Source: Bacteroidia bacterium
GTDB lineage: Bacteria; Bacteroidota; Bacteroidia; UKL13-3
Assembly: GCA_025454875.1 (NCBI GenBank)
Contig: JALONP010000012.1
Coordinates: forward strand, 1 to 64,000
Length of the DNA: 64,000 nt
Reading direction: 5' to 3'
Shown: in pieces, positions 1 through 64,000 of the stretch
Layout of the letters: each line of letters begins with the position of its first letter
Numbering within the stretch: the first letter of the stretch is position 1
Notes under the pieces: generated by a model
The model's input: the letters and a program-made list of their open reading frames with translations, nothing else
What the model was told of the DNA's origin: nothing
Database searches by the model: none
Position numbers and translations under genes: made by a program

Positions 1-1
1 A

Positions 2-766
2 ACCTTAAACAGTTGCAAAGACGAATGCCAAGACCCACGCAATCCTGATTGCGAAAACTACAACCCATGTATTGATGCCAAGCCAACCAGTGCCGCTTTC
101 ACCATTAAAGAGGCTACCGTTCAACAAATCAATTCTCCAAACTTAACAGATTTTTTAATGGATACTGATAGTTGTTATATGAGTAGTATTTTCTTCGAAG
201 CCACACAAGCAGATGCTGATAGTTTTATTTGGCAAATTGGCACCGAGCCACAGCCCAGGTATGGCAAGCAAGTAAATGTGGTGTTTCCAGATAATTTAAG
301 GGGAACCAACTTTAATGTTCGGCTCATTGTAAAACGCAAACCCAATACCCGTTGCTTCCCAACCGATGATGGGATAGATACCCTTACCCGCAGGTTTTAT
401 TTTGTGCGGTATAACGAACCCTTAAGTTGGGAAGGCTCGTATTATGGCAGCGATGACGACAAACCCGATAGCATGTATACCATTGTATTGGGGCATAGTT
501 ATGATGTTGCAGAGGAAGAAGATATCATAAAAGTTGTTGGGATACCTAGGGGGTGTAGAGATACTATTAATGAATGGATTCCTGGGGTTGTAACAACATA
601 TAAAAATATTGGATTTGAGAGAGTTGGTATTGATTGTAGTGCCAAAATAGTCTTAGGAGTGTATAATGAAGGCAATAAGTATAGAATTATTCAAGGATAC
701 AGAACATTTACAAATGGGGTATTGACCAAAAAAAATAGAATATTTACTGGAATTAAAATCAATTAG
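2..766 (+). CDS. Lipoprotein paralog 1 of a tandem family (5' end outside window)
   Basis: Frame is open from base 2 (TLNSCKDECQDP...) and matches the N-terminal region of ORFs 3927-4745 and 4968-5804; the supplied ORF starts at an internal Met (158). Lipobox-like LNSC as in the paralogs. Confidence 0.85.
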   Translation, partial: TLNSCKDECQDPRNPDCENYNPCIDAKPTSAAFTIKEATVQQINSPNLTDFLMDTDSCYMSSIFFEATQADADSFIWQIGTEPQPRYGKQVNVVFPDNLRGTNFNVRLIVKRKPNTRCFPTDDGIDTLTRRFYFVRYNEPLSWEGSYYGSDDDKPDSMYTIVLGHSYDVAEEEDIIKVVGIPRGCRDTINEWIPGVVTTYKNIGFERVGIDCSAKIVLGVYNEGNKYRIIQGYRTFTNGVLTKKNRIFTGIKIN

Positions 767-768
767 TA

Positions 769-3477
769 ATGATGAAAAAATATTTATTAATCATATTTGC
801 AATACTTTATTTGACCAGAACTATTGCCCAAAATACAGAAGAAAATTCGCCTGATCGCGGGCAAGACCCATGTGAACGAACGGCCCAAATAGAAACCAAT
901 CCATTTAATCCCAAAAATACAGAGTGGTATACCCAACGTAATAGGTTTAACTGGATGGATTATGTGACCCTTCTTAATGGTGGTAAAATGCGCATCCCTT
1001 ACTTTGATAATAACAATCGCTATGGGAATGGGCTAAACAGTATATTTTACTTTAATAATCCTTTTTTTGATGAAGATGAGGACTACTTAAAACACATCAA
1101 TTTATTCTCCAATACCACCAATTTGCAAAACCAACTTGTAGTGGATAATGACTATAGCAATTTTCACCGACTCGTTGATGAAATGGATATTACTAGTGTT
1201 GAGCACGGCTGGGAATTGTTATGGAAATTTGATGGATACGAAGCTGATGGTGTAACACCGGTGAGTGGTGTTGCTGGATCTGATTTTAAATCCATGAATT
1301 TTATCTTATACAACCGATACACGGGCATGTTGCGTTGGTTTATGGCACCTAAAGTAAATGGAAACACTTATAACGAGCTTGAGCCGCTGATTGAATTTAA
1401 AGACAATCAGGTAGCATCACTTTTTCGGAACTATAATGGACTTGACCAAGCTTTGGATAAAACCACTGAGGTGGTGAGAATAGCCTCACCTGCACAAACA
1501 AGTTTTAGTTTACCGTACTTTTCAATGGCCGATTTTAATATTAGTTATGATCCATGTGTATGTTATTTCGATTCTAAACTAAGCTATTCATTAAACGCTA
1601 ACACTACTGCCAATATTGATTTATATGGCAGACTGGAAGGCACCGGAAAAATGCTGAATGAAAGTGATGCTGTCAACACGGATAGATTGTTAAGTTTGTA
1701 TAAGAATGCAGATAACAACTTCAGAGACCAAGTCAAATACGGATTATTGGAATACAAAAACTATGGTAAATTAGTAGATGATTTTAACAAGTTTAATCAA
1801 AAATCGAATATTTATGATGATGTGTACGGTGCCAGTAAAATCGTAGCAGAAATTGCTGATTTGGGTTTAACTGCAGTTGACCCAAGTAGAGCTGCCTATA
1901 AAAAACTTAAAATAATCAGCAAGTTCACAGGATTTGCCAGTATGCCTTTTAAAACCGATAAAAGTACCAAAAGCCCACCCATGCTCATAGAAGCACAAAT
2001 GACTTTAACAGGACAATTGACTTCTACTACAACACTAAATGGATTTAGTTTCGATATGTTTACCCCAGGTAGTTTTAATACACCAAATAGCATAGATCAA
2101 TTAAATTCTGAGAACGAACCCGACCGTTTTGAGTACCCTGTCTATAACCAAGCCTTGGGTTTGTATGCATTGCTTAAAACACCCCAAAAACAAGTTGGTA
2201 AATTGTCTCCTACTGAGGTAAACATAAATGCGGTTGCACAAACACGGAATAACACGGATATACCTATAACATTTAAACTTGTTGATTCAGTACAACGTGC
2301 CTACACTTTTGAACCCCAAATTGGATTTAAGCTCATTGAAAATTTGCAATACACCTTTAACCCTGCTGCTCAAATTAATGCCGAAGCAACCCAAATAGAA
2401 GTGGCTTGGGGAGTAGAAGTAAATAAATTGAATAATCTTGGTGTGATTGGTGGAGACATGTGGAATTTTACATCACCCAATATGAAACGTGCATATGATT
2501 ATGAGTTCGATAAAAATACAAAAGAAAAACGAGCTGTGTTTTTTAGCGAGTTTATGCCAATTGAATGCATCACGCAGTTTGTACCTATTTTTAATTATAG
2601 TGTAAAACCTGAAGCACTTAGAATTTTGAGTACTATTTTTCCATCTGACCAGCAGAACAAGGATCTTATTCAACAGAAACTCTTAGGTGCAATCGCTTTT
2701 CATCGGCAGAGACTTGATGGTAGTAAACCCCAAATAACCAATACGTTTTTAAAAGTAAACATCACCTACAGGTATAACCGCCCTGATGGTAATGGCTTAA
2801 ACGATATTGTGCATTTTCAAACCTTTACCTATTTGGTTGAAGGGAACAATGCAAACAATGCCATTTTAAACAATATCAATACCGCAGCCATGAATGCACC
2901 TTCGGAATTAACTATTGATGGCAAACATTACACAAGCAACGAAACCATTTACGTTTGGGACGAACTCACTTTAAAGGGTAATATTACTGCTGACCCAGGT
3001 GTTATTGTTCAATTCAAATCAGGAGGAACCATCACAGTTGATCCGGAGGCCAACATCGATCCAGAAATTGTATTGATGATTGAAAAACCCGGATATTGCC
3101 AAGCCACCCGCATTTATCCCACAGCTGTTACACGTGAATTTTGCAACAGTCAAGCTACGTATAAAGGCAATCAGCTCTCAAAAGCAGATGGCGCTAATCG
3201 GGTGAACGAGAATAAACTTATCGAATATAAAGCGATGGTTTTCCCAAATCCAGCTTCCCAATATATTAGCATTCAATCGGCTCAAAAGGCGATTATTGAA
3301 ATTACCATAACTGATATCAATGGCAAATTAGTTAAAACACAAACAATTGATACCAAAGATGTTTTTCAATACCAAATGGAAATAGAGGACCTAGACAATG
3401 GGATGTATTTTGTTACCACAAAAAGTGAGGCAGGTACATCTGTATCTAAAATCATTAAAACAGGTAACCAAAATTAA
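769..3477 (+). CDS. Large secreted protein with T9SS type A C-terminal sorting domain, function unknown
   Basis: Signal peptide MMKKYLLIIFAILYLTRTIAQ; C-term VFPNPASQYISIQ...ITDINGKLVKT...LDNGMYFVTTKSEAGTSVSKIIKTGNQN typical of T9SS CTD. Starts 2 bp after the lipoprotein stop. Confidence 0.85.
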   Translation: MMKKYLLIIFAILYLTRTIAQNTEENSPDRGQDPCERTAQIETNPFNPKNTEWYTQRNRFNWMDYVTLLNGGKMRIPYFDNNNRYGNGLNSIFYFNNPFFDEDEDYLKHINLFSNTTNLQNQLVVDNDYSNFHRLVDEMDITSVEHGWELLWKFDGYEADGVTPVSGVAGSDFKSMNFILYNRYTGMLRWFMAPKVNGNTYNELEPLIEFKDNQVASLFRNYNGLDQALDKTTEVVRIASPAQTSFSLPYFSMADFNISYDPCVCYFDSKLSYSLNANTTANIDLYGRLEGTGKMLNESDAVNTDRLLSLYKNADNNFRDQVKYGLLEYKNYGKLVDDFNKFNQKSNIYDDVYGASKIVAEIADLGLTAVDPSRAAYKKLKIISKFTGFASMPFKTDKSTKSPPMLIEAQMTLTGQLTSTTTLNGFSFDMFTPGSFNTPNSIDQLNSENEPDRFEYPVYNQALGLYALLKTPQKQVGKLSPTEVNINAVAQTRNNTDIPITFKLVDSVQRAYTFEPQIGFKLIENLQYTFNPAAQINAEATQIEVAWGVEVNKLNNLGVIGGDMWNFTSPNMKRAYDYEFDKNTKEKRAVFFSEFMPIECITQFVPIFNYSVKPEALRILSTIFPSDQQNKDLIQQKLLGAIAFHRQRLDGSKPQITNTFLKVNITYRYNRPDGNGLNDIVHFQTFTYLVEGNNANNAILNNINTAAMNAPSELTIDGKHYTSNETIYVWDELTLKGNITADPGVIVQFKSGGTITVDPEANIDPEIVLMIEKPGYCQATRIYPTAVTREFCNSQATYKGNQLSKADGANRVNENKLIEYKAMVFPNPASQYISIQSAQKAIIEITITDINGKLVKTQTIDTKDVFQYQMEIEDLDNGMYFVTTKSEAGTSVSKIIKTGNQN

Positions 3478-3491
3478 ACACCAAATTCTTT

Positions 3492-3525
3492 CATCGCCCC
3501 AACTGACGAGTCAGTTGGGGCGGTG
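3492..3525. terminator. Palindromic hairpin, probable terminator
   Basis: CATCGCCCCAACTGA-CGAG-TCAGTTGGGGCGGTG: 15-bp stem (one G-T wobble), 4-nt loop, between convergent genes. Confidence 0.65.
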
Positions 3526-3535
3526 TTGTTTAAAG

Positions 3536-3811
3536 CTATTTACTAAACCTTTCCCTCCATTTAGCTTCATCTACTTCGCTTGAGTTTATATCAGTTAAAA
3601 AAGGAATACTGCAACCCAAAGCTTGGGCAATTTTAACAATGGTCTTAAACTTCAAGTCACCCGCTTTGCGTTGGTAACCGCAGTAGGTTGATTGTTCAAT
3701 ATCCAATTTGATTGCCATTTGGTTTTGGGTAATGCCTAAAAACAGGCGAATGGATTTAATACGTCTTGCAAGTAACGGAAGGTTGGGGGATTTGTAAATA
3801 AAATATGACAC
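3536..3811 (-). CDS. XRE-family helix-turn-helix regulator
   Basis: LARRIKSIRLFLGITQNQMAIKLDIEQSTYCGYQRKAGDLKFKTIVKIAQALG resembles the HTH_3/XRE fold. Confidence 0.75.
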   Translation of the reverse strand: MSYFIYKSPNLPLLARRIKSIRLFLGITQNQMAIKLDIEQSTYCGYQRKAGDLKFKTIVKIAQALGCSIPFLTDINSSEVDEAKWRERFSK

Positions 3812-3926
3812 TTTACAGGTTTAAGCCTATACAAAAACAAAATAAATAGTTAAATACTTGTAGGTCTAAGTTGATATAGCAGACCGAAATACATGCGCTT
3901 AAACAACAACTTAAACCTTAACGCAT

Positions 3927-4745
3927 ATGTTGCACAAATACCTATTCTTACTTTTACTAGGCAGCAGCGCTGTTTTACTAACCTTAAACAGTTGCAAAGA
4001 CGAATGCCAAGACCCGCGCAACCCTGATTGCGAAAACTACAACCCCTGCATTGATTCTAAGCCAACCAGTGCCGCCTTTACCATTAAAGAGGCTGATTAT
4101 CTAGAAATGATTTCGCCTAACTTAAAAGACTTTTTAATTGATACTGATTCTTGCTATGGAAGAAGTGTTTATTTTGAAGCCACACAAGCAGATGCTGATA
4201 GTTTTATTTGGCAAATTGGTACCGAGCCAGAGCCAAGGTATGGCAAGCAAGTAAATGTGGTGTTTCCGGATAATTTAAGGGGAACCAATTTTAATATTCG
4301 GCTCATTGTAAAACGCAAACCCAATACCCGCTGCTTCCCAAACGATGATGGTATTGATACAGTGATTCGCTCATTTTATTTTGTACGGTTTAATGAACCC
4401 CTGAGTTGGGAAGGCACGTATTATGGCAGCGATGACGATAAACCCGATAGCATGTATACCATTGTATTGGGGCATAGTTATGATGAAGTATGGGATAGAG
4501 ATAAGATAAAGATTATTGGTTTACCAAGGGGATGTAAAGACACTGTTAATGAGAGTTTTTCGTTACCTATAATAAACTACACCAATATTTGGTGTGAACG
4601 AAGGGGACTTGATTGTGAAGGTAAAATTGTTAGAGGAGTATTCAATAACGGTAACAATTACACCATTAAGCAAGAGTATCGAACGTTTATTGATGGTGCT
4701 TTCACTACAAAAAACAGAATATTCACTGGAATTAAAATCAATTAA
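3927..4745 (+). CDS. Lipoprotein paralog 2 of a tandem family
   Basis: Signal peptide with lipobox LTLNSC; long near-identical blocks shared with paralogs 1 and 3. Confidence 0.85.
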   Translation: MLHKYLFLLLLGSSAVLLTLNSCKDECQDPRNPDCENYNPCIDSKPTSAAFTIKEADYLEMISPNLKDFLIDTDSCYGRSVYFEATQADADSFIWQIGTEPEPRYGKQVNVVFPDNLRGTNFNIRLIVKRKPNTRCFPNDDGIDTVIRSFYFVRFNEPLSWEGTYYGSDDDKPDSMYTIVLGHSYDEVWDRDKIKIIGLPRGCKDTVNESFSLPIINYTNIWCERRGLDCEGKIVRGVFNNGNNYTIKQEYRTFIDGAFTTKNRIFTGIKIN

Positions 4746-4747
4746 CC

Positions 4748-4981
4748 ATGAAAAGATATTTATTATTGCTGACTCTTTGCAGTTTAGTAGGTGTACCAGC
4801 ACAATCTCAAACCACCGAAGAAAATGATACATTAAATACACCTCATAACGGAACTGAACCCTGCGAACGCCCGACACAAATAGAAACCAACCCATTTAAT
4901 CCAAAAAATACAGAATGGTATACCATGCGCAACCGATTCAATTGGATGGATTATATTAAAATTCAAGATGAAAATACTTAG
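4748..4981 (+). pseudogene. 5' remnant of the T9SS-secreted protein (77 aa)
   Basis: MKRYLLLLTLCSLVGVPAQSQTTEEN...CERPTQIETNPFNPKNTEWYTMRNRFNWMDY aligns to the N-terminus of the 902-aa protein, then stops, overlapping the next lipoprotein start. Confidence 0.75.
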
Positions 4982-5804
4982 ACACAAATACCTATTCTTA
5001 CTTTTACTAGGCAGCAGCGCTGTTTTGCTAACCTTAAACAGTTGCAAAGACGAATGCCAAGACCCGCGCAACCCTGATTGCGAAAACTACAACCCCTGTA
5101 TGGATGCCAAGCCAACCAGTGCCGCGTTTACGATTAAAGAAGCCACGTATACCCAAATTATCGAACCACGTTTAGCAGATTTTTTAATAGATACTGACTC
5201 AGTTTATTTTAGAAGTCTTTACCTCGAAGCTACACAAGCAGATGCTGATAGTTTTATTTGGCAAATTGGCACCGAGCCAGAACCAAGGTATGGTAAGCAG
5301 GTAAATGTGGTGTTTCCAGATAATTTAAGGGGAACCAATTTTAATGTTCGCCTTATTGTGAAACGCAAACCCAATACCCGCTGCTTCCCAACCGATGATG
5401 GGATAGATACAGTGATTCGCTCATTTTATTTTGTACGGTTTAATGAACCCCTGAGTTGGGAAGGCACGTATTATGGCAGCGATGACGACAAACCCGATAG
5501 CATATATACTATTGTATTGGGGCACAGCTATGATGCGGCAGAACAAGAAGATAAACTTACTGTATTCGGGGTGCCAAGGGGATGTCAGGATACGATTAAT
5601 CGGTTACTTGGTGATTTTGGTGGAGGATTTGTGGGGTATAAAAACGTATTATTTGTATTAAGCGGAACGGATTGTAATGGTAAAATTGTTAGAGGAGTAT
5701 TCAATAACGGTAACAATTACACCATTAGGCAAGAGTATCGAACGTTTATTGATGGTGCTTTCACTACAAAAAACAGAATATTCACTGGAATTAAAATCAA
5801 TTAA
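4968..5804 (+). CDS. Lipoprotein paralog 3 of a tandem family
   Basis: MKILRHKYLFLLLLGSSAVLLTLNSCKDEC...; same framework as paralogs 1 and 2. Confidence 0.85.
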   Translation: MKILRHKYLFLLLLGSSAVLLTLNSCKDECQDPRNPDCENYNPCMDAKPTSAAFTIKEATYTQIIEPRLADFLIDTDSVYFRSLYLEATQADADSFIWQIGTEPEPRYGKQVNVVFPDNLRGTNFNVRLIVKRKPNTRCFPTDDGIDTVIRSFYFVRFNEPLSWEGTYYGSDDDKPDSIYTIVLGHSYDAAEQEDKLTVFGVPRGCQDTINRLLGDFGGGFVGYKNVLFVLSGTDCNGKIVRGVFNNGNNYTIRQEYRTFIDGAFTTKNRIFTGIKIN

Positions 5805-5806
5805 CC

Positions 5807-6079
5807 ATGAAAAGATATTTATTATTACTGACTATTTATTGTTTAGTAGGTGTACCAGCACGATCTCAAACCACCGAAGAAAATGATGCATTAAATACAC
5901 CTCATAACGGAACTGAACCCTGCGAACGCCCTACACAAATAGAAACCAATCCATTTAATCTAAAAAATACAGAGTGGTATACTCAACATAACAGGTTTAA
6001 TTGTATGGATTTTGTTACCACAAAAAGTGAGTCAGGTACATCTGTATCTAAAATCATTAAAACAGATAACCAAAATTAA
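5807..6079 (+). pseudogene. Internally deleted remnant of the T9SS-secreted protein (90 aa; N-term joined in frame to CTD tail)
   Basis: Residues up to RFNCMD match the 902-aa N-terminus; FVTTKSESGTSVSKIIKTDNQN matches its C-terminus. Confidence 0.8.
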
Positions 6080-6093
6080 ACACCAAATTCTTT

Positions 6094-6127
6094 CACCGCC
6101 CCAACTGACTCGTCAGTTGAGGCGGTG
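6094..6127. terminator. Palindromic hairpin, second copy of the array terminator
   Basis: CACCGCCCCAACTGA-CTCG-TCAGTTGAGGCGGTG; same stem as 3492-3525 with the loop reverse-complemented. Confidence 0.65.
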
Positions 6128-6314
6128 TTGTTTAAAGCTATTTGCGAAATGAATCATTCCAATTAATTCAGATCACGATATAATAGGTAAATTGGAATAC
6201 GACTTCCAACAGTGTTACAAAAGGAGTATATAGTTAAGCGTTTTAATGCGGCTAATAGCAAAAGATAATTTCGATATGATGTTTGTAAAGCCAATTTTCA
6301 TGTTAAAAGTAGTT

Positions 6315-7133
6315 TTATCCTAGCCATCCCTCAAAGCAAACCAAAGATTTCAATTGTTCAGGTAGTTGTGGTTTTTGTGTAAACAAGCCAAATATGGCCG
6401 AGCCGCTTCCGCTCATGCTGGCGTAAGTTGCGCCCTTTGCGTACAACAGGTTTTTGTATTCACGCAACTCAGGGAATGTTTCAAATACCGAATCTTCAAA
6501 ATCATTAAATACATGGTTTTTCCATTCGCTCACAGGTTGGCTTAACCAATAACGAATGGATTCTGATTCAATCCATGTTTCCCTTCTTTTTACATTGCGG
6601 TACGCCAATGCAGTGTTGCTATGCACGTTGGGATACAACAACACCAAATAATATCCAGATAGGTTAATGTTGAACGGTTGCAATTCATGCCCTTTTCCTA
6701 ATAAATACGAAGGTTCGTTTTTGATAAAAAAGGCACAATCACTTCCCAATTGTGCTGCGTAGTTTTCCAATTGTTCAGTAGCTAAACCTAACTCAAATTT
6801 TTGGTTTAATAACTTAAGCATAAATGCAGCATCGCTGCTACCACCGCCAAGGCCAGCTCCCATGGGAACTATTTTGTGCAGATGAGTATGAATAGGGGGA
6901 ATGGAATGCGATTGTTTAAGTAAATGGTAAGCACGTACAATTAAGTTATCTGCTGTATTGCCTGCAATGGCTAATCCACTTGTGGTAAATGTGTCACTCG
7001 TTGCTGGTATTACTTCAAGTACATCAGCAAAGGTTACCGGATAAAAAACGCTTTCTATGGTATGAAATCCATCGGTTCGCCTATTGATTACATGCAAACC
7101 CAAATTGATTTTTATATTCGGGAAACAAATCAT
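6315..7133 (-). CDS. ispE: 4-diphosphocytidyl-2-C-methyl-D-erythritol kinase
   Basis: MICFPNIKINLGLHVINRRTDGFHTIESVFYPV and GAGLGGGSSDAAFMLKLLN GHMP kinase motifs. Confidence 0.93.
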   Translation of the reverse strand: MICFPNIKINLGLHVINRRTDGFHTIESVFYPVTFADVLEVIPATSDTFTTSGLAIAGNTADNLIVRAYHLLKQSHSIPPIHTHLHKIVPMGAGLGGGSSDAAFMLKLLNQKFELGLATEQLENYAAQLGSDCAFFIKNEPSYLLGKGHELQPFNINLSGYYLVLLYPNVHSNTALAYRNVKRRETWIESESIRYWLSQPVSEWKNHVFNDFEDSVFETFPELREYKNLLYAKGATYASMSGSGSAIFGLFTQKPQLPEQLKSLVCFEGWLG

Positions 7134-7177
7134 TCCAAAACTATATTTGCATGCAATTTGCACTATTCTTTTAATAT

Positions 7178-8443
7178 ATGCTTCAATTTAAAATCACCAT
7201 CACTTTAGCTATTATCGCTTTCATTGCACTCATTGATGCATACTCGTGGCAAGGGATTAAAACAATGCTTCGGAACCGATCTGTTAAAGCCTATCAAGCG
7301 TGGAGCAGATTTTATTTTTTGGTAACGCTAGCCTCTGTTCTTGTATTTATAGCTAGTTATTGGCTGCCAGGCTTAGAAGGGAATGCAATATTGCGGGTGT
7401 ATGTTTCAGCATTCATTTTTGTGATTTACTTATCCAAATTTGTTTGGTGCATCTTTTTGTTGGTTGATGATTTGAGGAGATTGGGAAAATGGGTTTACCA
7501 TAAAGTTAATCCTCCTAAAGCAAAAACAACTGAATCGGAAACGCGTATCACCCGTTCACAGTTTATTGCTACTACCGGAGCTTTAGTTGGTGGAGTGCCT
7601 TTGATTGCATTGAGTAAAGGTATTTTTAAAGGAGCTTATGATTACCGCATTCACAGGGTTCCACTGTTTATAAAAAATCTTCCGTTGGCGTTTGAAGGGC
7701 TCAAAGTAGGTCAGCTTTCGGATATCCATACTGGAAGTTTATTTGACAAAGATTCGGTTCATAAGGGAATTCAACTGTTGAATGCTGAGAAGCCAGACTT
7801 GGTTTTTTTTACTGGTGATTTGGTCAATAACCAAACCAGCGAAGCCTATCCATTGATGGATCATTTTGCGCAAGTGCAAGCACCAATGGGTGTTTACAGC
7901 ATATTTGGCAACCACGATTATGGTGATTATATGCGCTGGGAAAACGAAGAAGCTAAAAAGCAAAACCTTGCCGATTTGATTAAAGTGCATCACGATATGG
8001 GATGGCATTTGTTGCGCAACAACCACATCATGCTTGAAAAAGGTGGAAGTAAGATTGGTTTAGTGGGTGTTGAGAATTGGGGAGATCGGGGACGGTTTCA
8101 AAAATTTGGCGACTTGGATATGGCCATGGACAAAATGCAAGATGTGCCAGTAAAGTTATTATTGTCACACGATCCATCGCATTTTGATAGCATCGTTTCC
8201 AAGCAACAACAATACAACGATATCCAAGTAACGTTTAGTGGGCACACACATGGATTTCAATTTGGTATCGAAAACAAATACATCAAGTGGAGTCCTTCAC
8301 AATACATTTACCCACACTGGGCCGGGTTATACACCGAAGGCAATCAGCAATTGTATGTGAACCGTGGTTACGGGTTTTTAGGCTATCCCGGACGTGTGGG
8401 TATTTTACCCGAAATCACCTTGTTTGAATTAAGACGTGCTTAA
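7178..8443 (+). CDS. Membrane-anchored metallophosphoesterase (YkuE/YaeI type)
   Basis: LSDIHTGS, FTGDLVNN, GNHDYGDY, SGHTHGFQFG motifs after N-terminal TM segments. Confidence 0.88.
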   Translation: MLQFKITITLAIIAFIALIDAYSWQGIKTMLRNRSVKAYQAWSRFYFLVTLASVLVFIASYWLPGLEGNAILRVYVSAFIFVIYLSKFVWCIFLLVDDLRRLGKWVYHKVNPPKAKTTESETRITRSQFIATTGALVGGVPLIALSKGIFKGAYDYRIHRVPLFIKNLPLAFEGLKVGQLSDIHTGSLFDKDSVHKGIQLLNAEKPDLVFFTGDLVNNQTSEAYPLMDHFAQVQAPMGVYSIFGNHDYGDYMRWENEEAKKQNLADLIKVHHDMGWHLLRNNHIMLEKGGSKIGLVGVENWGDRGRFQKFGDLDMAMDKMQDVPVKLLLSHDPSHFDSIVSKQQQYNDIQVTFSGHTHGFQFGIENKYIKWSPSQYIYPHWAGLYTEGNQQLYVNRGYGFLGYPGRVGILPEITLFELRRA

Positions 8444-9819
8444 TGCGCACTAACTTGAAATGGAATCGTACTCATTTCATTGGCTTGGTATATGCGTAAA
8501 ACATACCTTGCTTCTGGCACCCACATTACAGATAGCGGTTGCAATGCACTTATGTCTTTCCATGTTTTAACCACCTTCCCTCGTTGATCAATCAATTCAA
8601 TGAATAGTGCTGATTGATTGATGCAAAACGTATCACGAGCGGGATTGGGTATTGCCAATAACGGAGATTGAACATTGGCAATTTGTTTCGCTGTTGTAAG
8701 TGTATTTACAAATAACCAATCATAACAAGCGCTAAATTCCCTTTTCCAAAACCACTCACTATGTGCTCCATCAGCCTTGATTGTTTTTTTGATTAGCCAA
8801 GGTTTGTGCCCTTTGTTTATTAATGTAGCAATGAGGGTATCCATTTTTGATACCATGGTTGCACTTTCATTTAGCCCTGCTACCCAATACCATTTTACAT
8901 CATGTGTTTGATTGGTATTGGATGCAAGTAAAAACAACGAATCGCTGAACCATAAGGCAGGAGAGAATACGCCAACTTTACCAAAAACGCTTGGTTGGGC
9001 AATTGCTGCATATACAGATATCAATCCACCCATTGAGCTACCTGCAATACCTGTATGTTGTTGGTCGGTTAACGTTCGGTATGCAGAGTCGATATGAGGC
9101 TTTAGCGTATGGACTAAAAAATCAAGGTACGCCTCGCCTTTGCCTCCACCATATTGTGGATTTACATAAGGAGAGTATTCGTCTAATCGAGCGCTTCCTC
9201 CGTTATAGATGGCAACCACAATGCAACTTTCAATGCCTTGTTGTTCTTTAGAAGCCAATGTTTCATCAACACCCCATTCTCCTGAAAAGGCTGTAGCAGC
9301 ATCAAATATGTTTTGTCCATCTTGCATATACAAAACGGGGTAATGTTTGGTTGAATCCAATTGGTAATGGCTAGGAGTGTATACAGCAACTGTTTTAACC
9401 GTTTGCAGTTGTGGGGCATAGATGGTAAACAGTTTTACGTTAGGCAACGCTGTAGAAACACCTCCTCCAAGATTTTCCCAACCTGCAATGGCTATTTCCA
9501 CAACCAAGTTAGGTGCGTACGTAAATGTTCGATTACCCGATTGCCCTCCTGTTGCCGTTCCCTCACATGTTGGCCAACTGCCGCGTGTTATTTTGTACTG
9601 CACCGTTCCAACTGCCGCGGGTAAATTAAGCTCATAGGTATTTCCTGTTTTGGTAAATACAAAATGAGTATCGGCAGGATTCCAATTGTTTAAGCTTCCG
9701 GCCAAATAAAAAGTGGCGTTTGCGGGTGTATTCGATGGAATGGATACGATGCGAATGGTAACCTGAGCCTGCAAGCATAGAGTTAAAAAACAAACGAGGA
9801 GTGCAAATAAAAAACGCAT
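8440..9819 (-). CDS. Secreted esterase (enterochelin-esterase/esterase D-like) with N-terminal carbohydrate-binding-like domain and T9SS tail
   Basis: GSLNNWNPADTHFVF N-term; YMQDGQNIFD, GIAGSSMGGLIS nucleophile motif; C-term NPARDTFCINQ... Confidence 0.8.
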   Translation of the reverse strand: MRFLFALLVCFLTLCLQAQVTIRIVSIPSNTPANATFYLAGSLNNWNPADTHFVFTKTGNTYELNLPAAVGTVQYKITRGSWPTCEGTATGGQSGNRTFTYAPNLVVEIAIAGWENLGGGVSTALPNVKLFTIYAPQLQTVKTVAVYTPSHYQLDSTKHYPVLYMQDGQNIFDAATAFSGEWGVDETLASKEQQGIESCIVVAIYNGGSARLDEYSPYVNPQYGGGKGEAYLDFLVHTLKPHIDSAYRTLTDQQHTGIAGSSMGGLISVYAAIAQPSVFGKVGVFSPALWFSDSLFLLASNTNQTHDVKWYWVAGLNESATMVSKMDTLIATLINKGHKPWLIKKTIKADGAHSEWFWKREFSACYDWLFVNTLTTAKQIANVQSPLLAIPNPARDTFCINQSALFIELIDQRGKVVKTWKDISALQPLSVMWVPEARYVLRIYQANEMSTIPFQVSAH

Positions 9820-9864
9820 ACAACAAATGTATGCGTTTTAAGGAAATGTATTTTTTGATAAATC

Positions 9865-11109
9865 TTAAGCAGCTTTTAAACTTTTAAGTTTAAGGGTTGC
9901 CAATTTTTCGCGTGCGGTATCCAAGGTTACCTGTAGTGTCGCAACTTCTTTTTGAGAAGGCATTTCGTACATGTAATCAAGCATAATGGCTTCACAAATA
10001 CTGCGCAAACCGCGCGCTCCTAGCTTGTACTCAAATGCTTTCTCCACTATCAAATCAATCACAGCATCATCAAAACGCAGATCAATTTTTTCGAGCTTAA
10101 ATAACTGAACGTATTGTTTGAGCAAGGCATTTTTTGGTTCTGTTAAAATATTGCGTAGTGTGGTTTTGTCGAGTGGGTTTAAATGGCAAAGTACAGGCAT
10201 GCGCCCAATTACTTCAGGTATCAAACCATATTGACGTAAATCGGCAGGTGATACATACTGCAGCCAATTTGACTCAGAACTGGTATCAATTTCGAGGTCA
10301 CTGCTGTTAAATCCGATTGCTTGTGTTTGGAGCCTGCGTGCAATGATTTTATCTATTCCTTCAAAAGCACCACCGCAAATAAACAAGATGTTTTCAGTGT
10401 TAATCTGAATCATTTTTTGTTCGGGGTGTTTGCGTCCACCTTGTGGCGGAACGTTGGCTACTGTCCCTTCTAAAATCTTTAACAGTGCCTGTTGCACACC
10501 TTCTCCACTCACATCTCTTGTAATACTCGGGTTATCACTTTTGCGGCTCACTTTGTCAATTTCGTCTACATACACAATGCCTCTTTGAGCGGCTTCAACA
10601 TCGTAATTGGCAGCTTGCAATAACCTTGATAGAATACTCTCTACATCTTCGCCAACATAACCAGCTTCGGTAAGCACGGTTGCATCGGCAATGCAAAAAG
10701 GCACATGCAATATTTTAGCAAGTGTTTTGGCAAGTAAAGTTTTACCAGTCCCTGTTTCACCTACCATTAAAATATTTGATTTTTCAATCACCGATTCATC
10801 TCCATCTGCTTGCTGGTACACCCTTTTAAAATGGTTGTATACAGCAACTGAAAGCACTTTTTTTGCTTCATCTTGCCCAACTACATACATGTCCAAATGC
10901 GATTTAATTTCTTTCGGAGTAAGCAGTTGGTTGGGTTTAGAAAATGCAGCACCATGGGCAGCTGAACGCAATTCTTCGTTTACCAACTTGTGGGCTTGCT
11001 CTATGCAGTTATTGCAAATAAAAGCGCCCATCCCCGAAATGAGGAACTCAACTTCTGATTTTGTTCTGCCACAAAATGAGCATTCGTCTCCTTGTTTGCT
11101 CTTTGCCAT
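9865..11109 (-). CDS. clpX: ATP-dependent Clp protease ATP-binding subunit ClpX
   Basis: Zinc finger [26 protein letters not shown]; Walker [22 protein letters not shown]. Confidence 0.97.
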
Positions 11110-11798
11110 TATTTTTTATCGGTAGGTTTGTGTTTAATCAAAACATCATCGATCATGCCATATTCTTTTGCTTCATGGGCAATCATCCAGTAATCACGAT
11201 CACTGTCAGCTTCTACTTTATCAAATGCTTGACCCGAGTGTGTAGAAATAATGGTATAAAGTTCTTTTTTGAGTTTCTGAATTTCTCTTGCGGTAATTTC
11301 GATATCAGAAGCTTGTCCTTGTGCACCTCCCAAAGGTTGATGTATCATCACACGTGCATGGCGGAGTGCAGTGCGCTTACCAGTTGCTCCAGCACACAAC
11401 AATACCGCTCCCATGGATGCGGCTAAACCTGTACAAATGGTTGCCACATCAGGGTTAACCCATTGCATGGTATCATAAATTCCCAATCCAGCGTACACTG
11501 ATCCTCCGGGTGAGTTGATGTACATCTGAATGTCTCTGCGTGCATCCATCGAATCAAGAAACAAGAGTTGGGCTTGAATGATATTCGCAACATAATCATC
11601 AATAGGCATTCCTAGGAATATGATGCGATCTGCCATCAGTCGAGAGAAAACATCTATTTCCCTAAAATTCATCGGACGCTCTTCAATAACTGTACGCGTC
11701 ATGTTTTCCACCGAGCTTTCAATGTAGGTATCTACCTTCATGCTGCTAATGCCGTGATGTTTCACCGCATATTTTCTAAATTCTTTTCCGTCTATCAT
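11109..11798 (-). CDS. clpP: ATP-dependent Clp protease proteolytic subunit ClpP
   Basis: [48 protein letters not shown]; likely start at [11 protein letters not shown]. Confidence 0.95.
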
Positions 11799-11883
11799 AT
11801 TGAGTTGTATTAAGTCAAAAATAGTAAATGCCTTGAAAGCGACAATAGCTTTGCCAAAATTGATTGCCTGACACAATTGCCAT

Positions 11884-11911
11884 AAAAAAAAGGTGCCGTG
11901 GCACCTTTTTA
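11884..11911. terminator. Rho-independent terminator between tig and clpP
   Basis: AAAAAGGTGC-CGTG-GCACCTTTTT symmetric stem with A/T flanks. Confidence 0.8.
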
Positions 11912-11943
11912 CATTCTTTAATTATTGTGTAGTAAGTTCAACT

Positions 11944-13329
11944 TTAGTGGTTGTGCGTATGGTGTTTTTCGTTGTGTTCAGCCACAATTTTGAAAAATGC
12001 GTCTGCGCTAACTTGTTCTGTTTTAACCGTAACCTTGGTTTTTAATACCTCCCTTACTTTTTGTGAAACGGCCAAGTTAATCATGCGTGAGCGGTAATCG
12101 TCTTTTTGCAAACTTGGTCCCACGATGCTTTCAAGCATTTCTTCATTTAGGCCCGTGGTCGCGTATGCACCAAACATGCTGCGTGTATAGTTAATGGCAG
12201 CAGCTTTAATATCACTTTCTTCTACTTTTACACCCGCAGTACTCAACACTTTTTCTTCAAAAATATGGTTGCGTAAATACTGGGCTTCGTGCTCGTAATT
12301 ATGATCCACGTTTTCCGGAGTAAATTTATCTGCATGCCTATCCATTAACCATCTTTTTAAGAAAGCATCGGGTAATTGAATATTTTGTTTTGCTACAAGT
12401 GTATCGAGCATTTCGTGTTCAAATAAATGGTCTGCCTGACCACCAAAATAAGCTTGAAGTTCTGTGGTTAGGCGGGCTTTTAAATCTTCAATGGAATGCA
12501 CACTACCATCACTGTACGCTTTGTCGAATAATTCTTGGTTTAACTCGGCTAAGCTATTGCGTTTAATTTCATTAATGGTTAAGGAGAAGTTTTTCCCGAT
12601 ATCATTCACTGTTAGCTTGTTAATGCCTAACGCATGCGAAATTTCAGTTGTATTACCGTCAAAAAGGTCAAATACATTTACATCAATTGATGCGCCTTTG
12701 GTTTTAGCAAGTAATTCATTTTTAATGGCTTCGTTTTTAATCGAAGAAATCAATACCGGTACCGAGTCATTTTGAACACCACCATCTACAGGGTTTCCAT
12801 TGTCATCAAGTTCCACCATTTTGGTGTATATAATGTCATTGTCGGTAACCGTTTCTTCGTCTGTTAATGTTCCGAAACGTCTTTGCATGCGCTCAATCTC
12901 GTCATTTAGCATTTCGTCAGTAATAGCTACTTCATACTTTGTGAATACATCTTTTTCTGAAACAGTAAGCTCAATCTCTGGAGCCAAACCGATATCAAAC
13001 TTGAATGTGTAATCTGCCGATTTACTTAATTCTTCAATCTTGCTGTCATCAGTAAGCACGGGTTGGCCTAGTATGTTTAATTTTTGCGAATCAATATAAT
13101 CGAACAATCCTTTAGAGGCAGCTGCATTTACAGCTTCAAGTAACAGGCTGGTTCCAAACATTTTTTCAATCATTGATTTTGGCGCAGCACCAGGACGGAA
13201 GCCAGGGATATTTGATTTTTTTTGGTATGCTTTAATTTTTTGATCCAATTCAGTTGCATAATCAGCACTTGAAAGATTAACGGCAATGGTTCCGTTAAGC
13301 GCGTCTTTTTTTTCGAATGTAACGTTCAT
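11944..13329 (-). CDS. tig: Trigger factor
   Basis: N-term MNVTFEKKDALNGTIAVNLSSADY...KKSNIPGFRPGAAPKSMIEKMFG; located next to clpP/clpX. Confidence 0.93.
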   Translation of the reverse strand: MNVTFEKKDALNGTIAVNLSSADYATELDQKIKAYQKKSNIPGFRPGAAPKSMIEKMFGTSLLLEAVNAAASKGLFDYIDSQKLNILGQPVLTDDSKIEELSKSADYTFKFDIGLAPEIELTVSEKDVFTKYEVAITDEMLNDEIERMQRRFGTLTDEETVTDNDIIYTKMVELDDNGNPVDGGVQNDSVPVLISSIKNEAIKNELLAKTKGASIDVNVFDLFDGNTTEISHALGINKLTVNDIGKNFSLTINEIKRNSLAELNQELFDKAYSDGSVHSIEDLKARLTTELQAYFGGQADHLFEHEMLDTLVAKQNIQLPDAFLKRWLMDRHADKFTPENVDHNYEHEAQYLRNHIFEEKVLSTAGVKVEESDIKAAAINYTRSMFGAYATTGLNEEMLESIVGPSLQKDDYRSRMINLAVSQKVREVLKTKVTVKTEQVSADAFFKIVAEHNEKHHTHNH

Positions 13330-13481
13330 GTTTTTTCTCGCTTTCGCTTTAAATAAAATAAGACTGAAAAATCAGCCTTATTTAAATTACGTGGTAAAGG
13401 CAGTGATTTTTAGTTGCAACCTTTTAAGCGGCCTTACAACTAAACCGGAAAGCCTTTTTTGTTTCCGGATTGGTTATTTGT

Positions 13482-13562
13482 GCGCATGGAGGGACTCGAA
13501 CCCCCACGCCTTTCGGCACCAGATCCTAAGTCTGGCACGGCTACCAATTACGCCACATGCGC
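13482..13562 (-). tRNA. tRNA-Leu(UAG)
   Basis: Acceptor GCGCATG/CATGCGC, anticodon loop CTTAGGA in CCAGA stem, long variable arm TGCCGAAAGGCGT, T-loop GGTTCGAGTCC. Confidence 0.93.
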
Positions 13563-13776
13563 AAAATTTATCTTTCATCCACTGAGCCTTTCGGCTACTC
13601 CCGCGCAGCGGGATTGTTCACGTTGTTGTTTTTCAAACAACAGGTTCACGAACAATTACGCCACATGCGCAAAATTTATCTTTCATCCACTGAGCCTTTC
13701 GGCTACTCCCGCGCAGCGGGATTGTTCAGATTGTTGTTTTTCAAACAACAGGTTCACGAACAATTACGCCACATGC
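13563..13776. repeat. Two ~108-bp tandem units containing tRNA-Leu 5' fragments
   Basis: Units 13563-13670 and 13671-13776 are nearly identical (CG vs GA difference); each ends with CAATTACGCCACATGC as in tRNA-Leu. Confidence 0.92.
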
Positions 13777-13997
13777 AATCCTTTGTTTACGAAAAGGTCT
13801 AGGAATTGTTATAACTGTAACAATAGCCGATACTTTTCTTTATAAAAAGGACGGCAAATGTATGTTGTTTTTTCAATTTTCACAATAAATCAAAAAAAAG
13901 AATCCCAAATGGTTATGATAGCAACAAACAAGGGCTTTCTTAACCTATTTAGGGATAGGTAAGAATGATTAGATTTGTACACCTGAACCAAAACACC

Positions 13998-16235
13998 ATG
14001 GAGTTGACAGAAGCTGAAATCGAAAACCAACATATTGTAAAAGCTTACCGCAATTTACTAAAGGCCTGCAAGCGGCAATTGGAAAAAGGAGACAAGAAAC
14101 TTATTCGCGAGGCATTTAATTTATCGCTGGATGCGCACAAGAATATGCGCAGAAAATCAGGTGAACCTTATATTATGCATCCGTTGGCAGTTGCGCAAAT
14201 TTGTGCTGAAGAAATTGGTTTGGGAACAACCAGTATTGTATGTGCGCTTTTGCACGATGTGGTCGAAGATACGGATATTTCGCTGGCAGATATCAGGTTA
14301 CAGTTTGGTGAGCGGGTGGCAAAAATCATTGATGGGCTTACAAAAATATCGGGAGTTTTTGATCAGCAAGACAAAAGTATGCAAGCTGAAAACTTTCGTA
14401 AAATGCTGCTTACGTTAAGCGATGATGTTCGCGTTATTTTGATTAAGTTGGCCGATAGGCTCCACAATATGCGCACCCTCGATTCGATGAGTGCAAAGTC
14501 ACAATTGAAGATTGCAAGCGAAACCCAATACGTGTATGCACCATTAGCACACAGGCTTGGCTTATACGCTATTAAAACAGAGCTTGAAGATTTGGCTACC
14601 AAATACATAGAGCCAGATAACTACAATTTTGTCAAAGAAAAACTACAAGAAACCAAAACCCAACGCAACCGATACATTAAACAATTTATTGAACCTATTT
14701 CTGAGGCCTTAACAGAAGCAGGATTTCAATATGAGGTTAAAGGAAGACCAAAATCTATTCATTCTATTTTGAATAAGATGAAAAAACAAAATATTCCTTT
14801 CGAAGAAGTTTATGATTTGTTTGCCATCCGCATCATTATTGATACTGAAGTAGAAAATGAAAAATCAGATTGTTGGCGAGCATATTCGATTGTAACGGAT
14901 TTTTACCGACCAAATCCTGACCGTTTGCGCGATTGGGTTTCTACACCTAAAGGAAACGGATACGAGTCGTTACACACAACGGTGATGGGCCCTAAAGGGA
15001 AATGGGTTGAGGTGCAAATTCGGACATTGCGAATGGATGAAATTGCTGAGAAAGGTTACGCTGCACATTGGAAATACAAAGATAAAGATGCTGCCCAACA
15101 AAGTGCCGATGGACTCGAAGAGTGGTTAGCAAGGGTGCGGGAAATTTTGGAAAACCCAGAATCCAATGCGCTTGATTTCTTAGACGATTTTAAACTCAAC
15201 TTATTTGCAGACGAAATATTTGTGTTTACCCCCAAAGGTGATTTACGCAAACTTCCGGGCAATGCAACTATTTTGGATTTTGCATTTGATATTCACTCCG
15301 AATTAGGTTCCAAATGCATTGGTGGTAAAGTCAATAATAAACTTGTGCCCATTAACTTTAAACTCACCAATGGCGACCAAGTAGAAATTTTAACCTCAAC
15401 CAAACAAACACCTAAAGAGGAATGGCTTGAGTTTGTGGTTACCGCCAAGGCCAAGGCCAAAGTGCGCGACTGGTTTAAGCAAGAAAAATTACGCGCCTCT
15501 GGAATGGGCAAAGAAATATTAGAGCGTAAGTTTAACCAAGATCGTATTCCATTTACCAGCGAAGCGTTAACGGAGCTAATTTATTATTACAAACTGCCCA
15601 GTGTTGCAGAGTTGTATTACCGTGTAGCCAATGGAATGATCGATAAAAAGGATATTGATATTGCAAGTATCCTCGAGCAGATTAAAAAGCAACGAAGCGA
15701 TCAAGTGGCTGAGGCTAGGCTAGCAAGGGCAAACTCAACAGCCAAGCCTAATCCAAATTTAGCATCAGACGCGGTAATTTTAGGTGATGATATTGATATG
15801 CCGTATTCGTTTGCGAAATGTTGCAACCCAATTCCTGGTGATGATATTTTTGGTTTTGTAACGGTTGGTGAAGGTGTAAAAATTCACCGCACCAACTGCC
15901 CCAATGCAATTGGATTAATGAGCAATTATGGTTACCGCATTATTCGAAGTAAATGGGCCAATACAGCAAGTAAAACACGTGCATTTATTACCAATATTAC
16001 CCTCAATGGTATTGATAGTGTAGGTATTGTGAGCACCATCACCGATATTATATCAAAACAATTGCAAATCAATATGCATTCTATTCGAATTGGCTCCAAA
16101 GATGGCATGTTTGAAGGAGCCATTGAGTTAGAGGTGTTTGATACCAACCATTTGGAAGAACTAATGAACAAAATCAAGGCTGCCAGTCCTTTAATAAAAG
16201 TGAGCCGAGAAGATGCTCAGCAGTTGATGAAGTAA
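13998..16235 (+). CDS. Bifunctional (p)ppGpp synthetase/hydrolase (RelA/SpoT)
   Basis: HD domain HPLAVAQICAEE, LLHDVVEDTD; synthetase YESLHTTVMGPKGKWVEVQIRT; TGS and ACT domains. Start placed at MELTEAEIE, downstream of TAGATTTG (13970-13977). Confidence 0.93.
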   Translation: MELTEAEIENQHIVKAYRNLLKACKRQLEKGDKKLIREAFNLSLDAHKNMRRKSGEPYIMHPLAVAQICAEEIGLGTTSIVCALLHDVVEDTDISLADIRLQFGERVAKIIDGLTKISGVFDQQDKSMQAENFRKMLLTLSDDVRVILIKLADRLHNMRTLDSMSAKSQLKIASETQYVYAPLAHRLGLYAIKTELEDLATKYIEPDNYNFVKEKLQETKTQRNRYIKQFIEPISEALTEAGFQYEVKGRPKSIHSILNKMKKQNIPFEEVYDLFAIRIIIDTEVENEKSDCWRAYSIVTDFYRPNPDRLRDWVSTPKGNGYESLHTTVMGPKGKWVEVQIRTLRMDEIAEKGYAAHWKYKDKDAAQQSADGLEEWLARVREILENPESNALDFLDDFKLNLFADEIFVFTPKGDLRKLPGNATILDFAFDIHSELGSKCIGGKVNNKLVPINFKLTNGDQVEILTSTKQTPKEEWLEFVVTAKAKAKVRDWFKQEKLRASGMGKEILERKFNQDRIPFTSEALTELIYYYKLPSVAELYYRVANGMIDKKDIDIASILEQIKKQRSDQVAEARLARANSTAKPNPNLASDAVILGDDIDMPYSFAKCCNPIPGDDIFGFVTVGEGVKIHRTNCPNAIGLMSNYGYRIIRSKWANTASKTRAFITNITLNGIDSVGIVSTITDIISKQLQINMHSIRIGSKDGMFEGAIELEVFDTNHLEELMNKIKAASPLIKVSREDAQQLMK

Positions 16236-16415
16236 AGTAGATGTGCCATCACTTTTTTAAAGGAGGCGATATACTAGGTAACGCTTCCGTTTGTTAAGGG
16301 GAGTGTTGGTAACCATCTTTTTAATGACTTAAACAATTGGCATCCACAACTTTTCCCCAACCCTTTTTATACACAAGTAAATGGCCTATTTTGCAGCCCA
16401 ATTGAAGCAGCATAC

Positions 16416-16922
16416 ATGCCATCAAATCAAGTTTCAGCAGCAGTTAAAGAAGAGGTAAAAAACCTCTTCATTCAATTTTTGGAGCAAAAGCAACAGCGTA
16501 AAACGCCTGAGCGCTTTGCTATATTGGATGAAATCTATAGCAGCAAAGAACATTTTGATGTTGAAACCTTGTACGTGCATATGAAAAACCGCAATTATCG
16601 CGTTAGCAGAGCTACGGTATACAATACCTTGGATTTGCTGTTGGACGCTGGTTTGGTTGCCAAGCACCAATTTGGTAAAAACTTGGCTTTGTATGAGCGT
16701 TCTTACGGGTTTAGGCAACACGACCATTTAATTTGCAACCAGTGTAGCCGTATTCTTGAGTTTTGCGATCCGCGCATTCAACAAATTAAAAGCACAATGG
16801 GTAATTTACTTGAGTTTAATGTAACAGGGCATTCGTTGCATTTAATGGGTGAACCCAAACGGGATGCAAACGGTGTTTGCCTTACGTGCCATCAACCAGC
16901 TGTTTCAAAACAAAATCAATAA
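16416..16922 (+). CDS. Fur family transcriptional regulator
   Basis: [66 protein letters not shown]. Confidence 0.9.
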
Positions 16923-16953
16923 TGAGTATAAATCGAATAATAAACGAATAGCC

Positions 16954-18216
16954 ATGATAGATGTAGTATTAGGATTGCAATGGGGCGATGAAGGAAAAGG
17001 GAAAATTGTAGATGTATTAACGCCTCAATATGATGTAGTGGCACGTTTTCAAGGTGGCCCCAATGCTGGTCACTCACTTGAGTTTAATGGACAAAAGCAT
17101 GTTTTAAACACCATTCCATCAGGCATCTTTCATGAGCATTGCACCAATATTATAGGCAATGGAGTGGTAATAGATCCTGTTACCTTAAAAAAGGAAATAG
17201 AAAAGGTTGCATCTTCTGGTGGCAATCCAAAGCACAATTTGTTTATTTCCCAAAAGGCACATATTATATTGCCAACACACCGACTGGTTGATGCAGCAAG
17301 TGAAGCGCATAAAGGTGAACATAAAATTGGATCTACATTAAGAGGCATTAGCCCGACTTACCAAGATAAAATTGGAAGAAGTGGTTTGCGAATGGGTGAT
17401 ATTTTGCATCCAAATTTTAAGCAAAAATATGAGCATGCGGTGGCCAATCACAAGCAATTGCTTGATCGGTTTAATTATGATTACAACCTTGCAGAATTGG
17501 AGCCTGCGTTTTTTGAAGCGGTAGAGTTTTTAAAGCAATTTCCGATTATCAATTCGGAGTATGTTATTAACGAATTGATGGCAAAAGGCAAAAAGGTAAT
17601 AGGCGAAGGTGCACAAGGAACGTTGCTTGATATCGATTTTGGCTCATACCCATTTGTTACATCTAGTAATACCATTACGGGCGGTGTATGCAATGGGTTG
17701 GGCGTACCTCCTCAAAAAGTAAATAAGGTATTTGGAATCTTTAAAGCCTATTGCACCCGAGTTGGCAGTGGTCCATTCCCAACCGAGCAGCAGAACGAAA
17801 CGGGCGAAAAATTGCGCAAGCTAGGCTTTGAGTTTGGCGCCACAACTGGCAGGCCACGCAGAACAGGTTGGCTTGATTTGCCAACATTAAAGTATGCCAT
17901 TATGCTGAATGGAGTTACCGATTTAATTTGTACTAAAAGTGACGTACTCAGTGGGTTTGAAGATGTGTTGGTTTGCGATTCATACAAAATTGACAACAAC
18001 ATAACCGATGAAATTCCTTTTAATATTGCAGACGCACTCATTGAGCCGCAATACAAATCATTTAAAGGTTGGAGCGAAGATTTAACGGGAATCAGAACGT
18101 ATGATGATTTGCCTGCAACGTTTAAGACGTATATGGATTATGTACAGCAACACATTCAAACCAAATTGAGCATGATCTCAATTGGCCCAGATCGTGAACA
18201 AACGATTTTCCTATAG
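16954..18216 (+). CDS. purA: Adenylosuccinate synthetase
   Basis: MIDVVLGLQWGDEGKGKIVD; GEGAQGTLLDIDFGSYPFVTSSNT; ORF start trimmed to the ATG at 16954. Confidence 0.96.
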   Translation: MIDVVLGLQWGDEGKGKIVDVLTPQYDVVARFQGGPNAGHSLEFNGQKHVLNTIPSGIFHEHCTNIIGNGVVIDPVTLKKEIEKVASSGGNPKHNLFISQKAHIILPTHRLVDAASEAHKGEHKIGSTLRGISPTYQDKIGRSGLRMGDILHPNFKQKYEHAVANHKQLLDRFNYDYNLAELEPAFFEAVEFLKQFPIINSEYVINELMAKGKKVIGEGAQGTLLDIDFGSYPFVTSSNTITGGVCNGLGVPPQKVNKVFGIFKAYCTRVGSGPFPTEQQNETGEKLRKLGFEFGATTGRPRRTGWLDLPTLKYAIMLNGVTDLICTKSDVLSGFEDVLVCDSYKIDNNITDEIPFNIADALIEPQYKSFKGWSEDLTGIRTYDDLPATFKTYMDYVQQHIQTKLSMISIGPDREQTIFL

Positions 18217-18480
18217 TAGCGGTGAATCAACCACATGGTTAATCTTAAACCAAGACTTACCTAGCTTGTAATTACCTGCTCATTATTTCTTGGTTTTTAT
18301 TGTTTAATCCCAATTTATAGAATCAAACAAAAGCTATAATATTGACTGAATAAAATAGAAGTACCAGCATATTGAATGAATAGCTAATTTGGCAGAATCA
18401 TCCCTCTTTTTGATACGAATTTGGACTATGTAAAGATAAAGTAAAACTCCCCGGTAGCTTTATTGTTATAAAGGTTAAGC

Positions 18481-18488
18481 TATATTTG
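18481..18488 (+). promoter_or_regulatory. Candidate Bacteroidota -7 element (TAnnTTTG)
   Basis: TATATTTG ten bases before the ATG at 18498. Confidence 0.4.
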
Positions 18489-18497
18489 CACCCGAAT

Positions 18498-18812
18498 ATG
18501 AAACATGCCAAATATCTTTTGTTTGCCTTCATTTTATGCCAAGTGTGCGTTGCATATTCAATAGGTCCTAGCCTCAATTCGCAAAATTCGAACTGCAAAT
18601 ACCATAAAACAGTTTCTTACAACGGTGAAGAAGACCAACACAGCGATAACACTTCTGTTGCAACTGAGCAAAATGAAGAGGATGATGCCAAATGCTGTCG
18701 TTTGAATTTATATACTTCACCATTAAACATGGCAATATTGTATTTAGCTGTTGTAGGTAAAACGATAGCCTCCAATCCGAACAAAATTTTGGAGCCTCCA
18801 TGCAATAGTTAA
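18498..18812 (+). CDS. Small secreted hypothetical protein
   Basis: MKHAKYLLFAFILCQVCVAYS signal peptide; ~104 aa; a TAnnTTTG element lies just upstream. Confidence 0.55.
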   Translation: MKHAKYLLFAFILCQVCVAYSIGPSLNSQNSNCKYHKTVSYNGEEDQHSDNTSVATEQNEEDDAKCCRLNLYTSPLNMAILYLAVVGKTIASNPNKILEPPCNS

Positions 18813-18957
18813 TCCTTTAACTCCGCATTTTAACCTTCCCAATAAGCATTGGTTCAAACCCAATTAGCCTCTACAAACGTATTGGTTGTATTATCAAAAT
18901 GGTTATTGGCTTGCAGTTTGGCTTTTTTGGCTCAAAATCACAAATTCTTAAAAAAAA

Positions 18958-20073
18958 ATGAAACAATTTCTTCTTATAATAGCTACGTTAGGGGTTTTCC
19001 TTACCTCTTGCTCAAACAAAAATCAAAATGGCGAAGCTAAAGAAACATTTATAACTACCAGTCCGATTGTGATTGACACCAGCTACACCATTGAGTATGC
19101 AGCAGATATTCACTCATTGCAAAATGTAGAAATAAGAACAAAGGTTAAAGGTCATCTTGAAAATATTTATGTAGATGAAGGTGCTGCTGTTAAAACTGGG
19201 CAGCTACTGTTTAGTATTAATAAAGAAGCATTTCAACTTGAATTGTTAAAAGCTCAGGCAAATTTAAAATCAGCTATTGCACAATTGAAAATAAACCAAT
19301 TGGAGCTTGAAAATGTCAAAAAGCTACATGATAAAAATATTGTATCCAAAACCGAATTGGATAAAGCAGCAGCTTTGTTAGACGCTGCTAATGCTAAAAT
19401 TGAGGAAGCCAAATCTGAAGAACAAGTAGCAAAACTTCATTTATCCTATGCAGATATTAGAGCTCCTTTTGATGGTATTATAGACCGTATTCCATTTAAA
19501 AAAGGGAGTATGATTGATGAGGGTTCATTGCTGACTACCTTATCAAATAATAAAGAAGTATTCGCATATTTTAATGTTTCCGAAAAGGAGTATTTAAACA
19601 TACGTTCACAGAAAGCATCCATTGAAAAAAACAAAATAACTTTGTTATTGGCCGATAACCAACCACATCAGTACAAAGGAAATATAGAAACCATAGATGG
19701 CGAATTTGATAAGAGTACTGGCAATATTGCATTTCGAGCCAAATTCGCTAACCCTGATATTTTGCTTAGGCATGGATCAAGCGGTAAAGTGCAAATCATA
19801 AATGAACTAAACAATGCTTTGGTTATTCCACAGAAATCAACTTTCGAAATTCAAGATAAATACTATGTTTTTGTGTTAGATGAAAACAATAGGGTGAAGG
19901 CAAAAAATATTGTCGTTAAGCAAAGCTTGCCTCATTTATTCGTAATTGAAAAGAATCTCTCTACAAAAGATCGAATTGTATTTGAAGGTATTCAAAACGT
20001 AAAAGATGGGGATACGATTACAGGAGAATTTTTAGCAATGGGTAAAATTATTTCAAAATTTAATTCGAAATAA
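18958..20073 (+). CDS. RND efflux periplasmic adaptor (MFP, AcrA/MexA-like)
   Basis: Lipobox LTSC; VEIRTKVKGHLENIYVDEGAAVKTGQLLFSI, LSYADIRAPFDGIID. Confidence 0.93.
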   Translation: MKQFLLIIATLGVFLTSCSNKNQNGEAKETFITTSPIVIDTSYTIEYAADIHSLQNVEIRTKVKGHLENIYVDEGAAVKTGQLLFSINKEAFQLELLKAQANLKSAIAQLKINQLELENVKKLHDKNIVSKTELDKAAALLDAANAKIEEAKSEEQVAKLHLSYADIRAPFDGIIDRIPFKKGSMIDEGSLLTTLSNNKEVFAYFNVSEKEYLNIRSQKASIEKNKITLLLADNQPHQYKGNIETIDGEFDKSTGNIAFRAKFANPDILLRHGSSGKVQIINELNNALVIPQKSTFEIQDKYYVFVLDENNRVKAKNIVVKQSLPHLFVIEKNLSTKDRIVFEGIQNVKDGDTITGEFLAMGKIISKFNSK

Positions 20074-20075
20074 CC

Positions 20076-23000
20076 ATGTTTAATCAATTCATACAAAGGC
20101 CTGTTTTATCAATTGTAATTTCATTGTTGATTACTATCCTTGGAGGGTTAGCTATCACACAATTGCCAATGACGCAATTTCCGGATATTGCACCGCCAGA
20201 GGTTACTGTTACCACAAAATATACTGGAGCAAATGCCGAATCTTGTATCAAGGCGGTAGTTACGCCTTTAGAAAGGGCAATCAATGGAGTGCCTGGAATG
20301 GCCTATATGTCGTCCGTATCAGGGAACGATGGAACCAGCGTTATCAATATTATTTTTAAGGCAGGCACTGATCCTGAAATTGCTGCAGTGAATGTGCAAA
20401 ACAGAGCTGCTTCTGTGTTAGATGAATTGCCAGAGGAAGTAATTAAATCTGGAGTAATCGTAGAGAAAGTTCAAAACAGTATGCTTTTATATTTGAACTT
20501 ACTTAGTACAGATAAAAATCTTGATGAAAAGTTTTTGTACAACTATACCGATATTAATATTTTACCCGAACTTAAACGTATTGAAGGTGTAGGGTTTGCC
20601 GATATTATGGGGCAGCGCGAGTATGCGATGCGGGTTTGGTTAAACCCCATTAAAATGAATGCCTTCGAAATTTCGACAGAAGATGTAGTGCAAAGTCTTA
20701 AAGAACAAAACGTAGAAGCTGCTCCTGGTAAAATAGGCGAAAGTTCAGGTAAAAAAGAGCAGTCATTGCAATATGTAATCAAATATTCGGGTAAATATAA
20801 TACCAAAGAGCAATACGAGAATGTGGTGATAAAGCGAAACTCTGATGGACAAATCTTGCGTTTAAAAGATATTGCGGAGATTGAGTTTGGCTCATTAGAT
20901 TACGATGTGCTCTCTAAAGAAAATGGTAATCCTTCTGCAGCTATTGTTTTAAAACAAAGGCCTGGAAGCAACGCGCGAGAGGTAATTAAAAACATTAAAA
21001 CAAAAATGGAGGAATTGCAAAAAAGCTTTCCTGCCGGAGTGTCTTACACAACAAGTTATGATGTTTCAAGTTTTTTAGATGCATCCATTTATGAAGTACT
21101 CAAAACGTTAGTTGAGGCCTTTTTATTAGTTGCATTAATCGTATTTATATTTTTAGGGGATTTTCGCTCCACCCTCATTCCAGCCATCGCAGTGCCAGTA
21201 TCACTTATAGGTACTTTTTTCTTTATGCAAATGTTTGGTTTCTCTATTAATTTAATCACTCTTTTTGCATTGGTGTTAGCAATTGGAATTGTTGTTGATG
21301 ACGCAATTGTAGTGGTGGAGGCGGTGCATGCAAAAATGGAAGAACACCATTTGGAGGCAAAACAGGCAACGATGCTTGCCATGAAGGAAATAGGAGGGGC
21401 AATTATTGCCATTACGTTGGTTATGTCGGCTGTATTTATACCTGCCGCTTTTTTAAGTGGACCAGTTGGTATTTTCTATCGACAATTCTCGGTTACGTTA
21501 GCCATTTCTATTGTATTATCAGGAGTTTGCGCATTAACCTTAACACCTGCACTTTGCGCTTTACTATTAAAAAATACACATGGACAACCCAAGAAAAAGA
21601 CGATATTAAATGCGTTTTTAAATGGCTTCAATAAAAACTTTAATGTATTAACTGGTAAATACAAAAACACGTTAAGTAAAATCGTCAATAGGCGTGTTAT
21701 AACAACCAGTCTTTTGCTACTCTTTTGCTTGGGTATACTCGGTTTATCCAATATTTTACCATCTGGTTTTATTCCAAACGAAGACCAAGGTACAATATAC
21801 ACTGCAATTACAACCCCTTCAGGCGCCACTTTAGAGCGCACAGAAGATGTATTGAATGAGATACAAAGTGTAGCATCTGAAATTGATGAAATTGCCTCTG
21901 TATCTAGTTTGGTAGGCTATAACTTTATAACAGATGGAACAGGTGCTTCTTATGGTATGAAGTTGATGAGTTTAAAAAATTGGAACGATCGAGATAAAAC
22001 AGATCAACAAATTATTGCCATCTTAAAAGAGAGAACAAACTACATTAAAGATGCCAAAATTGAATTTTTTACACCACCGCCTGTTCCTGGCTATGGTAAT
22101 GCAAGTGGATTTGAGCTTCGAATATTAGATAAGACGGGAAAAGGTGATTTGAAGAAAATAGAAGAGGTGGCTAAAAACTTTGCTGAGGAGCTAAATAAGA
22201 GACCCGAAATAAAGAACGCATTCTCTTCATTTGATGCCAGTTTTCCTCAATACTTAATTAATATTGACAATACCAAAGCTGCGCAAAAGGGAGTAATTAT
22301 TAGAGATGTGTTGGGAACCTTGCAAACGTATTTAGGAAGTGATTATGCAACTAACTTCATTCGTTTTGGACAAATGTATAAAGTGATGTTGCAAGCAGCC
22401 CCTGAATACAGGGCTAAGCCAGAAGACCTCTTAAAACTAACTGTAAAAAATCGAGATGGAAATATGGTTGCAATTTCATCTTTCTTAACTATTCAAAAGG
22501 TATATGGGCCAGAGCAAGTAACCCGTTACAATATGTATCCATCGGCCATGCTCAATGGTGAACCCAATAATGGGTATAGCAGTGGACAAGCAATTGATGC
22601 CATTAAAGAAACCGCAAAACAAAAATTACCAAAGGGTTATGGATTTGACTGGGCTGGTTCATCAAAAGAACAAGCGAATGCCGGAAATGAAGCAATCTAC
22701 ATCTTTTTAATTTGCCTCATGTTTGTTTACCTGATTTTGTCGGCACAGTATGAAAGTTTCATTTTGCCACTTCCGATAATTATTTCGCTACCTCCTGGTG
22801 TCTTCGGAGCGTTTTTTCTATTAACCATACTTGGATTAGAGAATAATATATATGCACAAGTAGCTATGATTATGTTAATTGGATTATTGGGTAAAAATGC
22901 CGTGTTAATTGTAGAGTTTGCTGTGCAAAAACACAAGGAAGGTTTATCGCCATACAAAGCGGCAATTGAGGGTGCAACCCTTAGATTACGACCAATTTTG

Positions 23001-23246
23001 ATGACATCATTCGCATTTATTGCTGGGTTACTTCCATTAATATTCGCAAGTGGTGCAGGTGCAATTGGTAATAGAACTATTGGTGCAGCTTCGGCAGGAG
23101 GAATGCTCTTTGGAACAGTATTCGGTGTACTCATCATCCCTGGTCTTTATTACATTTTCCAAACCATTTCAACAAAATTTATTCGCTCAAAAGATTCAGA
23201 AAATAATCTGGTGACTGAAGAAACTAACAATCATGAAACTGTTTAA
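20076..23246 (+). CDS. RND efflux inner-membrane transporter (HAE1/AcrB-like)
   Basis: MFNQFIQRPVLSIVISLLITILGGLAITQLPMTQFPDIAPPEVTVTTKYTGANAE; GIVVDDAIVVVEAV; MLIGLLGKNAVLIVEFA. Confidence 0.96.
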   Translation: MFNQFIQRPVLSIVISLLITILGGLAITQLPMTQFPDIAPPEVTVTTKYTGANAESCIKAVVTPLERAINGVPGMAYMSSVSGNDGTSVINIIFKAGTDPEIAAVNVQNRAASVLDELPEEVIKSGVIVEKVQNSMLLYLNLLSTDKNLDEKFLYNYTDINILPELKRIEGVGFADIMGQREYAMRVWLNPIKMNAFEISTEDVVQSLKEQNVEAAPGKIGESSGKKEQSLQYVIKYSGKYNTKEQYENVVIKRNSDGQILRLKDIAEIEFGSLDYDVLSKENGNPSAAIVLKQRPGSNAREVIKNIKTKMEELQKSFPAGVSYTTSYDVSSFLDASIYEVLKTLVEAFLLVALIVFIFLGDFRSTLIPAIAVPVSLIGTFFFMQMFGFSINLITLFALVLAIGIVVDDAIVVVEAVHAKMEEHHLEAKQATMLAMKEIGGAIIAITLVMSAVFIPAAFLSGPVGIFYRQFSVTLAISIVLSGVCALTLTPALCALLLKNTHGQPKKKTILNAFLNGFNKNFNVLTGKYKNTLSKIVNRRVITTSLLLLFCLGILGLSNILPSGFIPNEDQGTIYTAITTPSGATLERTEDVLNEIQSVASEIDEIASVSSLVGYNFITDGTGASYGMKLMSLKNWNDRDKTDQQIIAILKERTNYIKDAKIEFFTPPPVPGYGNASGFELRILDKTGKGDLKKIEEVAKNFAEELNKRPEIKNAFSSFDASFPQYLINIDNTKAAQKGVIIRDVLGTLQTYLGSDYATNFIRFGQMYKVMLQAAPEYRAKPEDLLKLTVKNRDGNMVAISSFLTIQKVYGPEQVTRYNMYPSAMLNGEPNNGYSSGQAIDAIKETAKQKLPKGYGFDWAGSSKEQANAGNEAIYIFLICLMFVYLILSAQYESFILPLPIIISLPPGVFGAFFLLTILGLENNIYAQVAMIMLIGLLGKNAVLIVEFAVQKHKEGLSPYKAAIEGATLRLRPILMTSFAFIAGLLPLIFASGAGAIGNRTIGAASAGGMLFGTVFGVLIIPGLYYIFQTISTKFIRSKDSENNLVTEETNNHETV

Positions 23247-24660
23247 AATATATACGATACTTTTTTTGATATGCATACTTTGGTTTAGCTGTAAAACAAC
23301 CCAAGGTGATTTGAATCAAACCAACATATTGTTACCTAAATCATATACGGATAATGCTGACAGCACCAATTCTGCTACTGTTAGATGGAATGATTTTTTT
23401 ATGGATAAAAATCTAGTGGCATTAATTGATACTGCTTTGAAAAATAACCTTGATATTCTGATGACCTTGCAAAAAATTGAAGTAGCTAGAAATGATTTGC
23501 GTTTGAGTAAAGGTGCTATGTTACCTACTGTGAATGCCAATTTCGCTTACTTGCAAAGAAAATTTGGCTATTATACCATGGATGATGCTGGGAATAGGGT
23601 TACTGAGATTACACCTGGCCAGCTCATACCAACCAATTTGCCCGACTACTTTGTTGGATTGCAAGCAAACTGGGAAATTGATATTTGGGGAAAACTACGC
23701 AACAAAAAGAAAGCAGCATTTACCCGATACCTAAGTAGCACCGAGGGTGTTAAATTGGTGCGTACCAATTTGATTGCAGAAATCGCAAATACCTACTACG
23801 AACTCATCGCACTGGATGTTGAATTGGATATTATTGATGAAACGATTAAGATACAGGAGAGTGTTTTGGAAATTTTTGAAGTTCAGAAGCAATCAGGTGT
23901 TACCAATGAGTTGGCCATTAAACAATTTAAGGCGCAAGTGCTCAACTCAAAGAACCTAGAATATGAATTGTTACAAAAAATTAAAGAAAACGAAAATAAA
24001 CTGAACTTTTTATTGGGTAGGTATCCGCAACCTATTGCGCGTGATAAGGTAAACTTTAATTCACAAGTGCCGGCTAATATTAAATCTGGTATACCGTCAC
24101 AGTTGCTTGCAAATAGACCCGATATAAAACAATCTGAATACGAATTGATAGCATCTAACTTAAATGTAAAGTCGGCAAAAGCAGCCTTCTACCCATCATT
24201 TACCATTACTGGCTCAGCGGGATTTCAATCGTTTAACACGGCCTTTTTATTCACTACTCCTCAATCAATTGCTTATAACGCATTGGGTAGCTTAACCACA
24301 CCTTTAATTAACAGAAGTGCCATTAAAGCCCAATTTAAAAATGCAAAAGCAAACCAAATTGAAGCGATGTACAAATACCAAAAAACTATTTTGAATGCTT
24401 ATGTTGAAGTTTCAAACGAGTTATCCAATATTAACAACCTTGAAATGATTTATAAATTAAAAACCGAAGAGGTTTCAACACTTGACTCTTCAATTAGCAT
24501 TGCAACCGATTTGTTTAAGTCGGGGAGGGCTACCTATTTCGAAGTCTTGATGACTCAGCGTTCTGCTCTAGCGTCAAAGTTAGAATTGGTAACAGCCAAA
24601 AAACGCCAGTACAATACTACCGTAAACCTATACAAAGCTTTAGGTGGCGGCTGGCAGTAG
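23233..24660 (+). CDS. TolC/OprM-type outer membrane efflux lipoprotein
   Basis: Lipobox LWFSC; LLANRPDIKQSEYELIASNLNVKSAKAAFYPSFTITGSAG. Confidence 0.92.
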   Translation: MKLFKIYTILFLICILWFSCKTTQGDLNQTNILLPKSYTDNADSTNSATVRWNDFFMDKNLVALIDTALKNNLDILMTLQKIEVARNDLRLSKGAMLPTVNANFAYLQRKFGYYTMDDAGNRVTEITPGQLIPTNLPDYFVGLQANWEIDIWGKLRNKKKAAFTRYLSSTEGVKLVRTNLIAEIANTYYELIALDVELDIIDETIKIQESVLEIFEVQKQSGVTNELAIKQFKAQVLNSKNLEYELLQKIKENENKLNFLLGRYPQPIARDKVNFNSQVPANIKSGIPSQLLANRPDIKQSEYELIASNLNVKSAKAAFYPSFTITGSAGFQSFNTAFLFTTPQSIAYNALGSLTTPLINRSAIKAQFKNAKANQIEAMYKYQKTILNAYVEVSNELSNINNLEMIYKLKTEEVSTLDSSISIATDLFKSGRATYFEVLMTQRSALASKLELVTAKKRQYNTTVNLYKALGGGWQ

Positions 24661-24690
24661 TAGCTAAACATTTATTTAATAATAACAATT

Positions 24691-24921
24691 ATGCGAAAAA
24701 CAATTATGTACTTCACGCTTATTGCATTCTGTTCAGCATGTGGCGACATCACCTCTAAACTTGAAGAAAAGCAACGGATATTGGATGGTAAACTAAATAC
24801 GTTGGACTCAGCACTCAATGCAGAGATAGCTAAGGTTCAACAATTAGATACCTTAATTTCTAAAGAAAAGGCCATGTTAGATTCAATCATAAGTATTGAA
24901 AATAAGGTATTGGGAAAATAA
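24691..24921 (+). CDS. Small coiled-coil lipoprotein
   Basis: Lipobox FCSAC; helical heptad-like body LEEKQRILDGKLNTLDSALNAEIAKVQQLDTLISKEKAMLDSIISIENKVLGK. Confidence 0.65.
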   Translation: MRKTIMYFTLIAFCSACGDITSKLEEKQRILDGKLNTLDSALNAEIAKVQQLDTLISKEKAMLDSIISIENKVLGK

Positions 24922-25079
24922 GAGGACGCATTGCTTTATGTGGATGTGTGTTTGTAAACTGGAAAGCACACGCAAGTCTGTGTGCCATTTAAGTTATTCG
25001 GATATGAAGGAAGGATTTACTCAAAAAGAATTAACCGATTTATGGGGGCAGAATTTATGCCTTGAACCGACTGTTTTCA

Positions 25080-25787
25080 TTAAACAGAAGTAGTCGAAAT
25101 CTTATGCAGTTTAGCTGCATTCACAATCTTGATTTTTTTTCCTTCCAACTCAACCAACTTGTCGTGTTTAAATTCAGATAACAACCTAATAATGGTTTCA
25201 GTTGCCGTGCCCACAATATTGGCGATGTCTTCACGAGGCAATGTGATATGAATTACAGCATCATCTTTATCATTATAGTTGAAAGTATCGTGCAAAAAAA
25301 GCAACGTTTCGGCCAAGCGTTCACGCACGCTTTTTTGCGCCAAGCTTTGGACACGCTCTTCAACCACTCCCAACTCGTGGCTAATTGATTGCAAGATGTC
25401 TTTGGTAACCGCAAAATTTTTATCTAATAAACCTGAAAAAATGGGTTTAGGAATAAAGCAAGCAATAACATCATCAATGCATATGGCAGTAGCCACGAAT
25501 GGTTCGTTTGCGATTAAAGCGCGGTAGCCAATCAAGTCGCCTTCTTTGGCAAAACGAAGGATTTGCTCTTTACCTTCATTATTGGTGCGTACCAGTTTGA
25601 GAACGCCCTTGCGAACATAAAAAACACCTTGAGGGGTGCTTCCATCGCTAAAAATGGTTTGTCCTTTTTTATACGAAGCACAAGTCATGTTCTGCTGTAT
25701 TTCAAGCAGCTCTTCTGAGGTGCAATGGTTTAAAAAGCGAATTTCTTTAACATCAATTGAGAGTTTGCTCGAATCAAAATGTTCCAT
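25080..25787 (-). CDS. Crp/Fnr family transcriptional regulator
   Basis: cNMP-binding-like KKGQTIFSDGSTPQGVFYVRKGVLKL; HTH LPREDIANIVGTATETIIRLLSEFK. Confidence 0.92.
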   Translation of the reverse strand: MEHFDSSKLSIDVKEIRFLNHCTSEELLEIQQNMTCASYKKGQTIFSDGSTPQGVFYVRKGVLKLVRTNNEGKEQILRFAKEGDLIGYRALIANEPFVATAICIDDVIACFIPKPIFSGLLDKNFAVTKDILQSISHELGVVEERVQSLAQKSVRERLAETLLFLHDTFNYNDKDDAVIHITLPREDIANIVGTATETIIRLLSEFKHDKLVELEGKKIKIVNAAKLHKISTTSV

Positions 25788-25796
25788 TGTGGCTTT

Positions 25797-27305
25797 TCAG
25801 TTTTGTTGGTCGAAAATAGGATTTTTTGCAACAGCAGCAAACCGGCTTTGGGTCCATTTGGTAAAATTTCGCATTTGGGTTTCGGTTAATTGTTCATTTT
25901 TATGTAGGCTAATTTCTTCTAAATCAATTGTGCACCCGAGTAAATCCGCTGTTTGGTGCAGCCATTTTTGAAAATGTCCTTTGCCCCAAATCAATTCGGA
26001 AAAGTAGGTGGCAAATGAAATTCCGCTTACTTCTTCGAGCAAGTTTTGGTAATCACTTTCTGTGTATCCTTTTCCGTGTTTGGCAAATCGTTCGTATAAT
26101 GCCCGCATCACAGTGTCGAGCGATTTTGTTCCATTGGTATGGTGTATAATCAATGCATCAGCAACCCAAGCGGCTAACATGCCTTCTATGTAAATAGATA
26201 CTTTACGACCTGGGATGCCTACAGTATAACCATCTAGCCATGTATCGAATGATGATTCGGCAAGTGAGTAATTGTTTCTTCCCAAATTGGTACAATGCCT
26301 TTTGAGGTCACTTTCAAAGCTGCTCTTGTATTCTTCCCAATTCCAAACGCCTGCTGTTAGCAGCAGTAAATCTCCATAATAAGTTGTAATTCCTTCGTAA
26401 ACGTATCCAAGTGTGGAGTAGTTTTCTTTCGTAAAATCATAAGGCAACATGTCTGCAGGTCTAATCCGTTTGATATTCCACAAATGAAACAACTCATGCG
26501 AACTAATGGCAATAAATGAACGGTAAAAATCTGGATCTTCCCAATCTGAATCTGGTCCAATAGTAATTACTGTAGAGTCGGCATGCTCCACACCATGCCT
26601 GAATGTGGTAGGTAAAATATGGTATAAAAAATGGTAATTTTCACAAGGGAAATCACCAAAGATAGCAATCTGTTCTTGGGCATACCGAATGGTATCATCT
26701 ACTAAACGGTTGGTAAAAGGACACGGTTTACCTTGAAACCAAAAATGCAACTGAGCCTCTTGGCGTCCGTTTAGCTGAGGTTTGATGGCAACAACATGAT
26801 GGGTCATATTTTTGCTGGCAATCCACGGGCTGTCTGCCAATTGATCAAAATTTTGAGCAACTAATGTGAGGTTTTGATGAGGTAGTTGGCAAGCAATTGT
26901 ATATGTTTCAGGCAATTCAAGTTTGACTTCATAGGACTCATCTATTCTTCCTTCAACATAAAGCAAACAATTTACCGGATTTACATACATCATTTCATTC
27001 AAAACATAACTGGCACCTGCATCGTATTGATTGGCATAATACTCATAGCTGATAAGTACTTTTCGAATATTTGCAGTTTGAATTTCCCAACGGTCTTTGG
27101 TTATTTTTTGATATGGCAGGTGGTTCCCTTGTTCATCTGTAATGCTTAACGAACGAATGTTTTTAGCATAGTTTTGCAATTCGTACCTGCCCGGTCGCCA
27201 TGATGGAAGTTGTACCACAATGGAATTTTGATGAATATTGGGGATGGTAAAAACCAAGTTTAAAAAATGCGGTTCATTTTGGTTAATGGCAATGGTATAG
27301 TTCAT
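25797..27305 (-). CDS. M61 family metallopeptidase (glycyl aminopeptidase-like)
   Basis: SSHELFHLWNIKRIRP zinc motif; N-term WRPGRYELQNYAKNI; start trimmed to MNYTIAINQNEPHF. Confidence 0.9.
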   Translation of the reverse strand: MNYTIAINQNEPHFLNLVFTIPNIHQNSIVVQLPSWRPGRYELQNYAKNIRSLSITDEQGNHLPYQKITKDRWEIQTANIRKVLISYEYYANQYDAGASYVLNEMMYVNPVNCLLYVEGRIDESYEVKLELPETYTIACQLPHQNLTLVAQNFDQLADSPWIASKNMTHHVVAIKPQLNGRQEAQLHFWFQGKPCPFTNRLVDDTIRYAQEQIAIFGDFPCENYHFLYHILPTTFRHGVEHADSTVITIGPDSDWEDPDFYRSFIAISSHELFHLWNIKRIRPADMLPYDFTKENYSTLGYVYEGITTYYGDLLLLTAGVWNWEEYKSSFESDLKRHCTNLGRNNYSLAESSFDTWLDGYTVGIPGRKVSIYIEGMLAAWVADALIIHHTNGTKSLDTVMRALYERFAKHGKGYTESDYQNLLEEVSGISFATYFSELIWGKGHFQKWLHQTADLLGCTIDLEEISLHKNEQLTETQMRNFTKWTQSRFAAVAKNPIFDQQN

Positions 27306-27307
27306 AG

Positions 27308-28075
27308 TTAGATTGCTTTGTTTACACTGAGGCCAAATAAGGCAAAATCGTATTTTACTGGATCTTTTGGGTCTAATTTTCTTAAGTTCTGGGTAAGTTC
27401 GAGAGCCGCCTTCCAGTCGCTTTGTTTGCGTGTTAACAATCCAAGTTTTAGTGCTGTACGTTGCACGTGTAAGTCGAGCGGGCAAATAAGCTGAGCTGGG
27501 TTAATCTGCTTCCAAATACCAAAATCAACCCCGCTGTTGGAGTTGCGCACCATCCATCGTAGATACATGTTTATTCGTTTGCAAGCCGAATGTTGGATGG
27601 GTGAGGCTATATGCTTATATGTTCGTTTGGGTACATGTGGTAAACTAAAAAACGCTGAACGAAATGCATTCAATCCATGTTCAACTGTTTCATGTTCCGG
27701 TTTTACTCCCAATAAGAAAGCTGTTTCGAGGGAATGGTGTTTACCATACCAATGTTTTAAAAAAGATACCATGTACAACAAGTCAGTATCATTAAACGTG
27801 CGGTGGGCGAAACCTTCAAGTTGTTTTAAGTCAGTATCCGATGATTGGGTAATAAATTGATGCGGATTTCCATCCATGCGGTGGATGAGTTCGGTGCATT
27901 TTTGCAAAATGGTATTGCGGTTTCCCCAAGCAAAAAGTGCAGCAAACAATCCTGCTATTTCAATATTGGGTTTGTCTTGAAATCGGTGCGGAATGGCAAT
28001 CGGATCCGTGGCAATAAAACTTGGTTGGTTGTATTTGCGAACCATCGCATTTAAAAATGTACGGTTAGCCTCCAT
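27308..28075 (-). CDS. TIGR02757 family protein
   Basis: NRTFLNAMVRKYNQPSFIATDPIAIPHRFQDKPNIEIAGLFAALFAWGNR; KRINMYLRWMVR; PLDLHVQRTALKLGLL. Confidence 0.82.
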   Translation of the reverse strand: MEANRTFLNAMVRKYNQPSFIATDPIAIPHRFQDKPNIEIAGLFAALFAWGNRNTILQKCTELIHRMDGNPHQFITQSSDTDLKQLEGFAHRTFNDTDLLYMVSFLKHWYGKHHSLETAFLLGVKPEHETVEHGLNAFRSAFFSLPHVPKRTYKHIASPIQHSACKRINMYLRWMVRNSNSGVDFGIWKQINPAQLICPLDLHVQRTALKLGLLTRKQSDWKAALELTQNLRKLDPKDPVKYDFALFGLSVNKAI

Positions 28076-28096
28076 GGTAATTGTTAATCAAACAAG

Positions 28097-29122
28097 TTAG
28101 TTTACCACCCACGTTTCACGCCCAGCAATCAACTTATCCAAATCTCCTGCGCCATAACTTTCAATGGCGTGGTTTATCTGGTTGTTGAATAATTCATCAA
28201 ACGTTGCTTTGTTGTTATTTACATAAAACACCCCAAACGGGCGAGGGAAATGTCCATCCACACTTGGGTCGTCATAAAAACGAGAGAGGATGGTAGCCTT
28301 TACTAAATCTGTTTCATCATGAATCCACAAATCATTTGCCGACACATCCGATAAATTTACAATAATTGGTTTGAAACCATCAAGTTTAATTCCTTTATCG
28401 TTGTTCTCACCAAACACAAGAGGTTTGCCATGTTCCATCATTAAGGTTTCTTGTTTCTTGGTTCCCTTTTCGGTAAATATTTCAAAGGCACCATCATTAA
28501 ACACATTGCAGTTTTGGTAAATTTCAACAAGTGATGTTCCCTTGTGTTCATAGCCTCTTTTGATTACTGCTTGTTGGTGTTTAGGATCACGGTCCATGGT
28601 GCGTGCCACAAATGTAGCATCGGCACCAAGGCATAAAGCAATTGGGTTAAATGGATAATCAACTGATCCCATTGGAGTTGATTTGGTAATCTTTCCTTGC
28701 TCTGAAGTAGGAGAGTATTGTCCTTTGGTTAAGCCATAAATTTGGTTGTTAAACAACAACACATTCAAGTCGGGGTTTCTGCGTAGCATGTGAATAAAAT
28801 GGTTTCCGCCAATACTCATGCTGTCGCCATCACCTGTGATAACCCAAACAGATAAGTCAGGACGGGTAGCTTTTAGCCCTGTTGCAATAGCAGTTGCCCT
28901 GCCATGAATAGAGTGCATGCCAAACGTATCCATATAATAAGGGAAACGCGAGGAGCAGCCAATACCTGAAATAAAAACAAACTCTTCTTTTGGTCTACCC
29001 AAGTCAGGTAATACTGTTTGTACTTGTTTTAATATACTGTAATCGCCACAACCAGGGCACCAGCGCACCTCTTGATCTGAAGCGAAATCTTTAGATGTTA
29101 ATTTATCGATAGCTATTGTCAT
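28097..29122 (-). CDS. 2-oxoacid:ferredoxin oxidoreductase subunit beta
   Basis: [40 protein letters not shown] motif. Confidence 0.93.
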
Positions 29123-29137
29123 AAATGATAATTTTAA

Positions 29138-29165
29138 GAGTGTTTAGTTTTGAGTGTTTAGTTTT
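29138..29165. repeat. Perfect 14-bp direct repeat x2 (GAGTGTTTAGTTTT)
   Basis: 29138-29151 and 29152-29165 identical. Confidence 0.9.
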
Positions 29166-29232
29166 AAGTAGATTTATCCTTTGAGTTATTTACTTGAGCT
29201 GTTTTTACAATTGCTGTGAGCATTCTAATCAA

Positions 29233-29535
29233 CTAATCAACCTTATCAAGATAATTATGATAATTGAATACTACAATTTGACTCTTGTCTAAAAGCATCA
29301 ACCAATAACGCGCTTCTCTTGCTTCTTTTGAAGCTATTGACATCTTATAAACAAAATCGGGCTTTGAAAATGCGGCACCAGCCTCGTTGATATTCGCTCC
29401 AATACTGGTAGCGCTTTTCAACAATTGTTTTGAAATCACATACTCCTTTTCATTTAAAAGAACTTTGTATAGGTTGATCATATCAAGCGAAAAGTTAAAG
29501 CTCTTCTCCAGTACCGTTTCATTTTGAGGTGACAT
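29233..29535 (-). CDS. Four helix bundle protein (23S rRNA intervening-sequence protein family)
   Basis: FNFSLDMINLYKVL...SKQLLKSATSIGANINEAGAAFSKPDFVYKMSIASKEAREARYWLMLL matches the family signature. Confidence 0.9.
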   Translation of the reverse strand: MSPQNETVLEKSFNFSLDMINLYKVLLNEKEYVISKQLLKSATSIGANINEAGAAFSKPDFVYKMSIASKEAREARYWLMLLDKSQIVVFNYHNYLDKVD

Positions 29536-29552
29536 AACTCAACACTAAAAAC

Positions 29553-31406
29553 TTAACATTTCGTTTTAATATATTCCACCACCTCACTTGCCATAAATGG
29601 TTGTCCTTGAATTTTGTTATATGCAATGGCATCTACAAAATATTTATCACGAATAATTTTGACCAATTGTCCGTTGTTTAGTTCAGGTACAACTACTGTT
29701 TTAAACTTGCTCATCAGTTCGCCCAAATTTTTAGGAAATGGACTTAAGTACCGAACATGCGCATGTGATACTTTATAGCCTTGTTCAATCAAATCAAGCG
29801 TGGCGGTTTTTAATGCGCCATACGTTCCCCCCCAACCCAAAATTAACAAATCGCCAGATTCAGCACCATTATCAATGGTTTGCTCTGGAATATAATTGGC
29901 AACTAAATCTACTTTTTCCTGACGCAATTTCACCATCAATTCATGGTTATCTGGGTCATACGAAATATTGCCCGTAATGTTCTGTTTTTCTAATCCACCA
30001 ATACGGTGCTCCAAGCCTTTGGTACCTGGAACAGCCCATGGGCGCGACAGTTTTTCATCGCGTAAATAGGGCATAAACTTATCATCGCTTGCTTTGCGTT
30101 CTTTAGCAAATGCTACGTTAATTGGTTCGAGTGAATCAGCATTTGGAAACTTCCAAGGTTCAGCTCCATTGGCAATGTATCCATCACTTAAAAAGAAAAC
30201 TGGAATCATGTGCTGTAAAGCAATGCGGCATGCCTCGTAAGCCATATGAAAACAATCGGCAGGCGATTGAGCTGCAACAATTACAACTGGACACTCGCCA
30301 TTTCGACCATAATACGATTGCAACAAATCCGCCTGTTCTGTTTTTGTAGGCAAACCTGTGCTTGGTCCGGCACGTTGAATATTTACCACAACCAATGGCA
30401 ATTCCAACATGGTAGCCAAACCAATGGCTTCCGTTTTGAGTGCAATCCCTGGCCCTGATGATCCAGTAATGGCTAAATGCCCACCAAAAGCAGCGCCTAT
30501 TGCTGAGCAAATACCTGCAATTTCATCTTCAGCTTGGAATGTTTTGATATTGAAGTTTTTGTATTTTGATAACTCGTGTAATACATCTGATGCAGGTGTA
30601 ATTGGGTATGTTCCATAAAACAATGGTAAGGTTGATTTTACAGAAGCTGCAATCAATCCATAAGCTGCCGCTTGGTTCCCCATGATGCTTCGGTATACAC
30701 CAGGTTCCATTTTGGCAGGTGCAACATTGTATCGTTGTGCAAACATTTCGGTGGTTTCGCCATAAGCCCAACCTGCTTTTAATACTTTAATATTTGCATC
30801 GGCAACCGCTTGATTTTTTTTGAATTTACTTTCGATAAAAGCAACCGTGTTTTCAATTGGGCGATGGTACATCCAGTACAATAAACCAAGAACAAACATG
30901 TTTTTACAACGGTCTATTTCTTTGGTTCCTAATCCACTGTCGGCAAGCGCTGCGCGGGTAATTTTGGTTACATCAATTTCTTTAACATCGTAGGCCGCAA
31001 GGCTTCCATCTTTTAATGGGTTTTTATCTTCAGGCACGTTGGCCAAGCGCATATTTTTGGCATCAAACCCATCAGTATTGGCAATAATAACACCACCTGT
31101 TTTGAGGCCTTTTAAATTGGCTTTTAATGCGGCCACGTTCATTGCTACCAATACATCACTTTGGTCTCCTGGAGTGTGTATTCGAGTAGATCCAAAATGA
31201 ATTTGATAACCCGAAACGCCTGCCAATGTTCCGATTGGGGCCCTGATTTCGGCAGGAAAATCAGGGAATGTGGCTAAATCGTTTCCATGCAATGCGGTAG
31301 CGTTGGTAAATTGGGTACCTGTTAATTGCATCCCATCCCCAGAGTCGCCCGCAAACCTTATGACTACCGATTGAACGGTGGTTTCTGTTGTGCTCATTGA
31401 TTCCAA
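29553..31406 (-). CDS. 2-oxoacid:acceptor oxidoreductase subunit alpha (gamma-alpha fusion)
   Basis: VIRFAGDSGDGMQLTGTQF; TYPITPASDVLHELSK; RAGPSTGLPTKTEQADL. Confidence 0.94.
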   Translation of the reverse strand: MESMSTTETTVQSVVIRFAGDSGDGMQLTGTQFTNATALHGNDLATFPDFPAEIRAPIGTLAGVSGYQIHFGSTRIHTPGDQSDVLVAMNVAALKANLKGLKTGGVIIANTDGFDAKNMRLANVPEDKNPLKDGSLAAYDVKEIDVTKITRAALADSGLGTKEIDRCKNMFVLGLLYWMYHRPIENTVAFIESKFKKNQAVADANIKVLKAGWAYGETTEMFAQRYNVAPAKMEPGVYRSIMGNQAAAYGLIAASVKSTLPLFYGTYPITPASDVLHELSKYKNFNIKTFQAEDEIAGICSAIGAAFGGHLAITGSSGPGIALKTEAIGLATMLELPLVVVNIQRAGPSTGLPTKTEQADLLQSYYGRNGECPVVIVAAQSPADCFHMAYEACRIALQHMIPVFFLSDGYIANGAEPWKFPNADSLEPINVAFAKERKASDDKFMPYLRDEKLSRPWAVPGTKGLEHRIGGLEKQNITGNISYDPDNHELMVKLRQEKVDLVANYIPEQTIDNGAESGDLLILGWGGTYGALKTATLDLIEQGYKVSHAHVRYLSPFPKNLGELMSKFKTVVVPELNNGQLVKIIRDKYFVDAIAYNKIQGQPFMASEVVEYIKTKC

Positions 31407-31579
31407 TTAATAAAGGTTCGAATGTACAATTAATCAACTGAAAAACTAATATGTGTTAGGGTAATGAATTGAAAATCAATTTATCTTATTTGGAAATATC
31501 TTCAACCATTTTTTAAATTGGTCAAACAAAACATACCTGCATGTGTTTTCAAATTTTATCAATATATAAATGCCTGATT

Positions 31580-31909
31580 ATGGAACAACAAGTTGATGTT
31601 TTTGTTAAAAGGGTTTTTGATCAAGGGTTGAGTGAAGAACAGCTAAAGGCAGAATTGGCTCGTATTGGAATAGAAGAAACACGAATGGATGAATGGCTGC
31701 GTACTTGGCGGAATTTAAAGTATGAGCGCATGCGAAGCCGAGGATTTAAATGCCTTGCACTTGGTGCTATGCTGTGTTTAAGTGGTTGTTTGTTTACGTT
31801 TCTGCAAAATGATTATTCTGCTGTGTATGCCGGATTTACACTTTACGGCATGACCATAACTGGCACTGTTTTAGTGTTGGCCGGCTTGGCAATGGTACTT
31901 GGGTTATAA
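31580..31909 (+). CDS. Hypothetical protein with two predicted C-terminal TM segments
   Basis: MEQQVDVFVKRVFDQGLSEEQLKAELARIGI...; CLALGAMLCLSGCLFTFLQ...GTVLVLAGLAMVLGL. Confidence 0.6.
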   Translation: MEQQVDVFVKRVFDQGLSEEQLKAELARIGIEETRMDEWLRTWRNLKYERMRSRGFKCLALGAMLCLSGCLFTFLQNDYSAVYAGFTLYGMTITGTVLVLAGLAMVLGL

Positions 31910-31958
31910 ATTTTAACCAACAAGGTACAAGATTGGTCATATCCAATATATTTGTGCC

Positions 31959-32450
31959 ATGAGCACAGTTCGCATTTTTGTTACCGGAGGCACATTTGAT
32001 AAAGAATACAATGAGCTAAATGGGCAGTTGTATTTTAAGGATACCCATATTCAAGAAATTTTAAAATTAGGTAGGTGCAAGGTGGATACCAGCGTACGCA
32101 CGTTGATGTTGGTTGATAGTTTGGAAATGACAGAAGCGGATCGTACCATTATTTTAGAGAGCTGTAAGCGTGCCGAAGAAAACCGAATTGTAATTACACA
32201 TGGAACCGATACCATGACCCAAACTGCAAAAAGGTTAGCCGAAGAAGTAAAAGACAAAACCATTGTGATTACAGGTGCAATGATTCCGTATAAGTTTGGA
32301 TCAAGCGATGGTTTGTTTAATTTGGGAAGTGCATTGGCCTTTGCGCAAACGCTGCCTTCTGGGGTTTATGTGGCCATGAACGGCCGCTATTTTACTTGGG
32401 ACAATGTGAAAAAAAACAGGAAAACGGGTTTTTTTGAAGAACAATATTGA
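31959..32450 (+). CDS. Short asparaginase-domain protein (N-terminal domain only)
   Basis: [13 protein letters not shown] and [15 protein letters not shown] catalytic motifs; 163 aa. Confidence 0.85.
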
Positions 32451-32452
32451 GC

Positions 32453-33589
32453 ATGAAAAAAGCTTTAATTACTGGCATTACAGGACAAGATGGATCCTAC
32501 TTGGCTGAGTTCTTGTTGAGCAAAGGATACTTAGTACATGGCATCAAACGCAGAAGTTCGTTGTTCAATACTGATCGAATTGACCATTTGTACCAAGATC
32601 CGCATGAACACAATTTGCGTTTGAAATTGCATTATGGCGACTTAACCGATGCTTCTAATCTTATTCGGATTATTCAAGAAACACAGCCTGATGAAATTTA
32701 CAATCTTGCAGCAATGAGTCATGTGCAAGTAAGTTTTGAAACACCTGAATATACTGCTAATGCCGATGCTTTGGGCACGTTACGCTTGCTTGAGGCTATT
32801 CGTATTTGTGGATTGACAAATCAAACCAAATTTTACCAAGCGTCTTCTTCTGAGTTGTACGGGCAAGTTACCCATACACCGCAAACTGAGGCTACGCCAT
32901 TTTATCCACGCTCACCTTATGCCGCAGCAAAATTGTACGCCTATTGGATTACCGTTAATTACCGCGAAGCTTATGGCATGTTCGCTTGTAACGGAATTTT
33001 ATTTAACCATGAAAGTCCTGTTAGGGGCGAGACATTTGTGACACGTAAAATTACCAGAGCTGCGGCCAAAATTGCATTAGGTATGCAAGACAAACTGTAT
33101 CTAGGCAATTTAAATGCACAACGTGATTGGGGCCATGCAAAAGATTATGTAGAGGCAATGTATTTAATGATGCAGCAGCAAACGCCAACTGACTATGTAA
33201 TTGCTACGGGAGTGAGTACATCTGTTCGCGATTTTGCGCTGATGGCTTTTGCCGAATTAGGGATTGAACTCGCCTTTTCGGGATCGCTCGAAAATGAAAC
33301 AGCGCGTATCAGTCTCATTGACCAAACCAAAATGAAACAGCTGGGATTGAATCCTGAATTGGTTAAAGTGGGGCAAGAAGTAATCGCTGTGGATCCTCGT
33401 TATTATAGACCTGCAGAAGTGCAAACCTTGGTTGGTGATGCCAGTAAAGCTCGCACTCAGTTAAACTGGAAGCCTAAATATGCATTGGCAGACCTTGTTC
33501 GCGAAATGCAAGCAAGTGATTTGATGCTGATGAAAAAGGAAAAACACTTAAAAGACTCTGGCTACAATACCTTAAATAATTTTGAGTAA
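32453..33589 (+). CDS. gmd: GDP-mannose 4,6-dehydratase
   Basis: [60 protein letters not shown]. Confidence 0.95.
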
Positions 33590-33592
33590 ACA

Positions 33593-34534
33593 TTGAAACC
33601 AACAGATCGTATTTATATAGCTGGTCATACCGGAATGGTGGGAAGTGCACTCGTACGCACATGGCAACAGGCTGGCTATAATGATATTATTACCCGCACA
33701 TCAACTGAGCTTGATCTAACAAATCAACAGGCTGTGGCGCAATTTTTTGAGCAAGAAAAACCCGATTATGTTTTAATGGCTGCTGCCAAGGTTGGAGGTA
33801 TCGAAGCAAACAGAATGGCATTAGCTGATTTCTTTTACCAAAACACAATGATGGCTACCAATACGATACACCAATCGTGGAAGCATGGTGTAAAAAAGCT
33901 ATTGTTTTTGGGGTCTTCATGTGTATATCCAAAATTTGCTTCTCAACCTATTCATGAAAGTGAATTGTTACAAGGAATGTTGGAGCCAACCAACGAGGCA
34001 TATGCACTGGCTAAAATTGCTGGGGTTAAAATGTGTTCGTATTACCGCAAACAATTTGGGTGTAATTTTATTGCTGCCATGCCTTGCAATTTATATGGTT
34101 ACGGAGATCGGTACGATGCTCAGTTGAGCCATGTGATACCAGCCATGATTTTAAAAATGCATAAGGCTAAGCAAGAAGGCGCAAAAGAGGTAACTTTGTG
34201 GGGCACAGGAACTCCTTTACGGGAGTTTTTATTTGTAGATGATCTTGCGTCTGCATGTTTGTTATTGATGCATTCTTACAACGATGATGAATGGATTAAC
34301 ATTGGTTCAGGTACAGAAATCGCTATTAAAGATTTGGCATTGATGGTGCAACATGCTGTTGGATTTACAGGTACTGTTACATTTGACCCAAACATGCCAG
34401 ATGGTACACCACGTAAAGTGCTGGATACTAAAAAACTTCGCGCCTTAGGATGGGAACCTCAGGTTTTATTATCTGACGGGTTGGCTAAAACCTATATTGA
34501 TTTCACTACACGTTTCACAAGCATCAATCATTAA
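33593..34534 (+). CDS. fcl: GDP-L-fucose synthase (TTG start)
   Basis: IYIAGHTGMVGSALVRTWQQ; FLGSSCVYPKFA; PCNLYGYGDRYD. Confidence 0.94.
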   Translation: MKPTDRIYIAGHTGMVGSALVRTWQQAGYNDIITRTSTELDLTNQQAVAQFFEQEKPDYVLMAAAKVGGIEANRMALADFFYQNTMMATNTIHQSWKHGVKKLLFLGSSCVYPKFASQPIHESELLQGMLEPTNEAYALAKIAGVKMCSYYRKQFGCNFIAAMPCNLYGYGDRYDAQLSHVIPAMILKMHKAKQEGAKEVTLWGTGTPLREFLFVDDLASACLLLMHSYNDDEWINIGSGTEIAIKDLALMVQHAVGFTGTVTFDPNMPDGTPRKVLDTKKLRALGWEPQVLLSDGLAKTYIDFTTRFTSINH

Positions 34535-34536
34535 CC

Positions 34537-35364
34537 ATGAAGCAACAGCTTGCAATTGCCACCATGCATGGTAAGGAAAAAGCAATTGGCCCAGTTTGGG
34601 AACCACTTGGATTTGAAATGGTGTTGCCCGAATCTTTGAATACCGATTCATTTGGAACATTTACTGGCGAAATAGATCGCATATTATCGCCTTATGAAGC
34701 TGCCAAAGCAAAGTGTATTTCAGCAATCCAACAAACAGGAACAAGGTATGCCATAGCCAGTGAAGGTTCGTTTGGTCCCCATCCCCAATATTATTGGCTA
34801 CCAGCGGATGAAGAGTGGTTGGTTTGGTTTGATGCTCAAACACAACAAGAAATAAAGATCAAAGTAATTAGCACGGAAACCAATTTTGCTGCAAAAGCCT
34901 GTAATAGTATGGAAGAAGTAACTGCTTTTTGCAAGCAAGTTTTTTTTCCATCACATGCGCTTATTGCAAAACGTTCGCAAACCGATTTTCAAAATATGCA
35001 CAAAGGAATTACCTCGGGCGAGTTGTTGTTTGAGCTTGCATCTACATGGTTGCAGCAATTTGGAAGCATTTATTTGGAAACGGATATGCGTGCCATGTAC
35101 AATCCAATGCGAATGAGCGTAATTAAGCAAGCTGCAGAAAAATTGGCTAAAAAGTACCAATCAACTTGCACTGAGTGTGGCGCCCCAGGGTTTGATGTGA
35201 CACGTGTAATGACAGGTTTGCCTTGTGGTGCCTGCGCAACGCCAACTTCGCAAACGAGGGCTCATGTTTACATTTGTGGAAGTTGCGGTTATGAAACCAA
35301 AGTTGAATTCCCTTACGGCAAAAAGCAAGCTGACCCGCAGTTTTGCCCGTCATGCAATCCATAG
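34537..35364 (+). CDS. DUF6671 family protein with C-terminal zinc-ribbon-like cysteines
   Basis: Start 3 bp after fcl; IATMHGKEKAIGPVWEPLGFE; CTECGAPGF...CGACATP...CGSCGYE...CPSCNP. Confidence 0.75.
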   Translation: MKQQLAIATMHGKEKAIGPVWEPLGFEMVLPESLNTDSFGTFTGEIDRILSPYEAAKAKCISAIQQTGTRYAIASEGSFGPHPQYYWLPADEEWLVWFDAQTQQEIKIKVISTETNFAAKACNSMEEVTAFCKQVFFPSHALIAKRSQTDFQNMHKGITSGELLFELASTWLQQFGSIYLETDMRAMYNPMRMSVIKQAAEKLAKKYQSTCTECGAPGFDVTRVMTGLPCGACATPTSQTRAHVYICGSCGYETKVEFPYGKKQADPQFCPSCNP

Positions 35365-36732
35365 TTAGGGCTGCGCATTTTCAAGGTCGAAATGTTCATC
35401 GCCTTTTTGATAAGGGACATACGTAACAATGAGTTGAAACATCTCGTCAGTTGTTTTCATGCTTCCATTTCGCTCCCTAATTTCTTGAGGAGGTGAAAAA
35501 GGATTGTTTGGATTTTGTGCGGTATTGTCAAATACGCCTTCAACATAAATTACAGTGCCACGAGGGAGTTTGAGCAATTGCTTGAATTTGTAAAAATACT
35601 GCCATCTAAAATCCCAGTTGCGAATGCGGATAAGTGGAATGGTATCTCCGCTCGGTTTTACTGCATAAGCCCAAAACGATTTACCAATTAAATGCATATG
35701 CGGTACAATACTGATAAGCGAAACATCTTGAGGAATAGTTGTTTGGATATGAAATGTTTTGGTGGTATTGGCTGGTATAATAAGTTCGGGTACAACAGGT
35801 GCAATACCTAACGTGCCTATTTGAAATTCACTTACAGGGCGCTTGGGTGGAGTTGGTGCAAAGTAAATATTATAGTAGCTGCTATCTGTTGCATTAATCG
35901 AAGTAGGTCCATAGTGCAAATCATTTAAATAAAATGCGCCTTTTTTCGGAAACACATAACCGCCAATTGCTTCAGGGTAAAAACTAAACAATGCACCAGG
36001 CAAATAATTACTCACACTAGGTGTCATGCTTGGATAGGTTCCATCATCGTGCAAAATTCCCAACTCTTTGTGTATGCTTTGGCTATTGGATTGATCTTGA
36101 TTGACATACGTTTTGCCTTGAAAAACATTTTTCTTTTTCGAAGCATCAAATTGTATCAAATGTGTATTGACATGGTGCACCAATCGTTTGTTTCCCGGAA
36201 CATATTCGATTGCTCTAACAAAAGTATCTCTGTCGATTTCGTACGGAATTTTCATCACCAAAAACAAATCTTCGTTGTTTCCTTTGAGTTGTATTGGAGG
36301 AACTTTGATAACCATATCAGGTTTGCCTAAATGCACCTTTTTGATAATGGATGCTGGTGTTTCTAACTGGCTTGTATCTCCTGGCGGCATTCCTGAGTCG
36401 ACCCATTTGCTAATCCATTCAATTTCGCTATCAGTTAACACCATTTCATCGGCAAAGTGCGAGTAAGTGGGGTCTGCTGGCCAAGGTGGCATCAGCCGTT
36501 CAGTTACCATATACTTTATTAATTTCCCGCGCTTAGCAATATCTGAATATGTGACCAATGTAAATGGTCCTGCTTCGCCTTCAATATGGCATTTGGTGCA
36601 TTGTTGGTGAATAATGGGTGCAATATGTTCTGCAAATGTAATTTGACCCAATTGATTGGAGGGCTTCGAGCTGTTTGAGCAAGCTGCAAACAAACCGATG
36701 GCGGCACATATACTGAAAATCCATTTATACAT
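35365..36732 (-). CDS. Secreted copper type II ascorbate-dependent monooxygenase-like protein with N-terminal heme motif
   Basis: Lipobox FAAC; HQQCTKCH heme-binding; HHVNTHLIQFD and HMHLIGKSFWAYAV copper-ligand-like His; start at MYKWIFSIC. Confidence 0.75.
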   Translation of the reverse strand: MYKWIFSICAAIGLFAACSNSSKPSNQLGQITFAEHIAPIIHQQCTKCHIEGEAGPFTLVTYSDIAKRGKLIKYMVTERLMPPWPADPTYSHFADEMVLTDSEIEWISKWVDSGMPPGDTSQLETPASIIKKVHLGKPDMVIKVPPIQLKGNNEDLFLVMKIPYEIDRDTFVRAIEYVPGNKRLVHHVNTHLIQFDASKKKNVFQGKTYVNQDQSNSQSIHKELGILHDDGTYPSMTPSVSNYLPGALFSFYPEAIGGYVFPKKGAFYLNDLHYGPTSINATDSSYYNIYFAPTPPKRPVSEFQIGTLGIAPVVPELIIPANTTKTFHIQTTIPQDVSLISIVPHMHLIGKSFWAYAVKPSGDTIPLIRIRNWDFRWQYFYKFKQLLKLPRGTVIYVEGVFDNTAQNPNNPFSPPQEIRERNGSMKTTDEMFQLIVTYVPYQKGDEHFDLENAQP

Positions 36733-36733
36733 A

Positions 36734-37297
36734 CTACTCAATAAAACAGCCAACGGCTTTTGTTCGGGATACAGCAATTGTTTGGTTTTGCAAAAATGCA
36801 TTTAACGCATTTTGCAAATCTTTTTCAGTAATCACCTTTCGTTTTTTACCTAATTCATATGCCCAATTATCGATGCGTCCGCTGTATAAAACAGCACCAT
36901 TTTGATCAACAAAAAATGCTTCTGGTGTAATGGTTGCTTTTAGTTGTTTGGTAAATGCTAAGTTGGGGTCGGTGTAAATGCGAATAGGGATTTGGTATTT
37001 TCGTGCAAATTGTTTGATGGTTGCATTGCTGTAATCAGAACCCGGAACAATTCCAATAAATTGAATTCCCTTTTTGCTATAGGTTTCAAATAAATTACGA
37101 ATGGTTAAGGAGTAACTTTGGCATAACGGACATTCAGGTGAAAGAAAAAAGTATACCGTGGGTTGGTGATTGCGAATTTTGGACTCATCCGTTTGATTAT
37201 TGTCGAGTGAATACAAGGCAATGGTTTGCGCCTGAACTAGCAAGTTTGCAAAAAGTATATATAGCAAAAGTTTGTATTTCACTTTACAAATATGCAA
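36734..37297 (-). CDS. Secreted redoxin/AhpC-TSA family thioredoxin-like protein
   Basis: FLSPECPLCQSYSLTIRNL active site; FFVDQNGAVLYSGRID. Confidence 0.85.
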   Translation of the reverse strand: MHICKVKYKLLLYILFANLLVQAQTIALYSLDNNQTDESKIRNHQPTVYFFLSPECPLCQSYSLTIRNLFETYSKKGIQFIGIVPGSDYSNATIKQFARKYQIPIRIYTDPNLAFTKQLKATITPEAFFVDQNGAVLYSGRIDNWAYELGKKRKVITEKDLQNALNAFLQNQTIAVSRTKAVGCFIE

Positions 37298-37363
37298 AAC
37301 CTTTTTTAGATTGAAACATATCTGAATGGTAAAACCATACGTTATATTAGCTGTTTATAACAT

Positions 37364-38029
37364 ATGAAATTAAATTCTATTTTCGGATTTTTAATGCTGT
37401 TTGCTTTTTGCTTTGCATCGTGCGCCAATCAGCCTGAACCTAAACCTACAACACAACAACCAATGATTTCAACCAGTTTAAATTCTGCAACACTTGATAC
37501 TGCCACCTTTGGCGCTGGATGCTTCTGGTGCGTAGAAGCCGTTTTTCAACAACTAGAAGGCGTGGTAAGTGTTGCTTCAGGCTACAGTGGAGGTAAAGTT
37601 GCAAACCCAACGTACAAAGAAGTATGCACAGGCAATACGGGGCATGCAGAAGTATGCCAAATTGTGTATGACCCTAAAGTTGTTTCGTACAAAGATTTGT
37701 TGCAAGCGTTTTGGCTTAGCCACGATCCAACCACGTTAAATAGGCAAGGCAACGATGTTGGTACGCAATACCGGTCGGTTATTTTTTACCACAACCAAGC
37801 ACAACAATTGCTTGCTGAGCAAATCAAAAAGGAGTTGGATGCTGCCCATGCGTATCCAAATCCAATTGTTACGGAGATCGCTCCGATGGGCACTTTTTAC
37901 AAGGCTGAAGACTACCACCAAAATTATTATAATGAAAATGGCGAGCAACCTTATTGCCAATTTGTAGTCAAACCGAAGGTTGAAAAGTTTCAAAAAGTTT
38001 TTAAAGACAAGTTGAAACAAAAACCTTAA
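37364..38029 (+). CDS. msrA: Peptide-methionine (S)-S-oxide reductase (lipoprotein form)
   Basis: FGAGCFWCVEAVFQQLEGVVSVASGYSGG; AEDYHQNYY; N-term signal with CFASC. Confidence 0.96.
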   Translation: MKLNSIFGFLMLFAFCFASCANQPEPKPTTQQPMISTSLNSATLDTATFGAGCFWCVEAVFQQLEGVVSVASGYSGGKVANPTYKEVCTGNTGHAEVCQIVYDPKVVSYKDLLQAFWLSHDPTTLNRQGNDVGTQYRSVIFYHNQAQQLLAEQIKKELDAAHAYPNPIVTEIAPMGTFYKAEDYHQNYYNENGEQPYCQFVVKPKVEKFQKVFKDKLKQKP

Positions 38030-38060
38030 ACCATTTTTATTCATTACTTCTAATTATTCT

Positions 38061-38477
38061 ATGTTTAAGTACATTTTAATCAGCTGTTTATTTTTATCAG
38101 TAACTATTTCATGGGCACAACAAGCCGACTCGTTGAGTGCGGTACGCTTTTTTGGAACAATCTACGCAGTTAAACAAGGTGAGGCACTTACCTTGCATGA
38201 ATTAAAACAGATCGTTAGATCGGACCCAGAGGCCTTTGCTGCGTTTAAAAAAGCTAGGCGTTTACAGTGGGCAAATATTGGGGTGACCACTTTGGGTTTC
38301 GTTTCATTGATTATTGGCTTTACTGCCGATTATAGCAATTCTGCTCAGTATTGGGGTGGTATTGTGGGAGGTGGAGTATTGTTTGGAACATCCTATTTGA
38401 TACAAGAAGGACCTTACAGCAGGTATATTTACCAAACCATTACCTTGCACAATCGAAAGTTTCAACAGAAACCATAA
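38061..38477 (+). CDS. Hypothetical membrane-associated protein
   Basis: Signal peptide MFKYILISCLFLSVTISWAQ and two hydrophobic stretches. Confidence 0.6.
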   Translation: MFKYILISCLFLSVTISWAQQADSLSAVRFFGTIYAVKQGEALTLHELKQIVRSDPEAFAAFKKARRLQWANIGVTTLGFVSLIIGFTADYSNSAQYWGGIVGGGVLFGTSYLIQEGPYSRYIYQTITLHNRKFQQKP

Positions 38478-38506
38478 AAAAAACCGACAATTATTGTCGG
38501 TTTTTT
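38478..38506. terminator. Rho-independent terminator
   Basis: AAAAAACCGACAA-TTA-TTGTCGGTTTTTT between ORF 38061-38477 and convergent tRNA-Val. Confidence 0.85.
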
Positions 38507-38507
38507 G

Positions 38508-38582
38508 TGGAGGCTACTGGATTCGAACCAGTGACCCTCTGCTTGTAAGGCAGATGCTCTGAACCAGCTGAGCTAAGCCTCC
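38508..38582 (-). tRNA. tRNA-Val(UAC)
   Basis: Reverse strand GGAGGCTTAGCTCAGCTGGTTCAGAGCATCTGCCTTACAAGCAGAGGGTCACTGGTTCGAATCCAGTAGCCTCCA; anticodon TAC. Confidence 0.95.
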
Positions 38583-38712
38583 TTTTTTGTTTTGGGGAGT
38601 GCAAAGATATTCCCGGATATGAAAAAGTCAAATCATTCGTTAAAAAAAGTTGAAACTATTTTGTAACCTCTTGAATTTCATAAATTGCTGACCTCATATT
38701 TACTCATTATTC

Positions 38713-41193
38713 ATGGTGCATAAGCGAATATTGAAGGGTGTGTTCATTGTCTTAATGGTTTTGTTAACCATATTGACGGCAGCTGTTGCGTTGGTCTGGT
38801 TTAACCAAAATCAGATTAAGCAGTATGCAGTAAGCCAAGTCAATACCTATTTGAAGGCTCCTGTAAACGTACAAGAAATTGATATTGCTTTTGTGCAACA
38901 ATTTCCAAGGGTAAGCTTGCGGTTTAACCAAGTGCAAATTGCGGATGCACTCAGACCCAAAAGATCGTTGTTTGAGGCCCAATGTGTTTACATCGCATTT
39001 GATTTTTGGGATATTATTACCCGCAAGTACACCATCAAACAAATAGATATTGATAGTGGATATTGCTGGCTTCATACCAATAAGGCGGGTAAAGTTAATT
39101 ACGAAATTTGGAATACAAGCAGTGCAGATACAACTCCTGTTTGGTTGCAACTTAAACAAATTCGATTGCAGAATGTGCGGTTGGTATATGACGATGAACA
39201 AGCAAAACAATGGATTGATTTGCAGGCAAAAGATGTAAAAGTTGGCTTGGCTATTAAGAAAGAAATGCTAGCGCTAAACGTGAGTGGCAATTTATACTTG
39301 CACCAGTTAAAACAGAACAGGTATACCTTGATGGCCAAGCGTGAGGTGAAACTTGAGTCAAGTACAACGTACAATCAACAAACCAAACAGTTTGTGATAC
39401 AAGAGGGTTCTTTTTCAATTGGTGTATTGCCATTGTTGCTAAAGGGCGATTTTACTTTTTTGGCTAAAGGTACGCTTGTGAATACTAGATTTAGCGCACC
39501 TCAGGCAACAATTGGGGGATTACTTGAACTGTTACCCGGCTCATTGTCCCAACAAGTTGCAGCTTATCCAAGCGATGGTAAGATATACGTAAACGGTGTG
39601 ATCAATGGATTGTGGACAGCTACGCGTCAACCCAAAATTACAATTGATTTTGGAATAGCAGATGGCAAAGTTGAAACACCGTATGCAGTCTTTTCTAATA
39701 TTGCAACCAAAGGCAGATTTACGAATGGGGCTCAACAATCAATGCAATCAGCTGCTTTGGTTTTACAAAATGTTGCACTTACCGTTGGTAACGGTAAGGC
39801 TTCGGGCTCATTGGCAATCACTAATTTTAATAACCCATTTCTTAGTATTGAAGCAGATGCACAAGTTGAAGCAGCAACAATGTTGAGTGTATTGCAACAA
39901 AAAGCAGTGAAGGTTGCATCTGGTGATGTTGGTTTTCAAATTAGGTTAAAGGGTTTGTTAAGTGATTTAACCAATAAGCAAGGTTTTAGTCGTTGTGAAA
40001 CAGCTGGTCATATTGCAACAAAATTACATAAGGTAACACTCGAGTCGGGTATAGTATTAGAGCAGTTTGATGCTTCGATGCAAGTAAACGGACATGATCT
40101 GGTTATTGAAGAAATGAAGTTGCAGTTGAATGAAAGTAACTTAGCAGTAAATGGGACACTTCGAAATGCTATTCCGTATCTTCTGTCATCCAATCAATTG
40201 TTGAAAGCAGATTTGGTTTGCAAATCATCTTCTATTGTTTTAAACCAACTCGTAAATACGAGCACTAACCAATCGGCAAATGCCCAGCCTGTTCAGCTAT
40301 CACGAAATATTGAGTTGGGATTACTGTTTGATGTGAACAAACTGCAATGGAATGCATTTAATGCCCAAGATATTTCTGGCAAATTGGTTTGGCGAGGCAA
40401 TAAAATAGATGTGCCAGCTTTAACATTTAAATCAATGGATGGAACATCCAAGTTAATTGGTTCAATTGAGGGGTTATCAAGTGGCGATTACGTGGTTACA
40501 TTGCATGCGGAATGCAAACAAGTGGCGTTGGAAAAATTATTTTTTCAGTGTAACAATTTTGGGCAAGGAGCACTTACGGATAAGCACTTAAGAGGAAGTT
40601 TGACTGCAACGGTTGATATGCTTGGTATTTGGAACCAACAACTTGTTTGCGATTTACCAAAACTGAAAGCTACTGCATCACTCGAAATTAAAAATGGCCA
40701 GCTTTTAAATTATGAACCCCTACACGAACTTTCGAAATTTGTTAAAATGGATGATTTAAAATTGTTGCGGTTTGAAGATTTGAAGAATACCATTTTTATC
40801 GAGAACGAGACCATTCAAATTCCACAAATGGATGTTCGCAACAATGCACTCAATTTAGCGGTTTCAGGTAGCCATACTTTTACCAATATGCTCGATTACC
40901 ATCTTAAACTGAAGTTAAATGATGTATTGGCAAAAAAGTTCAAGCAACGCCAATCAGCATTTGATGAAGAAGTGCTTGATGAAGGAACCTATTTATACAT
41001 TAGCATGAAAGGCCCAATTGATCAATTGGTTTTTGCTTACGATAAAAAGATGGCTCGAAAGCAAATGCAAGAGCAAATGAAACAGGAGCGTTCAGAAGTA
41101 AAAAAGATTTGGAGAGCAGAACTTGGTTTAGATAAAGATTCAATTCCACAAAAAGAATCCAACTCCGATGAATTGGAATTTGAACCAGAGTAA
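38713..41193 (+). CDS. AsmA-like family protein
   Basis: N-terminal TM then YLKAPVNVQEIDIAFVQQFPRVSLRFNQVQI; large beta-rich body; C-terminal LKNTIFIENETIQIPQMDVRNNALNLAVSG. Confidence 0.85.
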   Translation: MVHKRILKGVFIVLMVLLTILTAAVALVWFNQNQIKQYAVSQVNTYLKAPVNVQEIDIAFVQQFPRVSLRFNQVQIADALRPKRSLFEAQCVYIAFDFWDIITRKYTIKQIDIDSGYCWLHTNKAGKVNYEIWNTSSADTTPVWLQLKQIRLQNVRLVYDDEQAKQWIDLQAKDVKVGLAIKKEMLALNVSGNLYLHQLKQNRYTLMAKREVKLESSTTYNQQTKQFVIQEGSFSIGVLPLLLKGDFTFLAKGTLVNTRFSAPQATIGGLLELLPGSLSQQVAAYPSDGKIYVNGVINGLWTATRQPKITIDFGIADGKVETPYAVFSNIATKGRFTNGAQQSMQSAALVLQNVALTVGNGKASGSLAITNFNNPFLSIEADAQVEAATMLSVLQQKAVKVASGDVGFQIRLKGLLSDLTNKQGFSRCETAGHIATKLHKVTLESGIVLEQFDASMQVNGHDLVIEEMKLQLNESNLAVNGTLRNAIPYLLSSNQLLKADLVCKSSSIVLNQLVNTSTNQSANAQPVQLSRNIELGLLFDVNKLQWNAFNAQDISGKLVWRGNKIDVPALTFKSMDGTSKLIGSIEGLSSGDYVVTLHAECKQVALEKLFFQCNNFGQGALTDKHLRGSLTATVDMLGIWNQQLVCDLPKLKATASLEIKNGQLLNYEPLHELSKFVKMDDLKLLRFEDLKNTIFIENETIQIPQMDVRNNALNLAVSGSHTFTNMLDYHLKLKLNDVLAKKFKQRQSAFDEEVLDEGTYLYISMKGPIDQLVFAYDKKMARKQMQEQMKQERSEVKKIWRAELGLDKDSIPQKESNSDELEFEPE

Positions 41194-41214
41194 CAAACTT
41201 AACTCATCACCCAA

Positions 41215-42876
41215 CTACGACTCGCTTAAATATTTTGCTACGATGGGCATTCTGCGTCCGGGTCCGAATGCTTTTTGCGAAATGCGCAAAACAGGCGGAG
41301 CCTGCAAACGTTTCCACTCGTTTGTATTAACCAGCCGTAATACTTTTTGCACCAATTGGCTATTAAATCCATTTTTGACAATCTCATCAGGACCTAACCG
41401 CTGCTCAATATACATTTCCAAAATGGCATCAAGTATTTCGTAATCAGGTAATGAGTCTGAATCTTTTTGGTCGGGCCTTAACTCTGCTGAAGGCGGCTTA
41501 GTTAAAATTGATTCAGGAATTATAATTCTGTTGCGGTTGCAGTAAGCACACAAGTCAAATACCTCTGATTTATACAGGTCGCCAATGACCGAAAGTCCAC
41601 CACACATGTCGCCATATAAAGTTCCATAACCAACGGCCAGTTCACTTTTATTGCTGGTGTTTAATAAAATATAGCCAAATTTATTACTCAATGCCATAAG
41701 CAAAACACCGCGACTTCTTGATTGCATGTTTTCTTCAGCAATATTAAAGGGCAAATTGTTAAAGTAAGGAGCTAGTGTTTTTTCGAGTGCTGCAAATGTA
41801 TCTTCTATTGAAATGATATCATAAGGTACACCTAAGTTAATAGCTAATGCAATGGCATCATTTACCGAGTGGTCAGATGAAAATCGAGAAGGCAACAAAA
41901 CGGCTCTTACATTTTCTTTGCCAAGTGCTTCTACTGCTAGCACCAGCACCAATGCTGAATCGATACCACCAGACAAACCCAAAATGGCTTTTGTAAATCC
42001 TTGCTTTAAAAAATATTCTTTGATTCCCAATACCAATGCATTCCAAATGCGTTCTTGTGTTTGTGGTATTTGTGTATTGGTTTCATGTAATGGAACAACC
42101 GTTTTTGTTGCAGGGTTAAATTGGTAGTTTTTGCGGCTTTCTTCAAAATACCCTAGCGTATCTACAATGTCCCCCGTTGCACTTAATACCATCGAACCAC
42201 CATCAAAAATAAGCTGGGTTTGTGCACCAATATGGTTTGTATAAAATAACGGAATGTGATATTTAAGCACATTGTCAACCATTACTTGCCTGCGTAGTTC
42301 AATTTGCTGTTTGTTAAATGGAGAAGCGGCAATATTCACCATCATATCGGGTTTATATTGCATCAACTCATCCATCGGATTTATGATATACATTGGATTA
42401 TCATTAATGTTCCATAAATCTTCGCAAACAGTAAGGGCAATTGTGACATTTTTAACACTTACGGTTTTAAATATTCGATTGGGTTCAAAGTATCGATACT
42501 CGTCAAAAATATCGTAGTTAGGTAACAGTGTTTTGTGAATGATTTCTGCAATTTGTCCATTGGCAAGAACATACGCGGAGTTATACAAGTCCTTTCCTTC
42601 TTTCACAGGATTTACCGTAGGCGCGCCAACAATGGCAGTAATATTGGTGCATGCAGCTGCAATTGCTTGTATGCTTTGATTGCACTGTTTAATAAAATTG
42701 CCAAATTCTAAAAAATCACGTGGAGGATAACCGCATACACAAAGCTCTGAAAACACAATCAGGTCTACTCCTTCTTGTTTAGCAGCTTCAATATTGGCGA
42801 TGATTTTTTGCGTATTGTATTCAAAATTACCTGTGTGGTAATCAAGCTGTGCAATTGAAATAACTAGTGATGACAA
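41215..42876 (-). CDS. nadE: Glutamine-dependent NAD+ synthetase
   Basis: Nitrilase-like N-term (FSELCVCGYPPRDFLE); ILGLSGGIDSALVLVLAVEALG; NTSNKSELAVGYGTLYGD. Confidence 0.95.
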   Translation of the reverse strand: MSSLVISIAQLDYHTGNFEYNTQKIIANIEAAKQEGVDLIVFSELCVCGYPPRDFLEFGNFIKQCNQSIQAIAAACTNITAIVGAPTVNPVKEGKDLYNSAYVLANGQIAEIIHKTLLPNYDIFDEYRYFEPNRIFKTVSVKNVTIALTVCEDLWNINDNPMYIINPMDELMQYKPDMMVNIAASPFNKQQIELRRQVMVDNVLKYHIPLFYTNHIGAQTQLIFDGGSMVLSATGDIVDTLGYFEESRKNYQFNPATKTVVPLHETNTQIPQTQERIWNALVLGIKEYFLKQGFTKAILGLSGGIDSALVLVLAVEALGKENVRAVLLPSRFSSDHSVNDAIALAINLGVPYDIISIEDTFAALEKTLAPYFNNLPFNIAEENMQSRSRGVLLMALSNKFGYILLNTSNKSELAVGYGTLYGDMCGGLSVIGDLYKSEVFDLCAYCNRNRIIIPESILTKPPSAELRPDQKDSDSLPDYEILDAILEMYIEQRLGPDEIVKNGFNSQLVQKVLRLVNTNEWKRLQAPPVLRISQKAFGPGRRMPIVAKYLSES

Positions 42877-42892
42877 ATTGTGATGAATAAAA

Positions 42893-43609
42893 TTAAAACA
42901 ATAAACCCATGTTTAATGCGAGTCCGTTTACTTTGGTACGCCAACTGCTTTCGTCATACAAATTGGTGTAGCGGCTATCATATCTTACACCAGCAATAAG
43001 CAAACTGTTGCCAAAAGCATTGTATTGAATTCCTGCACCAAAGATAAGTGATAGCATGAGGTTGGCAACATCATCTTGGTAGTTGTTTGGGGCAAGCACA
43101 TACTCATCGCTTTTATCCGGATCGTTCACATTGATATTGGATACTGAAAATTGTGTGTGTTCGAGGTTAGCTTTAGCCTTAGTTAAAAAAGAAGCAGAAG
43201 TTCCAAACTCACCATAAATACGGGTGCTGCCTATACTTTTAGTACGCATTTTTAACAAAATCGGAATATGGATATAAGTCAATTGGTAATCATATTTTAA
43301 ATCGGAAACAGCAGCGTATGTTTGATTTGTAGATTTAAACGTGAGCGATGTATATTGATTTGCTGGCAATGTTAAGTTGGCTCCCAATGTTTGTACAAGT
43401 ACCTCAGTACCTATGGCATAATTATCTGTAAAATAATAGTCCATCATAAGGCCATAACTCACATTAAGTCTAGTGCCGAATGTGCTGGTGGTTTTATTAT
43501 CAACCACACTCCAGTTAAGTTGAGGCGCTACTTTGAGTCCCATTTTAATTTGGGCAAAACCAGTAACTGAAAGTAGAAACGCGAACAATGTCCAAAATAG
43601 CTTCTTCAT
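42893..43609 (-). CDS. Outer membrane beta-barrel protein (PorT-like)
   Basis: MKKLFWTLFAFLLSVTGFAQIKMGLKVAPQLNW; barrel-like alternation, ends ALNMGLLF. Confidence 0.8.
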   Translation of the reverse strand: MKKLFWTLFAFLLSVTGFAQIKMGLKVAPQLNWSVVDNKTTSTFGTRLNVSYGLMMDYYFTDNYAIGTEVLVQTLGANLTLPANQYTSLTFKSTNQTYAAVSDLKYDYQLTYIHIPILLKMRTKSIGSTRIYGEFGTSASFLTKAKANLEHTQFSVSNINVNDPDKSDEYVLAPNNYQDDVANLMLSLIFGAGIQYNAFGNSLLIAGVRYDSRYTNLYDESSWRTKVNGLALNMGLLF

Positions 43610-43624
43610 GCTTACTTTTGTTTT

Positions 43625-44683
43625 ATGAGATTCAAAAATAAACATGTAGCGGTATTTAAATATGTATTCTTTTCTACATTGGTTATCATCCTGTCCTGCA
43701 ATGGATGCGATAAAGGTTCTCAGCGCGAAATTAAAGTAGCGCAGGAAGTGCCGGTTCACATCTTTCGTTTCGACCGTGAGTTGTTTTCATTGGTTAACAA
43801 ACCCGATTCAATTGAGCTAGGATTGGCCCAATTGAAGCGTAAATACGGTCAGTTTTACCATTCATATGCCGAAGATGTGCTGAATATGCCCTTGCAGCAG
43901 AACGATTCACTTTTTGTAAAACCGATGAAAATGTTGCTTGGTTACAAACCCATGTTGCAACTCCAACAAGCTGTTGATTCTGCTTTTCCTGATTTAACGG
44001 ATGTTGAAACAGTATTGAGCAAAGCTATTTCTATTTACAAACAATCATTTCCTGAAGCGAAGTTACCCACATTTGTAGCGTTTACATCAGAGTTCGGATA
44101 TGCAAATATTGTATTTGACAGTGCCATTTGCATTGGGTTGGATATGTATATGAACAATCGTTTTATTGATTATTACCGTGCATATGAGTTTCCAGAGTTT
44201 ATGATTCGAAAGTTAAACAAGTCGTACATGGCGGTAAATGCCATTAAAGCATTGGGTATTTCAAAGTATGAGCACCAAACCAATAAAGACAAACGCTTTT
44301 TAGCAACCATGGTATTGGAAGGTAAAATTAGGTATTTTATCAAAGCGCTGATACCCGATATTCACGACTCATTGTTGATGGGTTATACAACCGCTCAATG
44401 GGAGTGGAGTAAACAAAATGAAGCCCAAATATGGACCCATTTAATTGAACAACAATTGCTTTATCAAAGTGAGCCATCACAGTTTATGCGTTACTTCAAT
44501 GATGGACCTTTTACTTCTGCACAAGGAGTGCCTCCCGAGTCGGCACCAATGATTGGTACTTGGATGGGGTTGCAAATGGTTAGAGCTTACATGCAAGAAA
44601 ATCCAGATGTTTCGCTCAAACAATTAATGGACGACATGAACCCGGATATGATTTTAAAACGCAGCAAATACCGTCCTCAGTAA
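43625..44683 (+). CDS. gldB: Gliding motility lipoprotein GldB-like
   Basis: EVPVHIFRFDRELFSLV; FYHSYAEDVLNM; GLDMYMNNRFIDYYRAYEFPEFMIRKLN. Confidence 0.88.
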   Translation: MRFKNKHVAVFKYVFFSTLVIILSCNGCDKGSQREIKVAQEVPVHIFRFDRELFSLVNKPDSIELGLAQLKRKYGQFYHSYAEDVLNMPLQQNDSLFVKPMKMLLGYKPMLQLQQAVDSAFPDLTDVETVLSKAISIYKQSFPEAKLPTFVAFTSEFGYANIVFDSAICIGLDMYMNNRFIDYYRAYEFPEFMIRKLNKSYMAVNAIKALGISKYEHQTNKDKRFLATMVLEGKIRYFIKALIPDIHDSLLMGYTTAQWEWSKQNEAQIWTHLIEQQLLYQSEPSQFMRYFNDGPFTSAQGVPPESAPMIGTWMGLQMVRAYMQENPDVSLKQLMDDMNPDMILKRSKYRPQ

Positions 44684-44684
44684 T

Positions 44685-45647
44685 ATGCCCATTGTTGCGT
44701 CATCATTTAATGGTAACAAATGGTTTAAAGGCAAACACGCAGAAACCATTATTCCCGCACTGTTTCGTTCGGTTTCGGTTCAATATACTCGAACATGCCT
44801 CGAATTGGTTGATGGTGATTTTATTGATTTGGATTGGCACCGAATTGGCAATCGGAAACTCATGGTACTGTTTCATGGTCTTGAAGGAAGCGCTCAATCG
44901 CAATACATCAAAGGATTTGTTCGGTACTTTAGCCAAAGAGGTTATGATTGTTGTGCAGTTAATTTTAGGGGATGCAGCGGGCAACCCAACAGGCTTTTGC
45001 GAAGTTACCACAGTGGAGCAACTGACGATATTGATGCAGTGATGAACCATATTGCAAACGAGAAATACGATATCCTCGTTTCGGTGGGTTTTAGTTTGGG
45101 CGGAAATGTGTTGTTAAAGTATTTAGGAGAAAAAAAATATCCTATTCCAACAGCGCTAAAAGCGGCAATTGCTTTTTCTGTTCCTTGTGACTTGGAAGCA
45201 TCGGCATATGTAATGGCGGGTTGGCAAAACAAAGTATATATGCAGCGTTTTTTAAAAAGTTTGGATAATAAAATGCGGCAAAAAGCATTGCAATTTCCAG
45301 AGGCGGTTGACCTATCGGCTTTAGGTACCATCCGTACGTTTCATGAATTTGATAACCTTTATACTGGACCAATGCACGGATTTAAAAATGCCCAAGCCTA
45401 TTACCAAGCATGCAATTCACTTCAGTTTTTAGCAGCCATACAACACCCTGTTTGTTTGGTAAATGCCAAGAATGACCCATTTTTGGCTCCGAGTTGTTTC
45501 CCGATAAGCCAGGCTAAAACCAATCCCTATCTTTTTTTAGAAATGCCTCAATATGGCGGACATGTTGGATTTTCGGAAGGTTTACCTAACCAGCAATATT
45601 GGTCCGAAAAACGTGCTGAAGCATTTATCAATGAGGTAATTAGCTAG
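44685..45647 (+). CDS. Alpha/beta hydrolase (YheT family)
   Basis: KGKHAETIIPALFR; VLFHGLEGSAQSQYIKGFVRYFSQRGYDCCAVNFRGCSG; SVGFSLGGNVLLKYLGE. Confidence 0.9.
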   Translation: MPIVASSFNGNKWFKGKHAETIIPALFRSVSVQYTRTCLELVDGDFIDLDWHRIGNRKLMVLFHGLEGSAQSQYIKGFVRYFSQRGYDCCAVNFRGCSGQPNRLLRSYHSGATDDIDAVMNHIANEKYDILVSVGFSLGGNVLLKYLGEKKYPIPTALKAAIAFSVPCDLEASAYVMAGWQNKVYMQRFLKSLDNKMRQKALQFPEAVDLSALGTIRTFHEFDNLYTGPMHGFKNAQAYYQACNSLQFLAAIQHPVCLVNAKNDPFLAPSCFPISQAKTNPYLFLEMPQYGGHVGFSEGLPNQQYWSEKRAEAFINEVIS

Positions 45648-45698
45648 AAGGGTGGTTTTTAAAAATTTAAAGTTATATTCGCGCTGCTTTTTTATCGA

Positions 45699-46100
45699 AT
45701 GAAATCATTAATCCTATTTGTATTTAGTATTCTGGCCTTATCTACTGCCTCTTTTGCCCAAAAATCAAACAAAGGTGGAACAAAAGGCTATGATAAGATT
45801 GGTTCGTACAACCGAAAAGGATGGGCCAAGGTTGAGAAAAATGGGAAGGTAGGTTATATTGACCGAAGTGGTGTTGAAGTAATCGAATGTATTTATGACC
45901 AAATTTATCCATTTGATAAAGGCAGAGCCAAGATGATTAAAAATGGAAAGTTTGGTTTGGTAAATGATAATGGTGAAGTATTTGTTGATGCCAAATACGA
46001 TTATATTGGTCCTTTTGTAAACGGATTAGCTATTGTTACAGTCAATAATAAGCGCGGTTTAATTAACGAACAAGGAGAAGAAGTAGTAGAAGTTGAATAA
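45699..46100 (+). CDS. WG repeat-containing secreted protein
   Basis: Repeats such as GWAKVEKNGKVGYIDRSGVEVI, RAKMIKNGKFGLVNDNGEV, LAIVTVNNKRGLINEQGEE. Confidence 0.88.
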   Translation: MKSLILFVFSILALSTASFAQKSNKGGTKGYDKIGSYNRKGWAKVEKNGKVGYIDRSGVEVIECIYDQIYPFDKGRAKMIKNGKFGLVNDNGEVFVDAKYDYIGPFVNGLAIVTVNNKRGLINEQGEEVVEVE

Positions 46101-46118
46101 GGTTTTCTCCCTACTTTA

Positions 46119-46667
46119 TTAATCAGTATCACCTAGTTCTTCAATCGCCTGATCAATCATTTTTTCAATTACTGCTTTGTCTTTTTCACTTAAGCTGTTT
46201 CGAAGTTTAGCTTGTTCTTTTAACTTTTTGTAGATGGTTTTTTTACGTGCTTCCAATGCTACCCAAGTAACGTAATTGTTTTGTTTGTTCATGAATACTT
46301 TTTCATCAATGGTTTGCACTTCAACCAATAATTGGCTCATTACTTCACGGGTTAATGATTGAAACCGCTCGTTAAAGTCGCCAATAGATTCATCCACTTG
46401 CCTTTCTCCTTTGTAGTTTTCGGTGAGGTTTTTTATTTCTGTTTGAAAACTGGAAGCTAACCGTTGTTTTGCCAACAGCATTGCTTTGTCTTTGCTTGTT
46501 TCTAGGTTTTGACTCTCACCACTTGCTACAGCACGTACCCAACGTTTATTGCCTTCATATTTACTCCCACTAAATGGGGTTTTAACTTCTGTGAGTCCGT
46601 CCATTTTGGTTTTGCACCCCAGGCCAATCACCATCATTGTGAGTCCGAATAATATTAGCTGTTTCAT
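46119..46667 (-). CDS. LPP20-like lipoprotein
   Basis: Lipobox IGLGC; RWVRAVASGESQNLETSKDKAMLLAKQRLASSFQTEIK. Confidence 0.6.
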   Translation of the reverse strand: MKQLILFGLTMMVIGLGCKTKMDGLTEVKTPFSGSKYEGNKRWVRAVASGESQNLETSKDKAMLLAKQRLASSFQTEIKNLTENYKGERQVDESIGDFNERFQSLTREVMSQLLVEVQTIDEKVFMNKQNNYVTWVALEARKKTIYKKLKEQAKLRNSLSEKDKAVIEKMIDQAIEELGDTD

Positions 46668-46758
46668 ACAATTATTGTTTTATACCCTTGCAATATAAAA
46701 ATTGTGCCAGTATTCTAAGTGTTACGCATACCAATAAAATAGGTTGCATTTTACGCGC

Positions 46759-47550
46759 TCACTCTTCGAATAAGTCTGCATTTTTTTGATACGATTCTTG
46801 CTTTTGTTGTTCAGCTATAATCAAAGCAAGCAGTCCGTTTTTGCGTACGTATGGATCTTGTAAAATACTCACGTCATGCATGTTCGACTCTTTTATGATA
46901 AATCCAGTAAACTGACGTTGAATGAACCAGTCGTCATAGGTAAATGTACTTCTGGAATTTTGAGGGTTAAACATTTTTTGCTTCACCAAAATATCCCTGC
47001 AATCTGTTTCAAGTGTTTTGGGATCTTCAAATTTTAGCCAACAAAGAGGCTGCATTCCAAGGTCAATTCCAGCAACTTGGTATCGAAACAAGGGCGCAAT
47101 GGCAATGATGCGAATTACAGATGTTCCATGTTTTGCGTCAAAAATATGTTCTTCAAGCAATAACAATTGTTTAATACGTTCGGTGGGTTCAAACGGATTG
47201 TAAATGGTATCCATTTTAGTTAGTCCTGGGTCATTCGGGTCGATGGGAGTTTCGATGTATTCAATCTCAACACCTCGATTAATAAAAGATTCTATTGGAT
47301 ATGTTTTAGAAAGCGAGTCACTTGTGTATGCCTTTAGAACACCTGCTTTGGCGTTGTTGTATAATATGGAAACAAGTGGATTGCCAGGCCAGGTGGCTCG
47401 GCTGTTTTGGCGTTCTCGTAAATCAACAACCCGCCAAATACGTTTGCTCAGCAATACGTCTGCTTCTCTTAATGGAGTTGAGGATACGGGTTGTTGGGCA
47501 ACAAGAATGTTTGCCAACAAACAACAAGCAATAAACATAAGCCAACGCAT
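46759..47550 (-). CDS. GldN/PorN-like type IX secretion protein
   Basis: LLSKRIWRVVDLRERQN; YTYDDWFIQRQF-type segment FTYDDWFIQRQFTGFIIKESNMHDVSILQDPYVRKNG. Confidence 0.8.
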   Translation of the reverse strand: MRWLMFIACCLLANILVAQQPVSSTPLREADVLLSKRIWRVVDLRERQNSRATWPGNPLVSILYNNAKAGVLKAYTSDSLSKTYPIESFINRGVEIEYIETPIDPNDPGLTKMDTIYNPFEPTERIKQLLLLEEHIFDAKHGTSVIRIIAIAPLFRYQVAGIDLGMQPLCWLKFEDPKTLETDCRDILVKQKMFNPQNSRSTFTYDDWFIQRQFTGFIIKESNMHDVSILQDPYVRKNGLLALIIAEQQKQESYQKNADLFEE

Positions 47551-47690
47551 TCTTTGGAATTTTAGTTTATTCGATAATGTAATTGAATTTTAATGTTCAA
47601 TGATACAATTTGAATACAATATTTTGTAAAATTTGAAGTTAGGTAATTTTTTGAATAGGGGAAACGCCCTTTTTGATTGTTTATATATAA

Positions 47691-50039
47691 ATGAAACAAA
47701 TAATCGCGATTGTTTTTACATGCTTGTGCTGTTCTTTGGTAACTGCTCAGCAACGAATGGTATTGAGTGGTTTTATTAGTGAAAAGGGAAGCAAGGAACT
47801 CTTAATCGGGGCCTCAATTGCCATACCTAAGTACAAAACCGGAACGGTTAGCAACGCTTACGGATTTTATTCGATTACTTTACCTGCCGATACCTTCGAA
47901 GTCATTATCAGTTATGTGGGTTTTGCACCAAAGGCATTTCGTGTTGATTTGGTGAAAAATACAACCTTGTCGGTTGAGTTGGAGTCTGCTCAGGCGCTTA
48001 AAGAAGTTGTGGTAAAAGCCGATAAGCAAAACATGCGCTTAGCCGAAGCAACACGAATGAGTGTGATCGAAATTCCCGTAAGCCAAGTCAAAGATATTCC
48101 GGCCTTATTAGGCGAAAAGGATGTGCTTAAAGTAATTCAACTTTTGCCAGGAGTTCAAAAGCCCAGCGAAGGGAATTCGGGTATATATGTTAGAGGAGGA
48201 GGGCCAGATCAGAATTTGATTATTTTAGATGAAGCCACTGTTTACAACGCATTTCACTTGTTTGGTTTTTTTAGTTTGTTTAATGGAGATGCGTTAAAAA
48301 GCATCGAATTAACCAAAGGAGGTTTCCCTGCAAGATATGGTGGTCGGCTTTCTTCGGTTATTGATATGTCGATGAAAGAAGGAAACAAAGAGCGAATTAA
48401 AGGAGAAGCGGGAATAGGTATCTTGGCCTCAAGATTGATGTTGGAAGGACCAATTGTGAAAGGCAAATCTTCATTTTTGATTTCAGCTAGGCGAACGTAT
48501 ATTGATGCACTGACTATGCCTCTAATGCCTGCTACCAACAAAGCGGGCTATCATTTTTACGATTTAAATGCCAAAGCAAATTGGGAAATTAACGAAAAAA
48601 ATAGGGTGTACATCAGTGGTTATTTTGGGCGTGATAAGTTTAGGTTTAGCAGCAAGTTTACTGGGGTAAGTGACGAAGGTGGTATTAACTGGGGAAATGC
48701 AACAGGCACCTTGCGTTGGAACCATTTGGTAAATCAACGGTTGTTTAGCAATTCTTCTTTTATCGTTAGTGATTACAAATTTGGAATTAGGCAACGGTCC
48801 AATTATGGGGGTTCTATTTTTGACTTGAGGTATAATAGCGGCATCCGTGATTTTGCACTCAAACAAGATTTTGACTTTAGGCCCAATAGCAATCACACCA
48901 TCAAATTTGGTGGATTGTTTACCTACCATATTTTCACACCATCGGCCTACGTTCTCAAAGATCAATTCGCAAGTGTAGATACTTCGTCAGAAACCAAGGT
49001 TAATGCTTTTGAAAATGCGGTTTATATTGAAGATGATATCAAGTTGGGTTTAAAGTGGCGTATGAATCCTGGAATCCGAATCAGTCATTTTAATACCCAG
49101 AACCGTAACTACATTAATGCGGAACCTCGCTTGGGTGTTTCGTATAATATTCGAAATGATTTTGCTTTAAAAGCATCAGGCGCAGTCATGAATCAGTATA
49201 TTCATTTATTAACGAATACCGGACTGGGTCTACCTACTGATTTGTGGATTCCTTCGAGTAAACGCATTGCTCCACAACGCAGTTGGCAAGTTGCAGCTGG
49301 TGCGGCCAAAGATTTTATAGACCAAAATTTCAGTATTTCCATTGAAGCGTATTACAAGAAGATGGACAATATTATTGCGTATAAAGAAGGCGCAAGCTTT
49401 TTGGAAGTGAACCCTGAATCCAATACTGACCCATACCAATATGAAGATAATATTACAGCCGGACAAGGTTGGAGCCAAGGATTGGAGTTTTTGTTACAAC
49501 GCAAATCAGGTAAAGTTTCAGGTTGGGTTGGTTATACGTTATCATGGACTCAATGGCAATTTGATGAACTTAATTTTGGTGAAAAATTTTGGGCTCGTTA
49601 TGATAGAAGACACGATGTTTCTGTTGTGCTCATTTATGAAGCAATTAAACAGAAGGATGATCAGAATGGCTTAAAGCTTTCAGCAACATGGGTATATGGA
49701 ACAGGTAATGCCATTACCCTTCCTATAGCTCAATTTTATGCTCCTGTTCATTCGCCAACAGGTAATAACCAAAATTCTTATTACGGCACCGAGGCTTCGC
49801 AATACACGAGTAGAAATGCATTTCGGATGGCGGCTTACCACCGACTGGATTTTGGTGTGCAAGTTACCCGCAAAATGAAGTGGTGGATACGTACTTGGGA
49901 GTTTAGCGTATACAATGCGTACAACCGACTTAATCCATATTTTTATTACACATCAACCCAGTTAAATGGTGATGTGGTGCTCAGGCAAATTACCTTATTT
50001 CCAATTATCCCTTCAGTATCATGGAATATCAAATTTTAA
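47691..50039 (+). CDS. TonB-dependent receptor with carboxypeptidase-like regulatory domain
   Basis: LSGFISEKGSKELLIGASIAIPKYKTGTVSNAYGFYSITLP; plug domain LPGVQKPSEGNSGIYVRGGGPDQNLIILDEATVYN. Confidence 0.93.
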   Translation: MKQIIAIVFTCLCCSLVTAQQRMVLSGFISEKGSKELLIGASIAIPKYKTGTVSNAYGFYSITLPADTFEVIISYVGFAPKAFRVDLVKNTTLSVELESAQALKEVVVKADKQNMRLAEATRMSVIEIPVSQVKDIPALLGEKDVLKVIQLLPGVQKPSEGNSGIYVRGGGPDQNLIILDEATVYNAFHLFGFFSLFNGDALKSIELTKGGFPARYGGRLSSVIDMSMKEGNKERIKGEAGIGILASRLMLEGPIVKGKSSFLISARRTYIDALTMPLMPATNKAGYHFYDLNAKANWEINEKNRVYISGYFGRDKFRFSSKFTGVSDEGGINWGNATGTLRWNHLVNQRLFSNSSFIVSDYKFGIRQRSNYGGSIFDLRYNSGIRDFALKQDFDFRPNSNHTIKFGGLFTYHIFTPSAYVLKDQFASVDTSSETKVNAFENAVYIEDDIKLGLKWRMNPGIRISHFNTQNRNYINAEPRLGVSYNIRNDFALKASGAVMNQYIHLLTNTGLGLPTDLWIPSSKRIAPQRSWQVAAGAAKDFIDQNFSISIEAYYKKMDNIIAYKEGASFLEVNPESNTDPYQYEDNITAGQGWSQGLEFLLQRKSGKVSGWVGYTLSWTQWQFDELNFGEKFWARYDRRHDVSVVLIYEAIKQKDDQNGLKLSATWVYGTGNAITLPIAQFYAPVHSPTGNNQNSYYGTEASQYTSRNAFRMAAYHRLDFGVQVTRKMKWWIRTWEFSVYNAYNRLNPYFYYTSTQLNGDVVLRQITLFPIIPSVSWNIKF

Positions 50040-50920
50040 AACAACGTTGGTTTATATTCGGTATACTATCTAACTTGTTATTGTTGTCTTTAACAGGGTG
50101 TGATAAGTTAGCAGATGATGTTGAACCACCTAAAGTTCCGTCAAAGCTTGTATTGTTTGCATTTTTATCTCCAGAAGAGCCATTGGTGAAAGTTGAAGTT
50201 AGCCGCAGCAGGCCAATTTTTGGCAAACAAACACCAGGCAATCCTTATGGGTACATAGCGGATGCAATTGTAACCATCATCAATCAAAATGGGCAAACTG
50301 TTAATATGCCATACGTGGATTCGGTAAGTGCATATTTGGTAGACCAAAATCAGTTCCCAATTGAACCTGGACAAACGTATAAAGTCATTGCACAAAGAGG
50401 AAATGACTTGGTAACTGGTGAAACAACAGTACCCGTTCTTAAGCCAGCTTTTACAAGTGTTACATACCAGAATATTGCCGTTCCAGATCCGAATGGTTCT
50501 TATTTTGGACCTGCTTATATATACACTTATAAATGGCAGGATGAACCGGCTAAAGGCAATTTTTACAGGGTATCTGTAGACTCACGAATATTTTCTTTGA
50601 TTTTCAAAGGTCCAAATGATTTTGACTCCACAGAAAGTTATTACAATATATGCAACAGCATTTGGGAAGATGCTACCCAAAATGGGCAACAACTAACTGG
50701 AACTTGCGAGGATTATACATATTATGGTATCGAAGGTGATACGATTGATTTTACTTTGCTCAATACAGATATTCATTATGCCGAATACCATAAGCGCAGA
50801 TTGAATTATTTTGGAGAAGACCCGTTTAGTGAACCCGTTCAGCAGTACAGCAACGTAAGTACTGGCTTGGGTGTTGTATCGAGTTTTCGTAAATCAACGC
50901 AGCGGGTGTTGGTGAAATAA
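50021..50920 (+). CDS. DUF4249 family lipoprotein
   Basis: Lipobox LTGC; FLSPEEPLVKVEVSRSRPIFG...ADAIVTI; paired with and overlapping the TonB receptor. Confidence 0.82.
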   Translation: MEYQILKQRWFIFGILSNLLLLSLTGCDKLADDVEPPKVPSKLVLFAFLSPEEPLVKVEVSRSRPIFGKQTPGNPYGYIADAIVTIINQNGQTVNMPYVDSVSAYLVDQNQFPIEPGQTYKVIAQRGNDLVTGETTVPVLKPAFTSVTYQNIAVPDPNGSYFGPAYIYTYKWQDEPAKGNFYRVSVDSRIFSLIFKGPNDFDSTESYYNICNSIWEDATQNGQQLTGTCEDYTYYGIEGDTIDFTLLNTDIHYAEYHKRRLNYFGEDPFSEPVQQYSNVSTGLGVVSSFRKSTQRVLVK

Positions 50921-50922
50921 TC

Positions 50923-51900
50923 TTAATACCCAAGTTGGATTAACTCATTTTTGAGTTTGTGTTTATCAATGGGTACTACACCCACTTCTTCGCATACAAG
51001 ACCGCCAGCTAAATTAGAAATGGCCGCAATTTTTGATAAATCCATTTTGAGTGCTAAACATAAAGCAGCAACGCTTACTACAGTATCTCCTGCGCCACTT
51101 ACATCAGCTATTTTACGTATGTGAGCCGGTATATAGTGAAACTGTTTTCCATCTGTAATCATCACGCCTTTTTCGCTCATGGTTACCATGGTATTTTCAA
51201 TTTTCATGCGTTCCATCATTTGCGAAATAGCCAACTCAAATTGTGTTTTGTCTTCTGTATCTACATCTATTTTTAAGCCTTCTCTTAACTCTTTTAAGTT
51301 AGGCTTAAACAAACTTGCGCCATGGTATGCATTAAAATTACGTTTTTTCGGATCTACCACAACCGGAATTCCAAGTTCTTTCGCTTTACGTGTAATGGCT
51401 TCGATGTTTTGAGGAGTAAGTACGCCTTTATCATAATCTTCAAAAATGAGTACATTGGCATTCGGTAACAGCGAAAAGATACGTTGTGTTAAAGCATTAC
51501 TTTCTTCAGGAGATATTGCATGTGTATCTTCTGTATCAATGCGCAACATTTGGGTTGCTTGAGAAATGACACGTAGTTTAACGGTAGTTGTTCGTTTGGG
51601 AGATGTTACAATACCTGATGTATCAATACCTGATTGTTCAAACAACTCCACAAGTGTTGCTCCTTCTGTATCGTTGCCTACTACACTGCACACAGTTGGT
51701 TTAGCCCCAAGCGATACCAAGTTTAAGGCAACATTAGCCGCTCCTCCCAACCTGTTTTCTTTTCGTTCAACGGCTACCACAGGAACCGGAGCCTCAGGTG
51801 AGATGCGGTCTACTTTTCCAAAAAAGTAAGCATCAATCATCACGTCTCCAACAACAAGTACTTTGAGTTGGTTAAATTGGTCAATTGTATTCATTAGCAC
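50923..51900 (-). CDS. D-glycero-beta-D-manno-heptose-7-phosphate kinase (PfkB family)
   Basis: VLVVGDVMIDAYFFGKVDRISPEAPVPVV; RLGGAANVALNL; DVSGAGDTVVSVAALCLA; no nucleotidyltransferase domain. Confidence 0.9.
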   Translation of the reverse strand: MLMNTIDQFNQLKVLVVGDVMIDAYFFGKVDRISPEAPVPVVAVERKENRLGGAANVALNLVSLGAKPTVCSVVGNDTEGATLVELFEQSGIDTSGIVTSPKRTTTVKLRVISQATQMLRIDTEDTHAISPEESNALTQRIFSLLPNANVLIFEDYDKGVLTPQNIEAITRKAKELGIPVVVDPKKRNFNAYHGASLFKPNLKELREGLKIDVDTEDKTQFELAISQMMERMKIENTMVTMSEKGVMITDGKQFHYIPAHIRKIADVSGAGDTVVSVAALCLALKMDLSKIAAISNLAGGLVCEEVGVVPIDKHKLKNELIQLGY

Positions 51901-51930
51901 TTTAATTGATTGATTAAAAATGATGAATGG

Positions 51931-53121
51931 TTATTGAAGTTGTTCCAATGCTTGTTGAATACGATGCATGGCTGCAACAATATTTTCATCACTAGTAGCA
52001 TAACTGATGCGCACACAATGTGGTGCTCCAAAAGCTTCTCCAGTAACCATACTTACATGTGCGTGGTGCAAAAGATACATGCAAAAATCTGTAGCATTTT
52101 CAATCGTTTTGCCATTTGCTTTTTTACCAAAATACCAACTAACATCTGGAAACAAATAAAAGGCACCTTCAGGATAGTTGCATTTCCAGTTCGGAATGTG
52201 TTTAACCGCATCTAAGATTAAATCCTTTCTTCTTTTAAAGGCGTTTACCATTTCAGCGGTGGGTTTTGAGTCGCCTAACAATGCGGCTATGGCTGCTTTT
52301 TGTGTGATGCTGCTAGTAGCAGATGTAAATTGGCTCTGGATTTTTTCGCAGGCTTTGGCTACAGCAGTATTAGCTGCCATATAACCAAGTCTCCAGCCTG
52401 TCATTGCGTATCCTTTCGATAATCCATTGATGGTAATCACCCGTTCTTTAATAGATTCAAATTGGGCAATGCTTTGGTGCGCACCAACAAAATTGATAAA
52501 CTCATAAATTTCATCCGATAAGATGTATACATGTGGATGTTTTTCGAATATAGCTACCAGTGCAGCAAGTTCTTCTTTTGCATACACGCTTCCGGTTGGA
52601 TTGCATGGAGAAGAAAACATAAACAATTTGGTATTTGGCGTAATGGCTGCCTCAAGTTGTTCGGGTGTAATTTTATATTGTTGTTCAACAGTAGTATTGA
52701 TAAAAACAGGTTTGCCTTCAACCAGTTTCACCATTTCAGAATAACTTACCCAGTAAGGAGTTGGGATAAGTACTTCATCATTTTTATTTACCAATGCCAT
52801 GATTGCATTCATAATGCTATGTTTGGCTCCGGTAGATACAACAATTTGTTCAGGTGAATAGGTAAGGTTATTATCACGTTTTAACTTATGAGCTATTGCT
52901 TCACGCAATTCTAAGATGCCAGCAACGGGGGTGTAATACGAAAAGTTTTCGTCAATGGCTTTTTTAGCCGCAGCTTTAACATGCTCAGGCGTTGTAAAGT
53001 CCGGTTCTCCCAAGCTCAAGCTAATAATATCATGGCCAGCAGCAATGAGTTCCCTGCTTAGCTTTGCCATGGCTATGGTTTGTGGTTCATTGATAAAAGT
53101 TACCCTGTGTGCTAAATTCAT
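51931..53121 (-). CDS. Pyridoxal-phosphate aminotransferase (aspartate aminotransferase type I)
   Basis: ISLSLGEPDFTTPEHV; SSPCNPTGSVY; LSDEIYEF; SKGYAMTGWRLGY. Confidence 0.93.
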   Translation of the reverse strand: MNLAHRVTFINEPQTIAMAKLSRELIAAGHDIISLSLGEPDFTTPEHVKAAAKKAIDENFSYYTPVAGILELREAIAHKLKRDNNLTYSPEQIVVSTGAKHSIMNAIMALVNKNDEVLIPTPYWVSYSEMVKLVEGKPVFINTTVEQQYKITPEQLEAAITPNTKLFMFSSPCNPTGSVYAKEELAALVAIFEKHPHVYILSDEIYEFINFVGAHQSIAQFESIKERVITINGLSKGYAMTGWRLGYMAANTAVAKACEKIQSQFTSATSSITQKAAIAALLGDSKPTAEMVNAFKRRKDLILDAVKHIPNWKCNYPEGAFYLFPDVSWYFGKKANGKTIENATDFCMYLLHHAHVSMVTGEAFGAPHCVRISYATSDENIVAAMHRIQQALEQLQ

Positions 53122-53511
53122 GTTTGCTAATTGAGGTGCGAATATATCATTAGTCTCGTTGAATTCTTGATTTTGAATGCTAAATTTTGCCGTTTATGAA
53201 CCTCTATATTTTTAAGTACTGAGTACCTAAGATTGATTATAATGTTAGTTGAAACAATCCCTTATGTTGATTAGCATCATCAAGTGTATGTATACTCATT
53301 GTATTTCAAAACTTGTATATAAGCTAAGGAATTCCATTTTAAGTTCAAACGGTTTTACGTCTTTTTGTCTTAAAATCAACTATTCCGAGTTGGTTTATCA
53401 TTAAGTTCAAGCCATCTTTTCATTTATAGCAAATCTACTGCGTCAAAATTACTGAATAGCAGGATTGGACTTGATATTGACGGTTAGTTGCTGTTAGAAA
53501 AACCTAATACA

Positions 53512-56112
53512 ATGAACCTAAATCAATTTACCATCAAATCTCAAGAAGCCATACAACAGGCCCAACAAATTGCTGCTGAATTCACACATCAGTCAATCGA
53601 AACGGGTCACATTTTAAAAGCATTATTGGAAACAGATGAAAATGTCATTTCTTTTTTATTAAAAAAGCTGAATGCGCAACCTCAACGAATTGAGCAAGCC
53701 GTGGATGCTATTATCAATGGTTATCCAAAAGTATCAGGTGGCAATGGGCAATATTTAAGCACAACAGCGAATACGGTTTTAACAAAAGCACAATCATACC
53801 TCAAAGAATTTGGCGATGAATATGTGGCAATTGAGCACTTGCTGCTTGCCTTAATTCAAGGTAGTGATGCTGTTGCAAATTTGTTAAAAGATGCTGGATT
53901 GAATGAAAAGGATTTGAAAAAGGCCATTTATGAATTGCGTGGAGATAAAAAAGTAACCTCACAAAGTGCCGAAGCCCAATACAATGCATTGAATAAATAC
54001 GCTAAAAATTTAAATGATTTAGCCAAAGATGGCAAGCTTGATCCTGTTATTGGTCGTGATGAAGAAATTAGACGCGTATTGCAAATATTGAGTCGTAGAA
54101 CTAAAAATAATCCTGTGCTGATAGGAGAACCAGGTGTGGGTAAAACAGCCATTGCCGAAGGATTAGCTCACCGAATTGTAAATGGAGATGTACCTGAGAA
54201 CTTAAAATCTAAACGTATTTTTTCGTTGGATATGGGCGCACTTATTGCCGGAGCAAAGTACAAAGGTGAGTTTGAAGAACGATTAAAGGCAGTAGTAAAA
54301 GAAGTGATGGATAGTGCAGGAGAAATAATTTTGTTTATCGATGAAATACATACCTTAGTTGGCGCAGGTGGTGGGGGAGAAGGAGCCATGGATGCGGCAA
54401 ATATCTTAAAACCAGCATTGGCTCGTGGCGAGTTACGTTCTATTGGTGCTACTACTTTAGCTGAGTACCAAAGGTATATTGAAAAGGACAAAGCATTGGA
54501 GCGCAGGTTTCAAAAAGTATATGTTGATGAACCCGATACCGAAAGTGCTATTTCTATTTTACGTGGTTTAAAAGAAAGATATGAGGTGCATCATAAAGTG
54601 CGTATCAAAGATGAAGCAATTATTGCTGCAGTTGAATTATCACAACGGTATATAAGCGATCGGTTTTTACCCGATAAGGCAATAGATTTAATGGATGAAT
54701 CAGCTGCCAAATTGCGTTTGGAAATTGATTCTGTTCCCGAAGAGCTAGACCAGTTAGAGCGTAAAATAATGCAATTGGAAATTGAACGTGAAGCCATTAA
54801 ACGTGAAGGCGATGATGGTAAAATACAATTGTTAACTCAAGAAATTGAAAATTTACAGGCCGATAAAAATTCACTGAGGGCGAAGTGGCAAAGTGAAAAA
54901 GAAGTTGTAGATGGCATACAAACAAGCAAGCAACAAATAGAGCAACTTAAACATGAGGCAGATTTGGCAGAACGCAATGGCGATTTCGCAAAAGTTGCTG
55001 AGATCCGATATGGAAGAATCAAAGAAGTTGAAAAGAAGTTGCAAGATTTTAAGCAGCGATTGATAGAACAACAAGGCGATAGCGCAATGGTGAAAGAAGA
55101 GGTAACAAGTGAAGATATTGCTGATGTGGTTTCGCGGTGGACAGGAATTCCTGTAACAAAAATGTTACAAAGCGAACGCGAAAAATTATTGCATCTTGAA
55201 ACAGAACTGCACAAAAGGGTAGTAGGGCAGCATGAAGCCATTGAAGCTATTAGTGATGCAATCCGTAGAAGCAGGGCGGGATTAAGTGATCCTAAAAAAC
55301 CCATTGGCTCTTTCATCTTTTTGGGTACTACTGGTGTTGGTAAAACGGAATTGGCCAAGGCACTTGCGGAGTACTTGTTTAACCAAGATACGGCCATGGT
55401 TCGCATCGACATGAGTGAATACCAGGAGAAACATACGGTAAGCCGTTTGATTGGAGCGCCTCCAGGTTATGTTGGCTATGAAGAAGGAGGTCAGTTAACA
55501 GAAGCCGTGCGCAGGCGTCCATATTCAGTTATTTTGCTTGATGAGATTGAAAAAGCACACCCTGATGTATTTAATATTCTATTGCAAGTATTAGACGATG
55601 GTAGGCTAACCGACAATAAAGGCCGAATTGCCAATTTCAAAAATACCATCATCATCATGACCTCTAATATTGGGTCTACCATTATTCAAGAAAAATTGGA
55701 AGACTATAATGAGTTTAACAAAGAAGATAAAATTGCCGAAGCCAAAGTTGGGGTAATGGATTTGCTTAAACATACCATCAGACCAGAGTTTTTAAATCGG
55801 ATTGATGAAGTGATTATGTTTACACCACTGAGCAGAGAAGATGTGAAGTCGATTGTGGGATTGCAGTTCGAATCCATTAAACGGTTGTTAATGGAACAAG
55901 GATTTGAGTTGAATGCTACAGACGAAACAATTGACTGGTTGGCTCAACTTGGATACGATCCTCAGTTTGGCGCACGGCCTTTAAAGCGTGTTTTGCAGAA
56001 ACGAATCTTAAATGAATTATCAAAGGCAATTTTAGCGGGAACCATCCAAAAAGAATACCCAATTTTAATTACCCTAGATGAAAAAAACCAATTTGTTTTT
56101 AATAACCAATAA
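53512..56112 (+). CDS. clpB: ATP-dependent chaperone ClpB
   Basis: [21 protein letters not shown]; two Walker A motifs ([16 protein letters not shown]); central coiled coil. Confidence 0.96.
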
Positions 56113-56157
56113 GAAACAGTAAACAAGCACGCTCGGGTGTTCTCTGAAAATAATTAG

Positions 56158-56847
56158 GTGAAAAGATTATCTTCGATGGGTAATCATTCATTTATGAGAT
56201 TTTTACCGTTTATGCTAATAGGCTTTACGTTTTTATCAAGCCAATGCAAAGAAGAAGAACCGCAAAAGCCGGATCCTATTATTCCAGCGGATACGATTGA
56301 ACAAATTATCCGTATACGAACCAATTTTGGAGATATGCTCATGTGGTTGCATCCCGAAACACCTTTACACCGCAACAACTTTTTACAATTGGCTTCACAA
56401 GGATTATACAACCAAACTACCTTTCATAGGTGTGTTCCAAATTTTGTAATTCAAGGTGGTGACCCCAACAGCAAAGATGCCGATTCAACAAATGACGGTA
56501 CAGGTGGACCTGGTTATACCATTGCTGCCGAAATTGACAGTGCTAAATTTAAGCACATTGCGGGCGCTGTTGGAGCCGCCCGTTTATCGAATAATGTGAA
56601 TCCAACACGCGCGTCTAACGGGTCTCAATTTTACATTGTATTGCCACAAAATGGTACACCATTTCTTGATGGTGAATACACCGTTTTTGGACAAATTTTT
56701 AATGGGTTATCGGTGGCACAACTCATCGTTAGCCAACCTAAAAATCCAATTACTAATAGACCTTACACAAATCAAACCATGCTGGTTGAAGTGATGCCAA
56801 TGAGCCGTGCGTTGTTGCGGGAGCAATATGGATTTGAGGTTCGGTAA
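56158..56847 (+). CDS. Cyclophilin-type peptidylprolyl isomerase (lipoprotein)
   Basis: TTFHRCVPNFVIQGGDPNSKDADSTNDGTGGPGYTI; SNGSQFYIVL; GTG start. Confidence 0.92.
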   Translation: MKRLSSMGNHSFMRFLPFMLIGFTFLSSQCKEEEPQKPDPIIPADTIEQIIRIRTNFGDMLMWLHPETPLHRNNFLQLASQGLYNQTTFHRCVPNFVIQGGDPNSKDADSTNDGTGGPGYTIAAEIDSAKFKHIAGAVGAARLSNNVNPTRASNGSQFYIVLPQNGTPFLDGEYTVFGQIFNGLSVAQLIVSQPKNPITNRPYTNQTMLVEVMPMSRALLREQYGFEVR

Positions 56848-56949
56848 CTATTGTGATTAAGTGCAATCACAATTTAACAATCCTACTTTTTTAATTTCTA
56901 GAGAAGTTCAATTTTTAGTTACTTTCGAATGCTATTCAATTTAACCAAT

Positions 56950-58350
56950 ATGAGAAAAGAACATGATTTTTTAGGCGAGCTTGAAATCCCGCAAGACGTA
57001 TATTATGGTGTGCAAACATTTAGGGCCTTGGATAACTTTAACATCACCGGAATTCCGATTTCAAAAGAGCCGCTGTTTATCCAAGCTTTTGGTTACGTTA
57101 AAAAGGCAGCAGCATTGGCAAATAAGGATTGTGGTGTACTTGATTCAAAAATTGCCGAAGCAATTTGTTTTGCTTGCGATGAATTGATTGCTGGTAAATA
57201 TGTAGACCAATTTGTGAGCGATATGATCCAGGGAGGTGCTGGAACCAGTTGCAATATGAATGCGAATGAAGTAATTGCCAATATAGCACTTGAGTATTTG
57301 GGTCATCCTAAAGGAATGTATGATATTGTGCATCCTAATAACCATGTGAATTGTTCGCAGTCGACTAACGATGCTTACCCAACTGCTTTTAGGTTGGCGT
57401 TGTATCGTAAAATGGATGTATACATTTCAGTATTGGATCAATTGCAAAATGCATTTGCGGCTAAGGGTAATGAATTTGCCAATGTTTTAAAAATGGGACG
57501 AACACAACTTCAAGATGCTGTACCAATGACATTAGGTGAGGAGTTTAAAGGGTGGGCAACCACAATCGGAGAAGATATTCAACGCCTAAAAGAAGCGCAG
57601 CGGTTGGTGTGTGAAGTTAATATGGGGGCAACAGCAATTGGAACACGCATTAATGCTCCCGAAGGTTATCCAGAAAAATGTGTGGCCTACTTAACTCAAA
57701 TTTCAGGTATTCCGTGCACACTAGCAGAGGATTTAATTGAGGCGACTTCTGATACAGGTGCCTATGTTCAAATTTCGGGAACCTTAAAACGGAGTGCCAT
57801 TAAAATATCCAAAATTTGCAACGATTTAAGGTTGCTGTCTTCTGGCCCTCGCACTGGTCTCAATGAAATCAATTTACCAAAATTACAGCCTGGGTCAAGC
57901 ATTATGCCAGGTAAAGTAAACCCTGTAATGCCCGAAGCCGTTAATCAAACATGCTATTATGTAATTGGTGCTGATGTAACCATTAGTATGGCTGCTGAGG
58001 CTGGTCAGTTGCAATTAAACGTAATGGAACCTGTTATTGGATTTAGTTTGTTTACCTCATTAACCTATTTGTCGAATGTACTAACATCGCTTATTCATAA
58101 ATGCATCAACGGCATTACTGCAAACGAAGAAGTAAGTAAAAACATGGTGATGAACAGCATTGGGATTGTAACAGCACTGAACCCTATTTTAGGGTACGAA
58201 CAATGCGCTGCCATTGCCAAAGAAGCCCTTGAAACGGGCAAGTCTGTTCACCAAATCGCTGTTGTTGAAGGCAATTTGGTAACACAATCCAAATGGGATG
58301 AAATCTTTTCGGTTGAAAATTTAATCCATCCTAAGTTTATCAATAAATAA
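56950..58350 (+). CDS. aspA: Aspartate ammonia-lyase
   Basis: MRKEHDFLGELEIPQDVYYGVQT; GSSIMPGKVNPVMPE signature. Confidence 0.94.
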   Translation: MRKEHDFLGELEIPQDVYYGVQTFRALDNFNITGIPISKEPLFIQAFGYVKKAAALANKDCGVLDSKIAEAICFACDELIAGKYVDQFVSDMIQGGAGTSCNMNANEVIANIALEYLGHPKGMYDIVHPNNHVNCSQSTNDAYPTAFRLALYRKMDVYISVLDQLQNAFAAKGNEFANVLKMGRTQLQDAVPMTLGEEFKGWATTIGEDIQRLKEAQRLVCEVNMGATAIGTRINAPEGYPEKCVAYLTQISGIPCTLAEDLIEATSDTGAYVQISGTLKRSAIKISKICNDLRLLSSGPRTGLNEINLPKLQPGSSIMPGKVNPVMPEAVNQTCYYVIGADVTISMAAEAGQLQLNVMEPVIGFSLFTSLTYLSNVLTSLIHKCINGITANEEVSKNMVMNSIGIVTALNPILGYEQCAAIAKEALETGKSVHQIAVVEGNLVTQSKWDEIFSVENLIHPKFINK

Positions 58351-58461
58351 GGTTGCTTCGATAGCAAAAAATAGTAGGTTAACATTTGTTTCGAATAAGA
58401 GTTCAACAGAACTTAAAAAATCACATCGTGAATTGTTTGGACAGCTGATGTATACTTAAAG

Positions 58462-59169
58462 ATGGTTGTATTTTTTCAACAAGAATTGACAGCAGGTTTC
58501 ATCACGTTAAGTGAAGAAGAATCAAAACATTGTATTCGTGTATTGCGGATGCAGGTTGGGGATAATGTGCATTTAACCAATGGTAAAGGATTGGTGGCCA
58601 CGGCTGCCATTGCTGATGCGCATCCTAAAAAGTGTGTGCTTAAGGTGATTTCACTTGAACAAAAAGAGCATAACCGTTCATACCAATTCCATTTATATAT
58701 TGCTCCAGCCAAAAACAATGAACGCAACGAATGGCTTATCGAAAAGGCGGTTGAGGCTGGAATTGATTCGATTACATGGATAGAAACGCAACGGAGTGAA
58801 CGGATTAAGATTCCGATGGAGCGTTTTCAAAAAGTAGCGATTGCCGCTATGAAACAGAGTAAACAATGGTATTTGCCATCACTTAAAGGAGTTACTCAAT
58901 TGGATAATGCCTTTCAAGAGGCTGCAACTGCTCATGCGGCTTTGATTGCGTGGTGTGAAACCACTCCTGAAAATTGGATTGGAAACCAACTTCAAAAGGG
59001 AAGCCAACATATTGCCATCATTATTGGTCCGGAAGGTGATTTTACCCAAGCTGAAATTGACAAAGCAAAATCAGTAGGCATCAAACCAATATGGTTGGGT
59101 AATTCTATTTTACGCACCGAAACTGCAGGATTATTTGCATGCATGGCTGTTAAAACAATTTGTTCGTAA
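58462..59169 (+). CDS. rsmE: 16S rRNA (uracil1498-N3)-methyltransferase
   Basis: HCIRVLRMQVGDNVHLTNGKG; IIIGPEGDFTQAEID; LGNSILRTETAG. Confidence 0.93.
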   Translation: MVVFFQQELTAGFITLSEEESKHCIRVLRMQVGDNVHLTNGKGLVATAAIADAHPKKCVLKVISLEQKEHNRSYQFHLYIAPAKNNERNEWLIEKAVEAGIDSITWIETQRSERIKIPMERFQKVAIAAMKQSKQWYLPSLKGVTQLDNAFQEAATAHAALIAWCETTPENWIGNQLQKGSQHIAIIIGPEGDFTQAEIDKAKSVGIKPIWLGNSILRTETAGLFACMAVKTICS

Positions 59170-59179
59170 TATTGCACCC

Positions 59180-59833
59180 ATGAATCGAGTAGGAATAATA
59201 CTGTTATTATGTTTTGCTTTTGTATGCTGGGCTCCGCCTGCTTCGGTTAAAATAGCCAAGTTAAAATACAACGGTGGTGGCGATTGGTATGCAAATAAAA
59301 CGTCCCTTCCAAATTTAATTCGGTTTTGCAACCAACAATTAGGCATGCAACTTAATCTCGAAGAAGATATTGTAGCAGTTGGAAGCACTGATTTATTTAA
59401 CTATCCGTTTGTGCATTTAACGGGTCATGGCAATATTGTATTTTCGAACCAAGAAGCCGAAAACCTTCGCACTTACTTAATTGCTGGTGGATTTTTGCAT
59501 GCGGATGATAATTATGGGTTAGATGTGTTTTTTAGAAGAGAAATGAAAAAGGTATTTCCGGAATTGGAGTTTGTAGAGCTTCCTTTTTCGCATCCTATTT
59601 ACCATGGTCCATTTGCATTTGCAACAGGGTTGCCCAAAGTGCATGAGCATGATGGCAAACCACCACAAGGGTTTGGTTTAATTTACAAGGGTAGGCTTGT
59701 TTGTTTTTACTCATACGAATGTGATTTGGGTAATGGATGGGAAGATCCTGATGTGCATAATGACCCAGAACCAGTAAGACGTAAGGCACTTCAAATGGGA
59801 GCGAATATTTTACACTTCGCATTTACACAATAG
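59180..59833 (+). CDS. DUF4159 domain protein
   Basis: AKLKYNGGGDWYANKTSLPNLIRFCNQQ; LTGHGNIVFSNQEAENLRTYLIAGGFLHADDNYGLD; start trimmed to MNRVGII. Confidence 0.88.
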   Translation: MNRVGIILLLCFAFVCWAPPASVKIAKLKYNGGGDWYANKTSLPNLIRFCNQQLGMQLNLEEDIVAVGSTDLFNYPFVHLTGHGNIVFSNQEAENLRTYLIAGGFLHADDNYGLDVFFRREMKKVFPELEFVELPFSHPIYHGPFAFATGLPKVHEHDGKPPQGFGLIYKGRLVCFYSYECDLGNGWEDPDVHNDPEPVRRKALQMGANILHFAFTQ

Positions 59834-59853
59834 CTAGAAAACAAGTCAAAAAA

Positions 59854-59874
59854 AATCCCGCTTGAAGCGGGATT
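59854..59874. terminator. Bidirectional terminator between convergent genes
   Basis: AATCCCGC-TTGAA-GCGGGATT, preceded by an A-run. Confidence 0.75.
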
Positions 59875-59884
59875 GTGAATGAGG

Positions 59885-61321
59885 TTAAACCAAATTGATT
59901 TTAATGCGTTTTCCGATTTCTTCGATATCCGCTTTAAACTTCTTATCAGTTTCAATCAAGTCATTTACTGTTTGGCAAGCATGGATTACGGTTGAGTGAT
60001 CGCGGCCTCCAAAATGCATTCCAATGGTTTTAAGCGAAGACTTTGTTAAATCTTTTGCATAGTACATTGAGATTTGACGTGCTTGAACAATTTCACGTTT
60101 GCGTGTTTTTGATTTTACCAAATCAACCGGAATGGTGAAGTAATCACAAACCAATTTTTGGATAAATTCAATTGATATTTCGCGTGACGAATTTTTAACA
60201 AAGTTTTTCAATATCTGTTTAGCCAAATCAAGCGTAACTTCTTTACGGTTAAGCGATGATTGTGCCAGTAACGAAACCAAGGCACCTTGCAATTCACGCA
60301 CGTTTGTATTGATATTGTGTGCTACGTACTCAACCACATCGCGGTTTAAATTAATACCGTCAGCATACATCATATGCTCCAAAATGGCCAGACGCGTTTC
60401 GAAATCAGGAGCTTGCAAGTCGCATGAAAGGCCCCATTTAAAGCGTGACAACAAACGCTCATCCATTCCTTTTAAGTCTTTGGGGGCGCGGTCACTGGTT
60501 AGTATAATTTGTTTGCCAAGTTGGTGTAAGTGGTTAAAGATGGTAAAAAATATTTCTTGGGTGCGTTGTTTGTTTTCGAGGAATTGCACATCATCTACAA
60601 TCCAAACATCAACATGCTGGTAAAAATTGATAAAATCTTGGTTGGAGTTGTTGCGAATCGAATCAACAAATTGGTTGCAGAATTTTTCAACAGGCACATA
60701 CAATACAATTTTGTTTTTGTTGTTCTGCTTAATCATGTTACCAATGGCTTGCACCAAATGGGTTTTACCCAAACCAGTTTCACTAAATACCATCAAAGGG
60801 TTAAATGAGGTACCACCTGGTTTGTTAGCAACTGCATAACCTGCTGAGCGGGCAAGTCGGTTGCATTCACCTTCAATAAAATTATCAAAAGTAAGATTCG
60901 GGTTTAAGTTCGAATCAATATTGATTTTTTTCAACCCAGGAATGATAAACGGATTTTTGATGTTGCTGCTTAAGTTAAGCGGCACGTTCACATTTTGGGT
61001 ATCAGATTTTGCAGTTGTGCTGCCAGGTAAATTCACAACATATGGGTTTGTATTGTTTGTTGAATTTTCTACTATGATATTATACTCTAAACGTGAACCA
61101 GTTCCCAACTCTTGTTTTAATGTTTTTTTGAGTAGGGTTACATAATGTTCCTCTAACCATTCATAAAAAAATTGGCTAGGTACTTGAATCGTTAATACTT
61201 TGTTTTCCAATTTGATTGGTTTGATAGGCTCAAACCAAGTCTTAAAGCTTTGAGGCGATACGTTGTCTTGAATCAGTTTCAAGCAATTGTTCCATACATT
61301 GTCGGCTGTTTTTTCACTCAT
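59885..61321 (-). CDS. dnaA: Chromosomal replication initiator protein DnaA
   Basis: NPLMVFSETGLGKTHLVQAIGN; VWIVDDVQFLENKQRTQEIFF; C-term GMHFGGRDHSTVIHACQTV. Confidence 0.97.
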   Translation of the reverse strand: MSEKTADNVWNNCLKLIQDNVSPQSFKTWFEPIKPIKLENKVLTIQVPSQFFYEWLEEHYVTLLKKTLKQELGTGSRLEYNIIVENSTNNTNPYVVNLPGSTTAKSDTQNVNVPLNLSSNIKNPFIIPGLKKINIDSNLNPNLTFDNFIEGECNRLARSAGYAVANKPGGTSFNPLMVFSETGLGKTHLVQAIGNMIKQNNKNKIVLYVPVEKFCNQFVDSIRNNSNQDFINFYQHVDVWIVDDVQFLENKQRTQEIFFTIFNHLHQLGKQIILTSDRAPKDLKGMDERLLSRFKWGLSCDLQAPDFETRLAILEHMMYADGINLNRDVVEYVAHNINTNVRELQGALVSLLAQSSLNRKEVTLDLAKQILKNFVKNSSREISIEFIQKLVCDYFTIPVDLVKSKTRKREIVQARQISMYYAKDLTKSSLKTIGMHFGGRDHSTVIHACQTVNDLIETDKKFKADIEEIGKRIKINLV

Positions 61322-61551
61322 CTTTGTTATACTCTTTTCGTCCCGAAAGGTGATACAAAAAATGTGAATAAAAAAATTTTTAGGACAATAAATTTTAATA
61401 GTAGAACAGCTAAAAAGTTAACTGCTTCATGTTCATTGAAGTTTCGATTTTTTGAAATTCGAACATCGAAATTTTAATGTGGAATACCCTGTGGATAGCT
61501 TGCTTTTTTCAAAAAAAATACAAAGCGCTGTGTATAACTGATAAGTGGTTG

Positions 61552-62496
61552 TTAACATGCTTCGGGACAAATGTCTAAAACTTGGGCGCTCATCGAAATA
61601 TCCTTATTTTTCAGGGGTTTAAAGGTGTAATCAATTCGCCCGAGTTGCAATCCTGCCCAACCTACTTGGTTCACCAACACGTCTTTACCAACTAAATTTT
61701 GAACCACCGAGGGTTTGGGTAAAAAGGTATGTGTGTGGCCACCAATAATTAAGTCGATGTATTGGCTTTGTGCCGCCAAGGTTACATCATCTATTTTTGT
61801 GTTTTGGTATTGGTACCCCAAGTGCGATAAACAAATGATCAGATCACATTTTTCTTGTTTTTTAAGTGTTTTGGCAACGGCATTTACATAAGCAACCGGA
61901 GGCAAATAGGTAATTCCATTGTAATTGGCTTCTGGTACCAAACCATTTAATTCAATTCCAACCCCGGTAATGCCAATTTTAAGGTTTCCTTTTTGAACAA
62001 TGGTGTATGGTTTTACAACTTTAGCCAATTCGGTGGTTCCGAAGTCGTAATTGCAATTCACAAAACTAAAATTGGCATGCGGCAATTGGGTTAAGATTCC
62101 AGATATTCCATTATCAAAGTCGTGGTTGCCAAGCGTTACAGTATCGTATCCCATAGCCGACATGAGTTTGTATTCAAGTTCACCCTTGTAGAAGTTAAAA
62201 TAAGGTGTGCCTTGAAAAATGTCACCCGCATCAAGTAACAATACATTGGGTGTTTCGGAGCGAATTTTTGCAATCAATGCAGCTCTGGCTGGGGCACCAC
62301 CTAAGCCTGGGTATTGGCTTCCCGATTTTGGGAATGCCTCAATACGGCTGTGCCAATCATTGGTGTGCAATACGGTTAGTGTTTGCACTGTATCCGCAGC
62401 TAAATCGGCAAATACAGATTGATGCAAAGGTGCCAGGGCACCGAGTGTACTTATCGTTTTGATAAACGACCTACGGTTTACGTTTAATTCGTCCAT
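61552..62496 (-). CDS. Tat-exported metallophosphatase (N-terminal domain of 5'-nucleotidase/UshA family)
   Basis: NRRSFIKTISTLG Tat-like signal; LTVLHTNDWHSRI, LLLDAGDIFQGTPYFN, LGNHDFDNG, GGHTHTF. Confidence 0.9.
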   Translation of the reverse strand: MDELNVNRRSFIKTISTLGALAPLHQSVFADLAADTVQTLTVLHTNDWHSRIEAFPKSGSQYPGLGGAPARAALIAKIRSETPNVLLLDAGDIFQGTPYFNFYKGELEYKLMSAMGYDTVTLGNHDFDNGISGILTQLPHANFSFVNCNYDFGTTELAKVVKPYTIVQKGNLKIGITGVGIELNGLVPEANYNGITYLPPVAYVNAVAKTLKKQEKCDLIICLSHLGYQYQNTKIDDVTLAAQSQYIDLIIGGHTHTFLPKPSVVQNLVGKDVLVNQVGWAGLQLGRIDYTFKPLKNKDISMSAQVLDICPEAC

Positions 62497-63208
62497 CAGT
62501 TTTGATTAATAAAGGTGAGTTTTGTTGGATGTATTCCATAATGGCATCACGTACAGTTGTATTGACTAAAAAAGTAGCGATTGGATTTTTAAGCATCTCT
62601 GCTTTATCACCACCATTTGCTAAATAATCAGAAGTAGCCAAAACATAGGTTTGTGTAGTATCTAAAGGCGCATTGCGAATGGTAATGGAATCGGCCTTGC
62701 CATTTTGCAGTTGGTAGCGTATTCCAGCAATGGGCCAACCATCAGCAGCGGCTGTTAGCTGAATAAGTTTATTAAGCTGACTTCCGTTAATTTCTAACAC
62801 GGCTATTTGGTTGTCAAAAGGCATCAGTTCATACACCTGGTTTAAGGTAATGAGTCCACTGTCAATTGCAGCGATGCGAATACCACCATAATTAAACACA
62901 CCTGCATCAATCGGTTTGCCATAACGTTGAGCAGCTTTATTCATTACAGCCTCACAAACAAGGTTTCCTAAGGTGCTTTCAGGTTTGGCTTTGGTTAATT
63001 TGGTTTGTGTAGAGCCTACTACCGTATTCATTTGTGAATCGAGCTTGGCTTTGTATGGCATAATTAATTTAAACAAAGCCGAATCAAATAATTGCAGGCT
63101 ATCAGCATTTACTTTAATGCTGTTGGGTTGGGTTGATACCAATTGGTACTGCTGCTTGCAAGCGATAATCAAAATAACAAAAACAGCAACCGTCCATTTG
63201 TATTTCAT
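62471..63208 (-). CDS. 5'-nucleotidase C-terminal domain lipoprotein
   Basis: Lipobox IIAC; ESTLGNLVCEAVMNKA...GVFNYGGIRIAAIDSGLITLNQVYELMPFDNQIAVLEINGSQL; ATSDYLANGGD. Confidence 0.9.
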   Translation of the reverse strand: MKYKWTVAVFVILIIACKQQYQLVSTQPNSIKVNADSLQLFDSALFKLIMPYKAKLDSQMNTVVGSTQTKLTKAKPESTLGNLVCEAVMNKAAQRYGKPIDAGVFNYGGIRIAAIDSGLITLNQVYELMPFDNQIAVLEINGSQLNKLIQLTAAADGWPIAGIRYQLQNGKADSITIRNAPLDTTQTYVLATSDYLANGGDKAEMLKNPIATFLVNTTVRDAIMEYIQQNSPLLIKTDGRIKRKP

Positions 63209-63288
63209 GCTTGCAAGATGATGAAGTTTCAGGTGAAATGGAAATGAAGTTTAGGAAATTAATGCAATGGTATGGATTGTTAAACGAA

Positions 63289-64000
63289 TTATTCGGTTAC
63301 CGTTTTAACAATAAAAAGTCCATACAAGCTAATAAACATGAGACCTTCCCATATTGATATTTTTTTGTCTTGCGTTAATAAGTAAAACAGCAATCCACAT
63401 GCAGCCATTACTGGCAGTGAAAACTGCAATAAGTTATCGGTAACGTTAATTGGCCCAAAGAAAGAAGCAACCGAAGGAATCACACATGTGTTAAAAATAC
63501 ACGAGCCTAAAACATTTCCAATTGCCATTTCGGCTTTTCCTTGTTTAATGGCACTGATATTTACAGCTAACTCAGGTAGTGTTGTACCTAATGAAAGTAG
63601 CGTTAAAGCAATAATTGATTTTGGAATAGATAAATCGGTTGCAATGGTTTCAAGAGAAGAGATCGTGAAATCGGCACCAAAATAAATTCCAATCGCAGTT
63701 GCAGCTAACATGGCAAATGCAGAAACAGGAAAAGACTTTGTTTCTATTTTTTGGTTCGGATTATTGGTAGTTTCGCCTCTGATTAAATAGATGCTGTAAA
63801 AAAGGAACATCATCATTCCGAAAAATGCTTCTAAACCGCCAATCGTGCCATCATACGCAATGATGTAAAAAAAGAAAAAGCTACCAACAAGATAGTGTAG
63901 GTCTATATACATATAGCCACTGCTTAATGTGATGTTTTGTTTATTGAGCACAACTGCCAAGCCGGTAATTAATAATATGTTTGAGATATTGGCTCCAATG
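63289..64000 (-). CDS. Calcium/sodium antiporter (CaCA/YrbG-like), 5' end beyond window
   Basis: Frame stays open to 64000 (IGANISNILLITGLAVVLNKQ); LTLLSLGTTLPELAVNISAIKQGKAEMAIGNVLGSCIFNTCVI. Confidence 0.9.
   Translation of the reverse strand, partial: IGANISNILLITGLAVVLNKQNITLSSGYMYIDLHYLVGSFFFFYIIAYDGTIGGLEAFFGMMMFLFYSIYLIRGETTNNPNQKIETKSFPVSAFAMLAATAIGIYFGADFTISSLETIATDLSIPKSIIALTLLSLGTTLPELAVNISAIKQGKAEMAIGNVLGSCIFNTCVIPSVASFFGPINVTDNLLQFSLPVMAACGLLFYLLTQDKKISIWEGLMFISLYGLFIVKTVTE

What the first reader, a model, noticed from the sequence alone, without database searches (positions are those of the whole stretch)
1..6140. Tandem array of lipoprotein + T9SS-cargo cassettes with intact and gutted copies
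Seen: three lipoprotein genes, each followed within a few bp by a copy of the same secreted-protein gene. Only the first secreted copy is full length (902 aa); the others are 77 and 90 aa. All three lipoproteins stay open with lipoboxes visible in copies 2 and 3. Inference: selective retention of the lipoproteins with decay of the large partner resembles polymorphic toxin/immunity or phase/antigenic-variation loci, with the lipoprotein as the cognate partner of a T9SS-exported surface or effector protein. The array continues upstream of the window, so more copies may exist.
Basis: partly seen in the sequence, partly recalled or inferred. Interest (0 to 1): 0.65.

Follow-up and report, generated by a model that had tools for sequence, protein, structure and literature searches.

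The report
Displaced surface-protein cassettes leaving lipoprotein arrays
This bacterium carries a swappable gene pair, an outer-membrane lipoprotein and a large exported surface protein; newer pairs appear to have displaced older ones and cut the big gene to a stub while every old lipoprotein was kept, a pattern typical of antidote genes kept against rivals' toxins, although no toxin activity has been shown.

Summary
The window starts at a contig end; contig C5 joins it through an exact 85-bp overlap and shared synteny. The full locus is HTH | tail-like protein | lipoprotein | cargo stub | lipoprotein | intact 902-aa T9SS cargo | HTH | lipoprotein | stub | lipoprotein | stub, inserted between two genes that are neighbours in three relatives. 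A third, mosaic copy lies elsewhere in the genome.

The lipoprotein and the cargo core are families absent from Pfam and NCBIfam. In the window's taxonomic family all 19 cargo genes have a lipoprotein directly upstream, while 21 of 40 lipoproteins are extra (Fisher p = 3e-5). Array lipoproteins stay open and under purifying selection (omega about 0.2).

The mechanism is visible in congeners. Between a 97%-identical lipoprotein 1 and a 93%-identical barrel gene, one genome has cargo Y and another has lipoprotein 2 + cargo X, swapped at short anchors. Stubs look like remnants of displaced cargos.

This works like orphan-immunity arrays (V. cholerae T6SS, esaG/tipC). Membership in toxin-immunity systems is unproven: no toxin domain was found, and some lineages have the cargo without a lipoprotein.

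The parts
1..766 (+). Lipoprotein copy 1 (lipo_1); its first codons lie on contig C5
   Evidence: lipo profile hit
769..3477 (+). Intact 902-aa cargo: signal peptide, conserved N-half (GWEL...LYNRYTG...YDPCxC), variable C-half, T9SS type A sorting domain (residues 824-896)
   Evidence: PF18962 E=3e-14; TIGR04183
3491..3547 (+). Palindromic terminator-like element; one of three copies in the genome, which bound the two units (other copies C5:2249-2305 and window 6093-6149)
3536..3811 (-). XRE-type HTH regulator, divergent from the second unit (copy 2; copy 1 on C5, 95% nt identity)
   Evidence: (PF01381); divergent regulators recur in relatives
3812..3926 (.). Divergent intergenic (promoter-bearing, inferred) region, shared with C5 and C34; the tail-like gene present at this point in unit 1 is deleted here
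3927..4745 (+). Lipoprotein copy 2 (lipo_2, 272 aa): LNSC lipobox followed by KDE; variable patches at residues 53-80 and 184-264
4748..4981 (+). Cargo stub (77 aa): signal peptide plus a short stretch, broken after FNWMDY; stop overlaps the next lipoprotein start
4968..5804 (+). Lipoprotein copy 3 (lipo_3, 278 aa), LNSC lipobox
5807..6079 (+). Cargo stub (90 aa): first ~62 codons fused in frame to the last ~23 codons; large internal deletion at a 15-nt imperfect repeat
6093..6149 (+). Third copy of the terminator-like element; right end of the array, followed by ispE (6315-7163, minus)

Best explanation
A swappable, regulated surface-protein module of Bacteroidia. Core genes: a divergent HTH or response regulator, a secreted tail-like protein, an outer-membrane lipoprotein, a ~850-1000-aa T9SS cargo, and in some genomes a small beta-barrel. 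The lipoprotein and cargo behave as a cognate pair that is replaced as a block by incoming, unrelated alleles. Recombination uses short conserved anchors: the leader/start region of the gene after an existing lipoprotein, and the last codons of the cargo. When a new pair enters, the old cargo is lost or cut to a 5' stub while the old lipoprotein is kept. Repetition, plus a tandem duplication of the whole unit and later deletions, produced the array in this window. Kept lipoproteins are still selected for at the protein level without an intact cargo next to them. The most economical reading is that they act in trans, like immunity proteins, against cargos made by relatives that still have the displaced allele. 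The cargo would then be an antagonistic or recognition protein acting at cell surfaces. Shown: gene content, empty site, cassette swaps, stubs, the 19/19 versus 21-extra asymmetry, purifying selection. Inferred: cognate binding, surface exposure of the lipoprotein, immunity function, toxicity of the cargo.
For: Empty site: in G001, G002 and G015 DedA-349aa-ispE are contiguous with 2 to ~100 bp where this genome has ~9 kb. Pairing asymmetry: in 53 genomes of the family 19/19 cargo N-domains have a lipoprotein directly upstream while 21/40 lipoproteins are extra, p = 3e-5, or 1.6e-4 with the extras of this genome left out. Direct displacement: L167 (G072) is lipo1-cargoY-barrel; L068 (G027) is the same lipo1 (97% nt) - lipo2 - cargoX - barrel (93% nt), cargos 32% identical; L164 is a third allele. 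Anchors are visible letter for letter. Stubs of another lineage than the intact cargo: this array (0.56 identity over ~61 aa), C34 (0.34), L132 (0.35 over 141), L160 (0.37 over 129). Leader/body mosaic: within a genome leaders match and bodies differ (C34a vs array 0.70/0.25); between genomes the reverse (C34a vs G015 0.35/0.77; array vs G006 0.33/0.73). Selection: omega 0.18-0.30 between array lipoproteins, with variability concentrated in two patches. Published precedents for the process: V. cholerae effector-immunity displacement (PMC5361080) and recombination among tandem esaG/tipC immunity genes, TipC having a predicted lipoprotein signal (PMC9484751).
Against: No toxin domain in any library, and no discrete polymorphic tip: the cargo is homologous along its length and ends in a sorting domain. 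Some lineages have tail-like + cargo without a recognisable lipoprotein (L154, L157, L158), which is hard to square with an obligatory immunity gene. In others the adjacent lipoproteins are of other families (L155, L156) or lie downstream (L161, L162). Lipoprotein upstream of the effector is the less usual order. The clearest displacement pair comes from MAGs (G072: 88% complete, 4% contamination), so chimeric assembly or mixed strains are possible. Low omega in the short stubs (about 0.2) is not expected if they are inert; it may reflect translational coupling or earlier history.
Confidence: 0.48

Rival explanations
1. A diversifying surface adhesin or recognition module, not a weapon: the T9SS cargo and tail-like protein form a surface structure, and the lipoprotein is its outer-membrane anchor, adaptor or secretion partner. 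Alleles are swapped because surfaces are under selection from phages, predators or partners.
For: The tail-like + cargo pair is broader than the lipoprotein. The cargo has a T9SS sorting domain and no recognised enzymatic or toxin fold. The lipoprotein model is an Ig/PKD-like domain plus a barrel-like domain, with only weak, non-significant resemblance to factor H binding protein and SGBP-B. A required anchor also predicts no orphan cargo.
Against: Does not explain why old lipoproteins are retained under purifying selection after their cargo is displaced, nor why lipoproteins rather than cargos accumulate.
Confidence: 0.32
2. Recombinational diversification of the lipoprotein itself: the lipoproteins are the selected surface antigens or receptors, and the cargo stubs are by-products or translational-coupling linkers.
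For: Two hypervariable patches between conserved blocks; leader/body mosaicism; genomes with several tandem lipoproteins and no adjacent cargo (L057, L094); stub frames kept open with coupled starts.
Against: In congeners the lipoprotein body is replaced together with the cargo as one block; every cargo in the family keeps a lipoprotein next to it. No silent, promoterless store was found.
Confidence: 0.15
3. Ordinary tandem duplication and decay of a dispensable surface operon, with retention of lipoproteins by chance.
For: Unit 2 is plainly a duplicate of unit 1 with two deletions.
Against: Lipoprotein omega of about 0.2 at dS 0.4-0.66; 0 orphan cargos against 21 extra lipoproteins across the family; stubs belong to a different cargo lineage from the intact cargo.
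Confidence: 0.05

Closest known systems
Vibrio cholerae T6SS orphan-immunity arrays formed by sequential displacement of effector-immunity modules (PMC5361080)
   Same: New pair replaces the old effector, old immunity-like genes are kept in an array, effector remnants persist, homology anchor at the swap site
   Different: T9SS cargo instead of T6SS effector; a lipoprotein gene upstream of the cargo instead of an immunity gene downstream; toxicity and neutralisation not shown here
Tandem esaG / tipC T7SS immunity genes (PMC9484751)
   Same: Strings of paralogues with conserved blocks and variable patches that recombine; TipC has a predicted lipoprotein signal sequence
   Different: Firmicutes, unrelated sequences, effectors are known toxins
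TANFOR polymorphic toxins of Bacteroidetes (PMC7073777)
   Same: Large Bacteroidetes proteins proposed to be linked to T9SS and interbacterial competition
   Different: No TANFOR (TIGR02542) hit in the cargo; no C-terminal toxin domain; partner is a lipoprotein
T9SS type A cargo proteins (PF18962 / TIGR04183)
   Same: Signal peptide and C-terminal sorting domain present
   Different: The ~800-residue core is an unnamed family with no Pfam or NCBIfam model

Membership tests
Effector-immunity / polymorphic toxin system | Effector carries a recognisable, polymorphic toxin domain | tested here: not met
   Only the sorting domain is recognised by Pfam/NCBIfam; PADLOC none; homology runs the whole length
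Effector-immunity / polymorphic toxin system | Every effector gene has an adjacent cognate immunity gene | tested here: inconclusive
   19/19 in the family; 19/32 class-wide, with some unpaired cargos having other lipoproteins and some having none
Effector-immunity / polymorphic toxin system | Orphan immunity-like genes outnumber effectors and are under selection | tested here: met
   21 of 40 extra in the family; omega 0.18-0.30 in the array
Effector-immunity / polymorphic toxin system | Effector is toxic and the partner neutralises it | not testable with these tools
   Needs expression and competition assays
TANFOR toxins | N-terminal TANFOR domain (TIGR02542) | tested here: not met
   NCBIfam scan of the cargo lists no TANFOR match
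T9SS type A cargo | Sec signal plus C-terminal type A sorting domain | tested here: met
   Sorting domain: PF18962 E=3e-14, TIGR04183 E=6e-12; Foldseek matches mirolase and RemA CTDs. The signal peptide was read from the sequence, not run through a predictor
Bacteroidota surface-exposed lipoprotein | Lipobox followed by an export signal such as K-(D/E)2 | tested here: inconclusive
   CKDE in the array copies tested; 11 of 64 homologues have K(D/E)2 directly after Cys, 58 of 64 an acidic residue within six; the motif was defined in C. canimorsus (PMC5080379)
Phase/antigenic variation locus with silent cassettes | One expression site plus promoterless silent copies, or invertible DNA | tested here: not met
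   Both array units and C34 keep the divergent promoter region; the long inverted repeats found are terminator palindromes

The most novel reading that the evidence does not exclude
A T9SS-exported antagonism system in which a large surface or secreted cargo harms close relatives at the cell envelope and surface lipoproteins give allele-specific immunity, kept as arrays after their cargo is displaced.
Probability: 0.35. Interest if true: 0.85.

Novelty: new variant of a known kind. Interest (0 to 1): 0.6.

Why it matters
Whether the type IX secretion system takes part in bacterial antagonism is proposed but unproven (PMC7073777). Here is a widespread uncharacterised operon family with the evolutionary signature of effector-immunity arrays, exact swap boundaries and natural allele pairs ready for competition tests. 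The lipoprotein and cargo-core families have no Pfam or NCBIfam entry. If the reading is wrong, the locus still shows how T9SS surface proteins are exchanged as matched blocks with an outer-membrane lipoprotein.

Tried and rejected

Mobile element or integrase explanation: the terminator element is not dispersed, the GC content of the array (0.377) is close to that of the flanks (0.389/0.391), and no integrase was seen in the gene lists of the array; not searched further.

Fold-based function: the lipoprotein model is good (pLDDT 91) but has no significant PDB match (best E=2.5e-3); the cargo model is moderate (pLDDT 71) and only its CTD matches. A low-confidence helical region between two long strands suggested a pore former; no match supports that, so it is not claimed.

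Failed calls: the first alignment-based collection scan lacked conserved columns and was repeated with a tighter alignment. A tail-domain alignment failed on frame errors.

Literature searches for this operon found nothing on it.
Full report
Setting. The window is bases 1-64000 of contig C14 of a 2.98-Mb Bacteroidia genome, and window base 1 is the contig end. The other side of the break is contig C5: its reverse complement ends in an exact 85-base match to window 1-85. The flanking genes DedA, a 349-aa T9SS protein and ispE sit side by side in the congener G001 (2 bp between the last two) and in G002 and G015. So C5 and C14 are very probably adjacent, and about 9 kb is inserted between the 349-aa gene and ispE in this genome.

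Anatomy. In order: HTH_a (minus), tail-like 247 aa, lipo_a 264 aa, stub 65 aa, lipo_1, cargo 902 aa, HTH_b (minus), lipo_2, stub 77 aa, lipo_3, stub 90 aa, ispE. A 57-bp palindromic terminator element starts unit 1, separates the units and ends unit 2; these three places are its only occurrences in the genome. HTH_a and HTH_b are 95% identical in DNA. Unit 2 is therefore a duplicate of unit 1 that lost the tail-like gene (about 720 bp) and the interior of its cargo. The latter deletion joined two imperfect 15-nt repeats in frame to give the 90-aa stub. The 65-aa stub ends at an early TAG. A third copy on contig C34 is a mosaic: array-like promoter and leader, a lipoprotein body and stub of another type (closest to G015 contig C6), then an array-like junction and another lipoprotein.

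The protein families. The lipoprotein (about 270 aa, lipobox, Cys-rich linker, conserved W and CFPNDDG motifs) has no Pfam or NCBIfam family and no PDB sequence relative. AlphaFold2 gives a confident model (pLDDT 91) that I read as an Ig/PKD-like domain followed by a beta-barrel-like domain; the PDB search has no significant match (best E = 2.5e-3, factor H binding protein). The cargo is recognised only by its sorting domain. Its N-terminal half is the conserved part.

Distribution. A scan of public species genomes found 59 loci in Flavobacteriales, Saprospiraceae, Cryomorphaceae, Crocinitomicaceae and unnamed Bacteroidia. Profile annotation shows tail-like - one to four lipoproteins - cargo as the recurring order, with tandem triplets in Cryomorpha ignava (L114) and double units in L060 and L123. 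A divergent HTH or response regulator lies upstream in several genomes. Class-wide, the tail-like + cargo pair also occurs without this lipoprotein.

Asymmetry. In 53 genomes of the family, 19 of 19 cargo N-domains have a lipoprotein directly upstream, whereas 21 of 40 lipoproteins are extra (Fisher p = 3e-5). The array lipoproteins are not decaying: omega is 0.18-0.30 overall, 0.06-0.10 in conserved blocks and 0.19-0.37 in two variable patches, with dS 0.4-0.66.

Mechanism of array growth. Three sets of facts point to block replacement. First, leaders agree within a genome while bodies agree between genomes; concerted evolution of leaders by gene conversion would give the same pattern. Second, stubs lie between an older lipoprotein and a newer lipoprotein + cargo of a different lineage in this array, in L132 and in L160; on C34 the stub is likewise of another lineage than the genome's intact cargo, and the lipoprotein after it has no cargo. 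Third, in genus g6 the same locus is seen with different fillings. L167 reads lipo1-cargoY-barrel and L068 reads lipo1-lipo2-cargoX-barrel; lipo1 is 97% and the barrel region 93% identical in DNA, while the cargos are 32% identical in protein. The break points are the start region of the gene after lipo1 and the last eight codons of the cargo. The simplest history is that one pair displaced another cargo and lipo1 stayed. This matches the published displacement model for V. cholerae effector-immunity modules (PMC5361080).

What it most likely does. A gene kept under selection after its partner is gone, in a system where the partner never occurs without it in this family, is what an immunity gene looks like. 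The alternative is a surface adhesin with a required lipoprotein anchor, which explains the missing orphan cargos but not the kept lipoproteins. Against immunity: no toxin domain, full-length homology of the cargo, and lineages with cargo but no lipoprotein. I therefore hold 'works like an orphan-immunity array' as likely, and 'is a toxin-immunity system' as open.

Caveats. The key displacement pair is between MAGs; contig G072:C145 could be a strain variant or a contaminant. The lipoprotein profile was built from the same clade, so distant lipoproteins may be missed in the class-wide count. Stubs show omega near 0.2 over few codons, which may mean a retained role such as translational coupling. 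Surface exposure rests on a motif defined in another species (PMC5080379).

Noticed in passing
L118 (BJGS01000007.1): A record titled Methylophilaceae (Betaproteobacteria) carries the full tail-lipoprotein-cargo operon, its lipoprotein body 94% identical to that of a Bacteroidetes MAG (L105); probably a misbinned Bacteroidota contig.
   Followed up: no
L155, L156 (G130, G159): Tail-like + cargo followed directly by two tandem lipoproteins of a different family: a parallel association of cargo with other lipoprotein types.
   Followed up: partly
L157, L158 (G218) and L154 (G284): Tail-like + cargo pair without any recognisable adjacent lipoprotein; suggests tail-like + cargo is the older core.
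   Followed up: partly
L009 1170-1913 and homologues: The tail-like protein's C-terminal ~110 residues (PDYVF...HLPGI...LLxKIEELTLYILQQQ) have no Pfam match; the domain also occurs in three other proteins of the congener G001.
   Followed up: partly
L009 170-367, window 4748-4981: The two stubs share the same truncation junction yet differ with dN/dS about 0.18 (few codons), as if the short open frame were still constrained.
   Followed up: partly
L010 2-4677: A possible restriction/ATPase gene cluster (381-aa and 1043-aa ORFs) lies about 4 kb upstream of the C34 copy; judged by eye only.
   Followed up: no
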